Of a stretch of 64,000 bases of DNA, positions 1 to 64,000 are shown one piece after another (the first letter of the stretch is position 1; every line of letters starts with the position of its first letter). Source of the stretch: Cryobacterium glaciale (lineage in GTDB: Bacteria > Actinomycetota > Actinomycetes > Actinomycetales > Microbacteriaceae); the NCBI RefSeq assembly GCF_004402535.1, contig NZ_SOEY01000029.1, positions 22,175-86,174 of the forward strand, read 5' to 3'. The notes below the pieces were generated by a model. That model was not told the DNA's origin, did no database searches, and saw only the letters and a list, made by a program, of their open reading frames with translations. A program made the position numbers and the translations under genes.

Positions 1-489
1 CTGGTACTCAACGCGGGCTATGAGCCCCTCGCCGTCGTCTCGTTCAAACGAGCGCTCATTCTGGTGATGAACCAGAAAGCGACGATCGTGCAGTCCGACC
101 AGAACCACCCCGTTTTCGCGGCGTCCGGTTCGTGGGATCGCCCGAGCGTCATCCTGCTGTCACGGTATGTCCGCATCCCCATGTCGCGCCTCGTTCCGGT
201 GAGCCGCCGCGGGGTGCTGCGCCGCGACGACCACCGCTGCTGCTACTGCGGCAAATCGGCAGCCACGATCGACCACGTGCTGCCGCGTTCGCGCGGTGGC
301 CGCGACACCTGGGACAATCTCGCTGCCTGCTGCCTGCGCTGTAACAACCTCAAGAGCGATCACACCCCGGCCGAGATGGGTTGGGAGTTGCGTTTCACCC
401 CACGGATGCCGCAGGGCACGACCTGGGTCGTGCGCGGAGTCGAGCGGCCAGAGCAGGAATGGGACGCCTACCTGGCTCCGGCCGCCTAA
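1..489 (+). CDS. HNH endonuclease family protein (5' end missing)
   Basis: The reading frame is open from the first base, so the start lies outside the window; 162 codons plus stop are visible. A zinc-ribbon HNH fold is clear: CCYCG, then the DH of IDHVLPRSRGG, an N in TWDNLAACC, and a second Cys pair CLRCN. This matches the short McrA-like HNH proteins present in nearly all Actinobacteria, about 165 residues long, so probably only a few residues are missing. Family members are presumed metal-dependent nucleases; the biological role is not established. No restriction or phage partner is visible next to it. Confidence 0.85.
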   Translation: MVLNAGYEPLAVVSFKRALILVMNQKATIVQSDQNHPVFAASGSWDRPSVILLSRYVRIPMSRLVPVSRRGVLRRDDHRCCYCGKSAATIDHVLPRSRGGRDTWDNLAACCLRCNNLKSDHTPAEMGWELRFTPRMPQGTTWVVRGVERPEQEWDAYLAPAA

Positions 490-546
490 CTCAGCGGATG
501 CCTGCGGCTGGGGTGACCGACGCGACCGGCTAAACTTGCCGGACCA

Positions 547-618
547 GCCTCTGTAGCTCAGTGGAAGAGCAATTCCGTCCTAAGGAAATGGCCGGGGGTT
601 CGAATCCCTCCAGGGGCA
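547..618 (+). tRNA. tRNA-Arg (anticodon CCT)
   Basis: A cloverleaf can be folded: acceptor GCCTCTG pairs with CAGGGGC (one G-U), the D arm is GCTC/GAGC, and the anticodon loop GTCCTAA gives CCT, reading AGG. The T arm is GGGGG-TTCGAAT-CCCTC. There is one mismatch at the top of the anticodon stem (A-A at 27-43). No CCA is encoded. Confidence 0.9.
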
Positions 619-1083
619 CACGTGTGTACAGTCCTGCAAATCTGGTAGACCGTGGGCTGTCGGTTTTCTACTTCATCGGGAATGCCATGTTCGCTGCCCA
701 ATTTGTGACGGTTCAAGAATCCACGGGTAATTGCACCGCGATCGGAGCGGTCTCCGGATCGGAGACTGCCGCGTTGGAGTCGTGCGTGACGTGGCGCAGC
801 TCCCCATAGAGGTGCAGGGCTGACTCTTGTTTCAAGCGTCCCCACGTGGCGTTTGATACGTACTTCACTGTCTGGCACTCCGTCCGTCCCCCCGCGGGCC
901 TGTGCACAGCCTATCGTCGACCGCGAGCGCACAGTCGTGGCGGAATAGGCCATCGGTTGGGCGCGGTCAGCGGCTGAGAGCGGTGCGCCGCCGGGCGCGG
1001 CAGTTCACCTGCGCGCTACCCGCGAGATCTAGACTGGGGTTTTCGCGGCGTGCCAGGCGGCCACGACCTGAACGAGGAGTCGT
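619..1083. other. Gene-free stretch downstream of tRNA-Arg
   Basis: About 465 bases with no convincing gene. The first 280 bases are visibly less GC-rich than the surroundings. The 3' flank of a tRNA is a common integration site, but I see no integrase fragment and no repeat of the tRNA 3' end. The last part should hold the promoter of the synthetase gene that follows. Confidence 0.5.
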
Positions 1084-4000
1084 GTGAGCGAGCACCAGCA
1101 CAGTCCAGCCGGCGACAGCGTGCACCCGCAGTCCGTGCTCGCTGCAGGACACCTGGCCAGGCCGGCCCGCACCCTCGCCGACATCCTTGCGGAAACCGCG
1201 GCGCAGCATCCGGATGCACTGGCCATGGAAGATGCGGCGGGCACGATCAGCTACCGCGGCTTGCTGCGGCGCGTGCAGGCGCAGGCGACCGGGCTGAGCC
1301 TGGCCGGAGTACGCCGCGGCGACACCGTGGGCATTCGCATTCCCTCTGGCACCCGCGATCTGTATGTGTCGATTCTGGCCACCCTGTTCGTGGGCGCCGC
1401 TTACGTTCCGGTCGACGCCGACGACCCGGAGGAACGCGCCCGGCTGGTCTTCTCCGAGGCGCACGTGGTCGGCATCATCGGCGAGAATAGCGTGTTCGCG
1501 CCACGCGAGGCCCTCGACCTGCAGGCCTTGCAGGGTCGGCCGGTGCCGCCGCACGACGACCCGGCGCTGGTCTATCCGCTCGACAACATTCCCACGCCCG
1601 ACGACGACGCCTGGGTCATTTTCACCTCCGGATCGACCGGCGTGCCCAAGGGGGTCGCCGTCACCCACCGCTCGGCGGCCGCGTTCGTCGACGCCGAAGC
1701 CGGCCTGTTTCTGCGCGCCGAACCGATCGGAACCGGAGACCGCGTGCTGGCCGGGCTCTCGGTGGCCTTCGATGCGAGCTGCGAGGAAATGTGGCTGGCC
1801 TGGCGCAACGGCGCCTGCCTGGTGCCTGCCCCGCGCTCCCTCGTGCGCAGCGGCGCCGACCTCGGCCCCTGGCTGATCGCGCACGGCATCACCGTGGTCT
1901 CGACAGTGCCGACCCTCGCCGCCCTCTGGCCGGAGGAATCGCTCGAGGCCGTGCGCCTGCTGATCTTCGGCGGCGAGGCCTGCCCGCCCGAACTGGTCGC
2001 GCGCATCGCGACCCGCGGCCGGGAAGTGTGGAACACCTACGGGCCGACCGAAGCCACCGTCGTGGCTTGCGGTGCCCTCGTCGATGGCGTGGGCGAGATG
2101 CGCATCGGCCTGCCGCTCGACGGCTGGGACCTCGCCGTTGTCGATGCACACGGCGAGCGGGTCGCGGAGGGAGCGACCGGAGAGCTCATCATCGGCGGCG
2201 TCGGCTTGGCCCGCTACCTCGACGCCGCGAAGGACGCCGAGAAGTACGCGCCGCATCCGCAGCTCGGCTGGGACCGGGCCTATCGCAGCGGCGACCTCGT
2301 GCGGTTCGACCGGGTCGGCCTGGTCTTCGCCGGCCGTGCCGACGACCAGGTGAAGCTCGGCGGCCGGCGCATCGAACTCGGTGAAGTGGATGCCGCCCTC
2401 AACACTCTTCCCGGGGTGGCCGGCGGCGCCGCCGTGGTGCAGTCCACCCCCGCGGGCAACCATATTTTGGTCGGTTATATCGCCCTCACCAGCGCGGGCG
2501 CGCCGTTCGACCGACAGGCCGCCATCGTGAGGCTGCGCGAGGAGCTGCCGGCCGCGCTCGTGCCGCTGCTCGCCGTCGTCGACGCCCTGCCGACCCGCAC
2601 CTCGGGCAAGGTCGACCGGGCGGCGCTGCCGTGGCCACTGCCCCAATCGGCCGAGGAAACCGAGGCGCTGTCTCCGACGGCGGCGTGGCTGGCCGAGGCG
2701 TGGGCATCCATTTTGGGGGTGCCGGTCACCGGACCGGATGATGATTTCTTCGCCCAGGGCGGCGGGTCACTCTCGGCGGCGCAATTCGTGTCGGCCGTGC
2801 GTGCCCGCCACCCCGAAACGACCGTCGCCGACCTCTACGACCACCCGCGCATCGGGTCGCTCGCCGAGGAACTCGACGCCCGCACCCCCGTGACGCCGCC
2901 CGTGGTGCGACAAGTGCTGCCGACACCGGCTCGCAGCCAGTTCGCGCAGACGGTGCTCGGCATTCCGCTGCACGTGCTGAGCGGCGCGCGCTGGCTGGTC
3001 TACCTGGCCATCGCCAACAATCTGCTGAGCCTGGCCGGCGTGACCTTCGCCCCCACCCTGTCGTGGTGGTGGGTGGCACTCGGCTTCGTTCTGTTCGTGA
3101 CCCCGCCCGGGAAAATGCTCATCGCCGTCGTCGCAGCCCGACTGCTGCTGCACGACGTGCTGCCCGGCAACTACCCCCGCGGCGGCTCGGTGCACCTGCG
3201 GTTGTGGCTGGCCGAGCAGATCGCGCTGCTCGTCGACGCCGCGAGCCTCGCCGGCGCCCCCTGGATCAGCTATTACGCCAGGGCCCTCGGCGCGGAGATC
3301 GGCCCCGACGTCGACCTGCATTCGCTGCCGCCGGTGACCGGCCTGCTCACCATCGGCGCCCAAGCCTCGATCGAACCGGAGGTCGACCTGGCCGGGCACT
3401 GGATCGACGGTGACGTGCTGCGCATCGGCCACCTGCACGTCGGAGCCGACGCCCGCATCGGTTCCCGCAGCACCCTGCTCGGCGGGGCCCACGTGGGCAA
3501 CGGCGCCGAGATCGAACCCGGCGCCGCCGTCTCGTCCCGCGTGCCGGCGGGGGAGCGCTGGGCCGGTTCCCCGGCTCGCCGTGTCGGCTCGGCTCGCCGC
3601 CCGTGGCCGGCCGAACGGCCTGCAAGGGCCAGTCGCTGGCTCGGCGCCTTCGCCGCCGGCTCGGTCGCGATGACCGCCATTCCCACGATCGCCCTCGTGC
3701 TCGGCGCGGTGATCGTCGGCGGGCTCGTCGGCGACGCTGACACCCTCAGTGTCGCCGTGCTGCGTGCCGCCCTGATCATGCCGGTCGCCGTCATCGCCGG
3801 CGGCCTCGCCTACGCGCTGCTCGTGATCGGATTCGTGCGCATTCTCGGCGTCGGCCTCCGCGAGGGCTACTACCCCGTGCGCAGCCGCATCGGCTGGCAA
3901 GTTTGGATGACCGAACGCATCCTCGACGGCGCCCGCACCGTGCTGTTCCCGGTGTACGCGAGCCTGTTCACACCCACCTGGCTGCGGTTATTGGGAGCCA

Positions 4001-5031
4001 AGGTCGGTGCCGACGTCGAGGCGTCGACCGTGCTGCTGCTGCCCTCGCTCACGACCATCGCGCCCGCCGCATTCCTCGCCGACGACACCATGGTCGCCTG
4101 CTACGAACTCGGCGGCGGCTGGATGCACATCGGCCCCGCCAAGGTGGGCCGCCGGGCTTTTCTCGGCAACAGCGGCATGGCCGGCCCGGGCCGCACGGTT
4201 CCGCGCAACGGGCTCGTCGCGGTGCTCTCGTCGACGCCGCGCAAAGCCAAGCGCGGGTCGAGCTGGCTCGGCAACCCGCCGGCCCGACTACGCCGCAAAC
4301 AAACGGATGCCGATGACTCCCGCACCTTCCACCCGCCCGTCCGCCTGAAAATAGCGCGGTCGTTGTGGGAGCTGCTGCGCATCGTGGCCGGCTTCACCAC
4401 CGCCTGGATCGCGCTGCTCGTGCTCGCGGTGCTGAACCTGCTCTGGCTGCAGCTCGGTCTCGGCGCGGCGATCGCCCTGTCCGGCGTGGTCATGCTCGCA
4501 GCCGGCGCGGTCGCCGCCGGGGTCACGACCGTGGTCAAGTGGGCGTTGGTCGGGCGCATCGATGCGTCGGAGCATCCGCTCTGGTCGTCGTTCATCTGGC
4601 GCAACGAGGTGTCGGACAGCTTCGTCGAAATGGTCGCCCGACCCTGGTTCGCTGAGAAAGCCTCGGGCACGCCGGCGCTCGCCGTCTGGCTGCGCACGCT
4701 CGGTGCCACGGTGGGAAAGGGAGTCTGGTGCGAAACGTACTGGCTGCCCGAAGCCGACCTCGTGCGGCTCGGTTCCGGCAGCACCGTGAACCGGGGCTGC
4801 GTTGTGCAGACGCACCTGTTCCACGATCGGATCATGCAGCTCGACGCGGTCGTGCTCGCCGACGGCGCAACGCTCGGGCCGAACGGCGTCATCCTGCCGG
4901 CGGCGTCCATCGATGCGGGAGCGACCGTGGGCCCCGGGTCGCTCGTGATGCGCGGCGAACGGGTACCGACCGGTTCGCTTTGGTCGGGCAACCCGATCAC
5001 GCCGTGGCACCAGCCGCCGTGGATCCGTTGA
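1084..5031 (+). CDS. Pls/PosA-type membrane nonribosomal peptide synthetase
   Basis: A 1315-residue single-module synthetase. An adenylation domain (about residues 30-510) shows all core motifs: IFTSGSTGVPKG near 180, FDASCEEM at 229, NTYGPTE at 317, YRSGDLVRF, and the TSGK lysine at 509. A carrier domain follows with the phosphopantetheine serine in GGGSLS (S562). The C-terminal 700 residues alternate hydrophobic segments (from about 635, 865, 915 and 1110) with left-handed beta-helix hexapeptide-like stretches. That is the terminal domain of epsilon-polylysine synthetase (Pls) relatives, which join one amino acid repeatedly at the membrane. Hand alignment to the GrsA Phe domain gives pocket residues D-A-E-S-I-G-T-V-V-K, close to lysine codes. 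The start is GTG preceded by AGGAG. A PPTase that could activate it lies at 8255-8869. Confidence 0.88.
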   Translation: MSEHQHSPAGDSVHPQSVLAAGHLARPARTLADILAETAAQHPDALAMEDAAGTISYRGLLRRVQAQATGLSLAGVRRGDTVGIRIPSGTRDLYVSILATLFVGAAYVPVDADDPEERARLVFSEAHVVGIIGENSVFAPREALDLQALQGRPVPPHDDPALVYPLDNIPTPDDDAWVIFTSGSTGVPKGVAVTHRSAAAFVDAEAGLFLRAEPIGTGDRVLAGLSVAFDASCEEMWLAWRNGACLVPAPRSLVRSGADLGPWLIAHGITVVSTVPTLAALWPEESLEAVRLLIFGGEACPPELVARIATRGREVWNTYGPTEATVVACGALVDGVGEMRIGLPLDGWDLAVVDAHGERVAEGATGELIIGGVGLARYLDAAKDAEKYAPHPQLGWDRAYRSGDLVRFDRVGLVFAGRADDQVKLGGRRIELGEVDAALNTLPGVAGGAAVVQSTPAGNHILVGYIALTSAGAPFDRQAAIVRLREELPAALVPLLAVVDALPTRTSGKVDRAALPWPLPQSAEETEALSPTAAWLAEAWASILGVPVTGPDDDFFAQGGGSLSAAQFVSAVRARHPETTVADLYDHPRIGSLAEELDARTPVTPPVVRQVLPTPARSQFAQTVLGIPLHVLSGARWLVYLAIANNLLSLAGVTFAPTLSWWWVALGFVLFVTPPGKMLIAVVAARLLLHDVLPGNYPRGGSVHLRLWLAEQIALLVDAASLAGAPWISYYARALGAEIGPDVDLHSLPPVTGLLTIGAQASIEPEVDLAGHWIDGDVLRIGHLHVGADARIGSRSTLLGGAHVGNGAEIEPGAAVSSRVPAGERWAGSPARRVGSARRPWPAERPARASRWLGAFAAGSVAMTAIPTIALVLGAVIVGGLVGDADTLSVAVLRAALIMPVAVIAGGLAYALLVIGFVRILGVGLREGYYPVRSRIGWQVWMTERILDGARTVLFPVYASLFTPTWLRLLGAKVGADVEASTVLLLPSLTTIAPAAFLADDTMVACYELGGGWMHIGPAKVGRRAFLGNSGMAGPGRTVPRNGLVAVLSSTPRKAKRGSSWLGNPPARLRRKQTDADDSRTFHPPVRLKIARSLWELLRIVAGFTTAWIALLVLAVLNLLWLQLGLGAAIALSGVVMLAAGAVAAGVTTVVKWALVGRIDASEHPLWSSFIWRNEVSDSFVEMVARPWFAEKASGTPALAVWLRTLGATVGKGVWCETYWLPEADLVRLGSGSTVNRGCVVQTHLFHDRIMQLDAVVLADGATLGPNGVILPAASIDAGATVGPGSLVMRGERVPTGSLWSGNPITPWHQPPWIR

Positions 5032-5049
5032 GCGTGGAATAGTAAAGCG

Positions 5050-6378
5050 ATGGCCCAGACTGTGCAGACGACCTTCGGTTCGGCCAGCGCCGGCGACCCC
5101 TATATCCCCACCGGCGGCAACGGCGGCTACCTCGCTGAACACTACGACCTGAACCTGGACTACCGGGTGGCCACCAACCGGTTGAACGCGACCGCGACCA
5201 TCACCGCGCGGGCCCTCATGCGCCTCGACCGGATCAGTCTCGATTTCGCCGGGCTGAGCATGGAGAAGGTCACGGTGAACGGAGCGCGACCCGGCAAGGT
5301 CACGCACAGCGCCCGCAAACTCGTGATTTCGCTCGCCACGACGATTGAAGCCGGGGCGGAGTTCGAGGTGGTGGTGCGCTATCGCGGGGCGCCGCATCCG
5401 GTGCGCAGTAACTGGGGTGATGTCGGCTGGGAAGAACTCGATGACGGCGTGCTCGTCTCTGGACAGCCGTGCGGGGCAGCGTCCTGGTTTCCCTGCAACG
5501 ACCACCCGAGCAACAAGGCCAGTTATCGCATCACGATCGCCTGCGAATCGGGCTACACCGTGGTGTCGAACGGGGTTTTGTCGAACCGATCGAGCCGGTC
5601 GGGCCGCACCAGCTGGACCTTCGACGTGCGCGAGCCGATGGCGACCTACCTCGCCACAGTGCTGATCGGCCGCTACCGCCGCCGCGACCTGGCCGCCGCT
5701 CCGGTCGCCCACAGCCTGTACTTTCCGGCCCGGTTGGCGACCCGCGTCGGCACCGACTTCGCCCGCCTGACCGAGATGATCGCGTTCTTCGCCGACCGGT
5801 TCGGGCCATATCCGTTCGCGTCGTATTCGGTCGTGGTCACCGACGACGAGCTGGAGATTCCGCTCGAGGCGCACGGCCTGGCCGTGTTCGGCAGCAACCA
5901 CGTCGACGGAAATCACGGCAGCGACCGGCTGATCGCCCACGAACTGGCACACCAGTGGTACGGCAACAGCCTTACCGTGGCCCGTTGGCAGGATATCTGG
6001 CTGCAGGAGGGCTTCGCCTGCTACGCCGAATGGCTGTGGGAGGAGCAGCGCGGTGGGCGCACGGTCGACCAGCTGGCCGCCCTGCATCGCGGCAAGGTTC
6101 AGGCGCTGCCCCGCGACATCGTGGTCGGCGACCCCGGCCCGCACGACATGTTCGACGACCGCGTCTACAAACGCGGCGCGCTCGCCCTGCACGCCATTCG
6201 CAAATCGCTCGGCGATGAGGCCTTCTTTCCGGCCCTGCGCGCCTACACCGCGGCCCGGCGGCACGGGCACGTGTCGACCGACGACTTCGTGGAGTTCTTC
6301 GCCGAACACACCGGCAGCCGGGCGATCGGCGGTTTCGTCGCCCGCTGGGTGCAGCAGAGCGCGCTGCCGAGCCTCTAA
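5050..6378 (+). CDS. M1 family metallopeptidase (aminopeptidase-like)
   Basis: 442 residues. The gluzincin zinc site is complete: HELAH at 297-301 and the third ligand E320 in WLQEGF, 18 residues later. The N-terminal half (about 25-200) is the beta-sandwich seen in M1 enzymes. The usual GAMEN exopeptidase motif is replaced by LEAHG, as in the shorter actinobacterial M1 group, so true N-terminal aminopeptidase activity is less certain. There is no signal peptide, so it is probably cytoplasmic. It starts 18 bases after the synthetase stop, which suggests co-transcription; trimming of the peptide product is possible but speculative. The ribosome site before the ATG is weak. Confidence 0.88.
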   Translation: MAQTVQTTFGSASAGDPYIPTGGNGGYLAEHYDLNLDYRVATNRLNATATITARALMRLDRISLDFAGLSMEKVTVNGARPGKVTHSARKLVISLATTIEAGAEFEVVVRYRGAPHPVRSNWGDVGWEELDDGVLVSGQPCGAASWFPCNDHPSNKASYRITIACESGYTVVSNGVLSNRSSRSGRTSWTFDVREPMATYLATVLIGRYRRRDLAAAPVAHSLYFPARLATRVGTDFARLTEMIAFFADRFGPYPFASYSVVVTDDELEIPLEAHGLAVFGSNHVDGNHGSDRLIAHELAHQWYGNSLTVARWQDIWLQEGFACYAEWLWEEQRGGRTVDQLAALHRGKVQALPRDIVVGDPGPHDMFDDRVYKRGALALHAIRKSLGDEAFFPALRAYTAARRHGHVSTDDFVEFFAEHTGSRAIGGFVARWVQQSALPSL

Positions 6379-6705
6379 GCGGTCGGTACGAGAGGTGGGT
6401 TGCGCGGGTGGTGCGCCGGTACGCGGGTGGTGCGCCGGTACGCGGGAGTTGAGCCGGTGTGCGGGAGTTCGACGTCGGGCTGCTTCGGCCTGATCGGTGG
6501 GCTGCGCGTGTGGTGCGCCGGTACGCGGGAATTCCACCGGAGGGCTGGCCTCACGGGGGCGGGCCACGCGGGAGTTGCGCCGATACCGCGGGGGTTCGGG
6601 CGCGGCCATAACTCCAGCGCGACGCGACGGGCTGGACCTGCGCCAGTGCGCGGGAGTTCCGCCTCGCACGCAGCGGCGAAACTCCCGCGCGGCGTGAAAC
6701 GGATG
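6379..6705. repeat. GC-rich GCGGGAGTT repeat array, copy 1
   Basis: No gene. The stretch is built from degenerate copies of the words GTACGCGGGTGGTGCGCCG and GCGCGGGAGTT in both orientations. Its right end (6629-6705) matches 8163-8240 base for base over most of about 77 positions, in the same orientation, so the two form direct repeats around the nuclease gene between them. Within this unit GCGCGGGAGTT and AACTCCCGCGC form an 11-bp hairpin arm pair. The space from 6706 to 6869 holds nothing else I can recognise. Confidence 0.8.
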
Positions 6706-6869
6706 GCGGCGAGCGGCAGCGAAACCGGTTGGGGGCAGGCATCCGTCGTGTGAAGCGCGCCTGCGTGGCGCACCCGTAATCCTCCTCCACCGCGAGCCGT
6801 AAGGCTGGTTTGTACACGAGAAAGGCGAACGATCGCGCGCGGCCCGCGCCGTTCGGACAATCTGGCTCC

Positions 6870-7904
6870 ATGACTCGCTCCGGCTCCGATCCCAGCGGCA
6901 GTAACCTCTCCCGAATAGGCACGCCTTCCGATCCCAGCGACGCGATCATCCTCGCATCTGACCTCGGCAACGCTTTCGGTGTCGATTTTCGTCTGCGCCG
7001 CGAATCGTCGCGCGGTCGACTTCAGCGGGTGAGCCGTGGCCTGTACTACCCCAGCGCCCGCTGGGAACAATTGCGCGACGACCAGCGCTACCTGATCCGG
7101 GTGCGCGGCGCAGCCCTCACTCGCCGCGGTCAGGTGGTGCTCTGCCACCAGTCGGCCGCCGTGCTCTGGGGGTTGCCGATGCTCGTCGGCTGGCCGAGCG
7201 ACGTGCACCTGCTCATTGAACGGGCCACGGGTGGACGCTCGGATCCGGGCATTCGCCGCCATGCCCTCGGCGTGGATGCCCGCGACGTCACGACCATCGA
7301 CGGACTATCCGTGACGACGATCGAGCGGACGGTGGTCGATCTGGCCGCAACCCTCGATTTAAAGTCCGCCGTGGCATTGGTCGACCGCGCGCTCTATCAG
7401 GACCGATTCGGACGCACCCCCACGCTCACCACGAAGGCCGCGCTCCTCGCCACTGTCGAACGGATGCTGCCCTTCCGCGGTTCGCGACGCGCCCGCGCGA
7501 TCATCCAGTTCGCGACGCATCTCTCCGGTTCGCCAGCAGAGTCGTCCAGCCGGGTGAACATGGCCCTGAGCGGATTTCCGGAGCCGGAATTGCAGCATCT
7601 GTTTGTCGTCGACGGCAAGGAGCGTGAAAGTGACTTCTACTGGCTCGAGATCGACGGCGTGGGGGAGTGCGACGGAAAGGACAAATACTTCACCCCGGAC
7701 TATCTGGCCGGCCGTTCCCCCGAACAGCTGCACTACGACGAGAAGCTTCGGGAAGACGGTATTCGGCGCCAAGTGCACGGTTTCACCCGCTGGCCGGCCT
7801 CGGTCGGGATGAGCCAGTATCCCCTGCGTCGGCGACTACTCGAGCTCGGATTGACGCCCGGCCCCCAGCGCGTCTTGCGCGGCCTCGAACACCCAAAATC
7901 ATAG
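6870..7904 (+). CDS. AbiEi-like winged helix plus Vsr/DUF559-type nuclease domain protein
   Basis: 344 residues. The N-terminal third resembles the winged-helix segment of the actinobacterial AbiEi antitoxin-like family (RLQRVSRGLYYP, then CHQSAAVLWGLP). The last 130 residues look like a Vsr/DUF559 PD-(D/E)xK nuclease: E in ESSSR, D in ESDFYW, and E-x-D-G-K in VGECDGKDKY. These acidic residues are present, so it may be active. No AbiEii-like toxin gene is adjacent, so a toxin-antitoxin role is unsupported. The gene stands alone between two arrays of the same GC-rich repeat. An upstream TTG at 6810 in frame could also start it; I prefer ATG 6870, although neither has a strong ribosome site. 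Confidence 0.78.
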   Translation: MTRSGSDPSGSNLSRIGTPSDPSDAIILASDLGNAFGVDFRLRRESSRGRLQRVSRGLYYPSARWEQLRDDQRYLIRVRGAALTRRGQVVLCHQSAAVLWGLPMLVGWPSDVHLLIERATGGRSDPGIRRHALGVDARDVTTIDGLSVTTIERTVVDLAATLDLKSAVALVDRALYQDRFGRTPTLTTKAALLATVERMLPFRGSRRARAIIQFATHLSGSPAESSSRVNMALSGFPEPELQHLFVVDGKERESDFYWLEIDGVGECDGKDKYFTPDYLAGRSPEQLHYDEKLREDGIRRQVHGFTRWPASVGMSQYPLRRRLLELGLTPGPQRVLRGLEHPKS

Positions 7905-8038
7905 CCGGGGTGGGTGCGCGGCCTACTCAGCGCCTTGGGCGGGTTGCCTGCGTCGTCTGCTGGGCGCGCCGGCCCCGATAAGACGAAAGCCGCGCTGGGC
8001 TGAGTTCCGACGGCTCGGTGGCAGCGGGGAAGCAGGTC

Positions 8039-8240
8039 GCGCTGGACTTGCGCCAGTGCGCGGGAGTTCCGGTTTGGCCAGTACTCCCGCGCTACTCGTG
8101 GCGCTGGACCTGCGCCAGTGCGCGGGAGTTCCGGTTTGGCCAGTACTCCCGCGCTACTCGTGGCGCTGGACCTGCGCCAGTGCGCGGGAGTTGCGCCTCC
8201 CGCGCAGCGGCACAACTCCCGCGGCAGCGTGAAGGGGATG
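8039..8240. repeat. 62-base tandem repeat of the GCGGGAGTT family, copy 2
   Basis: Two nearly identical 62-base units begin at 8039 and 8101, and a third partial unit begins at 8163. Each unit contains GCGCCAGTGCGCGGGAGTT and the inverted ACTCCCGCGC, giving a 10-bp hairpin. The third unit continues into a sequence (to 8240) matching 6629-6705. The array separates the nuclease gene from the convergent PPTase gene. Nothing else is seen between 7905 and 8038. Confidence 0.9.
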
Positions 8241-8254
8241 ACCGCCGCCCCGCT

Positions 8255-8869
8255 TTATGGTTCGGGGCGCAGTTCGGTGCTGGGCGCTGTCGCGCTGAGC
8301 ACGGCCACCGTGCCGACCAGGCCGGGGCCCGCATCGAAGTTCGCCAGGTGCACCTCGCTTAGGTCAAGGGTCGCGGTCGGCCAGCCCAGCAGAACGGATG
8401 CTCCCCCCGCGCCGAACCCCACGGTCACCGCCCGCGGATCCACGCGCAACCCCTCGCCCGAGAGCTTGAGCACCGCTTCCTTGGCCGTCCAGTGGGTCGC
8501 ACGCGCCCGGTCCTGCTCGTCGACGGGGAGCGCGTGCAGCGCCGTCCGCTCGGCAGCGTTGAACGCGACATCGTCGAACCCGGCCTGGGCGACCGCGCTG
8601 ACACTCTCAATGTCGACGCCGATCGGCCCGACCAGCGACACCGCCACGACCACGGCCGTGCCGGCCCTGCTCAGGCTCAGGTGCACTCCGTGCGGCGAGA
8701 GCACTCGCGGGCGGCCGTGACAACCGCCGCAGTGCTCGCAGTGCTGCTCGATGGCGACCGGGCCCCGCTCCGGACAGACCAGGGCGACAGCGGCGGCGAG
8801 TCGTAGCCGGTCGGTCTGGGGGAGCGGCGCGCGCGGTGCCAGAAAGAGGGAGACATCCGTTTGCGTCAC
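8255..8869 (-). CDS. 4'-phosphopantetheinyl transferase superfamily protein
   Basis: 204 residues, the size of Sfp-type enzymes. Signature blocks are present: CEHCGGCHGRP (about 44-54), the Mg-binding GVDIE (D86, E88), and WTAKEAVLKLSGEG (127-140). It would transfer phosphopantetheine from CoA to a carrier-domain serine. The only carrier domain visible in the window is S562 of the Pls/PosA-type synthetase 3 kb away, so that is the natural partner; this is inference from proximity. The start is GTG with CAAGG upstream. Confidence 0.9.
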   Translation of the reverse strand: MTQTDVSLFLAPRAPLPQTDRLRLAAAVALVCPERGPVAIEQHCEHCGGCHGRPRVLSPHGVHLSLSRAGTAVVVAVSLVGPIGVDIESVSAVAQAGFDDVAFNAAERTALHALPVDEQDRARATHWTAKEAVLKLSGEGLRVDPRAVTVGFGAGGASVLLGWPTATLDLSEVHLANFDAGPGLVGTVAVLSATAPSTELRPEP

Positions 8870-8930
8870 CCTTGAACGTTACCGGGCACCCCGCGCGGGT
8901 GGCACACTGGAATATCGAGCAAGGAGAGCC

Positions 8931-9947
8931 ATGGCGCTGGTGGACAATGCGGTCTACGTGGACGGGCACCGGGTTGCAACGCCTCCGAGCCTCGACGAGA
9001 CCTTCGAGGTGATGAAGCAGCAGAAGGGGTTCGGCTGGATCGGACTCTACCGACCGAGCGAGGAGGAAGTGCGGGCCGTCGCCACCGAATTCAGCCTGCA
9101 TCACCTCGCCGTCGACGATGCGCTCGCCGGCCACCAACGGTCAAAGCTCGAGCGCTACGCCGACACGCTGTTCATCGTGCTGCGGCCGGCGCGGTATATC
9201 GACGACGATGAGCGCGTCGAATTCGGCGAGCTGCACGTGTTCGTCGGCCCCGACTTCGTCGTGACCATTCGGCACGCCGAGTCGCCGAACCTCGCCCGCG
9301 TGCGTGAGCGCATGGAACAGACGCCGCACCTGCTCGCCCTCGGCCCGGAAGCCGTGCTCTACGCGATTCTCGACCAGGTCGTCGACGAGTACGGACCGGT
9401 TGTCGCCGGCCTCGAGAACGACATCGACGAGATTGAAGACCAGCTGTTCGATGGCGACCCAGAGGTCAGCCGGCGCATCTACGCCCTGTCGCGTGAAGTG
9501 ATCGAGTTTCAGCGAGCCACGCAGCCGCTCGTGAACATGTTCGAGGCTATGCAGCGCGGCTTCGATAAGTACAACGTCGACCTGGAACTGCATCGCCACC
9601 TGCGCGACGTGCTCGACCATACCCTGCGGGTCGTCGAGCGCGGAGACGCGTTTCGGCAGCTGCTGCAGAACGCCCTCACCGTGCACAGCACCCTGGTGGG
9701 TCAGGCTCAGAACGACGAGATGCGCCACCTGTCGGAGACGAGCCTGGCCCAGAGCGAAGAAGTGAAGAAGATCTCCAGCTGGGCCGCCATCTTGTTCGCA
9801 CCGACGCTGGTCGGCACGATCTACGGCATGAACTTCGATCACATGCCCGAGCTGCACTGGACCCTCGGGTATCCCTTCGCGCTCGCGCTCATGCTCGGCA
9901 TGGGGTTCACGCTGTACGCCGTGTTCAAACGAAGAGACTGGCTGTGA
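8931..9947 (+). CDS. corA: CorA-type magnesium/cobalt transporter
   Basis: 338 residues. The C-terminus carries the family hallmark YGMNF just after the first of two transmembrane helices, and a final basic KRRDWL. The N-terminal 240 residues form the cytosolic alpha/beta domain and long stalk helices. CorA pentamers carry Mg2+, Co2+ or Ni2+ down the membrane potential. The ATG at 8931 is chosen because AAGGAG lies 5 bases before it; the frame stays open upstream but lacks the family sequence. Confidence 0.93.
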   Translation: MALVDNAVYVDGHRVATPPSLDETFEVMKQQKGFGWIGLYRPSEEEVRAVATEFSLHHLAVDDALAGHQRSKLERYADTLFIVLRPARYIDDDERVEFGELHVFVGPDFVVTIRHAESPNLARVRERMEQTPHLLALGPEAVLYAILDQVVDEYGPVVAGLENDIDEIEDQLFDGDPEVSRRIYALSREVIEFQRATQPLVNMFEAMQRGFDKYNVDLELHRHLRDVLDHTLRVVERGDAFRQLLQNALTVHSTLVGQAQNDEMRHLSETSLAQSEEVKKISSWAAILFAPTLVGTIYGMNFDHMPELHWTLGYPFALALMLGMGFTLYAVFKRRDWL

Positions 9948-10026
9948 ACGGTCAGATTGGGCCGCAAACGCGCGAAACCCCGGCCGCCTCAGGCCAAACC
10001 GGTGTTTTGCCAATTAGGGTATCCCT

Positions 10027-13000
10027 GTGTGGCACCTCGATAGAAAACAAGACGACGACGACGTGCTTTCCAAGTACCTGGACGTCTCCCCCGTCGACCC
10101 TCAAAACGTGACCAGTCCACACAACCTCAGTCTGGGCGACCCGGCCTTCACCGCCGGCAACATCGCCGAGCCGGTCTGGCAGCGCTGGCGCGACGAACTC
10201 GCCGCGCTCGGCGGTCGCTCTCCGCTGCTGCACTTCACCGACGAAGCACGCACCCGGATCGAGCTCAGCGCCACGCATCCCGGTGGCCTGCCGCAGTTCA
10301 TCATCGGCAAGACCACCCTGCTGTCCAACCTCATCCGCGACGAACTCGCGCTGCGCAACGCCCGCCTGGCGGCGAACGAGATCACCCAGAAGGGCATCGA
10401 ACTGCGCTCCATGCGCGGCATCGAATCGGTCAACCTCGCAATCGGCCTCGCCGAGTGGCGCTACCAGGACGTCGATTACAGCGCCCCGGTGCTGCTGCGC
10501 CCGCTCGCTATCCGTCGCTACGGCCGCGACTACGAACTCAAGCTCAAGGGCCAGCCCTTTCTCAATCCCGAGCTCGCCAGAGCCCTGAAAGACCAGTTTC
10601 AGATCGTGCTCGACGCCGATGCCTTCGTGGCGCTCGCCGTGACCAACGGCGCGTTCAAACCGCAGCCCGTCATCGACCGCCTGCGCGGTCTCACCTCGCA
10701 CCTGCCCTGGTTCAACGTCGTTCCCCGCCTCGTGGTGTCGTCATTCGCCTCCTGCGGCCAGGCGCTCGCCGCCGACGCGTCGAACCTCGACCATCCGCTG
10801 CTCGACGCCGTCGCCGGCAACATGACCGCGAAGCGCAACATCGAGACCGCCTACAACCCGGTGGTTCCGATCGGGCAGGATGCCCGCCCGCCGGCCACCG
10901 ACACGCTGCTCGGCGACGCCGACCCCGAACAGGAGAACGTCGTCGCGCAGATCGCGGCCGGCAACTCGCTCGTCGTGAAGACCCTGCCCGGCACTGGCGG
11001 CACCCAGACCATCGTCAACGCGATCGGCTCGCTCGTGGCCCAGCACAAGCGGGTGCTCGTGGTGAGCGCTCGCCGGTCGAGCCTCGACGGCATCCACGGC
11101 CGGCTCGTGCAGGTGGGCCTGCCGGGCATCGCCGTGACCCCGCGCACTCTGCGCCGTGACCTGATCCAGTCCATCACCCGCAACGAGAAAGCGGCCCAGC
11201 CGCGGGTCGGCGACGTCGATGATGCCCTCGTGCGCTTGCGCAAGGTGCTGCTCGACTACCGTTCAGCCCTCACCCGCCGCGATTCAGCCCTCGGAGTCTC
11301 GGTTCTCGACGCGCTCGGCGAACTCGCCCGCCTCGCCCAGCTGCCCGAGCCGCCGTCGACGACCGCCCGCCTCGACCGGCACGCCCTCGAACTGCTCGCC
11401 CACTCCCGTTCGACCGCAGCCAATACCCTGATCAAGGCCGCCATTCTCGGCGAATTTCGCTACGGCCCCGGTGATTCGCCGTGGTACGGCGCCTCGTTCA
11501 CCTCCACAGCAGATGCCTCCAACTCGCACCAGCTCGCCAAACGTATCAACCAGATTGAATTGCCGCGGCTGCTCGAACGAGCTAACGGCCTGATCGGGCA
11601 GACCCGGCTGCGCCCGTTCGAGACCATCAACGAACTCGGCATCTACCTGCGCCTGCTGCTGGACATTCGCGAAACCCTCGACAAATTTCAGCCCGGCGTC
11701 TACGACCGGTCGCTCACCGAACTGATCGCTGCCACCTCGTCGCGCCGCGAATCGTCCGAGATGAGTTCGGCCAGCCGGCGCAGGCTGCGGAAGCTCGCCG
11801 AGGAATACCAGCGGCCCGGCGTGCGCGTCACCGACATGAACGAGAGCCTGCGCCGCATTCAAAGCCAGCGCACGCTGTGGCAGCGCTACGCGGCGGCCGG
11901 CGTCACCCCCGAGGTGCCGGTCGGCATCAACGATGTTCACGTCGCCTTCCAGCGCGTCTCGGAAGACCTCGGCCTGCTCGACGTTCCGCTCGGCACCATC
12001 GGAACGCCGCGCGCCCTGGCCGGGCGACAGATCGGCGAGCTTGTGTCGATGATCTCCGGCCTCGCCGCCGAGAGCGAGGTGCTCGCCAACCTGCACGAGC
12101 GCACCGCGCTGCTGGCGACGCTGCGCGAGCACAACCTCGACCCGTTGATGACCGACCTGTCCCAGCGCCATGTTTCGGAGGAGAACGTGGCCGCCGAGCT
12201 GGAACTGGCGTGGTGGCAGTCCGTGCTCGAGATCATGCTCGCGAGCGACCGGGCATTGCTGAACGCCAACACCCAGGTGCTGGACCGCCTCGAGGCCGAT
12301 TTCAAACTCGTCGACGAGGCACACGCATCCGCTACGGGCAAGTTACTGGCCTGGCTGCTCGCCGAAACCTGGAAGATCGGTGTCGTCGACTTTCCCGAGG
12401 AAGCCGACCAGCTGCGCCGCCTGCTGCGCGCTGACCGGGCCACTCCGGCCCGGCTCAACGAGGTCGCCCCGCACCTCGGCCGGGTGCTCGCGCCGGTCTG
12501 GCTGGCCTCGCCCTACGAAATCGCCGGCATCAGCGACCAGATCACCTTCGACACCGTGCTGCTCGTCGACGCCGGTGCCACGACCCTCGCCGAAAACGTC
12601 GGCGCGATTCGCCGCGGCCGCCAGATCGTGGCGTTCGGCGACCCGGTCACCCAGACCCCGTCATCATTCGAGACCGGCATTCTCGGCTCGGGGGAGACCG
12701 CCGCGCCCGAGGTATCGGTCGACGCACTGCACGCCGACTCCGCCCTGGCCCGGCTCGGTGAACTGCTGCCGACCCTCACGCTCACTCGCAGCTACCGGGC
12801 TGGCGGGGAAGACCTCGCCGAACTCGTCAACCACCGCTTCTACGGCGGACGCATCGACTCCCTGCCCTGGGCCGGCAGTTTTCTCGGCCACGGCAGCCTC
12901 ACCATCAACTATGTGGCCGGTGGCCGCGGCATGCCCGACGCCGACAGCGGCGCCATCGAAAGTGTCGACGCGGAGGTCGTGAAGGTCGTCGACCTCGTGC

Positions 13001-13809
13001 TCGACCACGCTTCCAAGCGCCCGCGCGAATCGCTCATGGTGATCACCGCGAGCACCCGGCACGCCGTGCGGGTGCAGCAGGCCGTGCTCGCCGCGTTCGC
13101 CAAGCGCACCGACCTCTCGGATTTCATTCTGAAGGACCGCAGCGAACCGTTCACCGTGCTCACCCTCGAACAGGCCGTGGCGCAGAGCCGCGACCGCGTC
13201 ATCTTCTCGATCGGCTACGGCCGAACCCCGCACGGGCGCCTCCTGTCGAACTTCGGTTCCCTCGGCGAACCCGGCGGTGAACGCCTGCTCGCGATCGGCA
13301 TGACCCGCGCCCGTCGCGCGCTCGACATCGTCTCCTGTTTCCGCCCCGCCGACATCGATGAGGACCGCCAGCGCCACGGTATCCTCGCGCTGTCGCAGGT
13401 GCTGAGCGAAACCGAAGCCCGCCGGGACGAAGTGCAGGTTCCCGACGCGAGCGAGGCCATGCTGGTCGACCTCGGTGGTCGCCTCGAAAAGCTCGGCCTC
13501 ACCGTGCGCCTCGGCCACCGCGGCAAGCTCGCCCTCGCCGCGTCCTACGGCACTCGCGCCATCGTCGTCGAAACGGATGCCGTCGTCAATCGTGCGAGCC
13601 TGCGCGAGTCGCTGCGGCTGCGGCCCGAAGTGCTGCGCCGCCTCGGCTGGCACTACCTGCGCGTGCACAGCTTCGAACTGTTCAGCAACCCCGATGCCGT
13701 CGCGGCACGCGTGGCAGCGATCGCCGGTGTTCCCCAAGCGGATGCCGCACCGCGTGCCTTCGCCAGCGGTGACGCTCCCACGATCGCCCCGAAACGACCC
13801 GGCGCGTGA
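10027..13809 (+). CDS. SF1 helicase-like protein with degenerate ATPase motifs
   Basis: 1260 residues. It has the layout of actinobacterial AAA/SF1 helicases: an N-terminal DUF4011-like region, two RecA-like lobes, and a C-terminal restriction-endonuclease-like domain (about 1145-1235). The catalytic signatures are altered. The Walker A position reads PGTGGTQT with no GKT lysine, Walker B reads LLVDAGAT in place of DEAS, and motif III reads AFGDPVTQTP. Later lobe-2 motifs (SFGSLGEPGGERLLAIGMTRARR) are well kept. In the nuclease-like tail the expected acidic cluster is reduced to IVVETD. It is probably a non-hydrolysing relative retained for DNA or protein binding; this is inference. The start is GTG. 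Confidence 0.75.
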   Translation: MWHLDRKQDDDDVLSKYLDVSPVDPQNVTSPHNLSLGDPAFTAGNIAEPVWQRWRDELAALGGRSPLLHFTDEARTRIELSATHPGGLPQFIIGKTTLLSNLIRDELALRNARLAANEITQKGIELRSMRGIESVNLAIGLAEWRYQDVDYSAPVLLRPLAIRRYGRDYELKLKGQPFLNPELARALKDQFQIVLDADAFVALAVTNGAFKPQPVIDRLRGLTSHLPWFNVVPRLVVSSFASCGQALAADASNLDHPLLDAVAGNMTAKRNIETAYNPVVPIGQDARPPATDTLLGDADPEQENVVAQIAAGNSLVVKTLPGTGGTQTIVNAIGSLVAQHKRVLVVSARRSSLDGIHGRLVQVGLPGIAVTPRTLRRDLIQSITRNEKAAQPRVGDVDDALVRLRKVLLDYRSALTRRDSALGVSVLDALGELARLAQLPEPPSTTARLDRHALELLAHSRSTAANTLIKAAILGEFRYGPGDSPWYGASFTSTADASNSHQLAKRINQIELPRLLERANGLIGQTRLRPFETINELGIYLRLLLDIRETLDKFQPGVYDRSLTELIAATSSRRESSEMSSASRRRLRKLAEEYQRPGVRVTDMNESLRRIQSQRTLWQRYAAAGVTPEVPVGINDVHVAFQRVSEDLGLLDVPLGTIGTPRALAGRQIGELVSMISGLAAESEVLANLHERTALLATLREHNLDPLMTDLSQRHVSEENVAAELELAWWQSVLEIMLASDRALLNANTQVLDRLEADFKLVDEAHASATGKLLAWLLAETWKIGVVDFPEEADQLRRLLRADRATPARLNEVAPHLGRVLAPVWLASPYEIAGISDQITFDTVLLVDAGATTLAENVGAIRRGRQIVAFGDPVTQTPSSFETGILGSGETAAPEVSVDALHADSALARLGELLPTLTLTRSYRAGGEDLAELVNHRFYGGRIDSLPWAGSFLGHGSLTINYVAGGRGMPDADSGAIESVDAEVVKVVDLVLDHASKRPRESLMVITASTRHAVRVQQAVLAAFAKRTDLSDFILKDRSEPFTVLTLEQAVAQSRDRVIFSIGYGRTPHGRLLSNFGSLGEPGGERLLAIGMTRARRALDIVSCFRPADIDEDRQRHGILALSQVLSETEARRDEVQVPDASEAMLVDLGGRLEKLGLTVRLGHRGKLALAASYGTRAIVVETDAVVNRASLRESLRLRPEVLRRLGWHYLRVHSFELFSNPDAVAARVAAIAGVPQADAAPRAFASGDAPTIAPKRPGA

Positions 13810-14024
13810 GCACCCAGGACGGCGTGCCGCCGCTGGGAACGGTTCGACAGCCGATCGTGAAGGCCCCTGGAAAGGCGCGGCGTGCCCGGCTGCTGCCGGC
13901 GCCGGACACCGATCCGAACCCGCACCCGCCGGTGCTGCGCGAAGACGGGGGCGTCGCCCATACCGGCAGCGCGCCCAGCGCGAACGAGGCACAGTTACGG
14001 CAGGATCGCCCGCCGCACTGGTAG
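13806..14024 (+). CDS. Small conserved hypothetical protein ending in PPHW
   Basis: 72 residues, basic and proline-rich with no predicted fold. Its GTG start overlaps the stop of the helicase-like gene by 4 bases, so the two are translationally coupled. A short protein of this kind with a DRPPHW-like tail follows the same helicase family in related Micrococcales, as I recall, which argues that it is real. Its function is unknown; an accessory role to the upstream protein is a guess. Confidence 0.6.
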   Translation: MSTQDGVPPLGTVRQPIVKAPGKARRARLLPAPDTDPNPHPPVLREDGGVAHTGSAPSANEAQLRQDRPPHW

Positions 14025-14027
14025 TAA

Positions 14028-14462
14028 CTAGTGTTTAGGCCCCTGCTCGGGCGCCGCCGCGGCGTTCCTGGCCAGCAGGTCGCGGATCTCGGTGAGGAGA
14101 TCGAGTTCGGTGGTCGGGTCGGGCACCACGGCTGCGGGAACGCCGGCGCTGCGGCGACGGTCCTGGGCTTCCTTGAGCTTGTTGAGCGGCAGCACGATCA
14201 CCAAGTAGACGACGGCAGCGATCAGCAGAAAGTTGATGAGCGCGCCGATGACGGCGCCAAACAGAATCTCGCTCTTGTTCGGCAAGGTGACCACGAGGGC
14301 CCCGGCCAGCGAGTCGGCGCTGAAAATCGCGGCGATGAGCGGGTTGAAGATACTCGTGACGATGGCGGTGACGAGGGCGGTGAACGCCGTACCGATGACG
14401 ACGGCGACGGCGAGGTCGATGACGTTGCCGCGCATGATGAATTCTTTGAAACCGTTGATCAC
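14028..14462 (-). CDS. mscL: Large-conductance mechanosensitive channel MscL
   Basis: 144 residues from the GTG at 14462. The sequence contains the N-terminal helix and first membrane segment GFKEFIMRGNVIDLAVAVVIG, split here as GFKEFIMRG and NVIDLAVAV, and a second segment near 80-100. The cytoplasmic tail is charged. MscL pentamers open under membrane tension to release solutes during osmotic downshift. A longer ATG start at 14510 adds 16 residues not typical of the family; GGAG lies 8 bases before the GTG, so I prefer the shorter form. It converges with the small gene before it. Confidence 0.93.
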   Translation of the reverse strand: MINGFKEFIMRGNVIDLAVAVVIGTAFTALVTAIVTSIFNPLIAAIFSADSLAGALVVTLPNKSEILFGAVIGALINFLLIAAVVYLVIVLPLNKLKEAQDRRRSAGVPAAVVPDPTTELDLLTEIRDLLARNAAAAPEQGPKH

Positions 14463-14514
14463 TGGGTGCTCCAAACGGATGACTTGGGAGACCGTTTTGG
14501 TCAACGCCATGACT

Positions 14515-14877
14515 CTACGACGCCTTCGCGGCGGGAGTGGCGGCGGATGACGGCGACGAGGTCTCCTTCTTGGCGGGAGAGCTGTCGCTCTTCTTCTCCG
14601 ACTTGGTCTCGGACTTGGTCTCGGTGGGTGAGCTCGACGATGAGTCGCCGGACTTCTCGCTCGACTTGCGGTCGAGGTTGGGGTTGGAACGCTTCGACTC
14701 CGACTTGGAGTCGTTGCTGTAGAAACCGGAGCCGCTGAAGGTCACGCCGATCGAGGAGAAGACCTTGCGCAGCTTTCCCTGGCAGGTGGGGCACACCGTG
14801 AGCGAGTGGTCGGTGAAGGCCTGCTGGATATCGAAGGCGGTGTCGCACTCGGTGCAACGGTAAGAGTAGGTAGGCAC
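14515..14877 (-). CDS. FmdB family zinc-ribbon protein
   Basis: 120 residues. It opens with PTYSYRCTECDTAFD and a second pair VCPTC, giving the four-cysteine zinc ribbon of the FmdB/CxxC regulatory family; GFYSND follows. The last 50 residues are a low-complexity Ser/Lys/Glu tail. GTG at 14877 is chosen because the family begins at this residue and GGAG precedes it. Its role is unknown; it may be a nucleic-acid or protein adaptor. Confidence 0.9.
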   Translation of the reverse strand: MPTYSYRCTECDTAFDIQQAFTDHSLTVCPTCQGKLRKVFSSIGVTFSGSGFYSNDSKSESKRSNPNLDRKSSEKSGDSSSSSPTETKSETKSEKKSDSSPAKKETSSPSSAATPAAKAS

Positions 14878-14984
14878 TGCATCTCCAGCTGGTTGAGCCG
14901 ACAGGCAAACGCCTGCCAGAACTAAGGTTATGCGCGCGCAGAGCCCCGCAGGTTCAGAACCGGGGTCACAGGCGGTAAATACGG

Positions 14985-15563
14985 TCAGAAAGCAATGATT
15001 CGCGTCGGCGTCACGAGGCCGTTGACCGGTTGGTCGTGCACCTCGCGGGGAACTTCCTCGAGGTATTCGCTGTCGTAGACGACGGCGTACACCGGCGGGC
15101 ATTTCTCCATCGAGCCGAGGGTCTTGTCGAAATAGCCGCGACCCCACCCCAGGCGCAGGCCCGATTCGTCGACGGCCGCAGCCGGAACAATGATGAGGTC
15201 GACATCATTGATGGCGATTGGCCCGAGCAGGGTTCCCACGGCCTCCGGTACCCCGGAAATTCCGGTGAATTCCTCGTCACCGTCACCGACGGTCCAATCG
15301 AGCAGTCCGTCTTCGCGCGAAATCGGAAACAGAATACGGATGCCTTCTGCCGTAGCCCAGTTAAGAAAAGGTCGGGTATCGGGTTCGCTGCGAGCCGACA
15401 GGTAGCAGGAGATCGACCGCGCTGACAGGTCGAGAACGAGGCTTTGCAGGTTTTCGGTGAAGCCAGCCGTGGCCGACTCGCGTTCCGAGGAGGTCAGGTT
15501 CTGACGGCGTTCGCGTAATTCCGCTCTCAGCGCACGCTTTCGATGAGCTATGTCGGAGTCCAT
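14985..15563 (-). CDS. 5-formyltetrahydrofolate cyclo-ligase
   Basis: 192 residues. It carries the MthfS signature GLRLGWGRGYFDKTL near residue 140 and the N-terminal helix RKRALRAELRERRQN. The enzyme uses ATP to convert 5-formyl-THF to 5,10-methenyl-THF, recycling a folate storage form. Two in-frame ATGs (15572 and 15563) are possible; the second has TAGGA at a good distance. It is divergent from galU with only about 35 bases between them. Confidence 0.92.
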   Translation of the reverse strand: MDSDIAHRKRALRAELRERRQNLTSSERESATAGFTENLQSLVLDLSARSISCYLSARSEPDTRPFLNWATAEGIRILFPISREDGLLDWTVGDGDEEFTGISGVPEAVGTLLGPIAINDVDLIIVPAAAVDESGLRLGWGRGYFDKTLGSMEKCPPVYAVVYDSEYLEEVPREVHDQPVNGLVTPTRIIAF

Positions 15564-15597
15564 ATAAGGCATCCTACTTGCCACTAACCTAGTGCCC

Positions 15598-16491
15598 ATG
15601 GGTACCCCGATAACTAAAGCCGTCATTCCCGCAGCTGGGCTCGGAACACGCTTCCTTCCGGCGACCAAGGCCATGCCGAAGGAGATGTTGCCCGTCGTTG
15701 ACAAGCCGGCCATTCAATACGTCGTCGAGGAAGCCGTCGCGGCCGGGCTCAGCGACGTACTGATGGTGACTGGGCGCAACAAGAATGCGCTGGAGAACCA
15801 CTTCGACCGCATGACCGAGCTCGAGGCGATGCTGGAACGCAAGGGCGACCAGACCCGGCTCGCCAAGGTGCGCGAATCCAACGAGCTCGCCGACATCCAC
15901 TATGTTCGGCAGGGCGACCCGCGCGGACTCGGCCATGCCGTGCTGCGCGCGCGCATGCACGTGGGCAACGAACCGTTCGCTGTGCTGCTCGGTGATGACA
16001 TCATCGACGCCCGCGACCCGCTACTGACCCGCATGCTCGAGGAGCAGGTCAAGCGCGGCGCCAGCATAGTTGCGCTGCTCGAGGTTGACCCCTCGCAGAT
16101 TCATATGTATGGGGCGGCCGCGGTCGAAGCTACCGACGACCCCGACGTCGTGCGCATCACCGGTCTGGTCGAAAAGCCCAGCCGGGAGGATGCTCCCTCC
16201 AACCTCGCCATCATCGGCCGCTACGTCTTGCGCCCCGAAGTTTTCGATATTCTGGAACACACAGCGCCCGGCAAGGGCAACGAGATCCAGCTCACCGATG
16301 CCCTGCAGGAGATGGCCGTCAACCCGGAGTCCACCGGCGGCGTGTACGGCCTCATCTTTCGGGGGCGTCGCTACGACACCGGCGACCGGCTCGACTACAT
16401 CAAGGCCATCGTGCAGCTCGCCGTCGATCGTGAAGATCTCGGTGCCGATCTCAAGCCGTGGCTGCACGAATTCGTCGCCACACTCGACTAA
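15598..16491 (+). CDS. galU: UTP-glucose-1-phosphate uridylyltransferase
   Basis: 297 residues. The nucleotidyltransferase start KAVIPAAGLGTRFLPATKA and the following MPKEMLPVVDKPAIQY are diagnostic, as is the GDDIID metal site near 125. It makes UDP-glucose for cell-envelope sugars. The ATG follows CTAACCT by about 8 bases with no ribosome site, so the mRNA may be leaderless. In many Actinobacteria galU heads a conserved block with moeA/glp, rimJ and glpR; here rimJ follows directly. Confidence 0.94.
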   Translation: MGTPITKAVIPAAGLGTRFLPATKAMPKEMLPVVDKPAIQYVVEEAVAAGLSDVLMVTGRNKNALENHFDRMTELEAMLERKGDQTRLAKVRESNELADIHYVRQGDPRGLGHAVLRARMHVGNEPFAVLLGDDIIDARDPLLTRMLEEQVKRGASIVALLEVDPSQIHMYGAAAVEATDDPDVVRITGLVEKPSREDAPSNLAIIGRYVLRPEVFDILEHTAPGKGNEIQLTDALQEMAVNPESTGGVYGLIFRGRRYDTGDRLDYIKAIVQLAVDREDLGADLKPWLHEFVATLD

Positions 16492-16541
16492 CGCTCTACC
16501 CAGCCCCACCCGGCTTACAGCCCACGACAGACAGGCGAACC

Positions 16542-17201
16542 GTGCCGATCGCAATTCCGACCCTCCGCGAGGGGGCAGTCACCCTGCGTCCCATTCGACT
16601 GCGCGATTCGCGCGCGCTCGAGGGCGAACTGCTGGCGAACCGCTCGTGGTTGCGCAAATGGGAGGCGACCAACCCCTACGCGCCGATGTCCTTCGACACG
16701 CGCGCGAGCATCCGCAGTCTGTTGACGCATTCACGGTCGGGCAACGGCCTGCCGTTCATCGTGGAACAGAACGGTGAGCTGGCCGGCCAGCTGAACGTGT
16801 CGTCGATCACCTGGGGATCGCTGTCATCGGCCACCATCGGCTACTGGGTGAGCGAGAAGTTCGCCGGCCAGTCGGTCACGCCCACGGCCGTGGCGCTCGC
16901 GACCGATTACTGCTTCTACCAGCTCGGCCTGCACCGCATGGAGATCTGCATCCGCCCCGAGAACAAGGCGAGCCTGCGCGTCGTAGAAAAACTCGGCTTT
17001 CGCTACGAGGGACTGCGCCGCCGCTACATCCACATCAACGGTGACTGGCGCGACCACTTCTGCTTCGGCCTCGTGGCCGAAGAACTCACCCAGGGCGTTT
17101 TGCGGCGCTGGCAGGACGGTCTGGTTCCAGCGGATGCCGCGACCGTCACCGCGGCAGACCTCGAGTCGGCCGCGCATCCGGTGCGTGTCATCACCCGATG
17201 A
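16542..17201 (+). CDS. GNAT family N-acetyltransferase (RimJ/RimL-like)
   Basis: 219 residues. The acetyl-CoA fold is recognisable from LRPIRLRDSRALEGELLANRSWL, GYWVSEKFAGQS and NKASLRVVEKLGFRYEGLRRRYI. RimJ-like enzymes acetylate N-terminal Ala or Ser of proteins such as ribosomal S5. The start is GTG at 16542, the first residue that fits the family; the frame continues upstream into galU but without similarity. Position after galU matches the conserved rimJ of this block. Confidence 0.88.
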   Translation: MPIAIPTLREGAVTLRPIRLRDSRALEGELLANRSWLRKWEATNPYAPMSFDTRASIRSLLTHSRSGNGLPFIVEQNGELAGQLNVSSITWGSLSSATIGYWVSEKFAGQSVTPTAVALATDYCFYQLGLHRMEICIRPENKASLRVVEKLGFRYEGLRRRYIHINGDWRDHFCFGLVAEELTQGVLRRWQDGLVPADAATVTAADLESAAHPVRVITR

Positions 17202-17306
17202 CCGACGAGCTTTCCCCTGTTCGGGGACGGAATCAGTGTATTAACTTGGGTGACACACCGAGAGTAATCAGCGTCGGATGCACCAGCGCCTCCTACCGTT
17301 GTCAAC

Positions 17307-18236
17307 ATGAGTAGTGAGGCATTGGGTGGCGGGGTCATGGTGGCGGTGGCTGCTGTGCTCTGGGTCGCCTATCTGATGCCCACCTGGTCGCGCCGCAAGC
17401 AGTACCAGGCAACCGAAAGAAATGCGGTTCGATTGCAGCAGACACTGCGCATCCTGGCGGAAACCGCAGAGGTTCCGCAGCAGGTGCGTCTCGAAGCGAC
17501 CGCCCGCACCGTCGCCGAGCAGCAGCGCGTTCTGGCGCGAGCCGAACACGATGCCCGGGCAGAAGCCCAGGCGGTAGCGGATGCCGCCACATCGGTGCGC
17601 CGCGCGGCCGCTGCGGTGGCCGCGGCAGCCGCGCCGCGCGTGCCGGAGTCGCCGGTGACGAAGCTTCGGCGTCTGCGTCGGTTCCGTGGCCTGGTGTCGC
17701 TGATCCTGCTGGCAGGCGTCGTTCTGACCGTCGCCGGGATCGCCCCCGCCCTCGCTGGCGCCTTCACTGCGCTGGTCGGCGGCGGGGTCGTCATGGTCGC
17801 CGCCTTCGGCATCCTCGGACGACTGGCCACGGTCGCCCGTTCGGCCCGCATCGTTCGGGTAGAAGCCCCGGTGGAGTTGCCTGTGCTCATTGGGCAGCCC
17901 TTCGAACCCGTGCAACTGGAAGAGACTCCCGTCGCCCCGGCGACCTGGACGCCGCAGCCGGTGCCGCGGGCGCTGTACCTGTCACGCGGGTCCATTGCGC
18001 AAACGGCCATGGCATCCGTCGAAGCGGCCAACCAACTGCGCAAGGCCGCCGCGGAGGCGGAGGTCACCCGACGCGCCGCCGCACTCGCCGAGGAGGCGAA
18101 TCGTGCGGTCACGCCGATCGCACGGCCCGCCGTCGCTGCTGTGCCCAGCCGATTCGCATCGATGGGTATCGTCGGCGAGACCAGCCCGGGCATGACCGAC
18201 CTCGACGCCGTGCTGGCTCGTCGACGCGCGGTCTAA
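17307..18236 (+). CDS. GlpR/SepX-like divisome membrane protein
   Basis: 309 residues. There is one membrane segment at about residues 7-26, an Ala/Arg-rich helical stretch (about 50-110) likely to form a coiled coil, then two adjacent membrane segments (about 128-172) and a basic C-terminal tail ending in GMTDLDAVLARRRAV. The topology and its place after galU and a rimJ-like gene match the actinobacterial protein called SepX in Streptomyces and GlpR in Corynebacterium (Rv0996 in M. tuberculosis), which acts in cell division. Assignment rests on synteny and layout, not on a sequence search. Confidence 0.65.
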   Translation: MSSEALGGGVMVAVAAVLWVAYLMPTWSRRKQYQATERNAVRLQQTLRILAETAEVPQQVRLEATARTVAEQQRVLARAEHDARAEAQAVADAATSVRRAAAAVAAAAAPRVPESPVTKLRRLRRFRGLVSLILLAGVVLTVAGIAPALAGAFTALVGGGVVMVAAFGILGRLATVARSARIVRVEAPVELPVLIGQPFEPVQLEETPVAPATWTPQPVPRALYLSRGSIAQTAMASVEAANQLRKAAAEAEVTRRAAALAEEANRAVTPIARPAVAAVPSRFASMGIVGETSPGMTDLDAVLARRRAV

Positions 18237-18315
18237 TTCGCGCCGCCTAATTAGTGCGCGGCGCTCGAAGCGGTGAAACAGTCGGCCGGCGCGTGATATT
18301 CTTCAAAGGCAGTTT

Positions 18316-18391
18316 GGGGCTATGGCGCAGTTGGTAGCGCGTCTCGTTCGCAATGAGAAGGTCAGGAGTTCGAATCTCCTTAGCTCCACCA
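18316..18391 (+). tRNA. tRNA-Ala (anticodon CGC)
   Basis: Acceptor GGGGCTA pairs with TAGCTCC, the D arm is GCGC/GCGC, and the anticodon stem TCTCG/TGAGA encloses TTCGCAA, giving CGC for codon GCG. The T arm is CAGGAG-TTCGAAT-CTCCT. A CCA end is encoded at 18389-18391. Confidence 0.93.
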
Positions 18392-18400
18392 CACTGTTAG

Positions 18401-18430
18401 AAAAAGTCCCGGCCTCGGTCGGGACTTTTC
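18401..18430 (+). terminator. Rho-independent terminator of tRNA-Ala
   Basis: AAAAAGTCCCGGCC and GGTCGGGACTTTTC form a stem with a 2-base loop and a U-rich end, starting 9 bases after the tRNA. Confidence 0.85.
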
Positions 18431-18448
18431 TCATTCCCGTTCCGGCGG

Positions 18449-19288
18449 CTACGCGATCGGCGGGCGCTGCAGGGTCTGGGTGATGCGGCTGGCTTCGTCG
18501 AGCAGCAGCTGGCCGAGCAACTTCTGGCGCTCGGGTTTGAACCGCGGCTCGATGCCGGTGAGTGAGAGCGCCCAGCCCGGGCGGCCGCTGCGGTCGAAAA
18601 TCGCGGCGCCCATGCCCCAGCTGCCCTCCAGGATAAGCCCGGGGTTCACGGCGTAGCCGGTTTCCCGGGTGCGCTCGAGATTAGCGCGGATGCTCGCGGG
18701 TGAGTGCTGGGGGCCCCAGCGAGCCGAGAACGCAGCGTTTTCGGCGAGGAGGGCATCCGTTTCAGCTTCGGGCAGGTAGGCCAGAATGGCCAGTCCAGCG
18801 GACGCGACCCCCAACGGAAAACGCACCCCCTCGTGCAGCACGAAGGAGCGGATGGGGAAGCTGCCCTCCTCGCGGAGCAGGCACACGGTTTCGGCGCCGC
18901 GCCGGATGGAGAGGAATGCGCTCTCGCCGGTCTCTTCCGCGAGGCGCACGAGGCTCGGCCGGGCGAGCTCTTCGATCGGATAGCGGGCGGCGGCGACGGT
19001 TCCCATGACGAAGACCTCGGGGCCGTAGTTCCAGGTGCGGCGCACGGCATCGTGGTCGAGCAGGCCCTCGGCGGCTAGCGAGGTGAGCAGCCGGTGCACG
19101 GTAGGCCGGGTCAGTCCGGAGTCCCGCACGATCTCGGCCAGCGGTGTGCCGGCCGGATTGCGGCCGACCAAGCGCAGGAGCAGGGCGATGCGGGCGACGA
19201 CCTGGGCGCCCTGCACGGGCCGTGCCGGTGGCACCGGCTGGGCCCCGCGTGTTTTCTGGGCCCTCGCGATGGCTGGGCGATCGTTCAT
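18449..19288 (-). CDS. IclR family transcriptional regulator
   Basis: 279 residues. An N-terminal winged helix (LAEIVRDSGLTRPTVHRLLTSLAAEGLL, split here at the recognition helix TRPTVHRLL) is followed by the IclR effector domain (FPLGVASAGLAILAYLPEAE, GYAVNPGLILEGSWGMGAAIFDR). ATG 19288 has AAGG 8 bases before it; an ATG at 19306 is less likely. It is divergent from the CoA-transferase pair, and a similar palindrome lies before each transcription unit, so it probably controls itself and that pair. The inducer is unknown. Confidence 0.92.
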   Translation of the reverse strand: MNDRPAIARAQKTRGAQPVPPARPVQGAQVVARIALLLRLVGRNPAGTPLAEIVRDSGLTRPTVHRLLTSLAAEGLLDHDAVRRTWNYGPEVFVMGTVAAARYPIEELARPSLVRLAEETGESAFLSIRRGAETVCLLREEGSFPIRSFVLHEGVRFPLGVASAGLAILAYLPEAETDALLAENAAFSARWGPQHSPASIRANLERTRETGYAVNPGLILEGSWGMGAAIFDRSGRPGWALSLTGIEPRFKPERQKLLGQLLLDEASRITQTLQRPPIA

Positions 19289-19299
19289 TTCGCACCTTC

Positions 19300-19316
19300 T
19301 GTCCATAATGTGGATG
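19300..19316. promoter_or_regulatory. Putative IclR operator, site 1
   Basis: TGTCCATAATGTGGATG matches site 2 (19408-19424) at 13 of 17 positions and keeps the TCCA/TGGA dyad. It sits 12 bases before the regulator's start codon, where bound protein would block its own expression. Confidence 0.6.
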
Positions 19317-19407
19317 ATTCAGAGCCTAGTGTTCACGGGATGGATTTTCAAGAAAGTGGCGATTGACAGGGCTTGGCGGGCCTGAATACCATGACGTAAC
19401 GAGTCAA

Positions 19408-19424
19408 TGTCCACAAGGTGGACA
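19408..19424. promoter_or_regulatory. Putative IclR operator, site 2
   Basis: TGTCCACAAGGTGGACA is a near-perfect palindrome with 7-base arms TGTCCAC/GTGGACA, located 34 bases before the start of the CoA-transferase alpha gene. Confidence 0.65.
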
Positions 19425-19457
19425 GGGCTGACGACCCCCACTCAACGAGGAGACAGC

Positions 19458-20186
19458 ATGTCCAAGGTTCAGGCCAGCGCGAGCGAGGCGCTGCACGACG
19501 TTCTGTGCGACGGGATGGTGCTCGCGGTCGGCGGATTCGGGCTGAGCGGAATCCCGGCCGATCTCATTGACGCGGTGCGGGCATCCGGTGTGAAGGATCT
19601 CACCGTCGTCTCGAACAACATGGGCGTTGACGGCAAGGGCCTGGGTGTGCTGCTCGAAGCCGGGCAGGTGCGCAAGGTGATCGCCTCGTACGTGGGCGAG
19701 AACAAGCTGTTCGCCGAGCAGTTTCTGGCCGGCGTGCTCGAGGTCGAGTTCAGCCCCCAGGGCACCCTCGCCGAGCGGCTGCGGGCCGGCGGCGCTGGCA
19801 TTCCCGCCTTCTATACCAAGACCGGCGTCGGCACGCTGATCGCCGAGGGCAAGCCGCTCGCCGACTTCGACGGTGAAACCTACCTGCAGGAACGCGGCAT
19901 CGTCGCCGACGTCGCGCTGGTCAAGGCCTGGCGCGCCGACACCCTCGGCAACCTCGAGTACCGCTTCACCGCCCGCAACTTCAACCCGGTCGTGGCGACC
20001 GCGGGACGCATGACCATCGCCGAGGCCGAGGTGATCGTGCAGCCCGGTGACATCGATCCGAACCACGTCATCACCCCGGGGGTTTACGTGCAGCGCCTGA
20101 TCCAGGCCACGGCGCGGGTTAAAGACATTGAACAGCGCACCGTGCGCAGCCGGCCAGTGCTGGTCGGCGTAGAGGCAGGGGAGTAG
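19458..20186 (+). CDS. scoA: 3-oxoacid CoA-transferase subunit A
   Basis: 242 residues. The CoA-binding loop [14 protein letters not shown] and the family blocks [37 protein letters not shown] and [15 protein letters not shown] identify subunit A of succinyl-CoA:3-ketoacid (SCOT-type) transferases. It would move CoA from succinyl-CoA to acetoacetate or a similar 3-oxoacid. It lacks the longer insertion seen in the second copy at 45791, which fits SCOT rather than PcaI. ATG 19458 is preceded by GAGGAG. It forms an operon with the next gene, 4 bases apart. Confidence 0.9.
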
Positions 20187-20190
20187 CACC

Positions 20191-20841
20191 ATGGCTTGGA
20201 CCAGAGACGAAATGGCCGCGATCGCCGCGCAGGAACTCAGCGACGGCGACTACGTGAACCTCGGCATCGGCATTCCGACGCTCGTGGCCAACAACCTGCC
20301 GGGCGGCATCCAGGTGACGTTGCAGAGCGAGAACGGGCTGCTCGGCATGGGGCCGTTCCCGTGGGAGGGTGAGGAAGACGCCGACCTCATTAACGCCGGC
20401 AAGCAGACCGTCACGGTGTTGCCGGGGGCGTCGATCTTCGACTCGGCCACCTCGTTCGGCATGATCCGCGGTGGACACGTGAAGGTCGCCATCCTCGGCG
20501 CCATGCAGGTCTCCGGCCTCGGCGACCTCGCCAACTGGACCATCCCCGGAAAAATGGTCAAGGGCATGGGCGGCGCGATGGACCTCGTGGCCGGCACCCC
20601 GCGCGTGGTCGTGCTCACCGAGCACGTCGCGAAAGACGGCACGCCGAAGATCGTCACCGAGTGCACCCTGCCGCTGACCGGCGTGCGCGTCGTCGACCGC
20701 ATCATCAGTGACGTGGCCGTCTTCGACGTGACGCCGACCGGCCTCGTGCTGCGCCAGCGCGCCCCCGGCGTGAGCGTGCAAGACGTGGAGGACACCACCG
20801 AGGCCGCGTTCACGGTCGCGGAGACTGCACCCGCCAGGTAG
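20191..20841 (+). CDS. scoB: 3-oxoacid CoA-transferase subunit B
   Basis: 216 residues. Subunit B carries the catalytic glutamate in [11 protein letters not shown] (E47), which forms the glutamyl-CoA thioester, and the blocks [19 protein letters not shown] and [19 protein letters not shown] precedes the ATG. It works as a heteromer with the preceding subunit. It is about as long as the PcaJ-like copy at 46594 and shares the same catalytic position. Confidence 0.92.
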
Positions 20842-20898
20842 CTCCGTGCGCGGCACGGTTGGCGACCCAGGCAAGCGGATGCCGCGACCCGGCCACTG

Positions 20899-20951
20899 AG
20901 GGGTCGCAAATCGACCCAAAATCGGTCTCGGACGGTCGATTTGCGACCCCT
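20899..20951. repeat. Long perfect hairpin with 17-bp arms
   Basis: AGGGGTCGCAAATCGAC at 20899-20915 is exactly complementary to 20935-20951, with a 19-base spacer. It lies between the CoA-transferase operon and the two-component system. There is no T-tract, so it may be a factor-assisted terminator or a REP-like element. Its geometry resembles the hairpins at 48.5-51.7 kb, but its sequence differs. Confidence 0.75.
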
Positions 20952-21022
20952 GACCGTGCACGACGCGGCATCCGCTGGGGCGAGTGTTCGGGCCTGTCGG
21001 CGGCACCCGCCATACTGGGTGC

Positions 21023-22531
21023 ATGTCCGACCCGATCGGTGTGCGCGCGTGGCGGCGAAGCCCGGCGCTGTCGGTGCGCGTGCGCATCCTGGCGGCGATC
21101 CTGCTCGTGACCGCGGCCGGGCTGGCGATCGCGGGAACCACCGCCTATGTAGTGCAGCGCGAACGCACCCTGAGCGACATCGATGCGGTGCTCACCGACA
21201 CCGTCGACGACGTGCGCATCGTCGCCGCCGACTCCGCCGCAGCCCTTGCCGGCACAGCCTCCGCCGGCCCAGCTTCCACCAGCACGGCCGACCTGCGCGG
21301 CGTGATGCGCGCCGTCATCGCCGGGGTACGCCCGGCAACCAACGAGAGTACCCTCGCCGTCATTGACGGTGCGGCGGCGCTGGAACCGCGTGCGGTCGAC
21401 TTTCGGCTGGTCGATGACGTGCTCGTGCAGCGCAGCGAGGCCGAAACCGCCTCGGGCGAGGTCGTGCTCGGCACGGTAATGGCATCGGGGCGCCTGCTGC
21501 GTTACGTTTTCGTCCCGGTCTCCGTCGACGGCGACCCGGCGCAGGGCACGTTCATCGCCGCCTTTGACCTCGACGCCGAACTGAAGCCGGTCTCCGATGC
21601 CTCCCGCACCTATCTGCTCGTGGGCCTGGTGACCCTGATCGTCGTCGGGCTGGTCGGCTGGGTCGTGGCCGGTCGCCTGCTGCGCCCGATTCGCGGCCTG
21701 CGCGAGGCCGCCGCGCGCATCACCGCGTCGGATGTGAGCGAACGCATCCCGGTCGTCGGTCATGACGACGTGTCGGCGTTGACCTCGACCGTGAACGATA
21801 TGCTCGACCGCCTGCAGGGCGCGCTCACCGGGCAGCGCCGGCTGCTCGACGATGTCGGGCACGAGTTGAAGACGCCGATGACAATCGTGCGGGGGCACCT
21901 CGAGCTGATGAACCCCGCCAGCGCGGCCGATGTGGTGGCCACCCGCGACCTCGCGATCGATGAACTCGACCGCATGGGCGGGCTCGTGCGTGACATCTCA
22001 GCGCTCGCCCAGGTCGAACGGTCCGGCCTCGTGAACCGTCGTCCCACCGACATTGCCGCCCTCGTGGAGCGCGTCCGCCTCAAGGCGGCGGCGCTGTCGG
22101 GGCACAGCTGGGTCGTGTCGGCGACGGCCGATGTGGTCGTGGCTGTTGACGCCGACAAACTGACCCAGGCGCTGTTGCAACTCGCCGCCAACGCGGTCAG
22201 TCACGGCGCCCCGACCGGAGTGATCGAGCTGGGCAGCGCCCTCACAACGGATGCCGCCGGCCGACCCCGCCTGCAGCTCCGGGTGAGCGATCACGGGCCG
22301 GGCATCAGCGACGAACTACTGCCGCGGGTGTTCGACCGGTTCCAGCGGGGAACCCGCGGCCGAGGGCCAGCCGGTTCCGGCCTCGGCCTGGCCATCGTGG
22401 CGGCCATCGCCGAGGCCCACGGCGGCGCGGCTCGGGTCGCGACGACCCCCGGTGGCGGCGCCACTTTCACCATCGACCTCCCTGCTGACGAGGCGTCTGC
22501 GTCACCCGACCCGAAGGACATCCGCTCGTGA
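21023..22531 (+). CDS. Sensor histidine kinase
   Basis: 502 residues. Two membrane segments (about 18-42 and 195-220) flank a likely extracellular sensor region of about 150 residues rich in Ala, Ser and Thr. HAMP follows (RLLRPIRGLREAAARI), then the phosphoacceptor H280 in DDVGHELKTPM, and the ATPase domain with AANAVSHG, SDHGPGISDE and GSGLGLAIVAAIAEAHGG. The ATG at 21023 starts the first basic stretch before the membrane helix. The response regulator gene overlaps its end by 4 bases. The signal is unknown. Confidence 0.93.
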   Translation: MSDPIGVRAWRRSPALSVRVRILAAILLVTAAGLAIAGTTAYVVQRERTLSDIDAVLTDTVDDVRIVAADSAAALAGTASAGPASTSTADLRGVMRAVIAGVRPATNESTLAVIDGAAALEPRAVDFRLVDDVLVQRSEAETASGEVVLGTVMASGRLLRYVFVPVSVDGDPAQGTFIAAFDLDAELKPVSDASRTYLLVGLVTLIVVGLVGWVVAGRLLRPIRGLREAAARITASDVSERIPVVGHDDVSALTSTVNDMLDRLQGALTGQRRLLDDVGHELKTPMTIVRGHLELMNPASAADVVATRDLAIDELDRMGGLVRDISALAQVERSGLVNRRPTDIAALVERVRLKAAALSGHSWVVSATADVVVAVDADKLTQALLQLAANAVSHGAPTGVIELGSALTTDAAGRPRLQLRVSDHGPGISDELLPRVFDRFQRGTRGRGPAGSGLGLAIVAAIAEAHGGAARVATTPGGGATFTIDLPADEASASPDPKDIRS

Positions 22532-23184
22532 GTCGCATTCTGATCGCCGAGGACGAAGACCGCATCGCCAGTTTCGTCGAGAAGGGGCTCGCCGCCGCCG
22601 GGTTCGCCACCGTCGTGGTGCGCACCGGAACGGATGCCCTCGACTACGCCATCACCGGCGGGTTCGATCTGCTGGTTCTCGATATCGGCTTGCCCGGGCT
22701 CGACGGCTACGAGGTGTTACGGCAGCTGCGGGCCGACGGGTCGGCGCTGCCGGTGATCGTGCTGACGGCCAGGGACTCGGCGGAAGACACCCTCGCGAGC
22801 CTCGAGGGCGGTGCCAACGATTACATGTCGAAGCCGTTTCGATTCGACGAGCTGTTGGCGCGGGTGCGACTGCGCATAACGGAGGCCCCGCGGGCGACCA
22901 CGACCGTGCTGAGCGTCGACGGGCTGCAACTCGACCTGCGCACCCGCCGGGCGACGCTGGGGAGCCGGCAGGTCGACCTCTCGGCCCGAGAATTCGCGCT
23001 CGCCGAGGAATTCCTGCGCCACCCCGACCAGGTATTGAGCCGGGAGCAACTGCTCAGCCGGGTCTGGGGCTACTCCTGGGACCCCGGGTCGAACATCGTC
23101 GACGTCTACGTGGGGTACCTGCGCGCCAAGTTCGGTGCGGAACGCATTGAAACGGTACGCGGAATGGGCTACCGACTCACCTGA
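22528..23184 (+). CDS. OmpR-type response regulator
   Basis: 218 residues. The receiver domain has the acidic pocket AEDED, the phosphoacceptor D52 in LVLDIGLPG, the conserved T in LTAR, and the K in MSKPF. The winged-helix effector occupies about residues 130-218 (VDLSAREFALAEEFLRHP, VDVYVGYLRAKFG, VRGMGYRL). The GTG start overlaps the kinase stop. Plausible targets are the two acidic secreted-protein genes immediately downstream on the other strand; that is inference from position. Confidence 0.94.
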   Translation: MSRILIAEDEDRIASFVEKGLAAAGFATVVVRTGTDALDYAITGGFDLLVLDIGLPGLDGYEVLRQLRADGSALPVIVLTARDSAEDTLASLEGGANDYMSKPFRFDELLARVRLRITEAPRATTTVLSVDGLQLDLRTRRATLGSRQVDLSAREFALAEEFLRHPDQVLSREQLLSRVWGYSWDPGSNIVDVYVGYLRAKFGAERIETVRGMGYRLT

Positions 23185-23214
23185 GGCGATAGCCCATTCG
23201 TCGTGGCAGGCGGA

Positions 23215-23706
23215 CTACTCGTGATCGCTGCCGTGGCCCGAGTCGTCAGTGCTGTCACCACTGCCGTCATCACTGCCGGAGTTGTCACTGTCGTTGTCAC
23301 TGTCGTTGTCACTGTCGTCGTCACTGCCCGAGATGCTGTTGTCTGCGTCGTCGTGTCCGGAGTTGCTTCCGCGGCCCGAGTTGCTGGAGTCGTCGACGGT
23401 GGCCGCGTTGCCGGGGCCGGAATTGCTGTCGACACGGCCGTCGCTGTCATCGGGCGCGTCGTTCACGTCGTTGCTGATCGAGTCATCGACCAGGTCATCG
23501 ATCCCGTTACCCGAACCGAGACGGCCGTCGCTGTCGTCGGGGGCATCGGGCGAGTCGGTGGCGGCGGGGGTGCTGCTCGACGTGCTGGTCGGAGTCAGCA
23601 GGGTCGGAGCGGTGTTCGCCTGGGCGGCAATCACGCCGACCGACATCAGGCCGGCGAGGCCGAGGGTTGCGAGGGTGAGGGTGCGCTTCTTCGTCATCTG
23701 AAACAT
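23215..23706 (-). CDS. Secreted acidic Asp/Ser/Gly-repeat protein
   Basis: 163 residues. A signal peptide covers about residues 1-30 (basic KKR, hydrophobic core, ANT). The mature part is low complexity and strongly acidic: APDDSDGR occurs twice, SDND repeats run near 130-140, and there are almost no hydrophobic residues. Such sequences are disordered and may bind Ca2+ or other cations; I recognise no domain. AAAGG precedes the first ATG. It converges with the response regulator gene. Confidence 0.75.
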   Translation of the reverse strand: MFQMTKKRTLTLATLGLAGLMSVGVIAAQANTAPTLLTPTSTSSSTPAATDSPDAPDDSDGRLGSGNGIDDLVDDSISNDVNDAPDDSDGRVDSNSGPGNAATVDDSSNSGRGSNSGHDDADNSISGSDDDSDNDSDNDSDNSGSDDGSGDSTDDSGHGSDHE

Positions 23707-23832
23707 GGGGTGACCTTTCGTCTGCGCCGAGCAAGCGGCGGATGGATTCCGTGGTGTCTATCGCCACAAGATCAATCAACCGCACGCCGGTAAGACCGGC
23801 ACGAGAGGTGCATGAGAACACTCTCACGGGGA

Positions 23833-24240
23833 TCAGCCGTCGCTGCTGCCTGACCCACTGCTGCCTGACCCGCTACTGCCTGATCCCGTGCTGCCGCCCG
23901 AATCGTCAGGGCCGGAATCGTCATCGTGACCCGGGTTGTCTCCGCCATGATCGTCGACGACGACGGGATCCTGGGCGGGAACGACCTCCGGACTGCTGCT
24001 CGGGGTGGTCGGTTCGGCGCTCGGCGCTGGTGCCGGTGTCGCCGCCCCCGTGGATGATCCAGTGGATGCCGCCTCGGTCGGCTGCACCGACACGGCCGGT
24101 ACCCCAATGGATCGCCCCGGCTGTTCGGCGATGGCGAGCGAATCGGCCAGCGCCACGGCAAGGGCGACGAGCAGAACCGCCCCCACTCCGGCGGAAACGC
24201 TCCCGAGCAACGGTCGTCTCCAGCTCCTGCGCGCGTTCAT
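23833..24240 (-). CDS. Membrane-anchored or secreted low-complexity protein
   Basis: 135 residues. A basic N-terminus (NARRSWRR) and one hydrophobic segment (about 12-38) suggest export. The rest is Pro/Ala/Ser/Thr-rich, then acidic (VVVDDHGGDNPGHDDDSGPDDSGG), then GSGSS repeats encoded by a short tandem repeat (about 23843-23890). It resembles its neighbour at 23215 in composition and probably shares its regulation. No domain is recognised. Confidence 0.65.
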   Translation of the reverse strand: MNARRSWRRPLLGSVSAGVGAVLLVALAVALADSLAIAEQPGRSIGVPAVSVQPTEAASTGSSTGAATPAPAPSAEPTTPSSSPEVVPAQDPVVVDDHGGDNPGHDDDSGPDDSGGSTGSGSSGSGSSGSGSSDG

Positions 24241-24354
24241 GATGCCTCCCGATCGACAATCCGTGCTCTTAGTGTGGGCCCCACGCGTGAGCCCCGAGTA
24301 CGATCTGCGTGAGAATTCTCTTAGATTCGCACCGAGCTAGGAGCGGTGGACTAC

Positions 24355-24930
24355 TCAGGGGGCCGGTTCAAAGGCGATGCGGCGCAGCAGGGAGCGCAGC
24401 TGCTCGCGCTCGGCGGCGTTCAGGGCTTGCAACGAACGGTCCTCGGCCTGCTGAATTACCGTGGCAGCCTGCCGAAAGAGGACCCGACCGGCCAAGGTGG
24501 CCACGATTACCTTGGAACGGCGATCGCGCGGATCCTGCTCGCGGGTGACCGCGCCGAGATCCTCCAAGTGGTCTACCAAGGCCACGATCTGGCTCGGGTC
24601 GAGGCTCAGAAAACCGGCGAGTTCACGCTGGGAGGGGTTCTGCCCGCTGCAGGCGAGGGACAACACGGAATACGATCGCACGCGCAGATCGAGCTCGGCA
24701 AGCATCGTATTCGCACGACGCGAACCGACCGAGCGAGCACGCGCGGTCATGAACTCGATCTCATTAGCCAGGTCGGTGTCTCGAAGTCGGTCGGGGTCGC
24801 GCAGGATGGCAGCGCCCCCGCCAGTTCCCGCAGGGGTATCCGTGGCAGGGTCGGCGGGCCCGCCTTCCGACGCGTCGGAGTGAGAAACCGAGGGCACTGC
24901 CGCAGCCGGAACGGACTCTGTCATTTCCAT
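24355..24930 (-). CDS. phdR: MarR family regulator of the phenylpropanoid operon (PhdR-like)
   Basis: 191 residues. A disordered N-terminal 45 residues precede a MarR winged-helix dimer fold: RSYSVLSLACSGQNPSQRELAGFL, recognition helix DPSQIVALVDHLEDLGAV and wing REQDPRDRRSKVIVATLAGR. It is divergent from an SDR-hydrolase-dehydrogenase-hydratase operon. The same set and order, with a MarR gene beside it, forms the phd cluster of Corynebacterium glutamicum, where PhdR represses phenylpropanoid degradation and hydroxycinnamoyl-CoA is thought to be the inducer. The symbol rests on that gene order. Confidence 0.8.
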   Translation of the reverse strand: MEMTESVPAAAVPSVSHSDASEGGPADPATDTPAGTGGGAAILRDPDRLRDTDLANEIEFMTARARSVGSRRANTMLAELDLRVRSYSVLSLACSGQNPSQRELAGFLSLDPSQIVALVDHLEDLGAVTREQDPRDRRSKVIVATLAGRVLFRQAATVIQQAEDRSLQALNAAEREQLRSLLRRIAFEPAP

Positions 24931-24951
24931 AGAATAAACCCTATCAAATTA

Positions 24952-24966
24952 GTTGACTTTTTCAAC
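24952..24966. promoter_or_regulatory. Putative MarR/PhdR operator
   Basis: GTTGACTTTTTCAAC has 5-base arms around a 5-base centre and includes TTGACT, a plausible -35 element for the rightward operon. It lies between the two divergent genes in a visibly AT-rich patch (24929-24966). Confidence 0.5.
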
Positions 24967-25036
24967 GGTATGGGTTTTCATTGGTTTTACCGAGACCAAC
25001 CCCGTGGCACTGAAGCCACACCAGCGAGGAGTCACA

Positions 25037-25981
25037 ATGACGTTGACCAGCAAGACGTTGACCGGCAAAGTAGCAATCGTGACCGGCAGTGGCCGCGGAC
25101 TCGGACTGGCCTATGCGCAGGAATTGGCGCGGCAGGGGGCATCCGTTGTGATCAACGATGTCGACCAGCTAATCGCCGACGACGCCGTCGCGAGCATCGT
25201 CACTGAAGGCGGCCGGGCCGTCGCCGTCGTCGCCCCGGTGGGGTCGACCGCCACCGCGCAGCAGCTCGTGGCCCAGGCCGTCGAGAGCTTCGGCCGTCTC
25301 GATATTCTCGTCACCAACGCCGGCGTGCTGCGCGACACCGTGGTTTGGAAGATGACCGACGACGACTTCGACACCGTCATCAACGTGCACCTGCGCGGCA
25401 CGTTCACCTGCGTGCGCGAGGCGGCCATCCGCTTTCGTGAACAGGGCGAGGGTGGCCGCATCATCTGCATCGGCTCGCCCACCGGCCAGCGCGGCAACTT
25501 CGGCCAGACCAACTATGCCGCCGCGAAGGCCGGCATCGTCGGCATGGTGCGCACCTGGTCGATGGAACTGGCCCGCGCCAACGTCACCGTCAACGTCGTC
25601 GTTCCCGTCGCCGCAACCGCGATGACCGACACCGTGCCCTTCTTCAAGGCCTTCAACGACGCGGCCGCCCGCGGCGAGACCATGCCGCCCTTCGCCCGCC
25701 GCGTGCTCGGCTATGGCACCGCGCAGGACGTCGCCGGCGTCGTCGGTTTTCTCGCCTCCGACGCTGCGGCCGCCATCACCGGGCAGGTCATCGGCTCCGG
25801 CGGTGACCGCGTGCAGCTGTGGTCGCACCCCGAAGTCGTCGCGACCGCGTTCGAAACCGGAGGCTGGACCGTGGAGACCCTTAGCGAAGACTTCTCCTCA
25901 CTGTTCGGCGACAAACTGCAGAGCGTCGGCGAGAAACTGCCAGAGCTGCCCGCCGAACTGCAGCCCGCCACGGCGAAATAA
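25037..25981 (+). CDS. phdB: SDR family 3-hydroxyacyl-CoA dehydrogenase (PhdB-like)
   Basis: 314 residues. The NAD(P) motif is TGSGRGLG, followed by NAG (VTNAGVLRD), the catalytic S in CIGSPTG and the YAAAK pair. The C-terminal 60 residues extend beyond a plain FabG, as in hydroxyacyl-CoA dehydrogenase domains. In the C. glutamicum phd scheme this enzyme oxidises the 3-hydroxy-3-arylpropionyl-CoA to the 3-oxo form. ATG 25037 has GCGAGGAG upstream. It is the first gene of the operon. Confidence 0.82.
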   Translation: MTLTSKTLTGKVAIVTGSGRGLGLAYAQELARQGASVVINDVDQLIADDAVASIVTEGGRAVAVVAPVGSTATAQQLVAQAVESFGRLDILVTNAGVLRDTVVWKMTDDDFDTVINVHLRGTFTCVREAAIRFREQGEGGRIICIGSPTGQRGNFGQTNYAAAKAGIVGMVRTWSMELARANVTVNVVVPVAATAMTDTVPFFKAFNDAAARGETMPPFARRVLGYGTAQDVAGVVGFLASDAAAAITGQVIGSGGDRVQLWSHPEVVATAFETGGWTVETLSEDFSSLFGDKLQSVGEKLPELPAELQPATAK

Positions 25982-25983
25982 CC

Positions 25984-26868
25984 ATGGTCTACGAACTCGG
26001 CCTGAACGTTGACGCGCTCACGGCCATCGACACCCACGTGCACATCGAGGTCGGCGACGACGGGCACAACGCCCTGCCGCAGCCGCTCGTCGATGCCGCC
26101 AGCAAATACTTCAAAACGGATGCCCCCCGCCCCGGCCTCGACGAAATCGCCGCCCTGTACCGCGAACGCAGCATGGCCGCGGTCGTGTTCACCGTCGACG
26201 CCTCCCGCAACCTGAACCACCCGCCGAACAGCAGCGAAGAGATTGCGATCGGCGCCGCCCGCAACAATGACGTGCTCATTCCGTTCGGCTCGGTCGACCC
26301 CACCCGGGGAGCGGATGCCGTCACCCAAGCCCTCCGCCTGGCCAACGATTTCGGGGTGCGCGGCTTCAAATTCCACCCGACAGTGCAGAACTTCAACCCG
26401 AGCGACGAGCAGTACTACCCGCTCTGGGCCGCGCTGCAAAACCTCGGACTGCCGGCCCTGTTCCACACCGGACAGACCGGAATCGGCTCGGGCCTGCCCG
26501 GCGGTTTCGGCCTCAAACTCGGGCTGTCGAACCCCATGCTGCTCGACAACGTGGCCGCCGACTTTTCCGAACTGAAGATCATCATGGCGCACCCGAGCGT
26601 GCCCTGGCAGGACGAAGCCCTCGCCGTGGCCACCCACAAACAGAACGTCTACATCGACCTCTCGGGCTGGTCGCCCAAGTACTTTCCCGAGAACCTGGTG
26701 CGCCAGGCCAACTCCGTTCTGCAGGACAAGGTGCTGTTCGGCAGCGACTTTCCCCTGATCAGCCCCGACCGCTGGCTCAAGGACTTCGCCGAGCTCAACC
26801 TCAAAGACAGCGTGCGGCCGAAAATTCTCAAGGATAACGCGGTGCGCCTGCTCGGACTCGCGGCATGA
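25984..26868 (+). CDS. phdC: Metal-dependent hydrolase, amidohydrolase superfamily (PhdC-like)
   Basis: 294 residues. A TIM-barrel of the amidohydrolase-2 type: HxH in DTHVHIE (about 18-20), FHP in GFKFHPTVQ, FHT, AHPSVPW and the terminal metal/catalytic D in FGSDFPL. In the phd pathway of C. glutamicum this gene is thought to release the hydroxybenzoate from the 3-oxo-acyl-CoA. The start lies 2 bases after phdB and its end overlaps the next gene by 4 bases. Confidence 0.8.
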   Translation: MVYELGLNVDALTAIDTHVHIEVGDDGHNALPQPLVDAASKYFKTDAPRPGLDEIAALYRERSMAAVVFTVDASRNLNHPPNSSEEIAIGAARNNDVLIPFGSVDPTRGADAVTQALRLANDFGVRGFKFHPTVQNFNPSDEQYYPLWAALQNLGLPALFHTGQTGIGSGLPGGFGLKLGLSNPMLLDNVAADFSELKIIMAHPSVPWQDEALAVATHKQNVYIDLSGWSPKYFPENLVRQANSVLQDKVLFGSDFPLISPDRWLKDFAELNLKDSVRPKILKDNAVRLLGLAA

Positions 26869-28016
26869 CCGACTTCTACCCGAGCGACCAGTTCGGCTAT
26901 TCGACCCTGCTCACCGACACTGAGCTCGAAGTGCTCGCCGGACTTCGCGCGGTGCTTGACACCGACGTGCAACCGCTCCTCGCCGACCACTGGGAGGCGG
27001 GCGAGTTTCCGTTCGAGATCGTGCCGAAGCTCGTCGACCTCGATCTCATGAATCAGCAAACCAGCGCGCTCTCCGGGGGCTTTCGCAATTTCGAACTGGC
27101 CCGCACCGACGCATCCGTTGCCACGTTCTACAACGCGCAATCGGGACTGTTTCGCACCACGGTCAACCTGGGCGGCAGCCCGGACCAGGCTGCCGCGCTC
27201 GATGCGAAAATCAGGAGCTTCGAGTACACCGGGGTGTTCGCGCTGACCGAACCCGAGCACGGCTCCGACATCGCCGGCGGTCTCGCCACCACCGCCCGCC
27301 GCACCGGTGATAGCTGGGTGCTCAACGGGCAGAAGCGCTGGATCGGCGGCGCTTCGAGCGCCGACGTGCTCGCCGTGTTCGCCCGCGATGAGGCCGACGG
27401 GCAGGTCAAAGCCTTTCTGGTGCCGACGGATGCCCCCGGCGTCACCCTGGCGAAGATCCACCGCAAGACCAGCCTGCGCATCATGCAGAACGCCGACATC
27501 GACCTCGTGAACGTGCAGGTGAGCGAGGCAGATCGGCTGCAGCGCATCAACTCGTTCAAGGACGTCGCCGCCCTGCTGCGGTCGATGCGATCCGACGTGG
27601 CCTGGATCGCAACCGGCCTGCAGGCGGGAGCCTACGAAGCCGCCCTGCGCTACGTGACAACCCGTGAGCAGTTCGGCAAGCCGCTCGCCGCGTTCGCGCT
27701 CACCCAGCAGAAGCTCGCCACCATGCTCGGCAACGTCACCGCCTCGCTCGGCCTGGTCGTGCGCCTCACCCAGCAGCAGGAAGCCGGCGTGTTCACCGAA
27801 GAGAACTCGGCGCTGGCCAAGATGTTCTGTTGTGAGCGGATGCGCCACACCGTCGCGTTGGCCCGCGAAGTCGTCGGCGGCAACGGCATCACCCTCGACA
27901 CCGATGTCGCCCGCTTTCATGCCGATGCCGAAGCCGTGTACTCCTACGAGGGCACCCACGAGATCAACAGCCTCATCGTCGGCCGCGCCGTCACCGGGCA
28001 CAGCGCGTTCATCTAA
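26865..28016 (+). CDS. phdD: Acyl-CoA dehydrogenase (PhdD-like)
   Basis: 383 residues, the usual length. FAD-binding signatures are ALTEPEHGSDIAGG and WVLNGQKRWIGG, and the C-terminal catalytic-base block is SYEGTHEINSLIVGRAVTG. It resembles the glutaryl-CoA dehydrogenase branch. In the phd cluster it would oxidise saturated 3-arylpropionyl-CoA to the cinnamoyl-CoA form, allowing dihydro-compounds to enter. ATG overlaps the hydrolase stop. Confidence 0.85.
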   Translation: MTDFYPSDQFGYSTLLTDTELEVLAGLRAVLDTDVQPLLADHWEAGEFPFEIVPKLVDLDLMNQQTSALSGGFRNFELARTDASVATFYNAQSGLFRTTVNLGGSPDQAAALDAKIRSFEYTGVFALTEPEHGSDIAGGLATTARRTGDSWVLNGQKRWIGGASSADVLAVFARDEADGQVKAFLVPTDAPGVTLAKIHRKTSLRIMQNADIDLVNVQVSEADRLQRINSFKDVAALLRSMRSDVAWIATGLQAGAYEAALRYVTTREQFGKPLAAFALTQQKLATMLGNVTASLGLVVRLTQQQEAGVFTEENSALAKMFCCERMRHTVALAREVVGGNGITLDTDVARFHADAEAVYSYEGTHEINSLIVGRAVTGHSAFI

Positions 28017-28055
28017 CCCACCCCTGCGTTTTCTGACACCCGTATAAGGAGCACC

Positions 28056-28511
28056 ATGACTACCACCGTCACCACCTTCGCCGACCTGCCCGGCCTGGTC
28101 GGCACAGACCTCGGCTACACCGACTACATCGAGGTCGACCAGACCCAGATCGACACCTTCGCCGAGGCCACCGACGACCACCAGTGGCTGCACGTTGACC
28201 CGGTCAAGGCCAAGGACGGCCCATTCGGCACGACCGTTGCGCACGGCTTTCTCACCCTGTCGCTCGCCATCCCGTTCTGGACCGAACTGCTCGACGTGAC
28301 CGACGTGACCACCAAGGTCAACTACGGCCTCGACAAGGTGCGCTTTCCGGCACCCGTCACCGTCGGCTCGAAGATTCGCATGCACGCCACCATCGCGACG
28401 GTCACCGAGATCGCCGGCGGCGTGCAGCTCGGCGTCGACCAGACCATCGAGATCGAGGGCGGCACCAAACCAGCCGTCGTCGCGCACTCGCTGTACCGCT
28501 TTTACGTGTGA
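28056..28511 (+). CDS. phdE: MaoC family enoyl-CoA hydratase (PhdE-like)
   Basis: 151 residues forming a single hot-dog domain. The hydratase-2 catalytic pair appears in TDDHQWLHVD and TVAHGFLTLSL. It would hydrate 4-hydroxycinnamoyl-CoA or feruloyl-CoA to the 3-hydroxy acyl-CoA. AAGGAG lies before the ATG, 40 bases after the dehydrogenase. Confidence 0.86.
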   Translation: MTTTVTTFADLPGLVGTDLGYTDYIEVDQTQIDTFAEATDDHQWLHVDPVKAKDGPFGTTVAHGFLTLSLAIPFWTELLDVTDVTTKVNYGLDKVRFPAPVTVGSKIRMHATIATVTEIAGGVQLGVDQTIEIEGGTKPAVVAHSLYRFYV

Positions 28512-28561
28512 CCGTACCTCCGCTGTTCTGCGCAACACCCAACCCTCAAGGAAGAGGAACC

Positions 28562-29560
28562 ATGTTTCACAGCAACCTGACCCGCGTTCGCACCGTCTCC
28601 GGCCTGGCCGGCCTGGCCATCGTCGCCCTGGCCCTCTCCGGCTGCGCCGCTGCGGCCCCCGCCGCCGACACGACGGCTGACACCGCCACGGGCGAGCTGA
28701 CCACCGTGACGGTGGGCGTGCTCGCCATCGCCCCCTCCGTGGCGATGCAGTACGGCATCGACGAAGGCATCTTTGAAAAGCACGGCCTCGACGTGCAGCT
28801 GCAGACCGGCCAGGGCGGCGCCGCGATGCTGCCGGCCGTGTACGCCGGCAGCATGGACTTCGCCATCGGCAACCCGCTCTCGGTCATGGTCGCCGTCGAC
28901 AAGGGCCTCGAGATGCAGATCGTCACCGGGTACAGCAACTCCAAGGCCGAGGGCGACGACATCAACGGTGTCGTCGTGCGCACCGACTCGGGCATCGACA
29001 GCTTCGCCGACCTCGAAGACCAGACCGTCTCGGTCAACGCGGTCAGCACCCAGGGCGACCTCACCATCAAGGAGAGCGCCGAGATCGACGGCGCAGACCC
29101 GTCGCTGATCAACTTCAACGAGATGCCGTTTCCCGACATGGAGGCCCAGCTCGCCGCCGGCAACACCGACGCCATCTGGCTGCCCGAGCCGTTCCTGAGC
29201 AAGGCGCTGGCCAGCAGCGACTTCAAACTCATCGGCTACCCGAACCAGCAAGCCCTCCCCGGCCTGCCCACCATGGTCACCTTCACGAGCGCCAAATACG
29301 CCACCGCCAACGCTGACACCCTCGCGAAGTTCCGGGAGGCCGTCGACGAGACGCTCGCCGCCGCCGAAGCCAACCCCGACGACGTGCGCGCCACCCTGCC
29401 CGCCTTCATGGGAATGGACGCGGGAGTCGCCGAGAACATGAAGATGGAGACCTTCAACGGTGACGTGCCCGCCGACGTGCTCGCCGACCTCGGCGACCTC
29501 ATGCAGAAGTACGAGATCGTGACGAAGGCGCCCAACGTCTCTGCCATGATCGCAAGCTAG
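28562..29560 (+). CDS. ABC transporter substrate-binding lipoprotein (NMT1/SsuA-like)
   Basis: 332 residues. A lipoprotein signal ends in LALSGC (lipobox Cys about residue 30). The mature protein has the SsuA/TauA-type binding fold: VTVGVLAIAPSVAMQYGIDEGIFEKHGLDVQL, split at GIFEKHGLDV, then GGAAMLPAVYAGSMDFAIGN. No permease or ATPase accompanies it in this operon. The only matching set in the window is at 35971-38394, so it may dock there. A hydroxycinnamate or other aromatic acid is a likely ligand from context. Confidence 0.85.
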   Translation: MFHSNLTRVRTVSGLAGLAIVALALSGCAAAAPAADTTADTATGELTTVTVGVLAIAPSVAMQYGIDEGIFEKHGLDVQLQTGQGGAAMLPAVYAGSMDFAIGNPLSVMVAVDKGLEMQIVTGYSNSKAEGDDINGVVVRTDSGIDSFADLEDQTVSVNAVSTQGDLTIKESAEIDGADPSLINFNEMPFPDMEAQLAAGNTDAIWLPEPFLSKALASSDFKLIGYPNQQALPGLPTMVTFTSAKYATANADTLAKFREAVDETLAAAEANPDDVRATLPAFMGMDAGVAENMKMETFNGDVPADVLADLGDLMQKYEIVTKAPNVSAMIAS

Positions 29561-29567
29561 CCATCCG

Positions 29568-29600
29568 GGGGTGTGCTCGGTAGTACGGTGAGCACACCCC
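29568..29600. terminator. Strong hairpin after the binding-protein gene
   Basis: GGGGTGTGCTC at 29568-29578 pairs exactly with 29590-29600 around an 11-base loop. There is no T-tract, so it may attenuate rather than fully stop transcription into the CoA-ligase gene. Confidence 0.6.
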
Positions 29601-29658
29601 TGACCCACCCCGTGTCAGTGTCTCCGCCTGCGGAGACGTGCGAAAGGTACATGCAACG

Positions 29659-31209
29659 ATGCATAACCAAGGTCTCGGTTCCTGGATCCACCGCCGACGC
29701 ATCAAGTCGGCCGACCAGACGGCGCTGATCAGCGGCGACGATCGCCTCAGTTACGGCGAATTCGCCGAGCGGGTTGACCGCTTGGCGAACGCCTTCGATG
29801 CGCGCGGCATCCGTTCGGGTGATCGGGTCGCCTATCTGGGCGAAAATCATCCGGCCTTTCTGGAGACGCTGTTCGCCTGCGGGGTGCTCGGCGCCATCTT
29901 CGTACCGCTCAACACCCGCCTGGCCGCCCCCGAGATCGCCTTCGCCCTCACCGATTCGGGCAGCCGCATCCTCGTGCACGCGGCAAGCCTGACCGACCTG
30001 GCCGTGCGCGGATCGGCCGGCACGCAGGTCGTGCAGCGCATGCGGGTAGCGGATGCCGCGGTGCCCACCGCTGACACCGGCCCGACCGGTCTGCTCGTGG
30101 AAGACCTCGACGCGGTGATTCTCGGCGCCCCCGCCACGCACCGCGACGAGAACGTCAGCCTCGACGACCCCGCACTCATTCTGTACACCTCCGGCACGAC
30201 CGGCCAGCCCAAGGGGGCCCTGCTCACCCACGGCAATATGACCTGGAACAGTTTCAACGTGCTCGTCGACTACGACTTCGTCAGCAGCGACGTGGCCCTC
30301 ATGATCGCACCGATGTTCCACGTCGCCTCGCTCGGCATGGGGGTGCTGCCGACCCTGCTCAAGGGCGGCTCGGTCGTGCTCGAACCCCGATTCGAGCCCG
30401 GCCGCACCCTGCACCTGATCGAGCAGCACCACGCCACCGTGATCAGCGGCGTGCCCACCACGTACCAGCTGCTCTGCGAGCACCCCGACTGGGACAGCAC
30501 CGATATCAGCTCGCTGCACAAGCTCACCTGCGGTGGTTCGGCGGTGCCGGTGCGGGTGCTCGAAGCCTATGAAAAGCGCGGGTTGGCGTTTTCGGGCGGC
30601 TACGGCCTCACTGAGACGGCGCCAGGAGCCACGAGTCTCGCCCCGCACAAATCGCGCGAGAAGGCAGGGTCGGCCGGGCTGCCGCACTTCTTCACCGATG
30701 TGCGCATCGTCGACGAGACCGGCACCGAAGTACCCGACGGTGAGGTGGGTGAGATTCAGATCTCGGGGCCGAATGTGATTCGCGAATACTGGAACCGGGC
30801 AGAGGCCACCGCCGACAGCTACGCCGGCAACGTCTGGTTTCGATCCGGCGACATGGGCTACACCGACGAACACGGCTACCTCTTCATCTCTGACCGGCTG
30901 AAAGACATGATCATCTCCGGCGGCGAGAACATCTACCCGGCCGAGATCGAGCTGGCCATCTCCGAACTGGAAGCGGTCGCGAGCGTCGCCGTGATCGGGG
31001 TACCCGACGAGAAATGGGGCGAGGTGCCCTGCGCCGTCGTCACCGTGCGCGATGGCTTCAACCTCGAAGCTGACGATATCCAGGCGCACCTGGGCGACCG
31101 GCTCGCCCGCTACAAGATTCCCAAGCGTGTCGTGATCGTCGCCGAGATGCCGCGCACCGCGAGCGGCAAGATTCGCAAGGCCGACCTGCGCCAGGAACAC
31201 GCCAGTTAG
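29659..31209 (+). CDS. phdA: Acyl-CoA ligase, AMP-forming (PhdA-like)
   Basis: 516 residues. ANL-family motifs: LYTSGTTGQPKGALLTHG, split at the P-loop TSGTTGQPKG, then GGYGLTETAPG, WFRSGDMGY, and the C-terminal lysine in TASGKIRKADL. It would activate hydroxycinnamates or arylpropionates with ATP and CoA, the first step for the enzymes encoded upstream. GAAAGG stands 11 bases before ATG 29659; a GTG at 29638 is an alternative. Substrate is inferred from the cluster. Confidence 0.85.
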   Translation: MHNQGLGSWIHRRRIKSADQTALISGDDRLSYGEFAERVDRLANAFDARGIRSGDRVAYLGENHPAFLETLFACGVLGAIFVPLNTRLAAPEIAFALTDSGSRILVHAASLTDLAVRGSAGTQVVQRMRVADAAVPTADTGPTGLLVEDLDAVILGAPATHRDENVSLDDPALILYTSGTTGQPKGALLTHGNMTWNSFNVLVDYDFVSSDVALMIAPMFHVASLGMGVLPTLLKGGSVVLEPRFEPGRTLHLIEQHHATVISGVPTTYQLLCEHPDWDSTDISSLHKLTCGGSAVPVRVLEAYEKRGLAFSGGYGLTETAPGATSLAPHKSREKAGSAGLPHFFTDVRIVDETGTEVPDGEVGEIQISGPNVIREYWNRAEATADSYAGNVWFRSGDMGYTDEHGYLFISDRLKDMIISGGENIYPAEIELAISELEAVASVAVIGVPDEKWGEVPCAVVTVRDGFNLEADDIQAHLGDRLARYKIPKRVVIVAEMPRTASGKIRKADLRQEHAS

Positions 31210-31328
31210 AGGGTCGCAGTTGTCGGGTGCTTGAGGAGCGAGTGGTAATGCCAAGGTCGCCAGGATCCGGCTGATCGAATACGACCGCGCCGCGAACCAG
31301 CGGCCACGCCCACCTCGCTCAAACCACG

Positions 31329-31830
31329 CTACCTGAGTCCCACTTCTTGGTGACTGTCAACAGCCGATGCCTCTTTCAGGGCGACGAGGGCGTCGTTCCT
31401 GAAGCAGAGGGCAGAAAAGCGGTCCTCGTGCGTTCCCGGCAGGAGCTCAACCGAATCGTGCGCGGTGGTTAGGCCGGCAATCTGAATTTTTACTTTGTCT
31501 TGGGATGACCAGAACCAAGGCGTCGCTGTGTAGGGTTCCGTGTATCCCAGAATTGGTCGGGCGGCCTGGCGGGCCTGATCGGTGGCGTTCTGCACTGATT
31601 CCAGCCGAACCAGTGCCTCTGCCCAGGGACCGGGGAAACGAGCGCAGTCTCCGAGCGCCCGATTCTTCGACCAGCACGTCCTTCGACAGTGGCGGTCGCT
31701 GGTCCGGCTGCTGGTCGTCCTCACTTACGAGCAGGATGGATCCCGCGTAGCCCCCTGACCGGAGGCTGTCGACGAGCTGGACACCGGAGTGGCTTGCCCC
31801 GATCACTATGGTTCCGAATTCAGTGTTCAC
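31329..31830 (-). pseudogene. Ferredoxin reductase gene with internal deletion and frameshift
   Basis: The first 55 codons from GTG 31830 read as a ferredoxin reductase N-terminus: TIVIGASHSGVQLVDSLRSGG, split at GASHSG, then QRPPLSKDVL. The frame then changes, and the last 100 codons read as the C-terminus in another frame (ESVQNATDQARQAA, ATPWFWSSQDKVKIQIAGL). About 250 middle residues, holding most of the FAD and all of the NAD domain, are missing. The start overlaps the ferredoxin stop by 4 bases, as in an intact operon. It cannot encode a working reductase. Confidence 0.85.
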
Positions 31831-32150
31831 AAGTACGCGGGAGGAACTGTTACATCGAGAGACTCGAGCTGTCCACCCATGATGATTTGGCAGCCGAGTC
31901 GGGACCCCAGAGTCCGCGGCGACTCGGTCGACTCGAGCATCTCCTCTTCGTCCTCAGACATCGCGGGAAGATTGTGTCGGTCGCTTTCGGTGACGTACAC
32001 GTGGCACGTGGCACACATGGCCTGGCCGCCGCATTCACCGATGATGCCGGGAACGGAATTCTCCAGCGCGGCTCGCATCAGCGTTCGGCCCGAGTCGCAG
32101 ACGATCTCCGTTGAGGAGCCGTCGGGATAGGCGAAGTTTATGATTGGCAT
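31827..32150 (-). CDS. [2Fe-2S] ferredoxin
   Basis: 107 residues with the adrenodoxin/putidaredoxin-type cluster ligands C-x5-C-x2-C in GECGGQAMCATCH and a fourth Cys in RLGCQI. GGAG lies 6 bases before ATG 32150. The gene is intact, but its P450 and reductase partners are both broken, so it is probably a survivor of a dead operon. Redox supply to another oxygenase cannot be excluded. Confidence 0.88.
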   Translation of the reverse strand: MPIINFAYPDGSSTEIVCDSGRTLMRAALENSVPGIIGECGGQAMCATCHVYVTESDRHNLPAMSEDEEEMLESTESPRTLGSRLGCQIIMGGQLESLDVTVPPAYL

Positions 32151-32151
32151 G

Positions 32152-32610
32152 TCAACTCCACATGATCGGAAGATCGGTGTAGCCGCGGAAGACCCAGCCG
32201 CCCATTTTTGACTGGCGGTCGTCTGCAAGGCGAAGTGTGGGGAATCGGCGGTATAGCTCGGGACCGCGATCCGGCCAATGGATTCTTCGGCCGCCCACCG
32301 TCCGGCGCACATGTGATCGCCGCTTCCGAATCCGAGCTGTCGCCGGCTAGGTCGATCAATGTTGAAGACATTGGGTGACGGGACAACGGCGTCGTCTCGG
32401 TTGCCGGCCGCCAGGACTAGACCGATCTCCGTGTTGGCGGCGATCTTGAAGCCGTCGACAACGCTGGACTGGGTGGTCTGGCGCGTGATCATGCCGATTG
32501 GCGAGTAGTAGCGCACACTCTCGTCGAAGATCCGGTCCCAGAGCCCAGGCTCGGCGGTGGCGCGTGTCCGGACTAGCGGATTTTCGTCGAGCAGAGCGGC
32601 CATAGCCGTC
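32152..32610 (-). pseudogene. Cytochrome P450, 5'-truncated and frameshifted
   Basis: Only the C-terminal third is present: the K-helix region (LWDRIFDESVRYYSPIGM), the meander, and the heme-ligand loop FGSGDHMCAGRWAAEE. Near 32245 a frameshift diverts the frame; the native tail LADDRQSKMGGWVFRGYTD continues in the next frame to a TGA at 32152-32154 that overlaps the ferredoxin's ribosome site. The N-terminal 250 or so residues are gone. Without the shift correction the frame runs into the ferredoxin and mimics a P450-ferredoxin fusion, which it is not. Confidence 0.85.
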
Positions 32611-33012
32611 AATCTCACGGAAGTCGGTGGACGATTGCCGTTTTACGCAACGTCAAGTGGAATCGTGCTTCTCGCTTTTAGTCCGCCTGATGTGCGGGAC
32701 CGCGCACTGTCCACAACCACCGGCCACCGTCCGCCTTTAGCGCGAGGATCCATCGTCGGCGACCTCAGCGCCTCTATTGATTTGGCTCGTCGTCAAGGAT
32801 TTGCCGTAACCCGTGGGCTTATTCGCCCTGAGGCGGCTGCCGTAGCCGTGCCGATCTTCGATTCCCTGGATGTTCCCTTGGCCGCTCTTGCCTTCGTTGT
32901 GTCGACGGGCGATTCCTACGGGGGAAGGCTGGACGGTCTGCTGGACCTGTTGAAGCCGGCCGCGAAGCGAATTGCAGTGGCAGTGCGGCGGGGGCAGTCA
33001 AATGTCTCATAG
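32597..33012 (+). pseudogene. IclR family regulator, effector-domain fragment
   Basis: About 137 codons match the C-terminal IclR effector domain: EVGGRLPFYATSSGIVLLAF, ARRQGFAVTRG, and AAAVAVPIFDSLDVPLAAL. The DNA-binding half is absent. The fragment begins where the oppositely oriented P450 fragment also begins, so one deletion seems to have removed the 5' parts of both divergent genes and the promoter region between them. Confidence 0.78.
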
Positions 33013-33062
33013 TGCCACAATCACGCGAAACAGGGTTTGTGCCGGAGCACGCGCGTTCAGGG

Positions 33063-33668
33063 TCAATCCGCCGGCGGCGCGGCATCCGTTCCATTCAGCT
33101 CGTCAATGAGCACCAAACCCCGCTCGGCCCACTCGATCTCGTGCTCGGCCCGCGCGATCAACCCCACATAGGTGTAACGCTTATAGGCGCGGATGCTCGC
33201 GTGCTCGCTCGCCGGAGCGTGGCCGAGGCGTTTTTCGAGCATGGCGCTCGTTCCGGTGTCGATCTCGCGCACCTTCTCGAGCCACTCGACCCGCTGTTCG
33301 TCGAAGTTCGCGATATGCGCGCGCAGTTGCGCGCGGGCCGCGTCCGGCTCGGCCCACTCGAGGTAGGCAGCCTTGAGGTGGGCCGGGTCGCGCTCCCGGG
33401 TGTAGCTGAGCGGCTCGTTCATCCAGGCGCGAAAGGCATCCAGGCCTGCCTCGGTCACGTGGTACTCGCGTTTCTTGCCGCGCGGCCCCCACGGAACCTC
33501 GGTGCCGACGAGCAGCCCGTCGGCCTCCATGCGGCGCAGCTCCGGATAGATCTGCGAGTCGGGGGCATGCCAGACATGCGAAACGGATGCCTGGAACGCT
33601 TTCGACAGGTCGTAACCGGTCATTGGTTCCACGGTGAGGAGCGCCAGCAGTGCATGTCGAAGGCTCAC
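33063..33668 (-). CDS. vanR: PadR family regulator of vanAB (VanR-like)
   Basis: 201 residues. The PadR winged helix occupies the first 85 residues (LLALLTVEPMTGYDLSKAF, SQIYPELRRMEADGLL, KREYHVTEAG), and the C-terminal Vir-like helical domain follows. It is divergent from vanA. In C. glutamicum the vanillate demethylase operon is controlled by a PadR-type VanR with vanillate as inducer, so the same role is inferred here. Confidence 0.82.
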   Translation of the reverse strand: MSLRHALLALLTVEPMTGYDLSKAFQASVSHVWHAPDSQIYPELRRMEADGLLVGTEVPWGPRGKKREYHVTEAGLDAFRAWMNEPLSYTRERDPAHLKAAYLEWAEPDAARAQLRAHIANFDEQRVEWLEKVREIDTGTSAMLEKRLGHAPASEHASIRAYKRYTYVGLIARAEHEIEWAERGLVLIDELNGTDAAPPAD

Positions 33669-33703
33669 GATTTCCCCTTTCGGTCTTGTCAGTACCTACC
33701 AGC

Positions 33704-33735
33704 ATAGATAGTCTGAACCTAAGCTAACTATCTAT
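33704..33735. promoter_or_regulatory. Putative VanR operator
   Basis: ATAGATAGT at 33704-33712 and ACTATCTAT at 33727-33735 are exact inverted copies 14 bases apart. A second, imperfect pair, TACCTACC (33693-33700) and GGATAGGTAG (33738-33747), encloses them. The site lies midway between the two divergent genes and overlaps the likely vanA promoter. Confidence 0.65.
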
Positions 33736-33764
33736 GGGGATAGGTAGCTGACCGGAGGCTATCA

Positions 33765-34886
33765 ATGACGATCATCCAGACCAAGAGTTCGACCACGAAC
33801 AAGGTGCTCAACTACCCCCTGAACGCCTGGTACGTCGCCGCCTGGGACCACGAAGTCACCCGCAAGCTGATCTCCCGCACGGTCGCCGACAAGCCGCTCG
33901 CCATCTACCGTGCCGAAGACGGCCGACCGGTGGCGCTCGCCGATGCCTGCTGGCACCGCCTCGCCCCGCTGTCCCAGGGCAAGCTGCTCGCCAAGGACGA
34001 AATCCAGTGCCCGTATCACGGCATCGTCTACAACTCGGCCGGCCGCTGCGTGTCGATGCCCGCCCAGGAGACCATCAACCCGAGCGCGACCGTGCCCTCG
34101 TACCCGGTTGTCGAACGCCACCGTTTTCTCTGGGTCTGGCTCGGCGATGCGACCCTCGCCAACCCCGACACCATCCCCGACATGCACCAGATGGACCACC
34201 CAGAGTGGGCCGGCGACGGCCTCACCATTCCGGTCACCTGCAACTACCAGCTCGTGCTCGACAACCTGATGGACCTCACCCACGAAGAATTCGTGCACGG
34301 CTCGAGCATCGGCCAGGCCGAGCTGAGCGAATCCGATTTCGAGGTCACCCACGATGACACCACCGTCACCGTCTCGCGCTGGATGCACAATATCGACGCC
34401 CCGCCGTTCTGGCTGAAGAACATGCGTGACAAGTTTCCGGGTTTCACCGGCAAGGTCGACCGGTGGCAGATCATCCACTTCGAAGCGCCCTCGACCATCA
34501 ATATCGATGTCGGAGTCGCCAAGGCCGGCACCGGCGCGCCCGAAGGCGATCGCAGCCAGGGCGTCAACGGCTACGTCATGAACACGATCACCCCCGAAAC
34601 GGCCCGCAGCGCGCACTACTTTTGGGCCTTCATGCGCAACTACCGACTGGAAAGCCAGCTGATCACCTCGCAGCTACGCGCCGGGGTCTCCGGCGTGTTC
34701 AAGGAAGATGAGGACATGCTCCTCGCGCAGCAGACCGCCATCGACGCCAACCCCGACTACGAGTTCTACAACCTCAACATTGACGCCGGCGGTCTGTGGG
34801 TGCGCCGACTCATTGAGCGGATGCTCGAGGCCGAAGGCCGCACGGTCTCCGCCGGCCGCACTGGCCGCGTTCGCGACGCCGACTAG
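33765..34886 (+). CDS. vanA: Vanillate O-demethylase oxygenase subunit
   Basis: 373 residues. The Rieske [2Fe-2S] motif is ACWHRLAPLSQG then IQCPYHG, and the mononuclear iron site is DNLMDLTHEEFVHG. The opening LNYPLNAWYVAAWDHEV is typical of VanA. With NADH-derived electrons from VanB it demethylates vanillate to protocatechuate and formaldehyde. The next gene starts 12 bases later. Related O-demethylases share the motifs, but the PadR gene and vanB support vanillate. Confidence 0.9.
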   Translation: MTIIQTKSSTTNKVLNYPLNAWYVAAWDHEVTRKLISRTVADKPLAIYRAEDGRPVALADACWHRLAPLSQGKLLAKDEIQCPYHGIVYNSAGRCVSMPAQETINPSATVPSYPVVERHRFLWVWLGDATLANPDTIPDMHQMDHPEWAGDGLTIPVTCNYQLVLDNLMDLTHEEFVHGSSIGQAELSESDFEVTHDDTTVTVSRWMHNIDAPPFWLKNMRDKFPGFTGKVDRWQIIHFEAPSTINIDVGVAKAGTGAPEGDRSQGVNGYVMNTITPETARSAHYFWAFMRNYRLESQLITSQLRAGVSGVFKEDEDMLLAQQTAIDANPDYEFYNLNIDAGGLWVRRLIERMLEAEGRTVSAGRTGRVRDAD

Positions 34887-34898
34887 GCGGGCACGACC

Positions 34899-35906
34899 AT
34901 GGCAGCCACCAATATTGAGGTCTGGCAGCAGGCGACGGTCGTGGAGACCGTGGCCGTCGCCACCAACATCCAGCGCATCGTGCTGGCGCCAACCTCACCC
35001 AAACGGGCCGAACCGGGTTCGCACCTCGACCTGTTCGTGACTATCGACGGCGAGCGGCACAAACGCTCATACTCCGTCGTCGACTCCACCGCGGACGGCT
35101 CGCGGGTCGCGATCAGCGTGCTGCAAGCGCCGACGTCCCGCGGCGGCTCGATCTTCATGCACGCTGTGCAGCCGGGCGACACACTTGAGATCACCCAGCC
35201 GCTGCAGAACTTTCCGCTGCGGGTCGGCGCGCCCAGCTACGTGCTGTTGGCCGGCGGTATCGGCGTGACCGCGATCGTCAATATGGCGCGGGTGCTGAAG
35301 AATCTCGGGGCGAATTACACGCTCGTCTACGCGGCGCGCAGTCGCGAGCGCATGGCCTACCTGCCCGAGCTGCTCGCGCTGCACGGCGACAGGCTGCGGG
35401 TGCACATTGACGACGAGGGCACGCAATTGTCGGTGGCCGAGTTGGTCGGCAGCGTCGACCCGCACGCCGAGCTCTACATGTGCGGGCCGATCCGCCTGAT
35501 GGATGCGGTGCGCCGCGCCTGGCGCGAACGCGAGCTCAACTACCCCAACCTGCGGTTCGAAACCTTCGGCAACAGCGGCTGGTACGACCCGGAGGAGTTC
35601 ATCGTGCGGGTACCGCGCCTCGGCGTCGAAGCGCGCGTGCCGGCCGGCCGCTCGATGCTCGAAGCCCTCGAAGATGCCGGCGTCGAGATGATGTTCGACT
35701 GCCGCAAGGGCGAATGTGGCCTGTGCGAGGTCAAGGTACTCGCGCTCGAGGGTGCCATCGACCACCGCGACGTGTTCTACAGCGAACGCCAGCAGCACGC
35801 CGCCGCGAAAATGTGCTGCTGCGTCTCCCGCGCCGTCACCTCGCCCACCGGCCTGCAAGCGGATGCCGCGCGCGGCCCCGCGATCGTCACGATCGCCGTC
35901 TCCTAG
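34899..35906 (+). CDS. vanB: Vanillate O-demethylase reductase subunit
   Basis: 335 residues. Order: FMN-binding barrel (HKRSYSVVDS), NAD domain (LLAGGIGVTAIVNMARVL, split at GGIGVT; YMCGPIRLM), then a C-terminal plant-type [2Fe-2S] domain with CRKGECGLCEVKVL and a last Cys in KMCCCVSRA. This is the class IA reductase layout. It passes electrons from NAD(P)H to VanA. Confidence 0.91.
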   Translation: MAATNIEVWQQATVVETVAVATNIQRIVLAPTSPKRAEPGSHLDLFVTIDGERHKRSYSVVDSTADGSRVAISVLQAPTSRGGSIFMHAVQPGDTLEITQPLQNFPLRVGAPSYVLLAGGIGVTAIVNMARVLKNLGANYTLVYAARSRERMAYLPELLALHGDRLRVHIDDEGTQLSVAELVGSVDPHAELYMCGPIRLMDAVRRAWRERELNYPNLRFETFGNSGWYDPEEFIVRVPRLGVEARVPAGRSMLEALEDAGVEMMFDCRKGECGLCEVKVLALEGAIDHRDVFYSERQQHAAAKMCCCVSRAVTSPTGLQADAARGPAIVTIAVS

Positions 35907-35917
35907 CCCGCTCCACA

Positions 35918-35962
35918 ACACAGCGGATGCCCCGGCGAGTTACGCCGGGGCATCCGCTGTGT
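35918..35962. terminator. Bidirectional hairpin between vanB and the ABC ATPase gene
   Basis: A perfect 20-bp stem (35918-35937 with 35943-35962) closes on the loop AGTTA. The arms contain AGCGGATGCC and its inverse, the word enriched across this window. It separates convergent genes. Confidence 0.85.
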
Positions 35963-35970
35963 GAGTGCTC

Positions 35971-36831
35971 CTATTTGAGCGACGCCCGTCGCTGCGCGGT
36001 GATCTGCTCGGTGACCGGGCCGAGCTTGGCACGCTGAATCTCGGCGTAGACGTGTGAGCGCAGTTCCATGAAGCGGGGGAGTGCGCGGGTGTTGAGTTGG
36101 TCGCGTTCTTCGGGCAGGTCGATTTTGAGGTCTTCCTGCACGACGGTCGGGGAGCTGGAGAGCACGATGACGCGCTCCCCGAGGTAGACCGACTCGTCGA
36201 TGTCGTGGGTGACGAACAGAATGGTCACGCCGAGCTGCTTCCAGATGGTGCGGATGAGGTCCTCAAGGTCGGCGCGGGTCTGCGCGTCGACGGCCGCGAA
36301 GGGCTCATCCATCAGCAGCACCTGAGGGCGGTAAGCGACGGCGCGGGCGATGGCCACTCGCTGCTGCATGCCGCCGGACAGCTGCCAGGGATAGCTCTTG
36401 GGCACGTGGTCCAGTCCGACCGACTTCAGGGCGGCATCCACGAGCGCGGCGCGTTCGGCTTTGGGCACCTTCTGGTTTTTCAGGGGCAGTTCGACGTTGG
36501 CGCGCACGGTCATCCAGGGAAAGAGGCTGCGGCCGTATTCCTGAAAGACGACGGCCATCGATTTGGGCGGGCCGGTGACTTTGCTTCCGTTCAGTTCGAC
36601 GGTGCCGCTGGTCTGTTCCATGAGGCCGGAGATGCACTTGAGCAGGGTGGTCTTGCCCGAGCCGGAGGGCCCGACGAGGCAGACCAGTTCGCCCTCGGCG
36701 AGGTCGAAGGTGAGGTCGCGCACGGCCTCGACTTCGCCGCCTGGCACCTTGTAGATCTTCTGCAGGCCGCGCACCGAGAGCATCGGCACGGTCTTGACGG
36801 GCTGGTTCATGGTGGTCTCGCTAACTGTCAT
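35971..36831 (-). CDS. ABC transporter ATP-binding protein (SsuB/TauB-like)
   Basis: 286 residues. Walker A is GPSGSGKTTLLKC, the signature is LSGGMQQRVAIARA, Walker B is VLLMDEPFAAVD, and the switch His is in FVTHDIDESVYL. This is the nitrate/sulfonate/taurine importer branch. It overlaps the upstream permease gene by 11 bases; an internal ATG at 36810 would avoid that. It powers the two permeases encoded upstream, and aromatic acids are the likely cargo from context. Confidence 0.92.
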   Translation of the reverse strand: MTVSETTMNQPVKTVPMLSVRGLQKIYKVPGGEVEAVRDLTFDLAEGELVCLVGPSGSGKTTLLKCISGLMEQTSGTVELNGSKVTGPPKSMAVVFQEYGRSLFPWMTVRANVELPLKNQKVPKAERAALVDAALKSVGLDHVPKSYPWQLSGGMQQRVAIARAVAYRPQVLLMDEPFAAVDAQTRADLEDLIRTIWKQLGVTILFVTHDIDESVYLGERVIVLSSSPTVVQEDLKIDLPEERDQLNTRALPRFMELRSHVYAEIQRAKLGPVTEQITAQRRASLK

Positions 36832-37594
36832 GAGTGATTTCCTTCAGACCGTGGTACCAGTGCAGTACCCGTCGTTCGACGAATTGGAAGATGATAGCCA
36901 GGCCCAGGCCGATCAGGCCGAGTACGACGATGCCGCTCCACATTTCGGGGATGGCGAAGTTGCGTTGGAACTGAACGATCGTGAAGCCGAGGCCCGACGA
37001 CGAGGCGAACATCTCGCTGATCACCATCAGAATCAGGCCGATCGACAGTGACTGGCGCACTCCGGCCATGATCTGTGGCGTCACTGCGGGGAGCACGAAA
37101 TAGCGGATGCGTGCGAAGCCGGCAATACCGTAGCTGCGGCAGCTGTCGTTGAGTACGGAGTCGACGGCGCGAACACCCTCGACGGTGTTGAGCAGCACCG
37201 GCCAGATGGCGCCGGAGATGATGACGGCAACCTTCATACTGTCGTTGACGCCGATGAGCAGCATGAGCAGCGGCACCAGCACCGGCGGTGGGATGGCGCG
37301 AAAGAATTCGAGCAGCGGTTCGAGCAGATTGCGCAGCCAGCGGGTGGAGCCGATGAGCAGGCCGAGCACGATGCCGAGGCCGATGGCGAAGAACAGGCCG
37401 ACCGCGAGGCGGCCGAGGCTCGGCAGCACGTCCTCGAAGAAGCGGTCCCCGATCCACGTTGTCCACAGGGTCTGGGCGAGTTCGATGGGCTTGGGCACGA
37501 AGAAGTTCGTGGAGCCGAAGGACAGCGCGTACCAGAGCACGATGAGCACAATGGGAAGGCCGACGAAGTAGGCGATGCGTTTGAGGGGACTCAC
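36821..37594 (-). CDS. ABC transporter permease (SsuC-like), second
   Basis: 257 residues with about six membrane helices. The binding-protein-dependent permease loop that contacts the ATPase reads NDSCRSYGIAGFARIRYFVLPAVTPQ, split at SYGIAG and LPAVTP. Its 5' end overlaps the preceding permease by 4 bases. The two permeases differ enough to suggest a heterodimer. Confidence 0.9.
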   Translation of the reverse strand: MSPLKRIAYFVGLPIVLIVLWYALSFGSTNFFVPKPIELAQTLWTTWIGDRFFEDVLPSLGRLAVGLFFAIGLGIVLGLLIGSTRWLRNLLEPLLEFFRAIPPPVLVPLLMLLIGVNDSMKVAVIISGAIWPVLLNTVEGVRAVDSVLNDSCRSYGIAGFARIRYFVLPAVTPQIMAGVRQSLSIGLILMVISEMFASSSGLGFTIVQFQRNFAIPEMWSGIVVLGLIGLGLAIIFQFVERRVLHWYHGLKEITHDS

Positions 37595-38394
37595 AGGACG
37601 ACTTCTCCTCTCACGGAGGGATGCCAGCTCAGCACCCGTTTTTCAATGATGCGGGCGCCGAGGTTGATCAGTACGCCGATCATGCCGGTGGCCAGCACGA
37701 GGGCATACATCGACGAGATGGCGCCGCCGGACTGGGTGAGCGCGATCTGCTTACCGAGGCCGGGGGTGCCGATGATGAGTTCGGCGGTGATCGCCAAAAT
37801 CAATGCCACCGCTGCGGCCAGGCGCAGACCGGTCATCAGATACGGCAGGGCGGTGGGCCAGATTACGTAGCGTACCCGGGCGAGCCGGCCGAGGCCGTAA
37901 CTTTTCGCGGTGTCGTTGGCCACGGCATCCACATCGGCGATGCCGTAGAGCAGCTGCAGCAACACCTGCCAGAACGAGGCATAGACCACCAGCAGCAGGG
38001 TCGACTCGATGCTGGTGCCGAAGATCAGCACGGCGAGCGGAATGAGTGCGACCGAGGGGATCGGGCGCAAAAACTCGATCGTGGTGTGGGTGGCCCGGCG
38101 GAGGAACCGACTGGAGCCGATGATGAGGCCGACGACGATCGCGGCGACCGTGGCAATGAAAAGGCCAAGGGCCCAGCTCGTCATGGTGTCGGCGACGTCT
38201 TTCCAGAACGCGGCCTCGGTCAGGTACTGGCCGAGGCGCGCGAGCACCTCACTGGCCGGTGGCAGGTAGCGGTCGCTGACCAGGCCGAGGCGGGGAGCGG
38301 CTTCCCAGATCAGGAAGAACAGGATAATTCCGCCGATGCCCAGACCCAAAGCTTTCGCTTTCGGACCGGCAGCAGCGCTACGTTGTTTTCTCAT
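37591..38394 (-). CDS. ABC transporter permease (SsuC-like), first
   Basis: 267 residues with about six helices and the coupling loop NDTAKSYGLGRLARVRYVIWPTALP, split at SYGLGR and WPTALP. The N-terminus is basic (RKQRSAAAGPKAK). It follows the binding-protein gene by 51 bases and forms the operon with the next permease and the ATPase. Confidence 0.9.
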   Translation of the reverse strand: MRKQRSAAAGPKAKALGLGIGGIILFFLIWEAAPRLGLVSDRYLPPASEVLARLGQYLTEAAFWKDVADTMTSWALGLFIATVAAIVVGLIIGSSRFLRRATHTTIEFLRPIPSVALIPLAVLIFGTSIESTLLLVVYASFWQVLLQLLYGIADVDAVANDTAKSYGLGRLARVRYVIWPTALPYLMTGLRLAAAVALILAITAELIIGTPGLGKQIALTQSGGAISSMYALVLATGMIGVLINLGARIIEKRVLSWHPSVRGEVVL

Positions 38395-38445
38395 TCTGGC
38401 AAGCCACTTCCTCGTGGTCGGTGCGATTCAAACGGATGCTGCGAA

Positions 38446-39408
38446 TTACGGCAGGAACGTGCTCACGTCGGGAGCGGTCTCGACCACACCGTATTTGAGG
38501 GCAGCTTCGCCGAGCGCAGTGACGGCATCCACGTTGAATTCGGTCGGGAACTTCGGCAGCACGATTTTCGCGAGCACTTCGGGCGGGGTCTTGGTGTAGG
38601 TCGCGATGATCGCGCGCACGGCGTCGGGGTTGGCCTGGGCGTATTCAAGCGACTTCTTCATCGCGGCCTGAAACTTGGTCACGAGCTCCGGGTCGCCGTC
38701 AACGGTTGCGGCGGAGGAGAAGTAGGCGGCGACGTCGAGGTTCACATCGAAGTCGGCGTAGCCGTAGGAGATGACGCGTTGGCCGCTTTCAATGGCGGCG
38801 GTGACGAACGGTTCAACGACGAAGGCCGCATCGACCTGGCCGTTTTCCACGGCCGCGCTGGCATCAGGGAACGGCACCTCGACGAAGGAGATCGACGAGG
38901 AGTCGCCGCCGAGGCGGTCGATTGAGGCTCGCATGACCGTGTCGACGATGTTGTTCAGGCTGTTGCCCGAGACGGTTTTGCCGTCGAGGTCGGCGAGCGT
39001 TTCGACGGGAGAGTCGCCCTTGACGATGACGGCGCCGAAGTCGCTCGTAACATCGCCGGTCGAGGCGACGGCCGAGTTGACGACCTTCAGCGGCAGGCCC
39101 TTGTCGTTGGCGACCATGAGCGAGACCAGGTTGCTGAAGCCGAATTGGTAGTCACCGCTGACGACGGCCGGCACGATCGCGGCGCCGCCGGTGGCGGTTT
39201 CAATCGTGAGGTCGAGGCCTTCGTCTTCGAAGAAGCCCTGGTCGAGGCCCAGGTAGAGGGGAGCGGTATCGGCGATCGGGATGACACCCACCGTAACAGG
39301 GGTCAATGCGTCGCTGCCGGCGGGGGCAGTGGTGTCGGCGCCGGCCGAGCAGGCGCTGAGGGCGAGAACGGATGCCGCGGCAAGTCCGATCAGGTGCAGT
39401 TTCTTCAT
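38446..39408 (-). CDS. ABC transporter substrate-binding lipoprotein
   Basis: 320 residues. The lipobox LALSAC is near residue 18. The binding fold matches the protein at 28562 (VTVGVIPIADTAPLYLGLDQGFF, then GGAAIVPAVVSGDYQFGFSN), so the two are paralogues. ATG 39408 has GGAG 7 bases before it. It is the first gene of the importer operon and is divergent from the IclR regulator gene, with a palindrome between them. Confidence 0.9.
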   Translation of the reverse strand: MKKLHLIGLAAASVLALSACSAGADTTAPAGSDALTPVTVGVIPIADTAPLYLGLDQGFFEDEGLDLTIETATGGAAIVPAVVSGDYQFGFSNLVSLMVANDKGLPLKVVNSAVASTGDVTSDFGAVIVKGDSPVETLADLDGKTVSGNSLNNIVDTVMRASIDRLGGDSSSISFVEVPFPDASAAVENGQVDAAFVVEPFVTAAIESGQRVISYGYADFDVNLDVAAYFSSAATVDGDPELVTKFQAAMKKSLEYAQANPDAVRAIIATYTKTPPEVLAKIVLPKFPTEFNVDAVTALGEAALKYGVVETAPDVSTFLP

Positions 39409-39524
39409 GTTCACTCCATTGTGTGGTGGTGCGGGTCGTGCTGCTGTGGGTGTGCGGGGCGCTGCGAGCCTGCTGATCGGCTCTGATTGGAGACTAGCCA
39501 CGGATTTCGCCGCTCAAACCTACG

Positions 39525-39541
39525 CTTCCATTCAGTGGAAG
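39525..39541. promoter_or_regulatory. Putative PobR/PcaR-type IclR operator, site 1
   Basis: CTTCCATTCAGTGGAAG has 6-base arms and agrees with site 2 (40409-40425) at 14 of 17 positions. It lies between the divergent importer and regulator genes, so it could control both. Confidence 0.7.
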
Positions 39542-39572
39542 TTCTCGGCGGATCGCGGTAGCGTGACGTGTA

Positions 39573-40385
39573 ATGAGTGGAAAACCGGCACAGAAAAGGT
39601 CGAGCGGCGACGAAGTAGCCGTGGACGATCGTTCCGTCGCGGCCCGACTCTTCGCCATTCTCGACGCCTTCGCGGCTCCCGCCGGGGCGACCTCGCTCAC
39701 CCTGACTCTCACGGCCATCGCCCAGCGGGCCAACCTGCCGCTGTCAACCACGCACCGGCTCGTCGCCGAGTGGGTCAGCTGGGGTGGCCTGAGCAAGCAC
39801 GAGAACGGCCAGTATTCGCTCGGCATGAAATTGTGGGAACTCGGCGTGCAGACCCCGACCGCCCGCAACCTGCGCACCATCGCGCTGCCGTACCTCGAGG
39901 ACCTCTATGAGACGACGCGCGAGCACGTGCACCTCGCTATTCTCGACGGCCGCGACGCCCTCTACCTGGAGAAGCTGTCTGGCCACCACGCGGTGCGCCT
40001 GATCTCGCGGGTCGGCGCGCGCCTGCCGCTGCACTCCACCGGGGTCGGCCTGGTGCTGCTGGCCTACGCTCCGTCCGACGTGGTGCAGCAGTACCTCGCG
40101 ACCAACCTGCAGCGCTTTCTGCCGCGCACGGTCACCGAACCCGAAGCCGTACGCAAACGGCTCGCCGAGATTCGATTGCTCGGCCTGGCCCGCATGTCGG
40201 AGGAGATGACCGCGGGCTCGAGCTCGATCGCCGCTCCCATCAGGGACCGTACCGGCCAGGTCGTGGCGGCGGTCTCGATCGTGACCCGCACCACCGATAC
40301 CATCGACCCCGAGCAGGAGCGGGCCGTGCGGGTGGCAGCTCAGGGTGTGAGTCGGGCGCTCGGCTATCGCCGCGCCCAACAATGA
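39573..40385 (+). CDS. IclR family regulator of the pob/pca genes
   Basis: 270 residues. Winged helix (LTAIAQRANLPLSTTHRLVAEW, split at LPLSTTHRLV) then the effector domain (RVGARLPLHSTGVGLVLLAYAP, split at GARLPLHSTG; SSIAAPIRDRTGQVVAAVSI). It is flanked by the importer operon and pobA, with one similar palindrome on each side. IclR-type PobR/PcaU/PcaR proteins control these pathways in many bacteria, with 4-hydroxybenzoate, protocatechuate or beta-ketoadipate as effectors. Which one binds here cannot be told. Confidence 0.88.
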   Translation: MSGKPAQKRSSGDEVAVDDRSVAARLFAILDAFAAPAGATSLTLTLTAIAQRANLPLSTTHRLVAEWVSWGGLSKHENGQYSLGMKLWELGVQTPTARNLRTIALPYLEDLYETTREHVHLAILDGRDALYLEKLSGHHAVRLISRVGARLPLHSTGVGLVLLAYAPSDVVQQYLATNLQRFLPRTVTEPEAVRKRLAEIRLLGLARMSEEMTAGSSSIAAPIRDRTGQVVAAVSIVTRTTDTIDPEQERAVRVAAQGVSRALGYRRAQQ

Positions 40386-40408
40386 TCAAAATTGATCGAT
40401 TGTCAACA

Positions 40409-40425
40409 CTTTCACTGAGTGGAAG
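40409..40425. promoter_or_regulatory. Putative PobR/PcaR-type IclR operator, site 2
   Basis: CTTTCACTGAGTGGAAG, related to site 1, lies 73 bases before the pobA start and should govern the pobA-pca operon. Confidence 0.7.
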
Positions 40426-40498
40426 AAGTTGACCGGAGCGCGGGCAGGCGCAGCACACTGATCACAACACCCCCTGTCATCGTTGCTAGGAGAAAACT

Positions 40499-41680
40499 GT
40501 GCCCCACGAAACCACCCGCGTCGCCATCATCGGCGCCGGTCCCGCCGGTCTTCTCCTCAGCTGGGCCCTGCGCGACGCCGGCATCGACTCGATCGTCGTC
40601 GAAAACCGCTCGCAGGAGTACGTTCTGGGCCGCATCCGCGCCGGCGTTTTGGAACAGGGCTCGGTCGAAACCCTGACCCGTCTCGGGCTGGGGGACCGCC
40701 TCGCATCCGAGGGGCTGCAGCACGACGGAATCTTTCTGCAGTACGCCGGCGAGCGCCACAACGTGAACTTCAACGAGCTGATCGGCCGCACCGTCACCGT
40801 GTACGGCCAGCAGCAGGTCGTGAAAGACCTCGTGATCGCGCACGAACAGGCCGGGTCGATCATCTACTACGAAGCCTCCGACGTGGCCGTCGACGGCCTC
40901 ACAACCAAGCACCCGAGCGTCACCTTCGTGCACGATGGCGAGCAGCACACCATCGACGCCGACTTCGTCGTGGGCGCCGACGGGTTTCACGGCATCTGCC
41001 GCGCCTCAATTCCGAGCGCCGAGATCACCCTGTTCGACCGCAGCTACCCCTACGCCTGGCTCGGCATCCTGGCCGACGTCGCACCTTCCTCCGACGAGCT
41101 CGTCTACGCCCTGCACGAAGACGGCTTCGCGATGCTCTCGATGCGTTCACCGGTCGTCTCCCGCCTGTACCTGCAAGTCGACCCGGCCGACGATATCAAG
41201 AACTGGTCAGACGAGCGCATCTGGGAGGCGCTGCAGACCCGGCTCGGCACCCCCGGCTGGACCTTGAAGGAAGGCCAGATCACCGACAAATCAATCACAC
41301 CGATGCGCAGCTTCGTCGCCTCCCGCCTCGCCTACGGCAACCTGTTTCTGGTCGGCGACGCCGGCCATATCGTGCCGCCGACCGGCGCGAAGGGACTGAA
41401 CTCGGCCATCTCCGACGTCACCCAGCTCGCCGCCGCCCTCACCGCCTTCTACGCCAACGATGAGACCCTGCTCGGCCGGTATAGCGAGACCGCGCTGGCC
41501 CGGCAGTGGCGGGTGCAGCAGTTCTCCCGCTGGATGACCGAGATGCTGCACACCAGCCCCGGCGATCTGCAGACCGGCGCCTTCGACTACCGCAGCCAGC
41601 TCGGTCAGCTCGACTACGTCACCCATTCCCCACTCGCCCAGCGCATGCTCGCTGAGCAGTACACCGGCCTCCTGCTCTAA
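40499..41680 (+). CDS. pobA: 4-hydroxybenzoate 3-monooxygenase
   Basis: 393 residues. FAD motifs are GAGPAG at the N-terminus, the DG motif in VVGADGFHG, and the GD motif in VGDAGHIVPPTGAKGLN. RIRAGVLEQGSV and PVVSRLYLQ are typical of PobA. It uses NADPH or NADH and O2 to make protocatechuate. GTG start with AGGAG 6 bases upstream. It heads the pca operon and connects 4-hydroxybenzoate to the ring-cleavage enzymes. Confidence 0.95.
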   Translation: MPHETTRVAIIGAGPAGLLLSWALRDAGIDSIVVENRSQEYVLGRIRAGVLEQGSVETLTRLGLGDRLASEGLQHDGIFLQYAGERHNVNFNELIGRTVTVYGQQQVVKDLVIAHEQAGSIIYYEASDVAVDGLTTKHPSVTFVHDGEQHTIDADFVVGADGFHGICRASIPSAEITLFDRSYPYAWLGILADVAPSSDELVYALHEDGFAMLSMRSPVVSRLYLQVDPADDIKNWSDERIWEALQTRLGTPGWTLKEGQITDKSITPMRSFVASRLAYGNLFLVGDAGHIVPPTGAKGLNSAISDVTQLAAALTAFYANDETLLGRYSETALARQWRVQQFSRWMTEMLHTSPGDLQTGAFDYRSQLGQLDYVTHSPLAQRMLAEQYTGLLL

Positions 41681-41696
41681 CCGATCTGAGGACACC

Positions 41697-42497
41697 ATGA
41701 CCACACCAGCACCCCGCCCCGGCACCGTCCCGGCCAGCCAGAACGAGATCACCGCTGAGATCGAAGCGATCGAAGCGGATGCCGCAGCCCGCGTCGCCGC
41801 CGGCGGCTCGCCCGAGCTGCAGCCGCGCCGCGACTATGCCCCGTACCGCAGCTCCCTGCTGCGCCACCCCACCCACGAACTCGTGCGCGTCGACCCGGAA
41901 GAGGTCGAACGGGTCTCACCCGCCTTCGGCCACACCGACGTCAACGTGCTCGAAAGCGACCTCACCATTCAGCACGCCGGCGAACCGATCGGCGAACGCA
42001 TGACCGTGAGCGGCCGCGTGCTCGACGGCGAGGGCCGCCCGGTGCGGCACCAGCTGATCGAACTGTGGCAGGCCAACGCCGGCGGCCGCTACGTGCACAA
42101 ACGCGACCAGCACCCGGCTCCGCTCGATCCGAACTTCACCGGGGTCGGCCGCGCCATTACCGGAGACAACGGCGAGTACTCGTTCACCACGATCAAGCCC
42201 GGACCCTACCCGTGGAAGAACCACATGAATGCGTGGCGGCCGGCGCACATCCACTTTTCGCTGTTCGGCACCGCCTTCACGCAGCGCCTGATCACCCAGA
42301 TGTATTTTCCGGGCGACCCGCTGTTCGCGCTCGACCCGATCTACCAGTCGATAGCGGATGCCGACGCTCGCGCCCGTCTGATCGGGCAGTACGACCACAG
42401 CTTGAGCGTGCCCGAGTTCTCGCTCGGGTATCGATGGGACATCGTGCTCACCGGACCCAAATCAACCTGGATGGAAAGCGAAGACGCCGATGAGTGA
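41697..42497 (+). CDS. pcaH: Protocatechuate 3,4-dioxygenase beta subunit
   Basis: 266 residues. Iron ligands are visible: Tyr in GPYPWKNH, Tyr nearby, and the His pair in RPAHIHFSLFG. LIELWQANAGGRYVHK is the conserved intradiol signature. With PcaG it cleaves protocatechuate between the two hydroxyls to 3-carboxy-cis,cis-muconate. The end overlaps pcaG by 8 bases. Confidence 0.95.
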   Translation: MTTPAPRPGTVPASQNEITAEIEAIEADAAARVAAGGSPELQPRRDYAPYRSSLLRHPTHELVRVDPEEVERVSPAFGHTDVNVLESDLTIQHAGEPIGERMTVSGRVLDGEGRPVRHQLIELWQANAGGRYVHKRDQHPAPLDPNFTGVGRAITGDNGEYSFTTIKPGPYPWKNHMNAWRPAHIHFSLFGTAFTQRLITQMYFPGDPLFALDPIYQSIADADARARLIGQYDHSLSVPEFSLGYRWDIVLTGPKSTWMESEDADE

Positions 42498-43065
42498 GCC
42501 CACACCAGCCCTGCAGACCCCGTCGCAGACCGTCGGCCCGTTCTACGGCTATGCCCTGCCGTATGTCGGCGGACCGGAATTGGTTCCCGGGTACCATCCC
42601 CGCGCCATCCGCTTTCACGGCACCGTCACCGACGGCGTCGGCGAGCCGATTCTCGACGCCCTGCTCGAGATCTGGCAGGCCGACGAGAGCGGCGTGCTCA
42701 GCCGCGAACTCGGCAGCCTCGACCGGGACGGTTTCACCTTCACCGGCTTCGGCCGCTGCGCCACCACGATCGCCGGCCGGTACACCTTCACGACGCTTAA
42801 ACCGGGGGTGGCCGGCAAGGCTGCGCCGTACATCCTGGTGACCGTGTTCGCCCGCGGCGTGACCCACCACCTGTTCACCCGGGCCTACTTCCCCGAGGAT
42901 TCCGCGCTGCACGCTACCGACGCGGTGCTCAGCGCCGTGCCCGCCGAACGCCGCGACACGCTCATCTGCGTGTCAGAGGGAGTCGTCGGGGGAGCTGAAT
43001 CGTATCGTTTCGACATCCGCGTGCAGGGTGAGAACGAGACCGTCTTTCTGGATTTCGATGCCTAA
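42490..43065 (+). CDS. pcaG: Protocatechuate 3,4-dioxygenase alpha subunit
   Basis: 191 residues. TPSQTVGPFYGYALPY and LLEIWQADESG identify the alpha chain. It lacks the full iron ligand set, as is normal because PcaH supplies the metal site. It overlaps both neighbours by 8 bases, so translation is coupled and subunit ratios are probably balanced. Confidence 0.95.
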   Translation: MSEPTPALQTPSQTVGPFYGYALPYVGGPELVPGYHPRAIRFHGTVTDGVGEPILDALLEIWQADESGVLSRELGSLDRDGFTFTGFGRCATTIAGRYTFTTLKPGVAGKAAPYILVTVFARGVTHHLFTRAYFPEDSALHATDAVLSAVPAERRDTLICVSEGVVGGAESYRFDIRVQGENETVFLDFDA

Positions 43066-44530
43066 CTACAGTTTCGATGCGGGGCTGCTCAACCCGCTGA
43101 GCCACGGCACCCGTGAGTCCGAGCTCACGAGCGACCAGGCCTGGTTGCAGGCCATGGTCGACGCCGAGCTCGCGCTCACCCGCGCGCTCGTCGACGCCGG
43201 CCTCGTTCCCGAGTGGATGCTCGCGGTCTGCGACGCGCTCGCCGACGCGAGCCAGTTCGACCTCGGCGCGATCGCGCTCGAGGCGCGCGGCGGCGGCAAC
43301 CCGGTGATTCCGTTTGTGAAGCACCTCGGTCGCGCGGCCGAGAAGGTCAAGGCGGGGGCGTCCGACCATATTCACGTCGGCGCGACCAGCCAGGACATTC
43401 TCGACACGGCCGCGATGATCGTGGCGCGTCGGGTGGCCTGCGAGCTCATCCACCAGCTCGATTCCCTCGGCGGAACGCTCGCCGACCTCGCCGACCGGCA
43501 CCGCGGTACGGTGATGAGCGGCCGCACCCTCGGCCAGCAGGCCTCGCCGACGAGCTTCGGCTTTGTCGCGGCCGGCTGGCTCGACGCCGTGCTGCTGATC
43601 GTCACCCGCCTGGAGGGCATTCGCGACACCCTCCCGGTGCAGCTCGGCGGAGCGGTCGGCAACCTCGCCGTGCTCACCGAGATAGCCCGGGCGTGGCGCA
43701 GCGATGCGCTCGCCGACGACGTTCTCGACATCGTTCTACAGCGGTTCGCCCACCATGTGGGCTTGGTCGTGCCGCGCCTCAGCTGGCACACCAACCGGGT
43801 CGTCATCTCGGAACTCGCCTCCGTACTCGCCGCCGCGACGGGGGTCGCCGGCACCTTCGCCCTCGATGTGTCGGTGCTGTCCCGCACCGAAATCGCCGAA
43901 GTCAGCGAACGCCTCGCCCCCGGCCAGGGCGGCTCCAGCGCCATGCCGCACAAGCGCAACCCCGTGTCGGCCGTGCTGATCACGGCGGCGGCGTTGCAGA
44001 CGCCGGGTCTCGCATCCACTCTCTACGGCAGCATGCTGGCCGAAGACCAGCGTCCGAGCGGGGCCTGGCACGCCGAATGGCAGTCGCTGCGGGTGCTCGA
44101 ACGGCTCACGATCTCGGCCGTGACCGGTGCCGCGTCGCTCGCCGCCCGCCTCGATATCGATTCGGATCGCATGCGGGCCAACCTCGACCTCACCGACGGA
44201 CTCGTGTTCAGCGAGCGGGTCACCACGATTCTGGCCGGCGCTGTCGGCAAGACCACTGCCTTCGCGCTGGTTGAACGCGCCTCGCAGGAAGCCTTCGTCA
44301 CCAACCGGCCGCTGCAGGTGGTGCTCGCGAGCATCCTCATCGCCGAGGGCTGCACCGACGCGCTGCGCGCGCAGATCTGGGCGGCCTTCAGCTACGAGGG
44401 CGAGCCCGGGCAGTCCGCGGCCGGCATCGATCGCGTCGTGCGCAGCTTTCGGCAGCGAGCGGCCGTGTCGGAACGAGGCGCTATCGTCGAAGCAGGCACC
44501 CCATCCACCAACGACGTGAGGATCGTATGA
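43058..44530 (+). CDS. pcaB: 3-carboxy-cis,cis-muconate cycloisomerase
   Basis: 490 residues. Fumarase/aspartase superfamily signature GGSSAMPHKRNPVSAV, and an earlier conserved loop GATSQDILDTA. It converts 3-carboxymuconate to 4-carboxymuconolactone. ATG 43058 lies inside pcaG. The C-terminal 80 residues are longer than in some PcaB proteins but remain in frame with no break. Confidence 0.94.
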   Translation: MPNYSFDAGLLNPLSHGTRESELTSDQAWLQAMVDAELALTRALVDAGLVPEWMLAVCDALADASQFDLGAIALEARGGGNPVIPFVKHLGRAAEKVKAGASDHIHVGATSQDILDTAAMIVARRVACELIHQLDSLGGTLADLADRHRGTVMSGRTLGQQASPTSFGFVAAGWLDAVLLIVTRLEGIRDTLPVQLGGAVGNLAVLTEIARAWRSDALADDVLDIVLQRFAHHVGLVVPRLSWHTNRVVISELASVLAAATGVAGTFALDVSVLSRTEIAEVSERLAPGQGGSSAMPHKRNPVSAVLITAAALQTPGLASTLYGSMLAEDQRPSGAWHAEWQSLRVLERLTISAVTGAASLAARLDIDSDRMRANLDLTDGLVFSERVTTILAGAVGKTTAFALVERASQEAFVTNRPLQVVLASILIAEGCTDALRAQIWAAFSYEGEPGQSAAGIDRVVRSFRQRAAVSERGAIVEAGTPSTNDVRIV

Positions 44531-45777
44531 GCCAGCCCGTCATTCTCTGCACCGTCGAACCGGCGCGCAACGGCGATGCCACCGCACCGCTCATCGTTTT
44601 GGGACCCTCGCTCGGCACCACCACCGACCTCTGGGGGAGCGTCGTGCCCGCGCTCGCCTCCACCTATCGGGTGCTCCGCTTCGATCTGCCCGGGCACGGT
44701 TTCAGCCCGAAGACGTCGGCAGCGTTCACGATTGAGGAGGTCGCCGACGCCGTGGTCGGCCTGGTCGACTCGATCTCCGTCGACACTTTTCATTACGCGG
44801 GCATCTCCCTCGGCGGCGCCATCGGCCTCGCCCTTGCCGTGAACCACCCCGGGCGCCTCGCCAGCCTCGCCGTGCTCTGCTCCGGCGCGAAAATCGGCAC
44901 GGTTAACGCGTGGACCGACCGGGCCGCCGGGGTGCGCGCGAGCGGTACCCCATCGCTCGTGGCCGGCAGCGCCGCGCGCTGGTTCGCCCCCGACTTTCTC
45001 AGCCGCGATCCCAAGGCCGGCGCCCACGCGCTCAACCAGCTGCTCGACATCGACGACGAATCGTATGCGCTCGCCTGCGAGGCGCTCGCCGTCTTCGACC
45101 AAACGGATGCCCTCGGCGGCATTCGCACGCCGGTTCTGTGCGTCTCGGGTCAGTTCGACTCGGTGACGCCGAGCAGCCAGCTGCAGGCGCTGGCCGCGGG
45201 CATCCCGGGGGCCCGTGCCGTAGAGCTAGCCGGGGTCGCGCACCTGCCGTCCCTCGAGCAGCCGCTCGAGGTCGGCGCGCTGCTAGGGGAATGGGTGGCT
45301 GGTGCTGCGACGCGGGGTGCCACCGGAGGGCAACCGGCCGACGCGGCCGAGCCGCTTCCGGGAGGCCGCACCGCGGCCTCCGCTTATGCCGACGGCATGG
45401 TGGTGCGCCGGGCCGTTCTCGGCGACATCCACGTCGACGCGGCCAACGCCGCGATCACGCCCGACACCGCCGTGTTCCAGGACTTCATCACCCGCTATGC
45501 CTGGGGTGAGATCTGGACCCGGCCGGGCCTTGATCGTCGCACGCGCAGCTTTCTGACCATCGCCGCGCTCGTCACCGGCGGGCACGAGGGCGAACTCGCG
45601 ATGCACGTGCGCGCCGCCCTGACCAACGGGCTGACCCGCGCCGAGATCAGCGAGGCCATTCTGCACACCGCCATCTACGCGGGCGTGCCCGCTGCCAACG
45701 CCGCGTTCGCCGTGGCCCGCGAGACCTTCGCCGCGCTCGACGCAGCCTCTTCAGACCACACCATTCGGCCGAGCTAA
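44527..45777 (+). CDS. pcaL: Fused 3-oxoadipate enol-lactonase / 4-carboxymuconolactone decarboxylase
   Basis: 416 residues in two domains. Residues 1-260 are an alpha/beta hydrolase with nucleophile motif GISLGG, and VSGQFDSVTP and AHLPSLEQP around the Asp and His (PcaD). Residues 290-410 are a carboxymuconolactone decarboxylase (RTRSFLTIAALVTGGHEGEL, split at TIAALVTGG; EAILHTAIYAGVPAA) (PcaC). The fusion is usual in Actinobacteria such as Rhodococcus and Streptomyces. It performs two successive steps to 3-oxoadipate. ATG overlaps the pcaB stop. Confidence 0.94.
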   Translation: MSQPVILCTVEPARNGDATAPLIVLGPSLGTTTDLWGSVVPALASTYRVLRFDLPGHGFSPKTSAAFTIEEVADAVVGLVDSISVDTFHYAGISLGGAIGLALAVNHPGRLASLAVLCSGAKIGTVNAWTDRAAGVRASGTPSLVAGSAARWFAPDFLSRDPKAGAHALNQLLDIDDESYALACEALAVFDQTDALGGIRTPVLCVSGQFDSVTPSSQLQALAAGIPGARAVELAGVAHLPSLEQPLEVGALLGEWVAGAATRGATGGQPADAAEPLPGGRTAASAYADGMVVRRAVLGDIHVDAANAAITPDTAVFQDFITRYAWGEIWTRPGLDRRTRSFLTIAALVTGGHEGELAMHVRAALTNGLTRAEISEAILHTAIYAGVPAANAAFAVARETFAALDAASSDHTIRPS

Positions 45778-45790
45778 AGGACTAAGCACC

Positions 45791-46594
45791 ATGGACAAGA
45801 CCTACCCCTCCGCTGCGGCGGCCGTCGCCGATATTCCCGATGGTGCTTCGCTCGCCGTGGGCGGGTTTGGCCTGGTCGGTGTGCCGATCGTGCTGATTCG
45901 TGCGTTGCTCGCGCTCGGCAGTACCGACCTGCACGTCGCGTCGAATAACTGTGGTGTTGATGGGTGGGGGCTGGGCGAGTTGCTGCGGGAGGGCCGGATT
46001 AGCCGGGTCATCGCCTCGTATATCGGTGAGAACAAGGACTTCGCCCGCCGCTACCTTGGCGGTGAGCTCGAGGTCGAGCTGACGCCGCAGGGCACCCTGG
46101 CCGAGCGGCTGCGCGCCGGTGGCACCGGAATTCCGGCGTTCTTCACGGCAAGTGGCGTGGGCACGATGGTCGCCGACGGCGGCCTGCCGTGGCGCTACGG
46201 CCCCGACGGCGAGGTGACGGTGTCGAGCCCGCCGAAGGAGACCCGGCTGTTCTCGTCGCTCGGCGGTGAGAAGGAGTACGTGCTCGAAGAGGCCATCGTC
46301 ACCGACTACGCCCTGGTGCGCGCGAAGAAGGGTGACCGGCACGGCAACCTGGTGTTTGAGAAGTCAGCCCGCAACTTCAACCCGGTGGCCGGGATGGCCG
46401 GCCGCATCACGATTGCCGAGGTCGACGAGCTGGTCGAGCCGGGTCAGATCGACCCGGACGAGGTGCACCTCGCCGGTATTTATGTGAATCGCATCGTGCA
46501 GCTCGGCGCGGCGGACGCTGCCGATTTGCCGATCGAGAAGACGACGACGCGGCCGCGGCCGGTCGCATCCGCTAGTGAAGTTGGAGTGAACTGA
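45791..46594 (+). CDS. pcaI: 3-oxoadipate CoA-transferase subunit A
   Basis: 267 residues. Core blocks [36 protein letters not shown] and [15 protein letters not shown]. Compared with scoA (19458) it carries about 25 extra residues around 140-165, a feature of PcaI. It transfers CoA from succinyl-CoA to 3-oxoadipate together with PcaJ. Stop and next start share one base. Confidence 0.93.
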
Positions 46595-47268
46595 TGGCCC
46601 TGACCCGTAACGAGATGGCGGCCCGTGCCGCCCAGGAACTCGCCCCCGACTCCTACGTCAACCTGGGAATCGGCCTGCCGACGCTCATCCCGAACTTTCT
46701 GCCCGAGGGCGTGCACGTCGTGCTGCACTCGGAGAACGGTGTGCTCGGCGTCGGCCCGTACCCGTGGGAGGGCGAAGCCGACCCCAAGCTCATCAACGCC
46801 GGCAAGGAGACCGTCACCGTCAACCCGGGAGCGGCGTACTTCGACTCGGCGCAGAGCTTCGGCATGATCCGCGGGGGCCTGATCGACGTGGCCGTTCTCG
46901 GCGCCATGCAGGTCTCCGTGGTCGGTGACATCGCCAACTGGGCCGTGCCGGGCAAGATGATCAAGGGCATGGGCGGTGCGATGGACCTCGTGCACGGCGC
47001 CGACACCGTGATCGTGGTGATGGAACACGTCACCAAGACGGGGGAGTTCAAGATCAAGAAGGTCTGCGACCTGCCGCTCACCGGCAAGGCCGTTGTGACG
47101 CGGATCATCACCGACCTCGCCGTGATCGACGTCACCCCCGAGGGCCTGGTGCTGCGTGAGGTTGCGCCCGGTGTCACCGTCGATGCGGTGCAGGCGGCGA
47201 CCGAGGCGACCCTGCTCGTGCCCTCGCCACCGACCATCATCACGACCTTGATTGGAGCCGCCGAATGA
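46594..47268 (+). CDS. pcaJ: 3-oxoadipate CoA-transferase subunit B
   Basis: 224 residues. The catalytic Glu is E47 in [12 protein letters not shown], with [19 protein letters not shown], split at [10 protein letters not shown], and [14 protein letters not shown]. It is coupled to pcaI in front and to pcaF behind by 4-base overlap. Confidence 0.94.
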
Positions 47269-48482
47269 GTGAGCTGCGCCAGGTCGTCATCTGTGAACCG
47301 CTGCGCACCCCGATCGGTCGGTTCGGCGGCGCGTTCAAAACCGTCGCGCCGGCCGACCTCGCCGCGGCGGTCATCGTCGCGCTGATGGAACGCACCGGCC
47401 TGGACGGCGCCGTGGTCGATGATGTCATCTTCGGTCAGGCCTATCCCACGGCTGAGGCAGCGCCGGTCGCCCGCGTCGCCGCTCTCAATGCGGGGCTGCC
47501 CGTCACGGTCGGCGGTGTGCAGGTCGACCGTCGCTGCGGTAGTGGGCTGCAGGCCATCCTCGATGCTGCGATGCAGGTGCAGACCGGGGTCAGCGAGCTG
47601 CTGATCGCCGGCGGTGTTGACGTCATGAGTCAGGCCCCGTTGTACACGGTCGATTCCCGCTGGGGCCTGACCGGAACCGCCGGAGTGCTGCTGCGTGACG
47701 CCCTCGGCCGCGGCCGTGAAACCGCCGGTGGACGCCGCTATCCGGTTCCGGGCGGCATGCTCGAAACCGCCGAGAACCTACGCCGCGACTACACTCTCGA
47801 CCGGGTCGAACAAGACGAACTCGCCGTGGAGTCCCAGCGCCGCGCCCTCGCCGCCGTCGCCGACGGCCGTTTTCTCGAGGAGATCGTGCCGGTCACCGTG
47901 CCCGGCCGCAAGGGCCCCGTCGTCGTCTCCGTCGACGAGACTCCGCGCGAAACTACCCTGGAGGCCCTCGCTGGCCTGAAACCGATCATGGGCAAAGCGG
48001 ATGCCGCCGCGACCGTCACCGCCGGCAACGCCAGCGGCCAGAACGATGCCGCCGCCGCGTGCATCGTGACCACCCCGGAACGCGCCGCCGAGCTCGGCCT
48101 GACCCCGATCGTGCGGCTGGTCTCTTGGGCGCGCGCCGGCGTTGAGCCCTCACGGATGGGCCTCGGACCGGTGCCCGCCACCAAGCTCGCGCTCGAGCGC
48201 GCCGGCCTCACCCTCGCCGACATCGACCTGATCGAACTCAACGAGGCCTTTGCCGCGCAGGTACTCGCCGTCACCCGCGAGTGGAACTTCACCCCGGAAG
48301 ACTGGGCCCGCACCAACGTCAACGGCTCCGGCATCAGCCTCGGCCACCCGGTCGGCGCGACCGGCGCCCGTATCCTCGCCACCGCCAGCCGCCACCTGCA
48401 GCGCACCGAAGGCCGCTACCTCCTCGAAACCATGTGCATCGGAGGCGGGCAGGGACTGGCCGCCATCTTCGAGCGCGCCTAG
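47265..48482 (+). CDS. pcaF: 3-oxoadipyl-CoA thiolase
   Basis: 405 residues. The nucleophilic C91 lies in [37 protein letters not shown] and the second active-site Cys in MCIGGGQG are all present. It splits 3-oxoadipyl-CoA into succinyl-CoA and acetyl-CoA, ending the pathway. Last gene of the pobA-pca operon; a hairpin element follows 11 bases later. Confidence 0.95.
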
Positions 48483-48492
48483 CAGCATCCGC

Positions 48493-48558
48493 TTCGCCGA
48501 GGTGTGAGTTTGAGCCCGAAATTTGCTCGAAACGGCGCCAGACTCACACCTCGGCGAA
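48493..48558. repeat. Family-A hairpin element A1
   Basis: Perfect 17-bp arms (TTCGCCGAGGTGTGAGT and its inverse) separated by 32 bases. It lies between the convergent pcaF and nuclease genes, so it may also act as a terminator. Confidence 0.9.
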
Positions 48559-48565
48559 CGGATGG

Positions 48566-49423
48566 CTACGAGCGTGCGCCGCGGTTAGCCAGCGCAGCGC
48601 GCACTCGGCGCAGGAGCTCCTGCCCGCCGTATGTGAGGTCGTCGTCGGTAATGCGCACCATGCGCCAGTTCTGGTCTTCGACCCGCTCGCGTCGGGTGAT
48701 GTCTTTACGGAATTGCTTTTGGTCAGTGCGGTGACCGTCGCCCTCATACTCGACGCAGACCCGAAAGCGCGGCCAGGCCAGGTCGACGCGGGCCACAAAA
48801 TAGCCGTCGGAGTCCCGAATAACAAAATTGACGACGGGTTCTGGAATGCCGTCATCCACGATAAACAGGCGTGTCCTGGTTTCCTGCGGCGAATCGACCG
48901 CGGCGCGCGCGAGACTCGCGGCTTCCCGCAGGGCGCGGCATCCGCGTCGTCCGGTGAGTTCCGCCGTGACCGCGCACAACTCGTCGGGCGTGTGCATCGG
49001 ATCTCGACCCCCGCAGAGATAATCCGCAGCCGCGACGAGTTCGACTCGTGTGAGCATCGGGGCGACATCGATCCAGGTGTGCAGCGGCGACGTCACACGA
49101 AGGCCCCCGACCCGGCGGATGTCGAGCACGTCGCGCTTATGCCCGACGATTCCCAGCATCTGCGGAGCCCGGGCGCCCGCCGGCACGCTGACGTGCAGGT
49201 GCCGGTCTGCTTCGAGCCGATGAGGCAACCACAGACCCTGAACGATGCCCGCGGTCGCGTGGCTGAAAGCGTGAGCCGCGGGCATCCGCTCTGAATAGGC
49301 CTTCGCCAGCTCGATAACGGATGCCGGCCGCGTTCCGTCAGCGCGCAGGCGGCGATAGGACAGGGTGGCACGATCATGAGATGTCGACATGCAGGGATCA
49401 TGCAGCGAATCGGGATCGCGCAT
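48566..49423 (-). CDS. DUF559/Vsr-like endonuclease domain protein
   Basis: 285 residues from ATG 49423; ATG 49390 and 49450 are alternatives and none has a clear ribosome site. The N-terminal half resembles the shortened winged-helix part of the actinobacterial AbiEi-like proteins (HAFSHATAGIVQGLWLP). The C-terminal 110 residues look like a Vsr/DUF559 nuclease: E in SPQETRTRL, D in ARVDLAWP, and EYEGDGHR, followed by the DNA-repair-like RRERVEDQNWRMVRI. The expected acidic residues are present. It is one of two such proteins in the window, and like the other it has matching hairpin repeats on both sides. Confidence 0.75.
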   Translation of the reverse strand: MRDPDSLHDPCMSTSHDRATLSYRRLRADGTRPASVIELAKAYSERMPAAHAFSHATAGIVQGLWLPHRLEADRHLHVSVPAGARAPQMLGIVGHKRDVLDIRRVGGLRVTSPLHTWIDVAPMLTRVELVAAADYLCGGRDPMHTPDELCAVTAELTGRRGCRALREAASLARAAVDSPQETRTRLFIVDDGIPEPVVNFVIRDSDGYFVARVDLAWPRFRVCVEYEGDGHRTDQKQFRKDITRRERVEDQNWRMVRITDDDLTYGGQELLRRVRAALANRGARS

Positions 49424-49452
49424 ATTTGATATACACAGGCAGCCCCTCATTC

Positions 49453-49518
49453 GTCACCGAGGTGTGAGTTTTCACCCATTTTCGGCCAAATTCGGGCTAA
49501 GACTCACACCTCGGCGAA
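49453..49518. repeat. Family-A hairpin element A2
   Basis: Same length and spacing as A1: arms TCACCGAGGTGTGAGT and ACTCACACCTCGGCGA, one mismatch, 32-base spacer of different sequence. It lies immediately upstream of the nuclease gene. Confidence 0.9.
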
Positions 49519-49676
49519 CGAGGCTCCAGATTGCGCGGTGTCGGCTGACGGCGAGGCGGCTGCTATCGGTCTCCTATGCGTGTCGGTGATGAATTGACCG
49601 GAGGGTTAACCTTTTAAAGGATTGTGGGGCATCGTCTGACCCAGATGCATCCCGTTCGTGCTCGCCGATCCCCTGG

Positions 49677-49892
49677 TTGCGGCGCGGGAGGAAGTGCCGC
49701 ACGATTGCTGTGTGTGACCGTTTGCTGCCGCTTCGCATCCACACCGGCTGGGAAACCCTGTGCGAGGCCCAGGTCAGCAGCGGCTACAGCGTCGATGGAT
49801 CCTTCGGCGAATACATGATCGGCGAGGTCAACACAGTGCTCGACGAAATGCGCCACGGCAAGATCGACGGCCGCGTCGTCATCCAGTACTAA
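49677..49892 (+). pseudogene. Zinc-type alcohol dehydrogenase remnant
   Basis: The frame keeps two pieces of a propanol-preferring-type alcohol dehydrogenase: TGWETLCEAQVSSGYSVDG with FGEYM, normally near residues 100-130, joined directly to the C-terminus NTVLDEMRHGKIDGRVVIQ. About 190 residues holding the NAD domain are missing, and the zinc-loop cysteines before TGWETLC are scrambled by frameshifts (49660-49740). It cannot be functional. Confidence 0.75.
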
Positions 49893-49902
49893 ACCCTCCA
49901 CA

Positions 49903-49949
49903 AGCGGATGCCGGCGGGTCGCCTCGCGAGGCTCCCCGCCGCATCCGCT
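49903..49949. terminator. Hairpin with inverted AGCGGATGC words
   Basis: AGCGGATGCCGGCGGG and CCCCGCCGCATCCGCT pair with one offset around a 15-base loop. It follows the dehydrogenase remnant by 10 bases and is probably its old terminator. Confidence 0.65.
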
Positions 49950-49988
49950 GGATGGAGCCATGGATGTCTGGCGAGCCGTGAGCGTCAT

Positions 49989-50055
49989 TCACCGAGCCGT
50001 GAGTCTCGGACCGAAAGTCGCCGGCCAGAATGCGTCGAAACTCACGGCTCGGCGA
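49989..50055. repeat. Family-A hairpin element A4 (variant)
   Basis: Arms TCACCGAGCCGTGAGT and ACTCACGGCTCGGCGA with one mismatch and a 35-base spacer. The core GGTG of A1/A2 is changed to GCCG in both arms, a compensated change. Related half-copies flank it at 49971-49984 and 50057-50088. Confidence 0.85.
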
Positions 50056-50143
50056 CTGCCGTGAGCGCAATCTCACGGTGCGGCGAGCGAATGCGGGGGG
50101 TCGCCTCTGAAAACGACCCGCGGCATCCGTCTGACGCGACGGG

Positions 50144-51409
50144 CTATTGGAACGCCGAGATGCCGGTGATGGCGCGGCCGACCACGAGGGTGTTGATCTC
50201 GTAGCTGCCCTCGTAGGTGTAAAGCGCTTCGGCGTCGGCGAAGATGCGAGCCATGCCGAAGTCGGTGGAGATTCCATTGCCGCCGAGCACCGAACGGCCG
50301 AGCGCCACGGAATCGCGCATGCGCGCGCTCGCCGAGGCCTTGGCCATCGCGGCGTGCTCGGGTCGCAGCGTGCCGGCCTGCTGCAACTGGGCGATGCGCA
50401 CCATCGTGCCGAGCGAGGTCGTCGCGTTCTCCAGGATGCGCACGAGCTTCTCCTGCACCAGCTGGAACGACGCGATCGGCTTGCTGAACTGCTGGCGTTC
50501 GAGGGCGTAACGCAGCGCGCAGTCGTAGGCGGCGAACTGCAGCCCGACGGTCTGCCAGCCCACCCAGACCCGGGAGTTGGTGAGCAGTCGGTTGGTGTCG
50601 CGAAAGCTCGTGGCTCCGGGGAGGCGGTCGCGTTCGGCGACCACGACGTTGTCGAGGGTGATCGTGGCGTTCTGCACGATTCGCAGGGCGATCTTATTCT
50701 CGATCTTGTCGGCCGTGAATCCGCGTAGGGCCGCGCTGACGATGAAACCCTTGATCTGGTCGTCGGCGGTATCGCGCGCCCAGACCAACACGTTGGCAGC
50801 GAAGGTTCCGCTGCCGATCCAACGTTTGACGCCGTTAAGGGTCCACGAGTCGCCGGAGCGGGTCGCGGTCGTCTCCATGTTGCGGGAGACGTCGGAGCCG
50901 TGCTCCGGTTCGGTGAGGGCGAACGCGCCGATCTTGCGCAGGGAGACGGCGTCGGCCAGGTAGCGTTCGCGCTGATCGTCGGTGCCCAGCTGGGCGATGG
51001 CCGCAGCGAACAGGCCGCTGTGCACGCCGACGAAGGTGGAGATGGAGGCATCCACTCGGGAGAGCTCGAGGGTCATGAACCCGTGCAGCAGAAAGTTGTC
51101 GCCGCGCGCGCAGAGATCGACAAGGTTGAGGGCGGTGAGCGCGGGGATGATCTCGAACGGGAACGTCGCGTTGTTCCAGTGCTCGGCCACGACGGGGCGC
51201 ACGTCGCGCTCGAACACCGCACGGGCCCGGGCCACGAGCTGCTGTTCCTCGGGGGTGAGCAGGTCCTGATAGGAGAAGAAATCGGCGGTGGGGCCGGTGT
51301 AGAACTCGGGGCTGGGCGCATCCGCTTGGGGGTTGGCCTGCCCCGGGGGCGGTGCATCATTCATGCCGCTGGTGACGTCATTTTCGGTGCTGACACTGAC
51401 AATGCTCAT
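50144..51409 (-). CDS. Acyl-CoA dehydrogenase family protein
   Basis: 421 residues. ALTEPEHGSDVSRN and WTLNGVKRWIGSG bind FAD; the C-terminal block is TYEGSYEINTLVVGRAITG with the catalytic acid. A 45-residue disordered N-terminus precedes the fold. It resembles the protein at 26865 (YEG.HEIN. form), suggesting a glutaryl-CoA dehydrogenase-like group. ATG 51409 has GAGGA upstream. The gene stands alone; its substrate is unknown. Confidence 0.88.
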   Translation of the reverse strand: MSIVSVSTENDVTSGMNDAPPPGQANPQADAPSPEFYTGPTADFFSYQDLLTPEEQQLVARARAVFERDVRPVVAEHWNNATFPFEIIPALTALNLVDLCARGDNFLLHGFMTLELSRVDASISTFVGVHSGLFAAAIAQLGTDDQRERYLADAVSLRKIGAFALTEPEHGSDVSRNMETTATRSGDSWTLNGVKRWIGSGTFAANVLVWARDTADDQIKGFIVSAALRGFTADKIENKIALRIVQNATITLDNVVVAERDRLPGATSFRDTNRLLTNSRVWVGWQTVGLQFAAYDCALRYALERQQFSKPIASFQLVQEKLVRILENATTSLGTMVRIAQLQQAGTLRPEHAAMAKASASARMRDSVALGRSVLGGNGISTDFGMARIFADAEALYTYEGSYEINTLVVGRAITGISAFQ

Positions 51410-51593
51410 GGCTGGTCCTCTCTGACCTGATACCCCTAAATTGTGCGCCAATCAGTGAAATTGCGCAATCTCTCGCCGTGAGACCGTGCATAATGCGAAG
51501 GCCGTGAGGCGGGAAGCTCGCCAGATTGCCCTCTCTGCGCGACGGACCGGCCTCTAGATTGTCTGCCCACGGGGTGGGCGCAGTGTGGACCCG

Positions 51594-51659
51594 TTCACTG
51601 AGGTGTGAGTTTCAGCTGGATTTGAACGATTCAACGCGTGCAAACTCAGACCTCGGCGA
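51594..51659. repeat. Family-A hairpin element A3 (degenerate)
   Basis: Left arm TCACTGAGGTGTGAGT and right arm ACTCAGACCTCGGCGA, three mismatches, 33-base spacer. It lies between two leftward genes. Confidence 0.8.
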
Positions 51660-51663
51660 GGGC

Positions 51664-52533
51664 TCAGCGGGTGGCGGAGGTGTTCATGGTCAGCACGTCG
51701 GTGCCCTCCAGGTCGTGCAGGCCGAGCGTCACGGTCACGGCGCCGAGCGTGCCGAGCGACTCAACGTGGGTACCGCCGCAGGGGATGCCCACGCTCGTGC
51801 CCGGCAGTTCGCAGACCCAGTAGCGGCGATCGGTCAGGCGGTCGCCGCCCTGGTCGACGCGCACCGCGGCATCCGTTGCTGTCCACTCGGCGAGGGTCGC
51901 GTTGACGGTCGCTTCGATCGCGGCGAGGGCCTCGGCGAATCCGTCGACCGAGAAACCCTTCTTGCGCAGCGACTTGCCGAGCCGGTAGGTGTCGACGGAA
52001 GCGTTCGGCCCGATCAGCGATTCGTCGATGGCGAGGCCGTCGAAGTCGGGGTGGCCGAGGGTGTCGGGGCGTACCTCCTTCTTCCAGCGGTCGGCGAGGG
52101 CTGCGTTGAGAGCGAGGGAGGCGAGGTGGCAGCTGGTATGTCCGGCGCTCGTGGCATCGCGCAAACCCTCGTCCACCTCGACGGTGACGGTGTCGCCGGC
52201 CGACAGCCCGGCCGCGTCGACCACGTGCACCACGACGAAGGCCCAGCCGGGCGTTCCCTTGGCCACCGGAATGTCGTCGCCGATGTACAGCGCCGACCCG
52301 TCGGTGGCTCCCACGATGCAGTCCTCGACCGGCCAGAAGGCGGCGCCGTGGTGCAGCAACGCCAGGTCGGGCCCCTGGTCGGGCCAGCCCGCATCGACCG
52401 GATGCACGCAGGTCGCGTCGAGCAGCACGGCCGAGCGTCCGTCGCCCAGCGGCTCGGTGTGCACCACGGTCGCCTGCGTGTCGACGGCGCCGCTCGGGTA
52501 GAGCACGCGGGTGTCTTCGGTGGGCAGGGTCAT
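51664..52533 (-). CDS. Alanyl-tRNA editing protein (AlaX-like)
   Basis: 289 residues. The editing-domain zinc site is HTSCH near residue 125 and CGGTH near 255. The N-terminal beta-barrel half matches AlaRS/ThrRS additional-domain proteins (HHGAAFWPVEDCI). It would deacylate Ser or Gly mischarged on tRNA-Ala. ATG 52533 has AAAGGA 8 bases upstream; the frame is open further upstream without similarity. Confidence 0.85.
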   Translation of the reverse strand: MTLPTEDTRVLYPSGAVDTQATVVHTEPLGDGRSAVLLDATCVHPVDAGWPDQGPDLALLHHGAAFWPVEDCIVGATDGSALYIGDDIPVAKGTPGWAFVVVHVVDAAGLSAGDTVTVEVDEGLRDATSAGHTSCHLASLALNAALADRWKKEVRPDTLGHPDFDGLAIDESLIGPNASVDTYRLGKSLRKKGFSVDGFAEALAAIEATVNATLAEWTATDAAVRVDQGGDRLTDRRYWVCELPGTSVGIPCGGTHVESLGTLGAVTVTLGLHDLEGTDVLTMNTSATR

Positions 52534-52644
52534 GGCTGGTCCTTTCGATGCTGCCGGGCGGTGCGTGAAGCGGATGCTGACGGCCCGGCGGTTGCGCCGC
52601 GCACCGTCCCAGCGTATCCACCGGCCACAGGTGCGAGAAAAAAA

Positions 52645-52674
52645 GGGGTGCCGCCACGATCGTGGCGGCACCCC
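52645..52674 (-). terminator. Rho-independent terminator of the small basic protein gene
   Basis: GGGGTGCCGCCACGA and its exact inverse form a continuous 30-base palindrome, followed on the minus strand by seven T residues. This is the clearest intrinsic terminator in the window. Confidence 0.9.
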
Positions 52675-52690
52675 GTGCGCTGGTTGGAAC

Positions 52691-52813
52691 CTAGCTCTTG
52701 CGGGCCCGAGAAGCGGTCTCTTCAGACTTCGCCTTCTTGTCGGCCCTCTTTTCCTTGAGGGACTTGTCGGCAACCTTCTTGGTTGCATCCTTTTTCGGTG
52801 ATTTGTCAGCCAT
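52691..52813 (-). CDS. Small Lys-rich conserved protein, 40 residues
   Basis: Forty codons from ATG 52813 to TAG 52691, with AAGGAG 6 bases before the start and a strong terminator 17 bases after the stop. The product is about one third lysine (PKKDATKKVADKSLKEKRAD) and should be disordered. Strong translation and termination signals argue that it is real and well expressed. Its function is unknown; nucleic-acid binding is possible from charge alone. Confidence 0.7.
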   Translation of the reverse strand: MADKSPKKDATKKVADKSLKEKRADKKAKSEETASRARKS

Positions 52814-53028
52814 TGTGTACTCCTTCGCGCCGAGCCGTGGGGCCCCGTCCCCTTGAGAATACGCGGGTTTGCCGCAAACGTCATCTTGCGCGGCTGACCG
52901 GGGCGCCTCAACCGGTCAACCCGGCCAACTCGGCTCGAGGAGCCCTGTGCACGACTGCCGGTGTGTCGTATGCTGTCGCTGCATTGAACCCCTCCACGTT
53001 GTCGTCACCCCGTCGAAAGGTCACCGTC

Positions 53029-53274
53029 ATGAGTCATAGCGCCACCTACCGGGCAGTACTCTTTGGACCGAACCCGATCGCCGCCGGAACCGAGGTGGAG
53101 CTGGAATACATCGACGGCGAATACCAGGATGTGATCGTGCTCGCGGCGGTCGAAGACACCGAAACGATCAGTCGCACCTACCAGCGCGGCCGCGAGACCG
53201 AGGAGCCCATCCCATACCGGTTCGTCGAAGAAGACGTGGCCGAGGTCGAGGGCGAGGCTGACGTTCCCAACTGA
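53029..53274 (+). CDS. Hypothetical acidic protein, 81 residues
   Basis: 81 residues beginning SHSATYRAVLFGPNPIAAG, with many Glu and Asp in the second half (VEEDVAEVEGEADVPN). AAAGG precedes ATG 53029. No signal peptide or domain is recognised. It stands between divergent and convergent neighbours, and a hairpin follows the stop. Function unknown. Confidence 0.65.
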   Translation: MSHSATYRAVLFGPNPIAAGTEVELEYIDGEYQDVIVLAAVEDTETISRTYQRGRETEEPIPYRFVEEDVAEVEGEADVPN

Positions 53275-53280
53275 CGCGCG

Positions 53281-53311
53281 GGCGGCATCCGTTTTATCAG
53301 CGGATGCCGCC
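53281..53311. terminator. Hairpin between convergent genes
   Basis: GGCGGCATCCG and CGGATGCCGCC form an 11-bp stem with a 9-base T-rich loop. The arms again contain the inverted CGGATGCC word. Confidence 0.8.
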
Positions 53312-53337
53312 GCGCCGCAGGTGAAATGCCCGCAGCG

Positions 53338-54684
53338 TCAAATTCGCTTGGTGGCGTCGCGGCCCAACCGAACCGGCAGCGCCATGAGCGGCCCGACGAA
53401 GCGGCGCTGCAGGCGGCGGGCCGGGCCCCAGACGATCTGCACGACGTACTGCGACAGCAGCGCGCCGGCCGCGAGGGCCATGGCGATGCCCGCCGCGGTG
53501 AGCAGGGAGAGCAGGCCGTTGATGTCGCCCTCCGAGAGTTTGAGCAGCCCGCGAAACAGGGTGAGCCCGGGAACGAGCGGCACCAGGGCTGTGACCATGA
53601 TCACGAGCGGCGGGGTGCGCACCATGCGCGCCGCGACCGCCGCGAGCAGCCCAACGCCGAGGGCGCTCGCCGCCGACGCCCAGACCAGGCCGAAACCGCC
53701 GGCCATGGCGGCGACGAACAGAAACTCGGCGAGGGCGCCGAGCACGCAGACCACCCAGATCGCCCGCCACGGAACCTGCACGGCCAGGGCGAAACCGACC
53801 ACGATCACCACGGCGGCCACGAGCAGCACCGGCAGAACGGCCAGCGTCACGATCGGGCTCGCATCGATCTCGAGCAGCAAGCCGAACCGGGCCAGGAACA
53901 GTGCGGAGCCGGACACTCCGGTGACCAGGCCGGCCGTGATCAGCAGCGCCTCTACCAGTCGGGCGGTGCCGGTGAGGTAGAACCCCGACAGGGTGTCATG
54001 CACCGCGCCAAAGGTGGTGACACCGGCCAGGAGCATGATGATGGTCGCGACGACCACGAGCGAGGGGCTCGCTGTGGGGTCGATCACCCCGACGATCGCG
54101 GCGACGATCGGGCCGATCGCGCCGCCGACGACGGTCTGGTAGAACAGCGGAACCTGACGGTGGTCGAGCACCGAGGTGATCCAGTCGATGATCCAGGTCG
54201 CGATGAACGCGGCGATGATCACCGTCGGTCCGGCACCGATCAACACGGCGGCGCCCGTTCCGACCAGGCTCCAGCCGACGCGCCGCCACTGCTTGGGCAC
54301 CTGCGGCTTGGAGCTGACGATGGTCGCGAGGATCTTGCGGGCCTCGGCCACGTCGATCGGCTTCTCGATGATGTCCGCGATCAGCTCCGAGGTGGCGGTG
54401 AGCTTGGAGTAGTCCAGGGTGCGGTACTTCACGTTGCGGCTGCGGGTGATCGACTCGTGCGTCGACGGGTCTTCCTGCGTGAGCGTGATGATCGTGTGGG
54501 TGATGTTCGCGTCGGTGCCCTTGAGCCCGTAGGCGCGGGTGAGCGCGATCATCGCGGCGGTCGCGTCTTCGGCGCCGGCGCCGGCGGTGAAGATGACCTC
54601 GGCGAGGCGCATGGTGAGGTCGAGCACGGCGCGGGTGTAGCCGGAGTGGTCGAGGGTGATGGCGGTGGTCTTGCTGAAACTCAT
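53338..54684 (-). CDS. Threonine/serine exporter family protein (ThrE-like)
   Basis: 448 residues. The N-terminal cytoplasmic domain (about 1-140) contains LAEVIFTAGAGAEDATAAMIAL, split at TAGAGAEDAT, and the C-terminal part has about ten membrane helices, with SGFYLTGTARLVEALLITAGL (split at TGTARLVEAL). This is the fused two-part layout of actinobacterial ThrE. The ATG overlaps the stop of the upstream acyl-CoA dehydrogenase gene by 4 bases. The cargo is not certain. Confidence 0.85.
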   Translation of the reverse strand: MSFSKTTAITLDHSGYTRAVLDLTMRLAEVIFTAGAGAEDATAAMIALTRAYGLKGTDANITHTIITLTQEDPSTHESITRSRNVKYRTLDYSKLTATSELIADIIEKPIDVAEARKILATIVSSKPQVPKQWRRVGWSLVGTGAAVLIGAGPTVIIAAFIATWIIDWITSVLDHRQVPLFYQTVVGGAIGPIVAAIVGVIDPTASPSLVVVATIIMLLAGVTTFGAVHDTLSGFYLTGTARLVEALLITAGLVTGVSGSALFLARFGLLLEIDASPIVTLAVLPVLLVAAVVIVVGFALAVQVPWRAIWVVCVLGALAEFLFVAAMAGGFGLVWASAASALGVGLLAAVAARMVRTPPLVIMVTALVPLVPGLTLFRGLLKLSEGDINGLLSLLTAAGIAMALAAGALLSQYVVQIVWGPARRLQRRFVGPLMALPVRLGRDATKRI

Positions 54685-55922
54685 GAGGTGGGCACATCCA
54701 GGGGGCCCAAAACGGATGCTGCGGCGGTCGCGTGAGCGGAATCCGCGTCGGAGGGGTGGAAGAAACCCGCGAGCACATCGCGGTAGAGCCGCGCGAGTTC
54801 GGACGTCGCGCTGTACGCGGAACCGCCGGCGACCTGCACGGCGGTGTCGACGACGAACTTGGCGTTCTGCGTGGCCCGGTATTTGAGCCCGGACAGCTGG
54901 GCGAACCAGGCCGGTCCGAGCAGGAATGAACGCTCGTCGACCGCGCGGGCGAGGGCGTCGATCTGCGGGTAGATGCCGTCCATCGCGATAACGAGGTCGC
55001 CGACCCGCCAACGCGCCACCGGATCCTGCGCGTGCGTTCGCCCGTCGTTCTTGAGCGAGGTGCGCCGCTGCGCGCCCTCCACGGCGAGTTCGAGCGCGCG
55101 CGCTCCGATGCCGGTGTACACGGCGCTGAGCAGAATCTCAAAGTTGGCGAAGACGCCGGCCACGAGCGGGTCGCCGTTCGGGCCGACCGGCAGGCGCCGC
55201 ACCACCCGGTCGGGGCGGGCCAGCGCGCGCTCGAGCACGGTGCTCTGGCTCTGGCTGGCGCGCATGCCGAGGGTGTTCCAGTCGTCTGTGGAGCGGATGC
55301 CGGCATCCGCTTTCTCGAGGAACGCCCAGACGATCGCCGGGTCGTCCGGGTTCGACGAATCAAGGCCCAGGGTGCCGAGCCGGGTCCAGGCGGGGGAGAG
55401 CGAGGTGAAAACCTTGGTGCCGGTGAACCGGTAGCCGCCATCGGGCTGGGGGTGGGCATCCGTTTGCGAGCCGAACAGCACCAGGTCGTTGCCGGGTTCG
55501 CTCACACCGAAGGCGAAGATTTCGCCGCGGCCGGCCTCCTCGAGCAGAAAATCGAGCGAGTGGTCGCCCTGCGCGTGCAGGCTTGCGGCGACGGCGGTCC
55601 AGATCAGGTGCATGTTCACGGCGAGCGCGGTGGCCGGGGCGTGCGCGGCGAGTCGGGTCTGGTCGCCAACGGTCTGCGCCAGCGTGCGGCCGAGTCCGCC
55701 GAACCGGGTCGGCACGAGGGCCCGCAGGTAGCCGGCCGTGACGAGCTCGGCCAAATCTTCGGTGAAGAACGCGTTGGCCCGGTCATATTCGGCCGCTCTG
55801 GAGCGGATGCCGGCCAGCAGCTGCGCAGAAAGCAGCGGCTCGTTTCGGTCGGTGGCGGGTACGAAATCGGGCGCTGCCGGACTTGTTTCGGGCAGGGCTA
55901 GAGCAGGGAGGAACTCGGTCAC
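54681..55922 (-). CDS. Acyl-CoA dehydrogenase/flavin monooxygenase-type protein
   Basis: 413 residues. The N-terminal helical domain (LVPTRFGGLG) and the middle beta domain (FGVSEPGND, YRFTGTKVFTSLSP) match the acyl-CoA dehydrogenase superfamily, in the branch that includes DszC/HpaB-like flavin oxygenases. The usual C-terminal YEGT glutamate block is absent; the end reads QVAGGSAYSATSELARLYRDVLAG. So dehydrogenase chemistry is uncertain and a reduced-flavin oxygenase or other oxidoreductase is possible. Confidence 0.75.
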   Translation of the reverse strand: MTEFLPALALPETSPAAPDFVPATDRNEPLLSAQLLAGIRSRAAEYDRANAFFTEDLAELVTAGYLRALVPTRFGGLGRTLAQTVGDQTRLAAHAPATALAVNMHLIWTAVAASLHAQGDHSLDFLLEEAGRGEIFAFGVSEPGNDLVLFGSQTDAHPQPDGGYRFTGTKVFTSLSPAWTRLGTLGLDSSNPDDPAIVWAFLEKADAGIRSTDDWNTLGMRASQSQSTVLERALARPDRVVRRLPVGPNGDPLVAGVFANFEILLSAVYTGIGARALELAVEGAQRRTSLKNDGRTHAQDPVARWRVGDLVIAMDGIYPQIDALARAVDERSFLLGPAWFAQLSGLKYRATQNAKFVVDTAVQVAGGSAYSATSELARLYRDVLAGFFHPSDADSAHATAAASVLGPLDVPTS

Positions 55923-55932
55923 ACAGACAAGC

Positions 55933-56811
55933 CTATGCAGCCTTACGACGCCGCGCGAACAGCCGCACGATCAGAAGCACAATTGCCCCGAAAATCGCCA
56001 GGACGACCAGCCACGGCAGGGCCACTCCGAGGCCGATCAGCAAGCCGCCGAAGGCGGCGACGAGGGCGGTCCAACCGGCGATGATGCCGGTCCAGAAGTT
56101 GTCGGGGCCACCGGCGGCGACGGTGCCCTCCGAGACCAGTTCGAGCTGCACGGTGGAGTAGTCGATCTGGTCGGCGAGAAAGTCGCGCTGGGACTTCAGG
56201 CTTTCCAGCTCGCCCTGCCGGCTCGACAGGGCACTTTCGATGCTGATCAGGTCGGTCGTGCTCGTGGCCGAGGCCATCAGGGCCAGCAACCGGTCGACCG
56301 AGGTGGTCAGCGCGGTGATGCGAGCGTCGAGGTCCTGGCTCTGCTGTGTGACGTCCTGGGCGTTGAGTGAGACGAAGTTGAGCCGGCCGAGTTTCTTGAG
56401 TTCGGCGAGGGTGCGGTCGAGTTCGTCGGACGGAATGCGCAGGGTGAGGGTCGCGCTCGCCGGCTGGATATCGGTCGCCGGGTTTTCGCTGCGGCTGTCG
56501 ACCCGGCCGCCGGCCTGTTCGGTGATGGTGACTGCCGATTCGCTCGCCTCGACCGGGTCGGTGGCGGTGATCGACATGGATCCGGTGGTGATGACATCGC
56601 GGTTGGACGTGTTGACGTCGCCGGTGGTGCCGGTGACGAGGTCGCCATCGGCCGCCTTGTCGCCGGCCCCGCTGTTGAAGCTTCCCTCGGGGACGCCGTC
56701 GGACACGCTTCCGGACGGGTCCGTGCTCACCGAGCCGCCGCTGTTCGCCGTACAGCCAGCCAGCAGCACGGCCGTCAGCAGCACCGCGATCACACCCCAG
56801 GTTCGTCGCAT
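55933..56811 (-). CDS. DUF4349 domain lipoprotein
   Basis: 292 residues. A lipoprotein signal ends in LLAGC (Cys about 20). DUF4349 hallmarks follow: SMSITATDPVEASE, LTLRIPSDELDRTLAEL, VSLNAQDVTQQSQDLDARI, and ESALSSRQGELESLKSQRDFL as a coiled coil (split at SSRQGELESL). One C-terminal membrane helix (about 250-280) ends in RLFARRRKAA. It is anchored at both ends. Function of the family is unknown. Confidence 0.88.
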   Translation of the reverse strand: MRRTWGVIAVLLTAVLLAGCTANSGGSVSTDPSGSVSDGVPEGSFNSGAGDKAADGDLVTGTTGDVNTSNRDVITTGSMSITATDPVEASESAVTITEQAGGRVDSRSENPATDIQPASATLTLRIPSDELDRTLAELKKLGRLNFVSLNAQDVTQQSQDLDARITALTTSVDRLLALMASATSTTDLISIESALSSRQGELESLKSQRDFLADQIDYSTVQLELVSEGTVAAGGPDNFWTGIIAGWTALVAAFGGLLIGLGVALPWLVVLAIFGAIVLLIVRLFARRRKAA

Positions 56812-56953
56812 GACTCACCGTACCGAGCCGGGTGGGGCCACTGTCTGGAGGCAGTCTGGGAGTCGGATCACAATTGGGACTCGGCGACTACCCCCCGAAG
56901 TAAGGTCAGGGAGTCGGCGGTTCAACCCGACTGCAAACGATCAGGAGGACAAC

Positions 56954-57175
56954 ATGGGATTCGTAGACGATGCCAAGGATGCACTCAACGCCACCGGCAA
57001 GAAGATCGGCCGGGCGGTAGATGACGCCAAGGACCGCGTCGAAGACCGGGTCGACGAGGCCAAGGCCGACGCCAAGGTGAAGAAGGCCGAGGGCGAGGTC
57101 AAGCATGCCGAAGCCGAGCGCAATGCCACCGAGGCCAAGAATGACTTCAAGGCCACCCTGCGCGACGATAATTAG
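56954..57175 (+). CDS. Small CsbD/LEA-like charged helical protein
   Basis: 73 residues with AGGAGG 6 bases before the ATG, the best ribosome site in this region. The product is almost all Ala, Lys, Asp and Glu in 11-residue-like repeats (VDDAKDRVEDRVDEAKADAK), with no Cys or Trp. It resembles stress-induced hydrophilic helix proteins such as CsbD or LEA types. High expression under stress is inferred. Confidence 0.7.
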   Translation: MGFVDDAKDALNATGKKIGRAVDDAKDRVEDRVDEAKADAKVKKAEGEVKHAEAERNATEAKNDFKATLRDDN

Positions 57176-57178
57176 GGT

Positions 57179-58018
57179 ATGACCTGGTGGGCGAGGCGGA
57201 TGCGCATCATGCGTCGGCCTCGCCCACCGCTGTTGCACGTGGCAACGGATGCCGGCACCGGCCCGGTCGTGATCCTCGTGCACGGCATCGCGTCGTCCTC
57301 GGTCACCTTCTACGAAGTGATCCCCCTGCTGACCCCGAACCACCGGGTGATCGCCGTCGACATCCTCGGGTTCGGGCAGTCGCCGGCGCCGGACGGATGT
57401 GAATACCGGCTGGAGGATCACGTCGGGGCCTTGGCCGCGACCATCCGCTCGTTAAAGCTGCGGGAGCCGTTCGTTCTGGTCGGGCATTCGCTCGGCAGCC
57501 TGATCAGCACGCGCTACGCCGCGATGGAACGGCACGGCCGGGTCTGGGCCGCCTGGCGCCGGCTGACCGGTCGCGGCACGGTGTCGCGCATGGTGCTCGT
57601 GGGTCCGCCGGTCTACGTCTCGCCGAGCGATATCGGTGACCCCCGGGTCAAGGCGCGGGTGAGCGCCTACCTGCGGGCCTACGATTTTCTGCGCGCGAAC
57701 AAGGATTTCACGCTCGCGAATGCCGCCCTCATGTCGCGGCTGCTGCCCAAGGGCATTTTTGAGCTGACCGAGAAGACCTGGACGCCGTTCATCAAGTCGA
57801 TGGAACACTGCATCGAATCGCAGACCGTGGTGAGCGACGTGGCGAGCCTCACAGTGCCGGTCGACGTGATCTACGGCGCGCTCGACGCGTTCATCGCGCA
57901 GGGCAGCCTGACCATCATCGAGCGGATGCGCCACGTCACGATGCACCGCGTCGAGGCCAACGATCACATCATTCGGAAGCGCCTGGCGCGGGTGCTCGTG
58001 AAGGTCATCGACAGCTAG
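57179..58018 (+). CDS. Alpha/beta hydrolase
   Basis: 279 residues. Oxyanion strand [11 protein letters not shown], nucleophile elbow GHSLGS near residue 102, acid in YGALDAFI and His in EANDHIIRK. It may act on an ester or lactone; no substrate is suggested by its neighbours. It begins 3 bases after the small stress-type protein gene, so the two are probably co-transcribed. It converges on the SDR gene with a 4-base overlap. Confidence 0.85.
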
Positions 58019-58965
58019 GCGTTGGGGAAGGTGACCCCGGTGAGCTCCTCGGACAGCGACCAGAGGCGGCGGGCATCCGCTTCGTTGAGTGAGCGCGGGG
58101 GCAGCTTGGCTGGCGCGGGGGCGCCGGTGAGTTCGCCGAACCCGCCGGGGCCGTAGTAGCCGCCGCCGGCCGCCGAGGGGCTCGTCGCCGCGTACAGCGC
58201 GGGCAGGATGCCCTGGTCGATCTGCTGCCACATCCAGCCGATGCGGTGCGAGGCCTCGTTCACGGCGAGGAAGGCCCGCGCCGACGCTCCCTTGTGGGTG
58301 GGGCCGGTGATCTGCAGGTTCGTGACGGTCGCGCCCGGGTGCGCGGCGACGCTGCGCACCTCCCAGCCGCCGACGACGCTCCGCCGGTTGAGTTCGCGCG
58401 CGAACATGAGCGTGGCCAGTTTGGAGAGGGCGTAGGCGCGGTGCGGCCGGTAGCGCAGACTTTGCAGGTCGTCGAAATCGAGGCGCCCGGTGCGGGCGAT
58501 GAGGCTCGAGAGGCTCACGACCCGGCTCGTCGTTGCGGCGCGCAGCAGCGGCAGCAGGTGCGCGGTGAGCGCGAAGTGGCCGAGGTGGTTGGTGCCGAAC
58601 TGCAGCTCGAAGCCGTCTTCGGTCTCGTCGCGCACCGGCGGCATCATCAGACCGGCGTTGTTGAGCAGAATGTCGATCGGTCGCCCTTCTTTCGTGAGCT
58701 CCTCACCGAATCCGGCAATGCTCGAGAGCGAGGCCAGATCGAGATGACGGATACTGAGGGTCGCTTCCGGGGCCTGCTCCTTCAGGAGTTTGACGGCGGC
58801 GGCACCCTTCTGTTCGTTGCGCACGGCGAGGATGACCTCGGCGCCGGCCTGGGCGAGGCGGCCGGTGAGGCCGAAGCCGAGGCCGCTGTTGGCGCCGGTA
58901 ACAACGGCGAGCGTGCCGTGCAGGTCGGGAACATCGATATCGGGGAGGAGTTTGCTCGTGGTCAT
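58015..58965 (-). CDS. SDR family oxidoreductase
   Basis: 316 residues. NAD(P) motif [12 protein letters not shown] in [11 protein letters not shown], catalytic S in [11 protein letters not shown] and YALSK. The length and sequence match the retinol-dehydrogenase/protochlorophyllide-reductase-like SDR group common in Actinobacteria. ATG 58965 has GGGAG 5 bases upstream. Substrate unknown. Confidence 0.88.
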
Positions 58966-59084
58966 GGGGCTCCCGTTTTGTCGTGGTTCTTCATCCAACC
59001 GGTTCGGCCGGGGGAAGTCACGTGCGGGCTCCGGCGCCGGGCGGATTCACGGCTGGCCCGACGCTGGCGAGAGCTGCGATTTCA

Positions 59085-59370
59085 CTTTGCGCGGGACCTC
59101 CGCCAGTGCGCGGGAGGCGCAACTCCCGCGCACTGGCGCAGGTCTAGCCCCACGCGCAGCGCGGGAGTACTGGCCAGGCCCGAACCCCCGCGCACTGGCG
59201 CAACCCCCGCGCAGCGTGCTCACCCAGCACCGCCCCGATGCCCGAACTCCCGCTTACTGGCGCAAGTCCCGCGCAGCGTGTCACGGCCGCACGGCTGGCT
59301 GCCGTCGGCACTCCCGCGTACTGGCGCAACTCCTGCGTACTGGCGCAGCCCCCGCGCGCCGCGGCACAGT
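59085..59370. repeat. GC-rich GCGGGAGTT repeat array, copy 3
   Basis: The same words as the arrays at 6.4 and 8.0 kb, mostly inverted (AACTCCCGCGCACTGGCGC). It includes a perfect 16-bp hairpin, 59101-59116 with 59123-59138, and then five or six degenerate CCCGCGYACTGGCGCAA units. No gene lies between 58966 and 59388. Confidence 0.85.
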
Positions 59371-59388
59371 GCAGAACCCAACACGGGG

Positions 59389-60033
59389 TCAAAGCAGGGG
59401 CATCAGACCCATCGCCAGGGTCATGGCGCCCATGCTGGCCAGGGTTCCGCGCTCGACGCTGCTGCAGCGGGTAGCCAGCAGCAGTACGAGGGCATACCCG
59501 ACGAAGAGCAGGCCGGCGCCGGCCACGACCACCGGCAACAGCGACAGCGCGTGATCATGAGCGGATGCCGTTGCCGTACCCGCCGCATCCGCTCGCCCGG
59601 CCATACTGTGGGCCGTGAGCTGCGCGGCGAGCACCACCAGCCCGAGCGTGTGGAACAGGTGCAGGGCGTTCCCCGGCACGATCCGGCCCACCGCCGCTCC
59701 GAGCACCGCCCCGTGCAGCGTCGAGGTGCTCGCCGCAGAAGCCAGCACCGTGCCGCCCAGCACCGTGCCGCCCCGCACAGCGCCGCGAGCGACAGCGCCG
59801 CCAGGCCTCGGCCGCAGCAACACCGCGCTCACCATCGCCCAGGCCAGCAGCAGAGCGGTCCAGGCCAGCGGGGCCACGCCGAGCCAGCCGAAGCTGGCAT
59901 CGAGCATGGCCACCGCCATCAGCAGGGTCGAAACGATCGTCACCGCGCTGCGCGAGCGCCGGCTGCCGACGACGCAGCAGGCGTTCACGCCCACTCCGGC
60001 GAGCATCACTCCGTGCAGCAGCTCGATCGTCAT
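59389..60033 (-). CDS. Hypothetical membrane protein beside amine oxidase
   Basis: 214 residues from ATG 60033, with about five hydrophobic segments and His residues in and between them (HDHALSLL, ALHLFHTLG). A short duplication GGTVLGGTVLAS is encoded by a tandem repeat. It starts 11 bases after the stop of the amine oxidase gene and is probably co-transcribed. The His-rich membrane segments may relate to copper supply, but I recognise no family. Confidence 0.55.
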   Translation of the reverse strand: MTIELLHGVMLAGVGVNACCVVGSRRSRSAVTIVSTLLMAVAMLDASFGWLGVAPLAWTALLLAWAMVSAVLLRPRPGGAVARGAVRGGTVLGGTVLASAASTSTLHGAVLGAAVGRIVPGNALHLFHTLGLVVLAAQLTAHSMAGRADAAGTATASAHDHALSLLPVVVAGAGLLFVGYALVLLLATRCSSVERGTLASMGAMTLAMGLMPLL

Positions 60034-60043
60034 GACCAGTCGC

Positions 60044-62098
60044 TCAGCAGGCGCAGTGATCGGCCGGCGAAGCAGCACCGGCCGCCGCCGTGTGCGCTGC
60101 GCCGCCGTGGGAGCAGTGCGCGGTCGGCTCGTTCGCCGGCACGTTCATCGCCGGGTTCTTACCAAAGAAGCCGTAGGGCTTGAGCGTGAACTTGGCGTAG
60201 TCCACGGGCATGACCGGCCAGTCCTCCACCCGCGGGAAGTGCGTCGGCCCGAAGGTGTGCCAGAGCACGATGTCCTCACCGTCGATGGAACGGTCTCCGG
60301 CGATGTACTTTGTCACGCCGTCTCCACCCGGATTCTGGTGCACGAAGTCGCCGGCGGCATACTGCTCCGCCGGGTCGTACTGCGTGACGAACAGGTGCTT
60401 GGTGGCGAATTCGGCCCGCTTCGCGATGCCAGAGCCGGCGTCGGCCATGAGCGTCGGGTTCGCCTCCGGCAGCAGCACATAGCCGGTCGGCCGACCCATG
60501 CGGTTGGTCTTCTCGGTGTTGACGATGTGCCAGGCCCGGGCAACGGATGCGTCGGCGAGCCGCCCCGACGACAGCTCGGTGGTCAGCCGGGTCGATTTCT
60601 TGGTGAACGCGTTGCCGTGCTCGTTACCCGGCCCCATCGGCAGTCGCTGTGCTTCGACCTCGTCGACCGCGTTCGACACCCCGTCGACCATCATGTCCAG
60701 CCGCGCGCTGAACAGGTGCTGGTGGTACGGGGCGCCGAGGCCCGGGGCGACTTCGCTGGCGTATGGGTAGTCGGCGCCGGCAGCATCCGTTTCGATCGCG
60801 GTGGGGCTCGCGACACCCGGATAGGCCGAGGTGAACAGAATTCCGGTGAGTTTCGCCTCGCACTCGATGGTGCCGTCGAGGGAGAGGTACCAGTAGAAGC
60901 CGTAGTCGTAGTTGCCGACGGTGGTGAAGAAGCTGATCACCAGGCGGCGCTGGCGGCGCACCTCGTTGCTGCCGGTGAACATGTCGCCGTGCTTCCACAG
61001 GGTGCCCACGTCTTCCTCGTGCATGCAGATGCCGTTCTTGATGGTGAACGGATTGCCCAGCTCATCGGCCAGCACCGCGTCGAAGTACTTGATCTCGCCG
61101 ACGCAGTCGCAGCCGAGGGCGAGGGAGTTGGTGAACCGGCCGTAGAGGTATTCGCCGGTGTCGAAGTAGTTCTGCCAGAACCGTACCGGCGAGGGGTCGC
61201 CGTAGGGCACGAGCATTTCGTTGATCGAGGCGCGGTAGATGATCGGGCGTTCCTCGCCGTCGTCCGAGAACGACAACTGGCGCAGCACCAGGCCCTCCCG
61301 GGTGTCGAAGCCCACCTGGAACTTCCAGTTCGCCCAGGTGACCCATTCGCCGTCGACCGCGAAGCTCGGGCCTTCCGGCTGGCTGATCACGATCGGCTTG
61401 AGCGTCGTCAGCGGTGCGCCCTGCACGGCGGGGTCGTCGAAGTTGCCGCTCTCGGCCGGAATGGCGAGCACGGCCGAGTCGATCAGGCGCGTGATGGTGC
61501 GGCTGGCCGTGTCGACGTAGGCGCTCAGGCCGTCGACCGGGTGCGCCCACGGGTGGTCTTCCGGGTAGCCCTGGCGAAAGGCGAGCACCCGCACGATGCG
61601 GCGGCCGACCTCTTCGGGATAGTCGTAGAAGCCGGCCGAGAGCGGCACGACGACGACCTCATCGACGCTCGTGCCGCGGGCTTCGAGGGCGGCGACCCAG
61701 CGCGGGTCCTCAGCGACGATGCCGGCGATGGCGTCGAATTCGGCGAGCAGCACGGGCAGCTGGCCGGTCGACCCGTCGAGCACGACCGTCTTCACGATCT
61801 CGCCAGTCACGAGTGACACGACATTATCGGTCGAGAGCCCGGTGCTCATGTCGAGCAGCATCACCCGAACCCGGCGCTCAGGCAGCGGGCCGGTGCCGGC
61901 CTGCCAGGCCAGCACGCCGCGCTTGTGCGGTTCCTCGAGCCCGACGTAGACGAATCGGGTGGTGTCGGTGAAGGTCGACGACGCCGTGACTATGTCCCGC
62001 ACCGCGTTGAATTCAGCGGCGTTCAAACTTGACAGCGGATGCGCCGGCTCGCCCGGTGTGGGCGCGGCGGTCAGCAGGTCGAGGTCGATGATGGTCAT
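60044..62098 (-). CDS. Copper-containing primary-amine oxidase
   Basis: 684 residues. The Tyr processed to topaquinone is Y397 in GNYDYGF, the catalytic base lies in YFDTGEYLYG, and copper ligands are HQHLFSARLD and the late His in LWHTFGPTHFPR. It oxidises a primary amine to an aldehyde, H2O2 and ammonia. AGGAG precedes ATG 62098. There is no signal peptide, as usual for cytoplasmic actinobacterial forms such as Arthrobacter histamine or phenylethylamine oxidases. A permease gene lies directly upstream. The exact amine is unknown. Confidence 0.93.
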   Translation of the reverse strand: MTIIDLDLLTAAPTPGEPAHPLSSLNAAEFNAVRDIVTASSTFTDTTRFVYVGLEEPHKRGVLAWQAGTGPLPERRVRVMLLDMSTGLSTDNVVSLVTGEIVKTVVLDGSTGQLPVLLAEFDAIAGIVAEDPRWVAALEARGTSVDEVVVVPLSAGFYDYPEEVGRRIVRVLAFRQGYPEDHPWAHPVDGLSAYVDTASRTITRLIDSAVLAIPAESGNFDDPAVQGAPLTTLKPIVISQPEGPSFAVDGEWVTWANWKFQVGFDTREGLVLRQLSFSDDGEERPIIYRASINEMLVPYGDPSPVRFWQNYFDTGEYLYGRFTNSLALGCDCVGEIKYFDAVLADELGNPFTIKNGICMHEEDVGTLWKHGDMFTGSNEVRRQRRLVISFFTTVGNYDYGFYWYLSLDGTIECEAKLTGILFTSAYPGVASPTAIETDAAGADYPYASEVAPGLGAPYHQHLFSARLDMMVDGVSNAVDEVEAQRLPMGPGNEHGNAFTKKSTRLTTELSSGRLADASVARAWHIVNTEKTNRMGRPTGYVLLPEANPTLMADAGSGIAKRAEFATKHLFVTQYDPAEQYAAGDFVHQNPGGDGVTKYIAGDRSIDGEDIVLWHTFGPTHFPRVEDWPVMPVDYAKFTLKPYGFFGKNPAMNVPANEPTAHCSHGGAAHTAAAGAASPADHCAC

Positions 62099-62151
62099 GG
62101 TGTCTCCTGAAATCTGTGAACGGGGGGTCTGTCGGGGGTGAGTGAGCAAGG

Positions 62152-63636
62152 TCAGCCGCTGATGGCATCCGTCATGTTGTCGTAGGCGGCGCGGTCCGTG
62201 CGCTTGAGTACGGCGGCCTGCACGAGTCCGCCCACCGGAAAGAGCACGATGAGGCCGAGCAGCACGGCGCTGACCGTGCCGAAGACCGGCAGGCCCTGCT
62301 CGTTGACGTCGCCGACGAGCATGGGAAAGTTCGCGGCGATGACGATGGCCGAACCGGCGAGCCCGATCAGGCCGAGTCCGGGGGCGATTTTGGTGTGCCA
62401 GAGGCGGCGGTCGGCGCCGGTGCGGGCGAAGAACACGATGACCGCCACGCTCGTGATGGCCATCAGAACGGCGATGGCGAGGGTCGCGACGCCGGCGAAC
62501 CAGGTGAAGACTTCGAGTACCGGGTCGAGGCCGAGCACGGCGAAGATCACGATGAGCACGGCCGCCGTCGCGGTCTGCACGACCGAGGAGACGTGCGGGG
62601 CGAAGTGCTTGTGGTGCACAGAGCCGAGCACGTTCGGCAGCACCTTCGCGTTGCTCATGGAGTGCTGGTACCGGGTGATGACGTTGTGGAAGGAGAGCAC
62701 GCAGGCGAACATGCTCGTGATCAGCAGCACGTTCATGATGACCTCGCCGATTGGTCCGAGGTACGTCAGGGTGGTGATGAGGATCATCGCGCCGGGATCC
62801 TTGGCGGCCTGCGCGAGGACGCCGCCGGGGCCCCAGGCCATGACGAGCGCCCAGGAGGCCAGGGTGTAGAACACGCCGATGCCGATGACCGCGATGTAGG
62901 TGGCCCGCGGAATGGTGCGGCTCGGGTCCTTGGCTTCGTCGCGGAAGATCGCGGTCGCTTCGAAGCCGATGAAGGCGGCGATGGCGAACATGAGGCCGAT
63001 GCCGGGGGAGCCGGAGAGCACATTGTTCGGTTCGAAGGGCGCGAGCGAGAGACCCTCCGGGCCTCCGCTGATCACGACGGCCGCGACGAGCGCGAGCACG
63101 ATCGCTACCTCGGCGACCAGCAACACTCCGAGCACCTTGGAGCTGAGGTCGATGTGGCGGTAGCCGAGAAAACCGACGAGCGCGATGGTCAGCAGGGAGT
63201 AGAGAAACCAGGGTAGGTCGGGCCCGCCGAGTCCGGCCACGGTGACGCTGAGGATGTAGCCGACGTAGCCGTGCACCGATACCTGGATGGCCGTGTAGGT
63301 GAGCAGGGCCAGAAAGGCGGTCGCGAGGCCGGCCGGTTTGCCGAGGCCGTAGCCGACGAAGGTGAAGAAAGCGCCCGGCTTCGGAACGTGCCGGGTCATG
63401 GCCGACAGGCCGACGGCGAACAGGAAGAGCACGAGTCCGGAGATGGCGTACATGGCCGGAAAGCCGACCCCGTCGCCGAGAAGGATGCCGAGCGGTGCGG
63501 CGCCGCCGACGACGGTGAGCGGTGCGGCCGCGGCGACGACCATCATCACGATCGCGGTGGTGCCGAGAGTGCCGGTCAACGACCGGGCGGTCGGGACGGT
63601 CCCCGCGCGGGTCGCGGGTTGTTCTGTAACGGTCAT
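62152..63636 (-). CDS. APC family amino acid/amine permease
   Basis: 494 residues with about twelve membrane helices. The APC start GTLGTTAIVMMVVAAAAPLTVVGG (split at MVVAAAAPLT) and FIGFEATAIFRDEAKDP in helix 6 are typical. It lies 53 bases before the amine oxidase, so it probably imports that enzyme's substrate. ATG 63636 has GGAGA upstream. Sequence does not identify the cargo. Confidence 0.88.
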   Translation of the reverse strand: MTVTEQPATRAGTVPTARSLTGTLGTTAIVMMVVAAAAPLTVVGGAAPLGILLGDGVGFPAMYAISGLVLFLFAVGLSAMTRHVPKPGAFFTFVGYGLGKPAGLATAFLALLTYTAIQVSVHGYVGYILSVTVAGLGGPDLPWFLYSLLTIALVGFLGYRHIDLSSKVLGVLLVAEVAIVLALVAAVVISGGPEGLSLAPFEPNNVLSGSPGIGLMFAIAAFIGFEATAIFRDEAKDPSRTIPRATYIAVIGIGVFYTLASWALVMAWGPGGVLAQAAKDPGAMILITTLTYLGPIGEVIMNVLLITSMFACVLSFHNVITRYQHSMSNAKVLPNVLGSVHHKHFAPHVSSVVQTATAAVLIVIFAVLGLDPVLEVFTWFAGVATLAIAVLMAITSVAVIVFFARTGADRRLWHTKIAPGLGLIGLAGSAIVIAANFPMLVGDVNEQGLPVFGTVSAVLLGLIVLFPVGGLVQAAVLKRTDRAAYDNMTDAISG

Positions 63637-63738
63637 GGCATCTCCAGGGTGGTAGGTCGAGGTGGTGCTGGTGTGCTCATCCTGCCGAGGCCCTGTTGCG
63701 GGAGCGTCTCTGTGCGGTAAAGGCCGCGCGCGCCCAAC

Positions 63739-63859
63739 TGAGACAGGTGGCGTGTTCGTCTCATTTGCGCGGCACGAGCCGGAAACATTGCCGAATCAGG
63801 ACGGCAACGAACGCTCGGTAGCCTCGGCAAACGCAGACGCCGCGCGTTTAACTGCGTTT
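63739..63859. promoter_or_regulatory. Intergenic region with three inverted repeats
   Basis: Between the divergent permease genes are TGAGAC...GTCTCA (63739-63763), TTGCCG...CGGCAA (63788-63807) and AAACGCAG...CTGCGTTT (63829-63859). These are probable operators or promoter parts of the amine-use genes; no regulator gene is visible within the window. Confidence 0.45.
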
Positions 63860-63872
63860 ACCTGGAGGCCGC

Positions 63873-64000
63873 ATGACCGCACTGCAGCGAGCGATTCGGC
63901 ATCCGGAACCGGTGTGGGGATTCGCCGACCGTTCGCCGGTCGACGGCCTCGACCGGCGCAGCCTCGGGTTTCTGGACGTGCTCGCGCAATCCGTGTCGGC
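63873..64000 (+). CDS. Probable amino acid permease (3' end missing)
   Basis: Forty-two codons from ATG 63873, preceded by TGGAGG. The end LDRRSLGFLDVLAQSVSA resembles the cytoplasmic lead and first helix of APC permeases (LDVLAQSV). The rest lies outside the window. It is divergent from the permease-amine oxidase genes. Confidence 0.55.
   Translation, partial: MTALQRAIRHPEPVWGFADRSPVDGLDRRSLGFLDVLAQSVS

Follow-up and report, generated by a model that had tools for sequence, protein, structure and literature searches.

What does a solitary nuclease-like gene do with the palindromic repeats that lie on both sides of it? The question is raised by a locus in a 64-kb stretch of Cryobacterium glaciale DNA (genome G000, contig 31), the whole of which is termed the window. 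The answer considered probable here is that the gene encodes one of a group of repeat-associated nucleases, each recognizing its cognate palindrome and either spreading or maintaining it, while the gene itself stays put, in a manner resembling the RAYT/REP systems and with an unrelated enzyme.

The locus, its repeat arrays, and the encoded protein

The locus is bounded on the left by an M1 peptidase gene (5050-6378, forward strand) and on the right by a 4'-phosphopantetheinyl transferase (PPTase) gene (8255-8869, reverse strand), the first assigned with Pfam and the second with Pfam ACPS, and both placed by synteny in the clade genomes. Between them lie an upstream array of a palindromic repeat (6399-6705, with a complete unit at 6629-6705), a solitary gene encoding 344 amino acids (6870-7904, forward strand), and a downstream array (8036-8240) consisting of two shorter hairpin units (8039-8093 and 8101-8155) and a complete unit (8163-8240). 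Both arrays were delineated by repeat search, alignment, and match to a 77-nt query. The two complete units, in direct orientation, agree at 68 of 77 aligned positions and the open reading frame is intact, in agreement with the original prediction of a nuclease gene lying between repeat arrays. The word GCGCGGGAGTT occurs six times in the 64-kb window compared with 0.12 copies expected; the two gene-flanking arrays account for five copies, and the remaining copy belongs to a third array of this family, dispersed at a distance from the gene (59080-59357) and also matched by the 77-nt query. The array spacings in the window are 19 and 62 nt.

The repeat is a nested palindrome of about 62 nt, and 20 aligned copies give a consensus plan of GCGCKGGA-nnn-GCGCC-nnn-GCGCGGGA, a short loop, and then the reverse complement. 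Each complete unit in the window is itself a near-palindrome, so that the flanking copies match in both orientations, as the Cryobacterium units are observed to do. DNA folding gives a z value of -6.65 for the best-folding copy tried and values of -2.4 to -4.0 for three window units; one of the shorter downstream units was among the sequences folded, and a poorly chosen stretch among the six (L034:1100-1170) was left out of account. Stem covariation adds little support, with 91.3% of cells paired compared with 90.7% in shuffles and with slid structures pairing far less. A known RNA family was considered as the identity of the repeats and rejected, with no Rfam match at the gathering score for six loci.

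AbiEi models fit the N-terminal half of the protein (PADLOC, 1.2e-17, with best stretches at 41-224, 41-175, and 42-181), bearing out the AbiEi-like N terminus that had been proposed, and Pfam AbiEi_4 matches residues 29-60 below its cut-off only. With the predicted helices and strands these matches place an AbiEi-like region, the probable DNA-binding part, at approximately residues 22-177 (6933-7400, forward strand). The AlphaFold model of the protein has a pLDDT of 84.9, and the only Foldseek matches of the whole model at E <= 0.001 are AbiEi (6y8q, E 3.4e-6) and Rv2827c (1zel), with which it has the N-terminal winged helix and the AbiEi fold in common. NCBIfam gives no match for the window protein, and the gene matches no transposase family in Pfam or NCBIfam. 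The AbiE type IV toxin-antitoxin systems pair a winged-helix antitoxin with an adjacent AbiEii nucleotidyltransferase toxin; here the winged helix is present, but no AbiEii neighbor is found, an additional nuclease-like domain is attached, and repeats both flank the gene and are dispersed.

That additional domain occupies approximately residues 205-313 (7482-7808, forward strand). All 28 aligned homologs (alignment A1) carry Glu-224, Asp-255, Glu-266, Asp-268, Lys-272, Glu-291, Lys-292, and Glu-295, invariant residues forming a pattern E...D...ExDGxxK...EKxRE that we read as a PD-(D/E)XK-like active-site pattern. The Foldseek matches of this half are weak and include Vsr (1vsr), TnsA, R2 endonuclease, and I-Bth0305I, mixed with unrelated folds and none significant. 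The nuclease domain modeled alone has a pLDDT of 68 and no Foldseek match at E <= 0.001, a search of solved structures with a sequence profile returned no match, and DUF559 is matched in 1 of 28 members (E 0.098). The arrangement of acidic residues and lysine (the first five invariant positions above) is a feature in common with Vsr, DUF559, TnsA, and I-Bth0305I, presumably all PD-(D/E)XK nucleases, some of which are among the weak fold matches; the difference is that the window protein has no confident match to any of these families. Motif and weak fold matches suggest a PD-(D/E)XK-like nuclease half, and the original "Vsr-like" label is plausible.

The mean dN/dS over 15 pairs among six orthologs is 0.126, similar to the 0.127 of the neighboring M1 peptidase (10 pairs). 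The gene is under purifying selection, indicating that the protein has retained its function even though it is absent from 11 of 17 clade genomes. Elsewhere in the window, 48818-49267 (G000:C31:70992-71441, locus L036) gives a weak and incomplete match to the nuclease protein (E 2.7e-6) and is perhaps a distant or decayed paralog.

With the window protein as the query, phage or plasmid cargo was rejected as an explanation of the gene. No match is present in 50,697 phage records, and 72,556 plasmid records contain three, all from one Tsukamurella strain and adjoining tatB, pdxS, and polyprenyl synthetase genes, so that these plasmid-labelled records carry housekeeping genes. The family looks chromosomal. 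The placement of AbiEi among the PADLOC defense models could suggest a fusion of an AbiEi-type antitoxin and a nuclease toxin, marked or sequestered by the repeats, but the neighbors are a peptidase and a phosphopantetheinyl transferase rather than an AbiEii toxin and no phage record matches the window protein, leaving a defense or toxin role extremely unlikely.

Flanking repeats and protein subfamilies

At each homolog the 500 bp upstream and the 500 bp downstream were compared with one another and a match was counted at E <= 1e-6. Matching repeats occur both upstream and downstream at 70 of 85 unique homolog loci, as had been predicted for most gene copies in relatives, and a clear repeat pair is absent at 15. 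The pairs are found at 29 of 34 unique Cryobacterium loci (32 of 37 before L037-L039, with proteins 84-86% identical to that of the window, were removed as duplicates of the G010, G018, and G015 loci), at 25 of 28 testable loci elsewhere in the class (a 29th was of insufficient length; these loci, all from other genera, are the best-scoring matches and are biased to near relatives of the query), at 14 of 20 hand-picked further Cryobacterium paralogs, and at 2 of 3 Tsukamurella loci; the orthologs among all these loci are not independent events. The flank matches of the class set are 41-143 nt in length, mostly 60-100 nt, with identity up to 96%, and 21 of 25 loci have their best match in inverted orientation. 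A family match is present in 112 of 148 sampled genomes of the class. Solitary proteins with an AbiEi winged helix and a PD-(D/E)XK-like half are common across the class, and the majority have an individual palindromic repeat as a partner.

Such pairs could alternatively be REP or terminator hairpins of the ordinary kind, collected between genes and only incidentally close to this gene family. The same comparison applied to controls gives 0 of 349 at E <= 1e-6 (random window placements 0/136, PPTase loci 0/15, placements in relatives 0/133, and shuffles of the same flanks 0/65) and 15, 0, 5, and 4, respectively, for window placements, PPTase loci, relatives, and shuffles at the looser E <= 1e-3, with the placement controls being mostly coding DNA and the 15 PPTase loci the only control genes flanked by intergenic sequence. 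That composition leaves some room for incidental hairpins, as does a different hairpin-like sequence seen by eye in G009 at one orthologous position. Against them stand the empty controls, the failure to find a RAYT in 57 Cryobacterium genomes or an Rfam match in the six loci, and the relationship between repeat type and protein subfamily.

This relationship was examined over 68 of 83 loci, those with repeats, counting two repeats as similar at 30 bits or more. Where the proteins are at least 75% identical, repeats are similar in 92% of 73 pairs; the value is 71% of 121 pairs at 60-75%, and, between genomes, in 30% of 178 pairs at 50-60% and in a fraction that rounds to 0.00 (at least two pairs) of 1890 pairs below 50%. 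Paralog pairs within one genome have matching repeats in 0 of 16 cases. The repeat type goes with the protein subfamily and not with the species. As orthologs are often at a common locus, shared ancestry explains part of this correlation; the contrast between paralogs of one genome is not explained by it. Unrelated hairpins, already disfavored, are a very unlikely explanation, and the 68 loci with naturally matched pairs of protein and repeat make recognition and copying directly testable.

Dispersed copies and the history of the locus

In the genomes where they were looked for, the repeats are scattered as singles, arrays, or inverted pairs. The 77-nt query has 34 matches in its own genome and 22-46 in five other genomes with a close ortholog, these counts including both orientations of the palindrome and coming from a limited number of scored candidates. 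A second family of the same genome, found beside the paralog at L034, has 31 matches. The L034-type repeat has no copies in the 64-kb window and forms arrays on L077 (G078:C15) at approximately 25-220 and 2710-3125. Ten genomes of the class all have a member of the protein family f38, and when a terminal sequence from the gene unit of G135 is the query the matches number 41 in G135, 57 in G118, 33 in G166, 28 in G151, 9 in G220, 2 in G189, and 1 in G200, with none in the remaining three (G210, G178, and G097).

In G135, 12 of 19 hand-picked dispersed sites, seven of which were chosen since a pair was already visible, are inverted pairs of 173-216 bp. Their outer ends resemble those of the 1248-bp gene unit, the common ends being of the type CGGAATGATCA...TGATCATTCCG, and the pairs are similar in appearance to REPIN doublets or MITEs. 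As DNA, the G135 end folds no better than shuffles do (z -0.35). The flanks of five of the 12 pairs (L261-L265) are mutually similar, and these five may be copies of, or lie inside, one larger repeated unit.

The position of the upstream copies, mostly 100-300 bp ahead of the gene, would be consistent with an operator model in which the gene is autorepressed by the winged helix through the palindromes, the other copies serving as extra operators, decoys, or a regulon and the nuclease half having some other job. AbiEi itself is described as a winged-helix autorepressor with two inverted repeats, IR1 and IR2, in its promoter region (PMC3985639). Autorepression of this type, from which the recognition half may derive, is the chief competing explanation. 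It is unlikely: a matching copy lies downstream as well at the 70 loci with flanking pairs, the dispersed copies in G135 are inverted pairs ending like the gene unit, the array size varies among orthologs, and the active-site-like residues are invariant.

The number of repeats largely follows the gene. Within a clade of 17 genomes the 77-nt query finds 34, 22, 46, 30, 41, and 34 copies where the gene is present and 21, 22, 27, 18, 14, 8, 6, 1, 0, 0, and 0 where it is absent (one-sided p = 0.0009), and over all 57 genomes, where the median is 5 among the 51 without a close ortholog, p = 0.0001, in tests that ignore relatedness and with the carriers scattered over the tree. Exact-word counts are 13-55 in five genomes with a close ortholog, with a median of 4 and a maximum of 16 in 32 genomes without one. 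The link between repeat count and gene foreseen in the original prediction is thus present. Its corollary, that genomes without the gene are poor in repeats, agrees with the low medians and fails for G067 (49 copies), G003 (34), G063 (27), and G036 (22) by the 77-nt query; of these, G067 and G003 are not clade members and have matches of lower similarity. Copies of the second family occur in 13 of 14 genomes that carry an ortholog of at least 75% identity compared with 4 of 43 that do not (p = 9e-10), a difference that fades inside the clade (p = 0.15), with G010 (two copies) and G032 (none) as exceptions despite the gene. Between lineages gene and repeats are strongly associated; inside a lineage the association is imperfect.

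Array, gene, and array are found together at the locus in 6 of 17 clade genomes, and all six with a close ortholog have the gene at this one common locus (G078 being judged from the CorA side only). Six more (G032, G009, G068, G013, G036, and G074) have an empty locus with neither gene nor repeat and with the neighboring genes 3-25 bp apart, as predicted for loci lacking the gene; four others (G035, G014, G063, and G077, the last at a contig end) lack the gene but retain an array or unit, and half a unit remains in G029, so that this prediction describes part of the clade. A five-gene tree places G009 and G032 as the sister group of G010 (support 99.8/100, but 81 in a smaller two-gene tree), with G020 branching next. 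G010 and G020 have the full repeat in common at six of nine alignable sites; at two others the repeat is partial or fragmentary, and at one it is absent. G009 has no genome-wide match and no repeat at five alignable sites, where other intergenic sequence is present in place of an empty site, and from these five sites a clean insertion boundary of the Cryobacterium repeats was not obtained. The simplest history is a loss of both gene and repeats on the G009/G032 branch.

The existence of Cryobacterium sites with and without the unit, and the ends common to the G135 gene unit and its short pairs, would fit an ordinary autonomous transposon, with the gene and its terminal repeats mobile and the short inverted pairs as non-autonomous derivatives. 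Transposon and MITE pairs of this sort include IS630 and the Correia elements (PMC2817692), and the short inverted-repeat elements with gene-unit-like ends in G135 are the point of likeness. The differences are that no transposase family is matched in Pfam or NCBIfam, that the target-site duplication of DDE-type transposons is absent from seven G135 elements (the direct flank match averages 1.86 nt compared with 1.90 nt in mismatched flanks), and that no movement of the gene itself was seen, all six clade carriers having it at one locus (G078 by one side only). The scarcity of the window protein in mobile-element records, none from phages and only the three plasmid-labelled ones, also argues against a transposon, which is improbable. 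In the clade studied the gene acts as a resident and not as a hopping element.

A new position for the gene in G078 was considered and found to be wrong, as the PPTase gene is missing and the CorA side is unchanged. The best genome-wide match to the PPTase ortholog in G078 is 39%, and long repeat arrays flank the gene there (L077, G078:C15, 15251-17499). The repeats may have promoted the PPTase deletion in this genome.

Relation to RAYT/REP systems

RAYT/REP/REPIN systems consist of a single gene between palindromic repeats, copies of which are also dispersed singly, in arrays, and as inverted doublets (PMC2817692, PMC3116915). The present system resembles them in the flanked single gene, the dispersed and mostly abundant cognate repeats, the pairing of repeat type with enzyme type, and a seemingly vertical inheritance of the gene in the clade studied. 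The enzyme differs: RAYTs are Y1/HUH tyrosine transposases (PF01797), whereas an AbiEi-like helix and a PD-(D/E)XK-like half are present here. PF01797 has no Pfam match in the window protein, consistent with the proposal of a RAYT-like layout around a protein that is not a RAYT, and is found in 0 of 57 Cryobacterium genomes by a search that was positive in 5 of 14 control genomes. A RAYT elsewhere in the genome as the mover of the repeats was therefore rejected, and the flanked nuclease is the strongest candidate found for this role. The units here are about 60-100 nt, and known REPs are described with GTAG/CGTC tags (PMC3733652).

The system seems to work like RAYT/REP without being a member, and its novelty is in an enzyme family and active site unrelated to the known kind and not in the layout. 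In the available text of a further study, REP counts are given for some Actinomycetota with no mention of a RAYT or transposase (PMC12306157). The accessible part of the open literature, with subscription journals and preprints outside it, yielded no report linking AbiEi, DUF559, or Vsr-type proteins to palindromic repeats, and the few annotated family members encountered are named AbiEi-type or hypothetical.

In the mechanism favored here, the winged helix would recognize and bind the cognate palindrome and the nuclease half would nick or cut it, perhaps as a hairpin or cruciform. Replication or repair would then copy the repeat to new places or keep existing copies alike, the gene remaining in place while the repeats spread. 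We lean, by a small measure, toward the broader proposal of a separate actinomycete class of repeat spreading, independent of RAYT/REP, in which a nuclease and not a transposase copies its own palindromes and which comprises many palindrome-specific subfamilies, several per genome. If true, this would provide a function for a large actinobacterial protein family, explain the origin of some GC-rich actinobacterial palindromes, and mean that systems of a gene plus a cognate palindrome have had several origins, involving enzymes that are not related.

Judged by eye, a sequence similar to the left end of an insertion sequence, presumably of IS3 type, adjoins palindromic repeats of this kind at three sites: one is in G015 (L039:7160-7240, with the same locus in L152) and two are at contig ends of the C. 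glaciale genome itself (C25, L006, and C35, L027). REPs are known targets of insertion sequences, and by analogy an insertion sequence may target these repeats.
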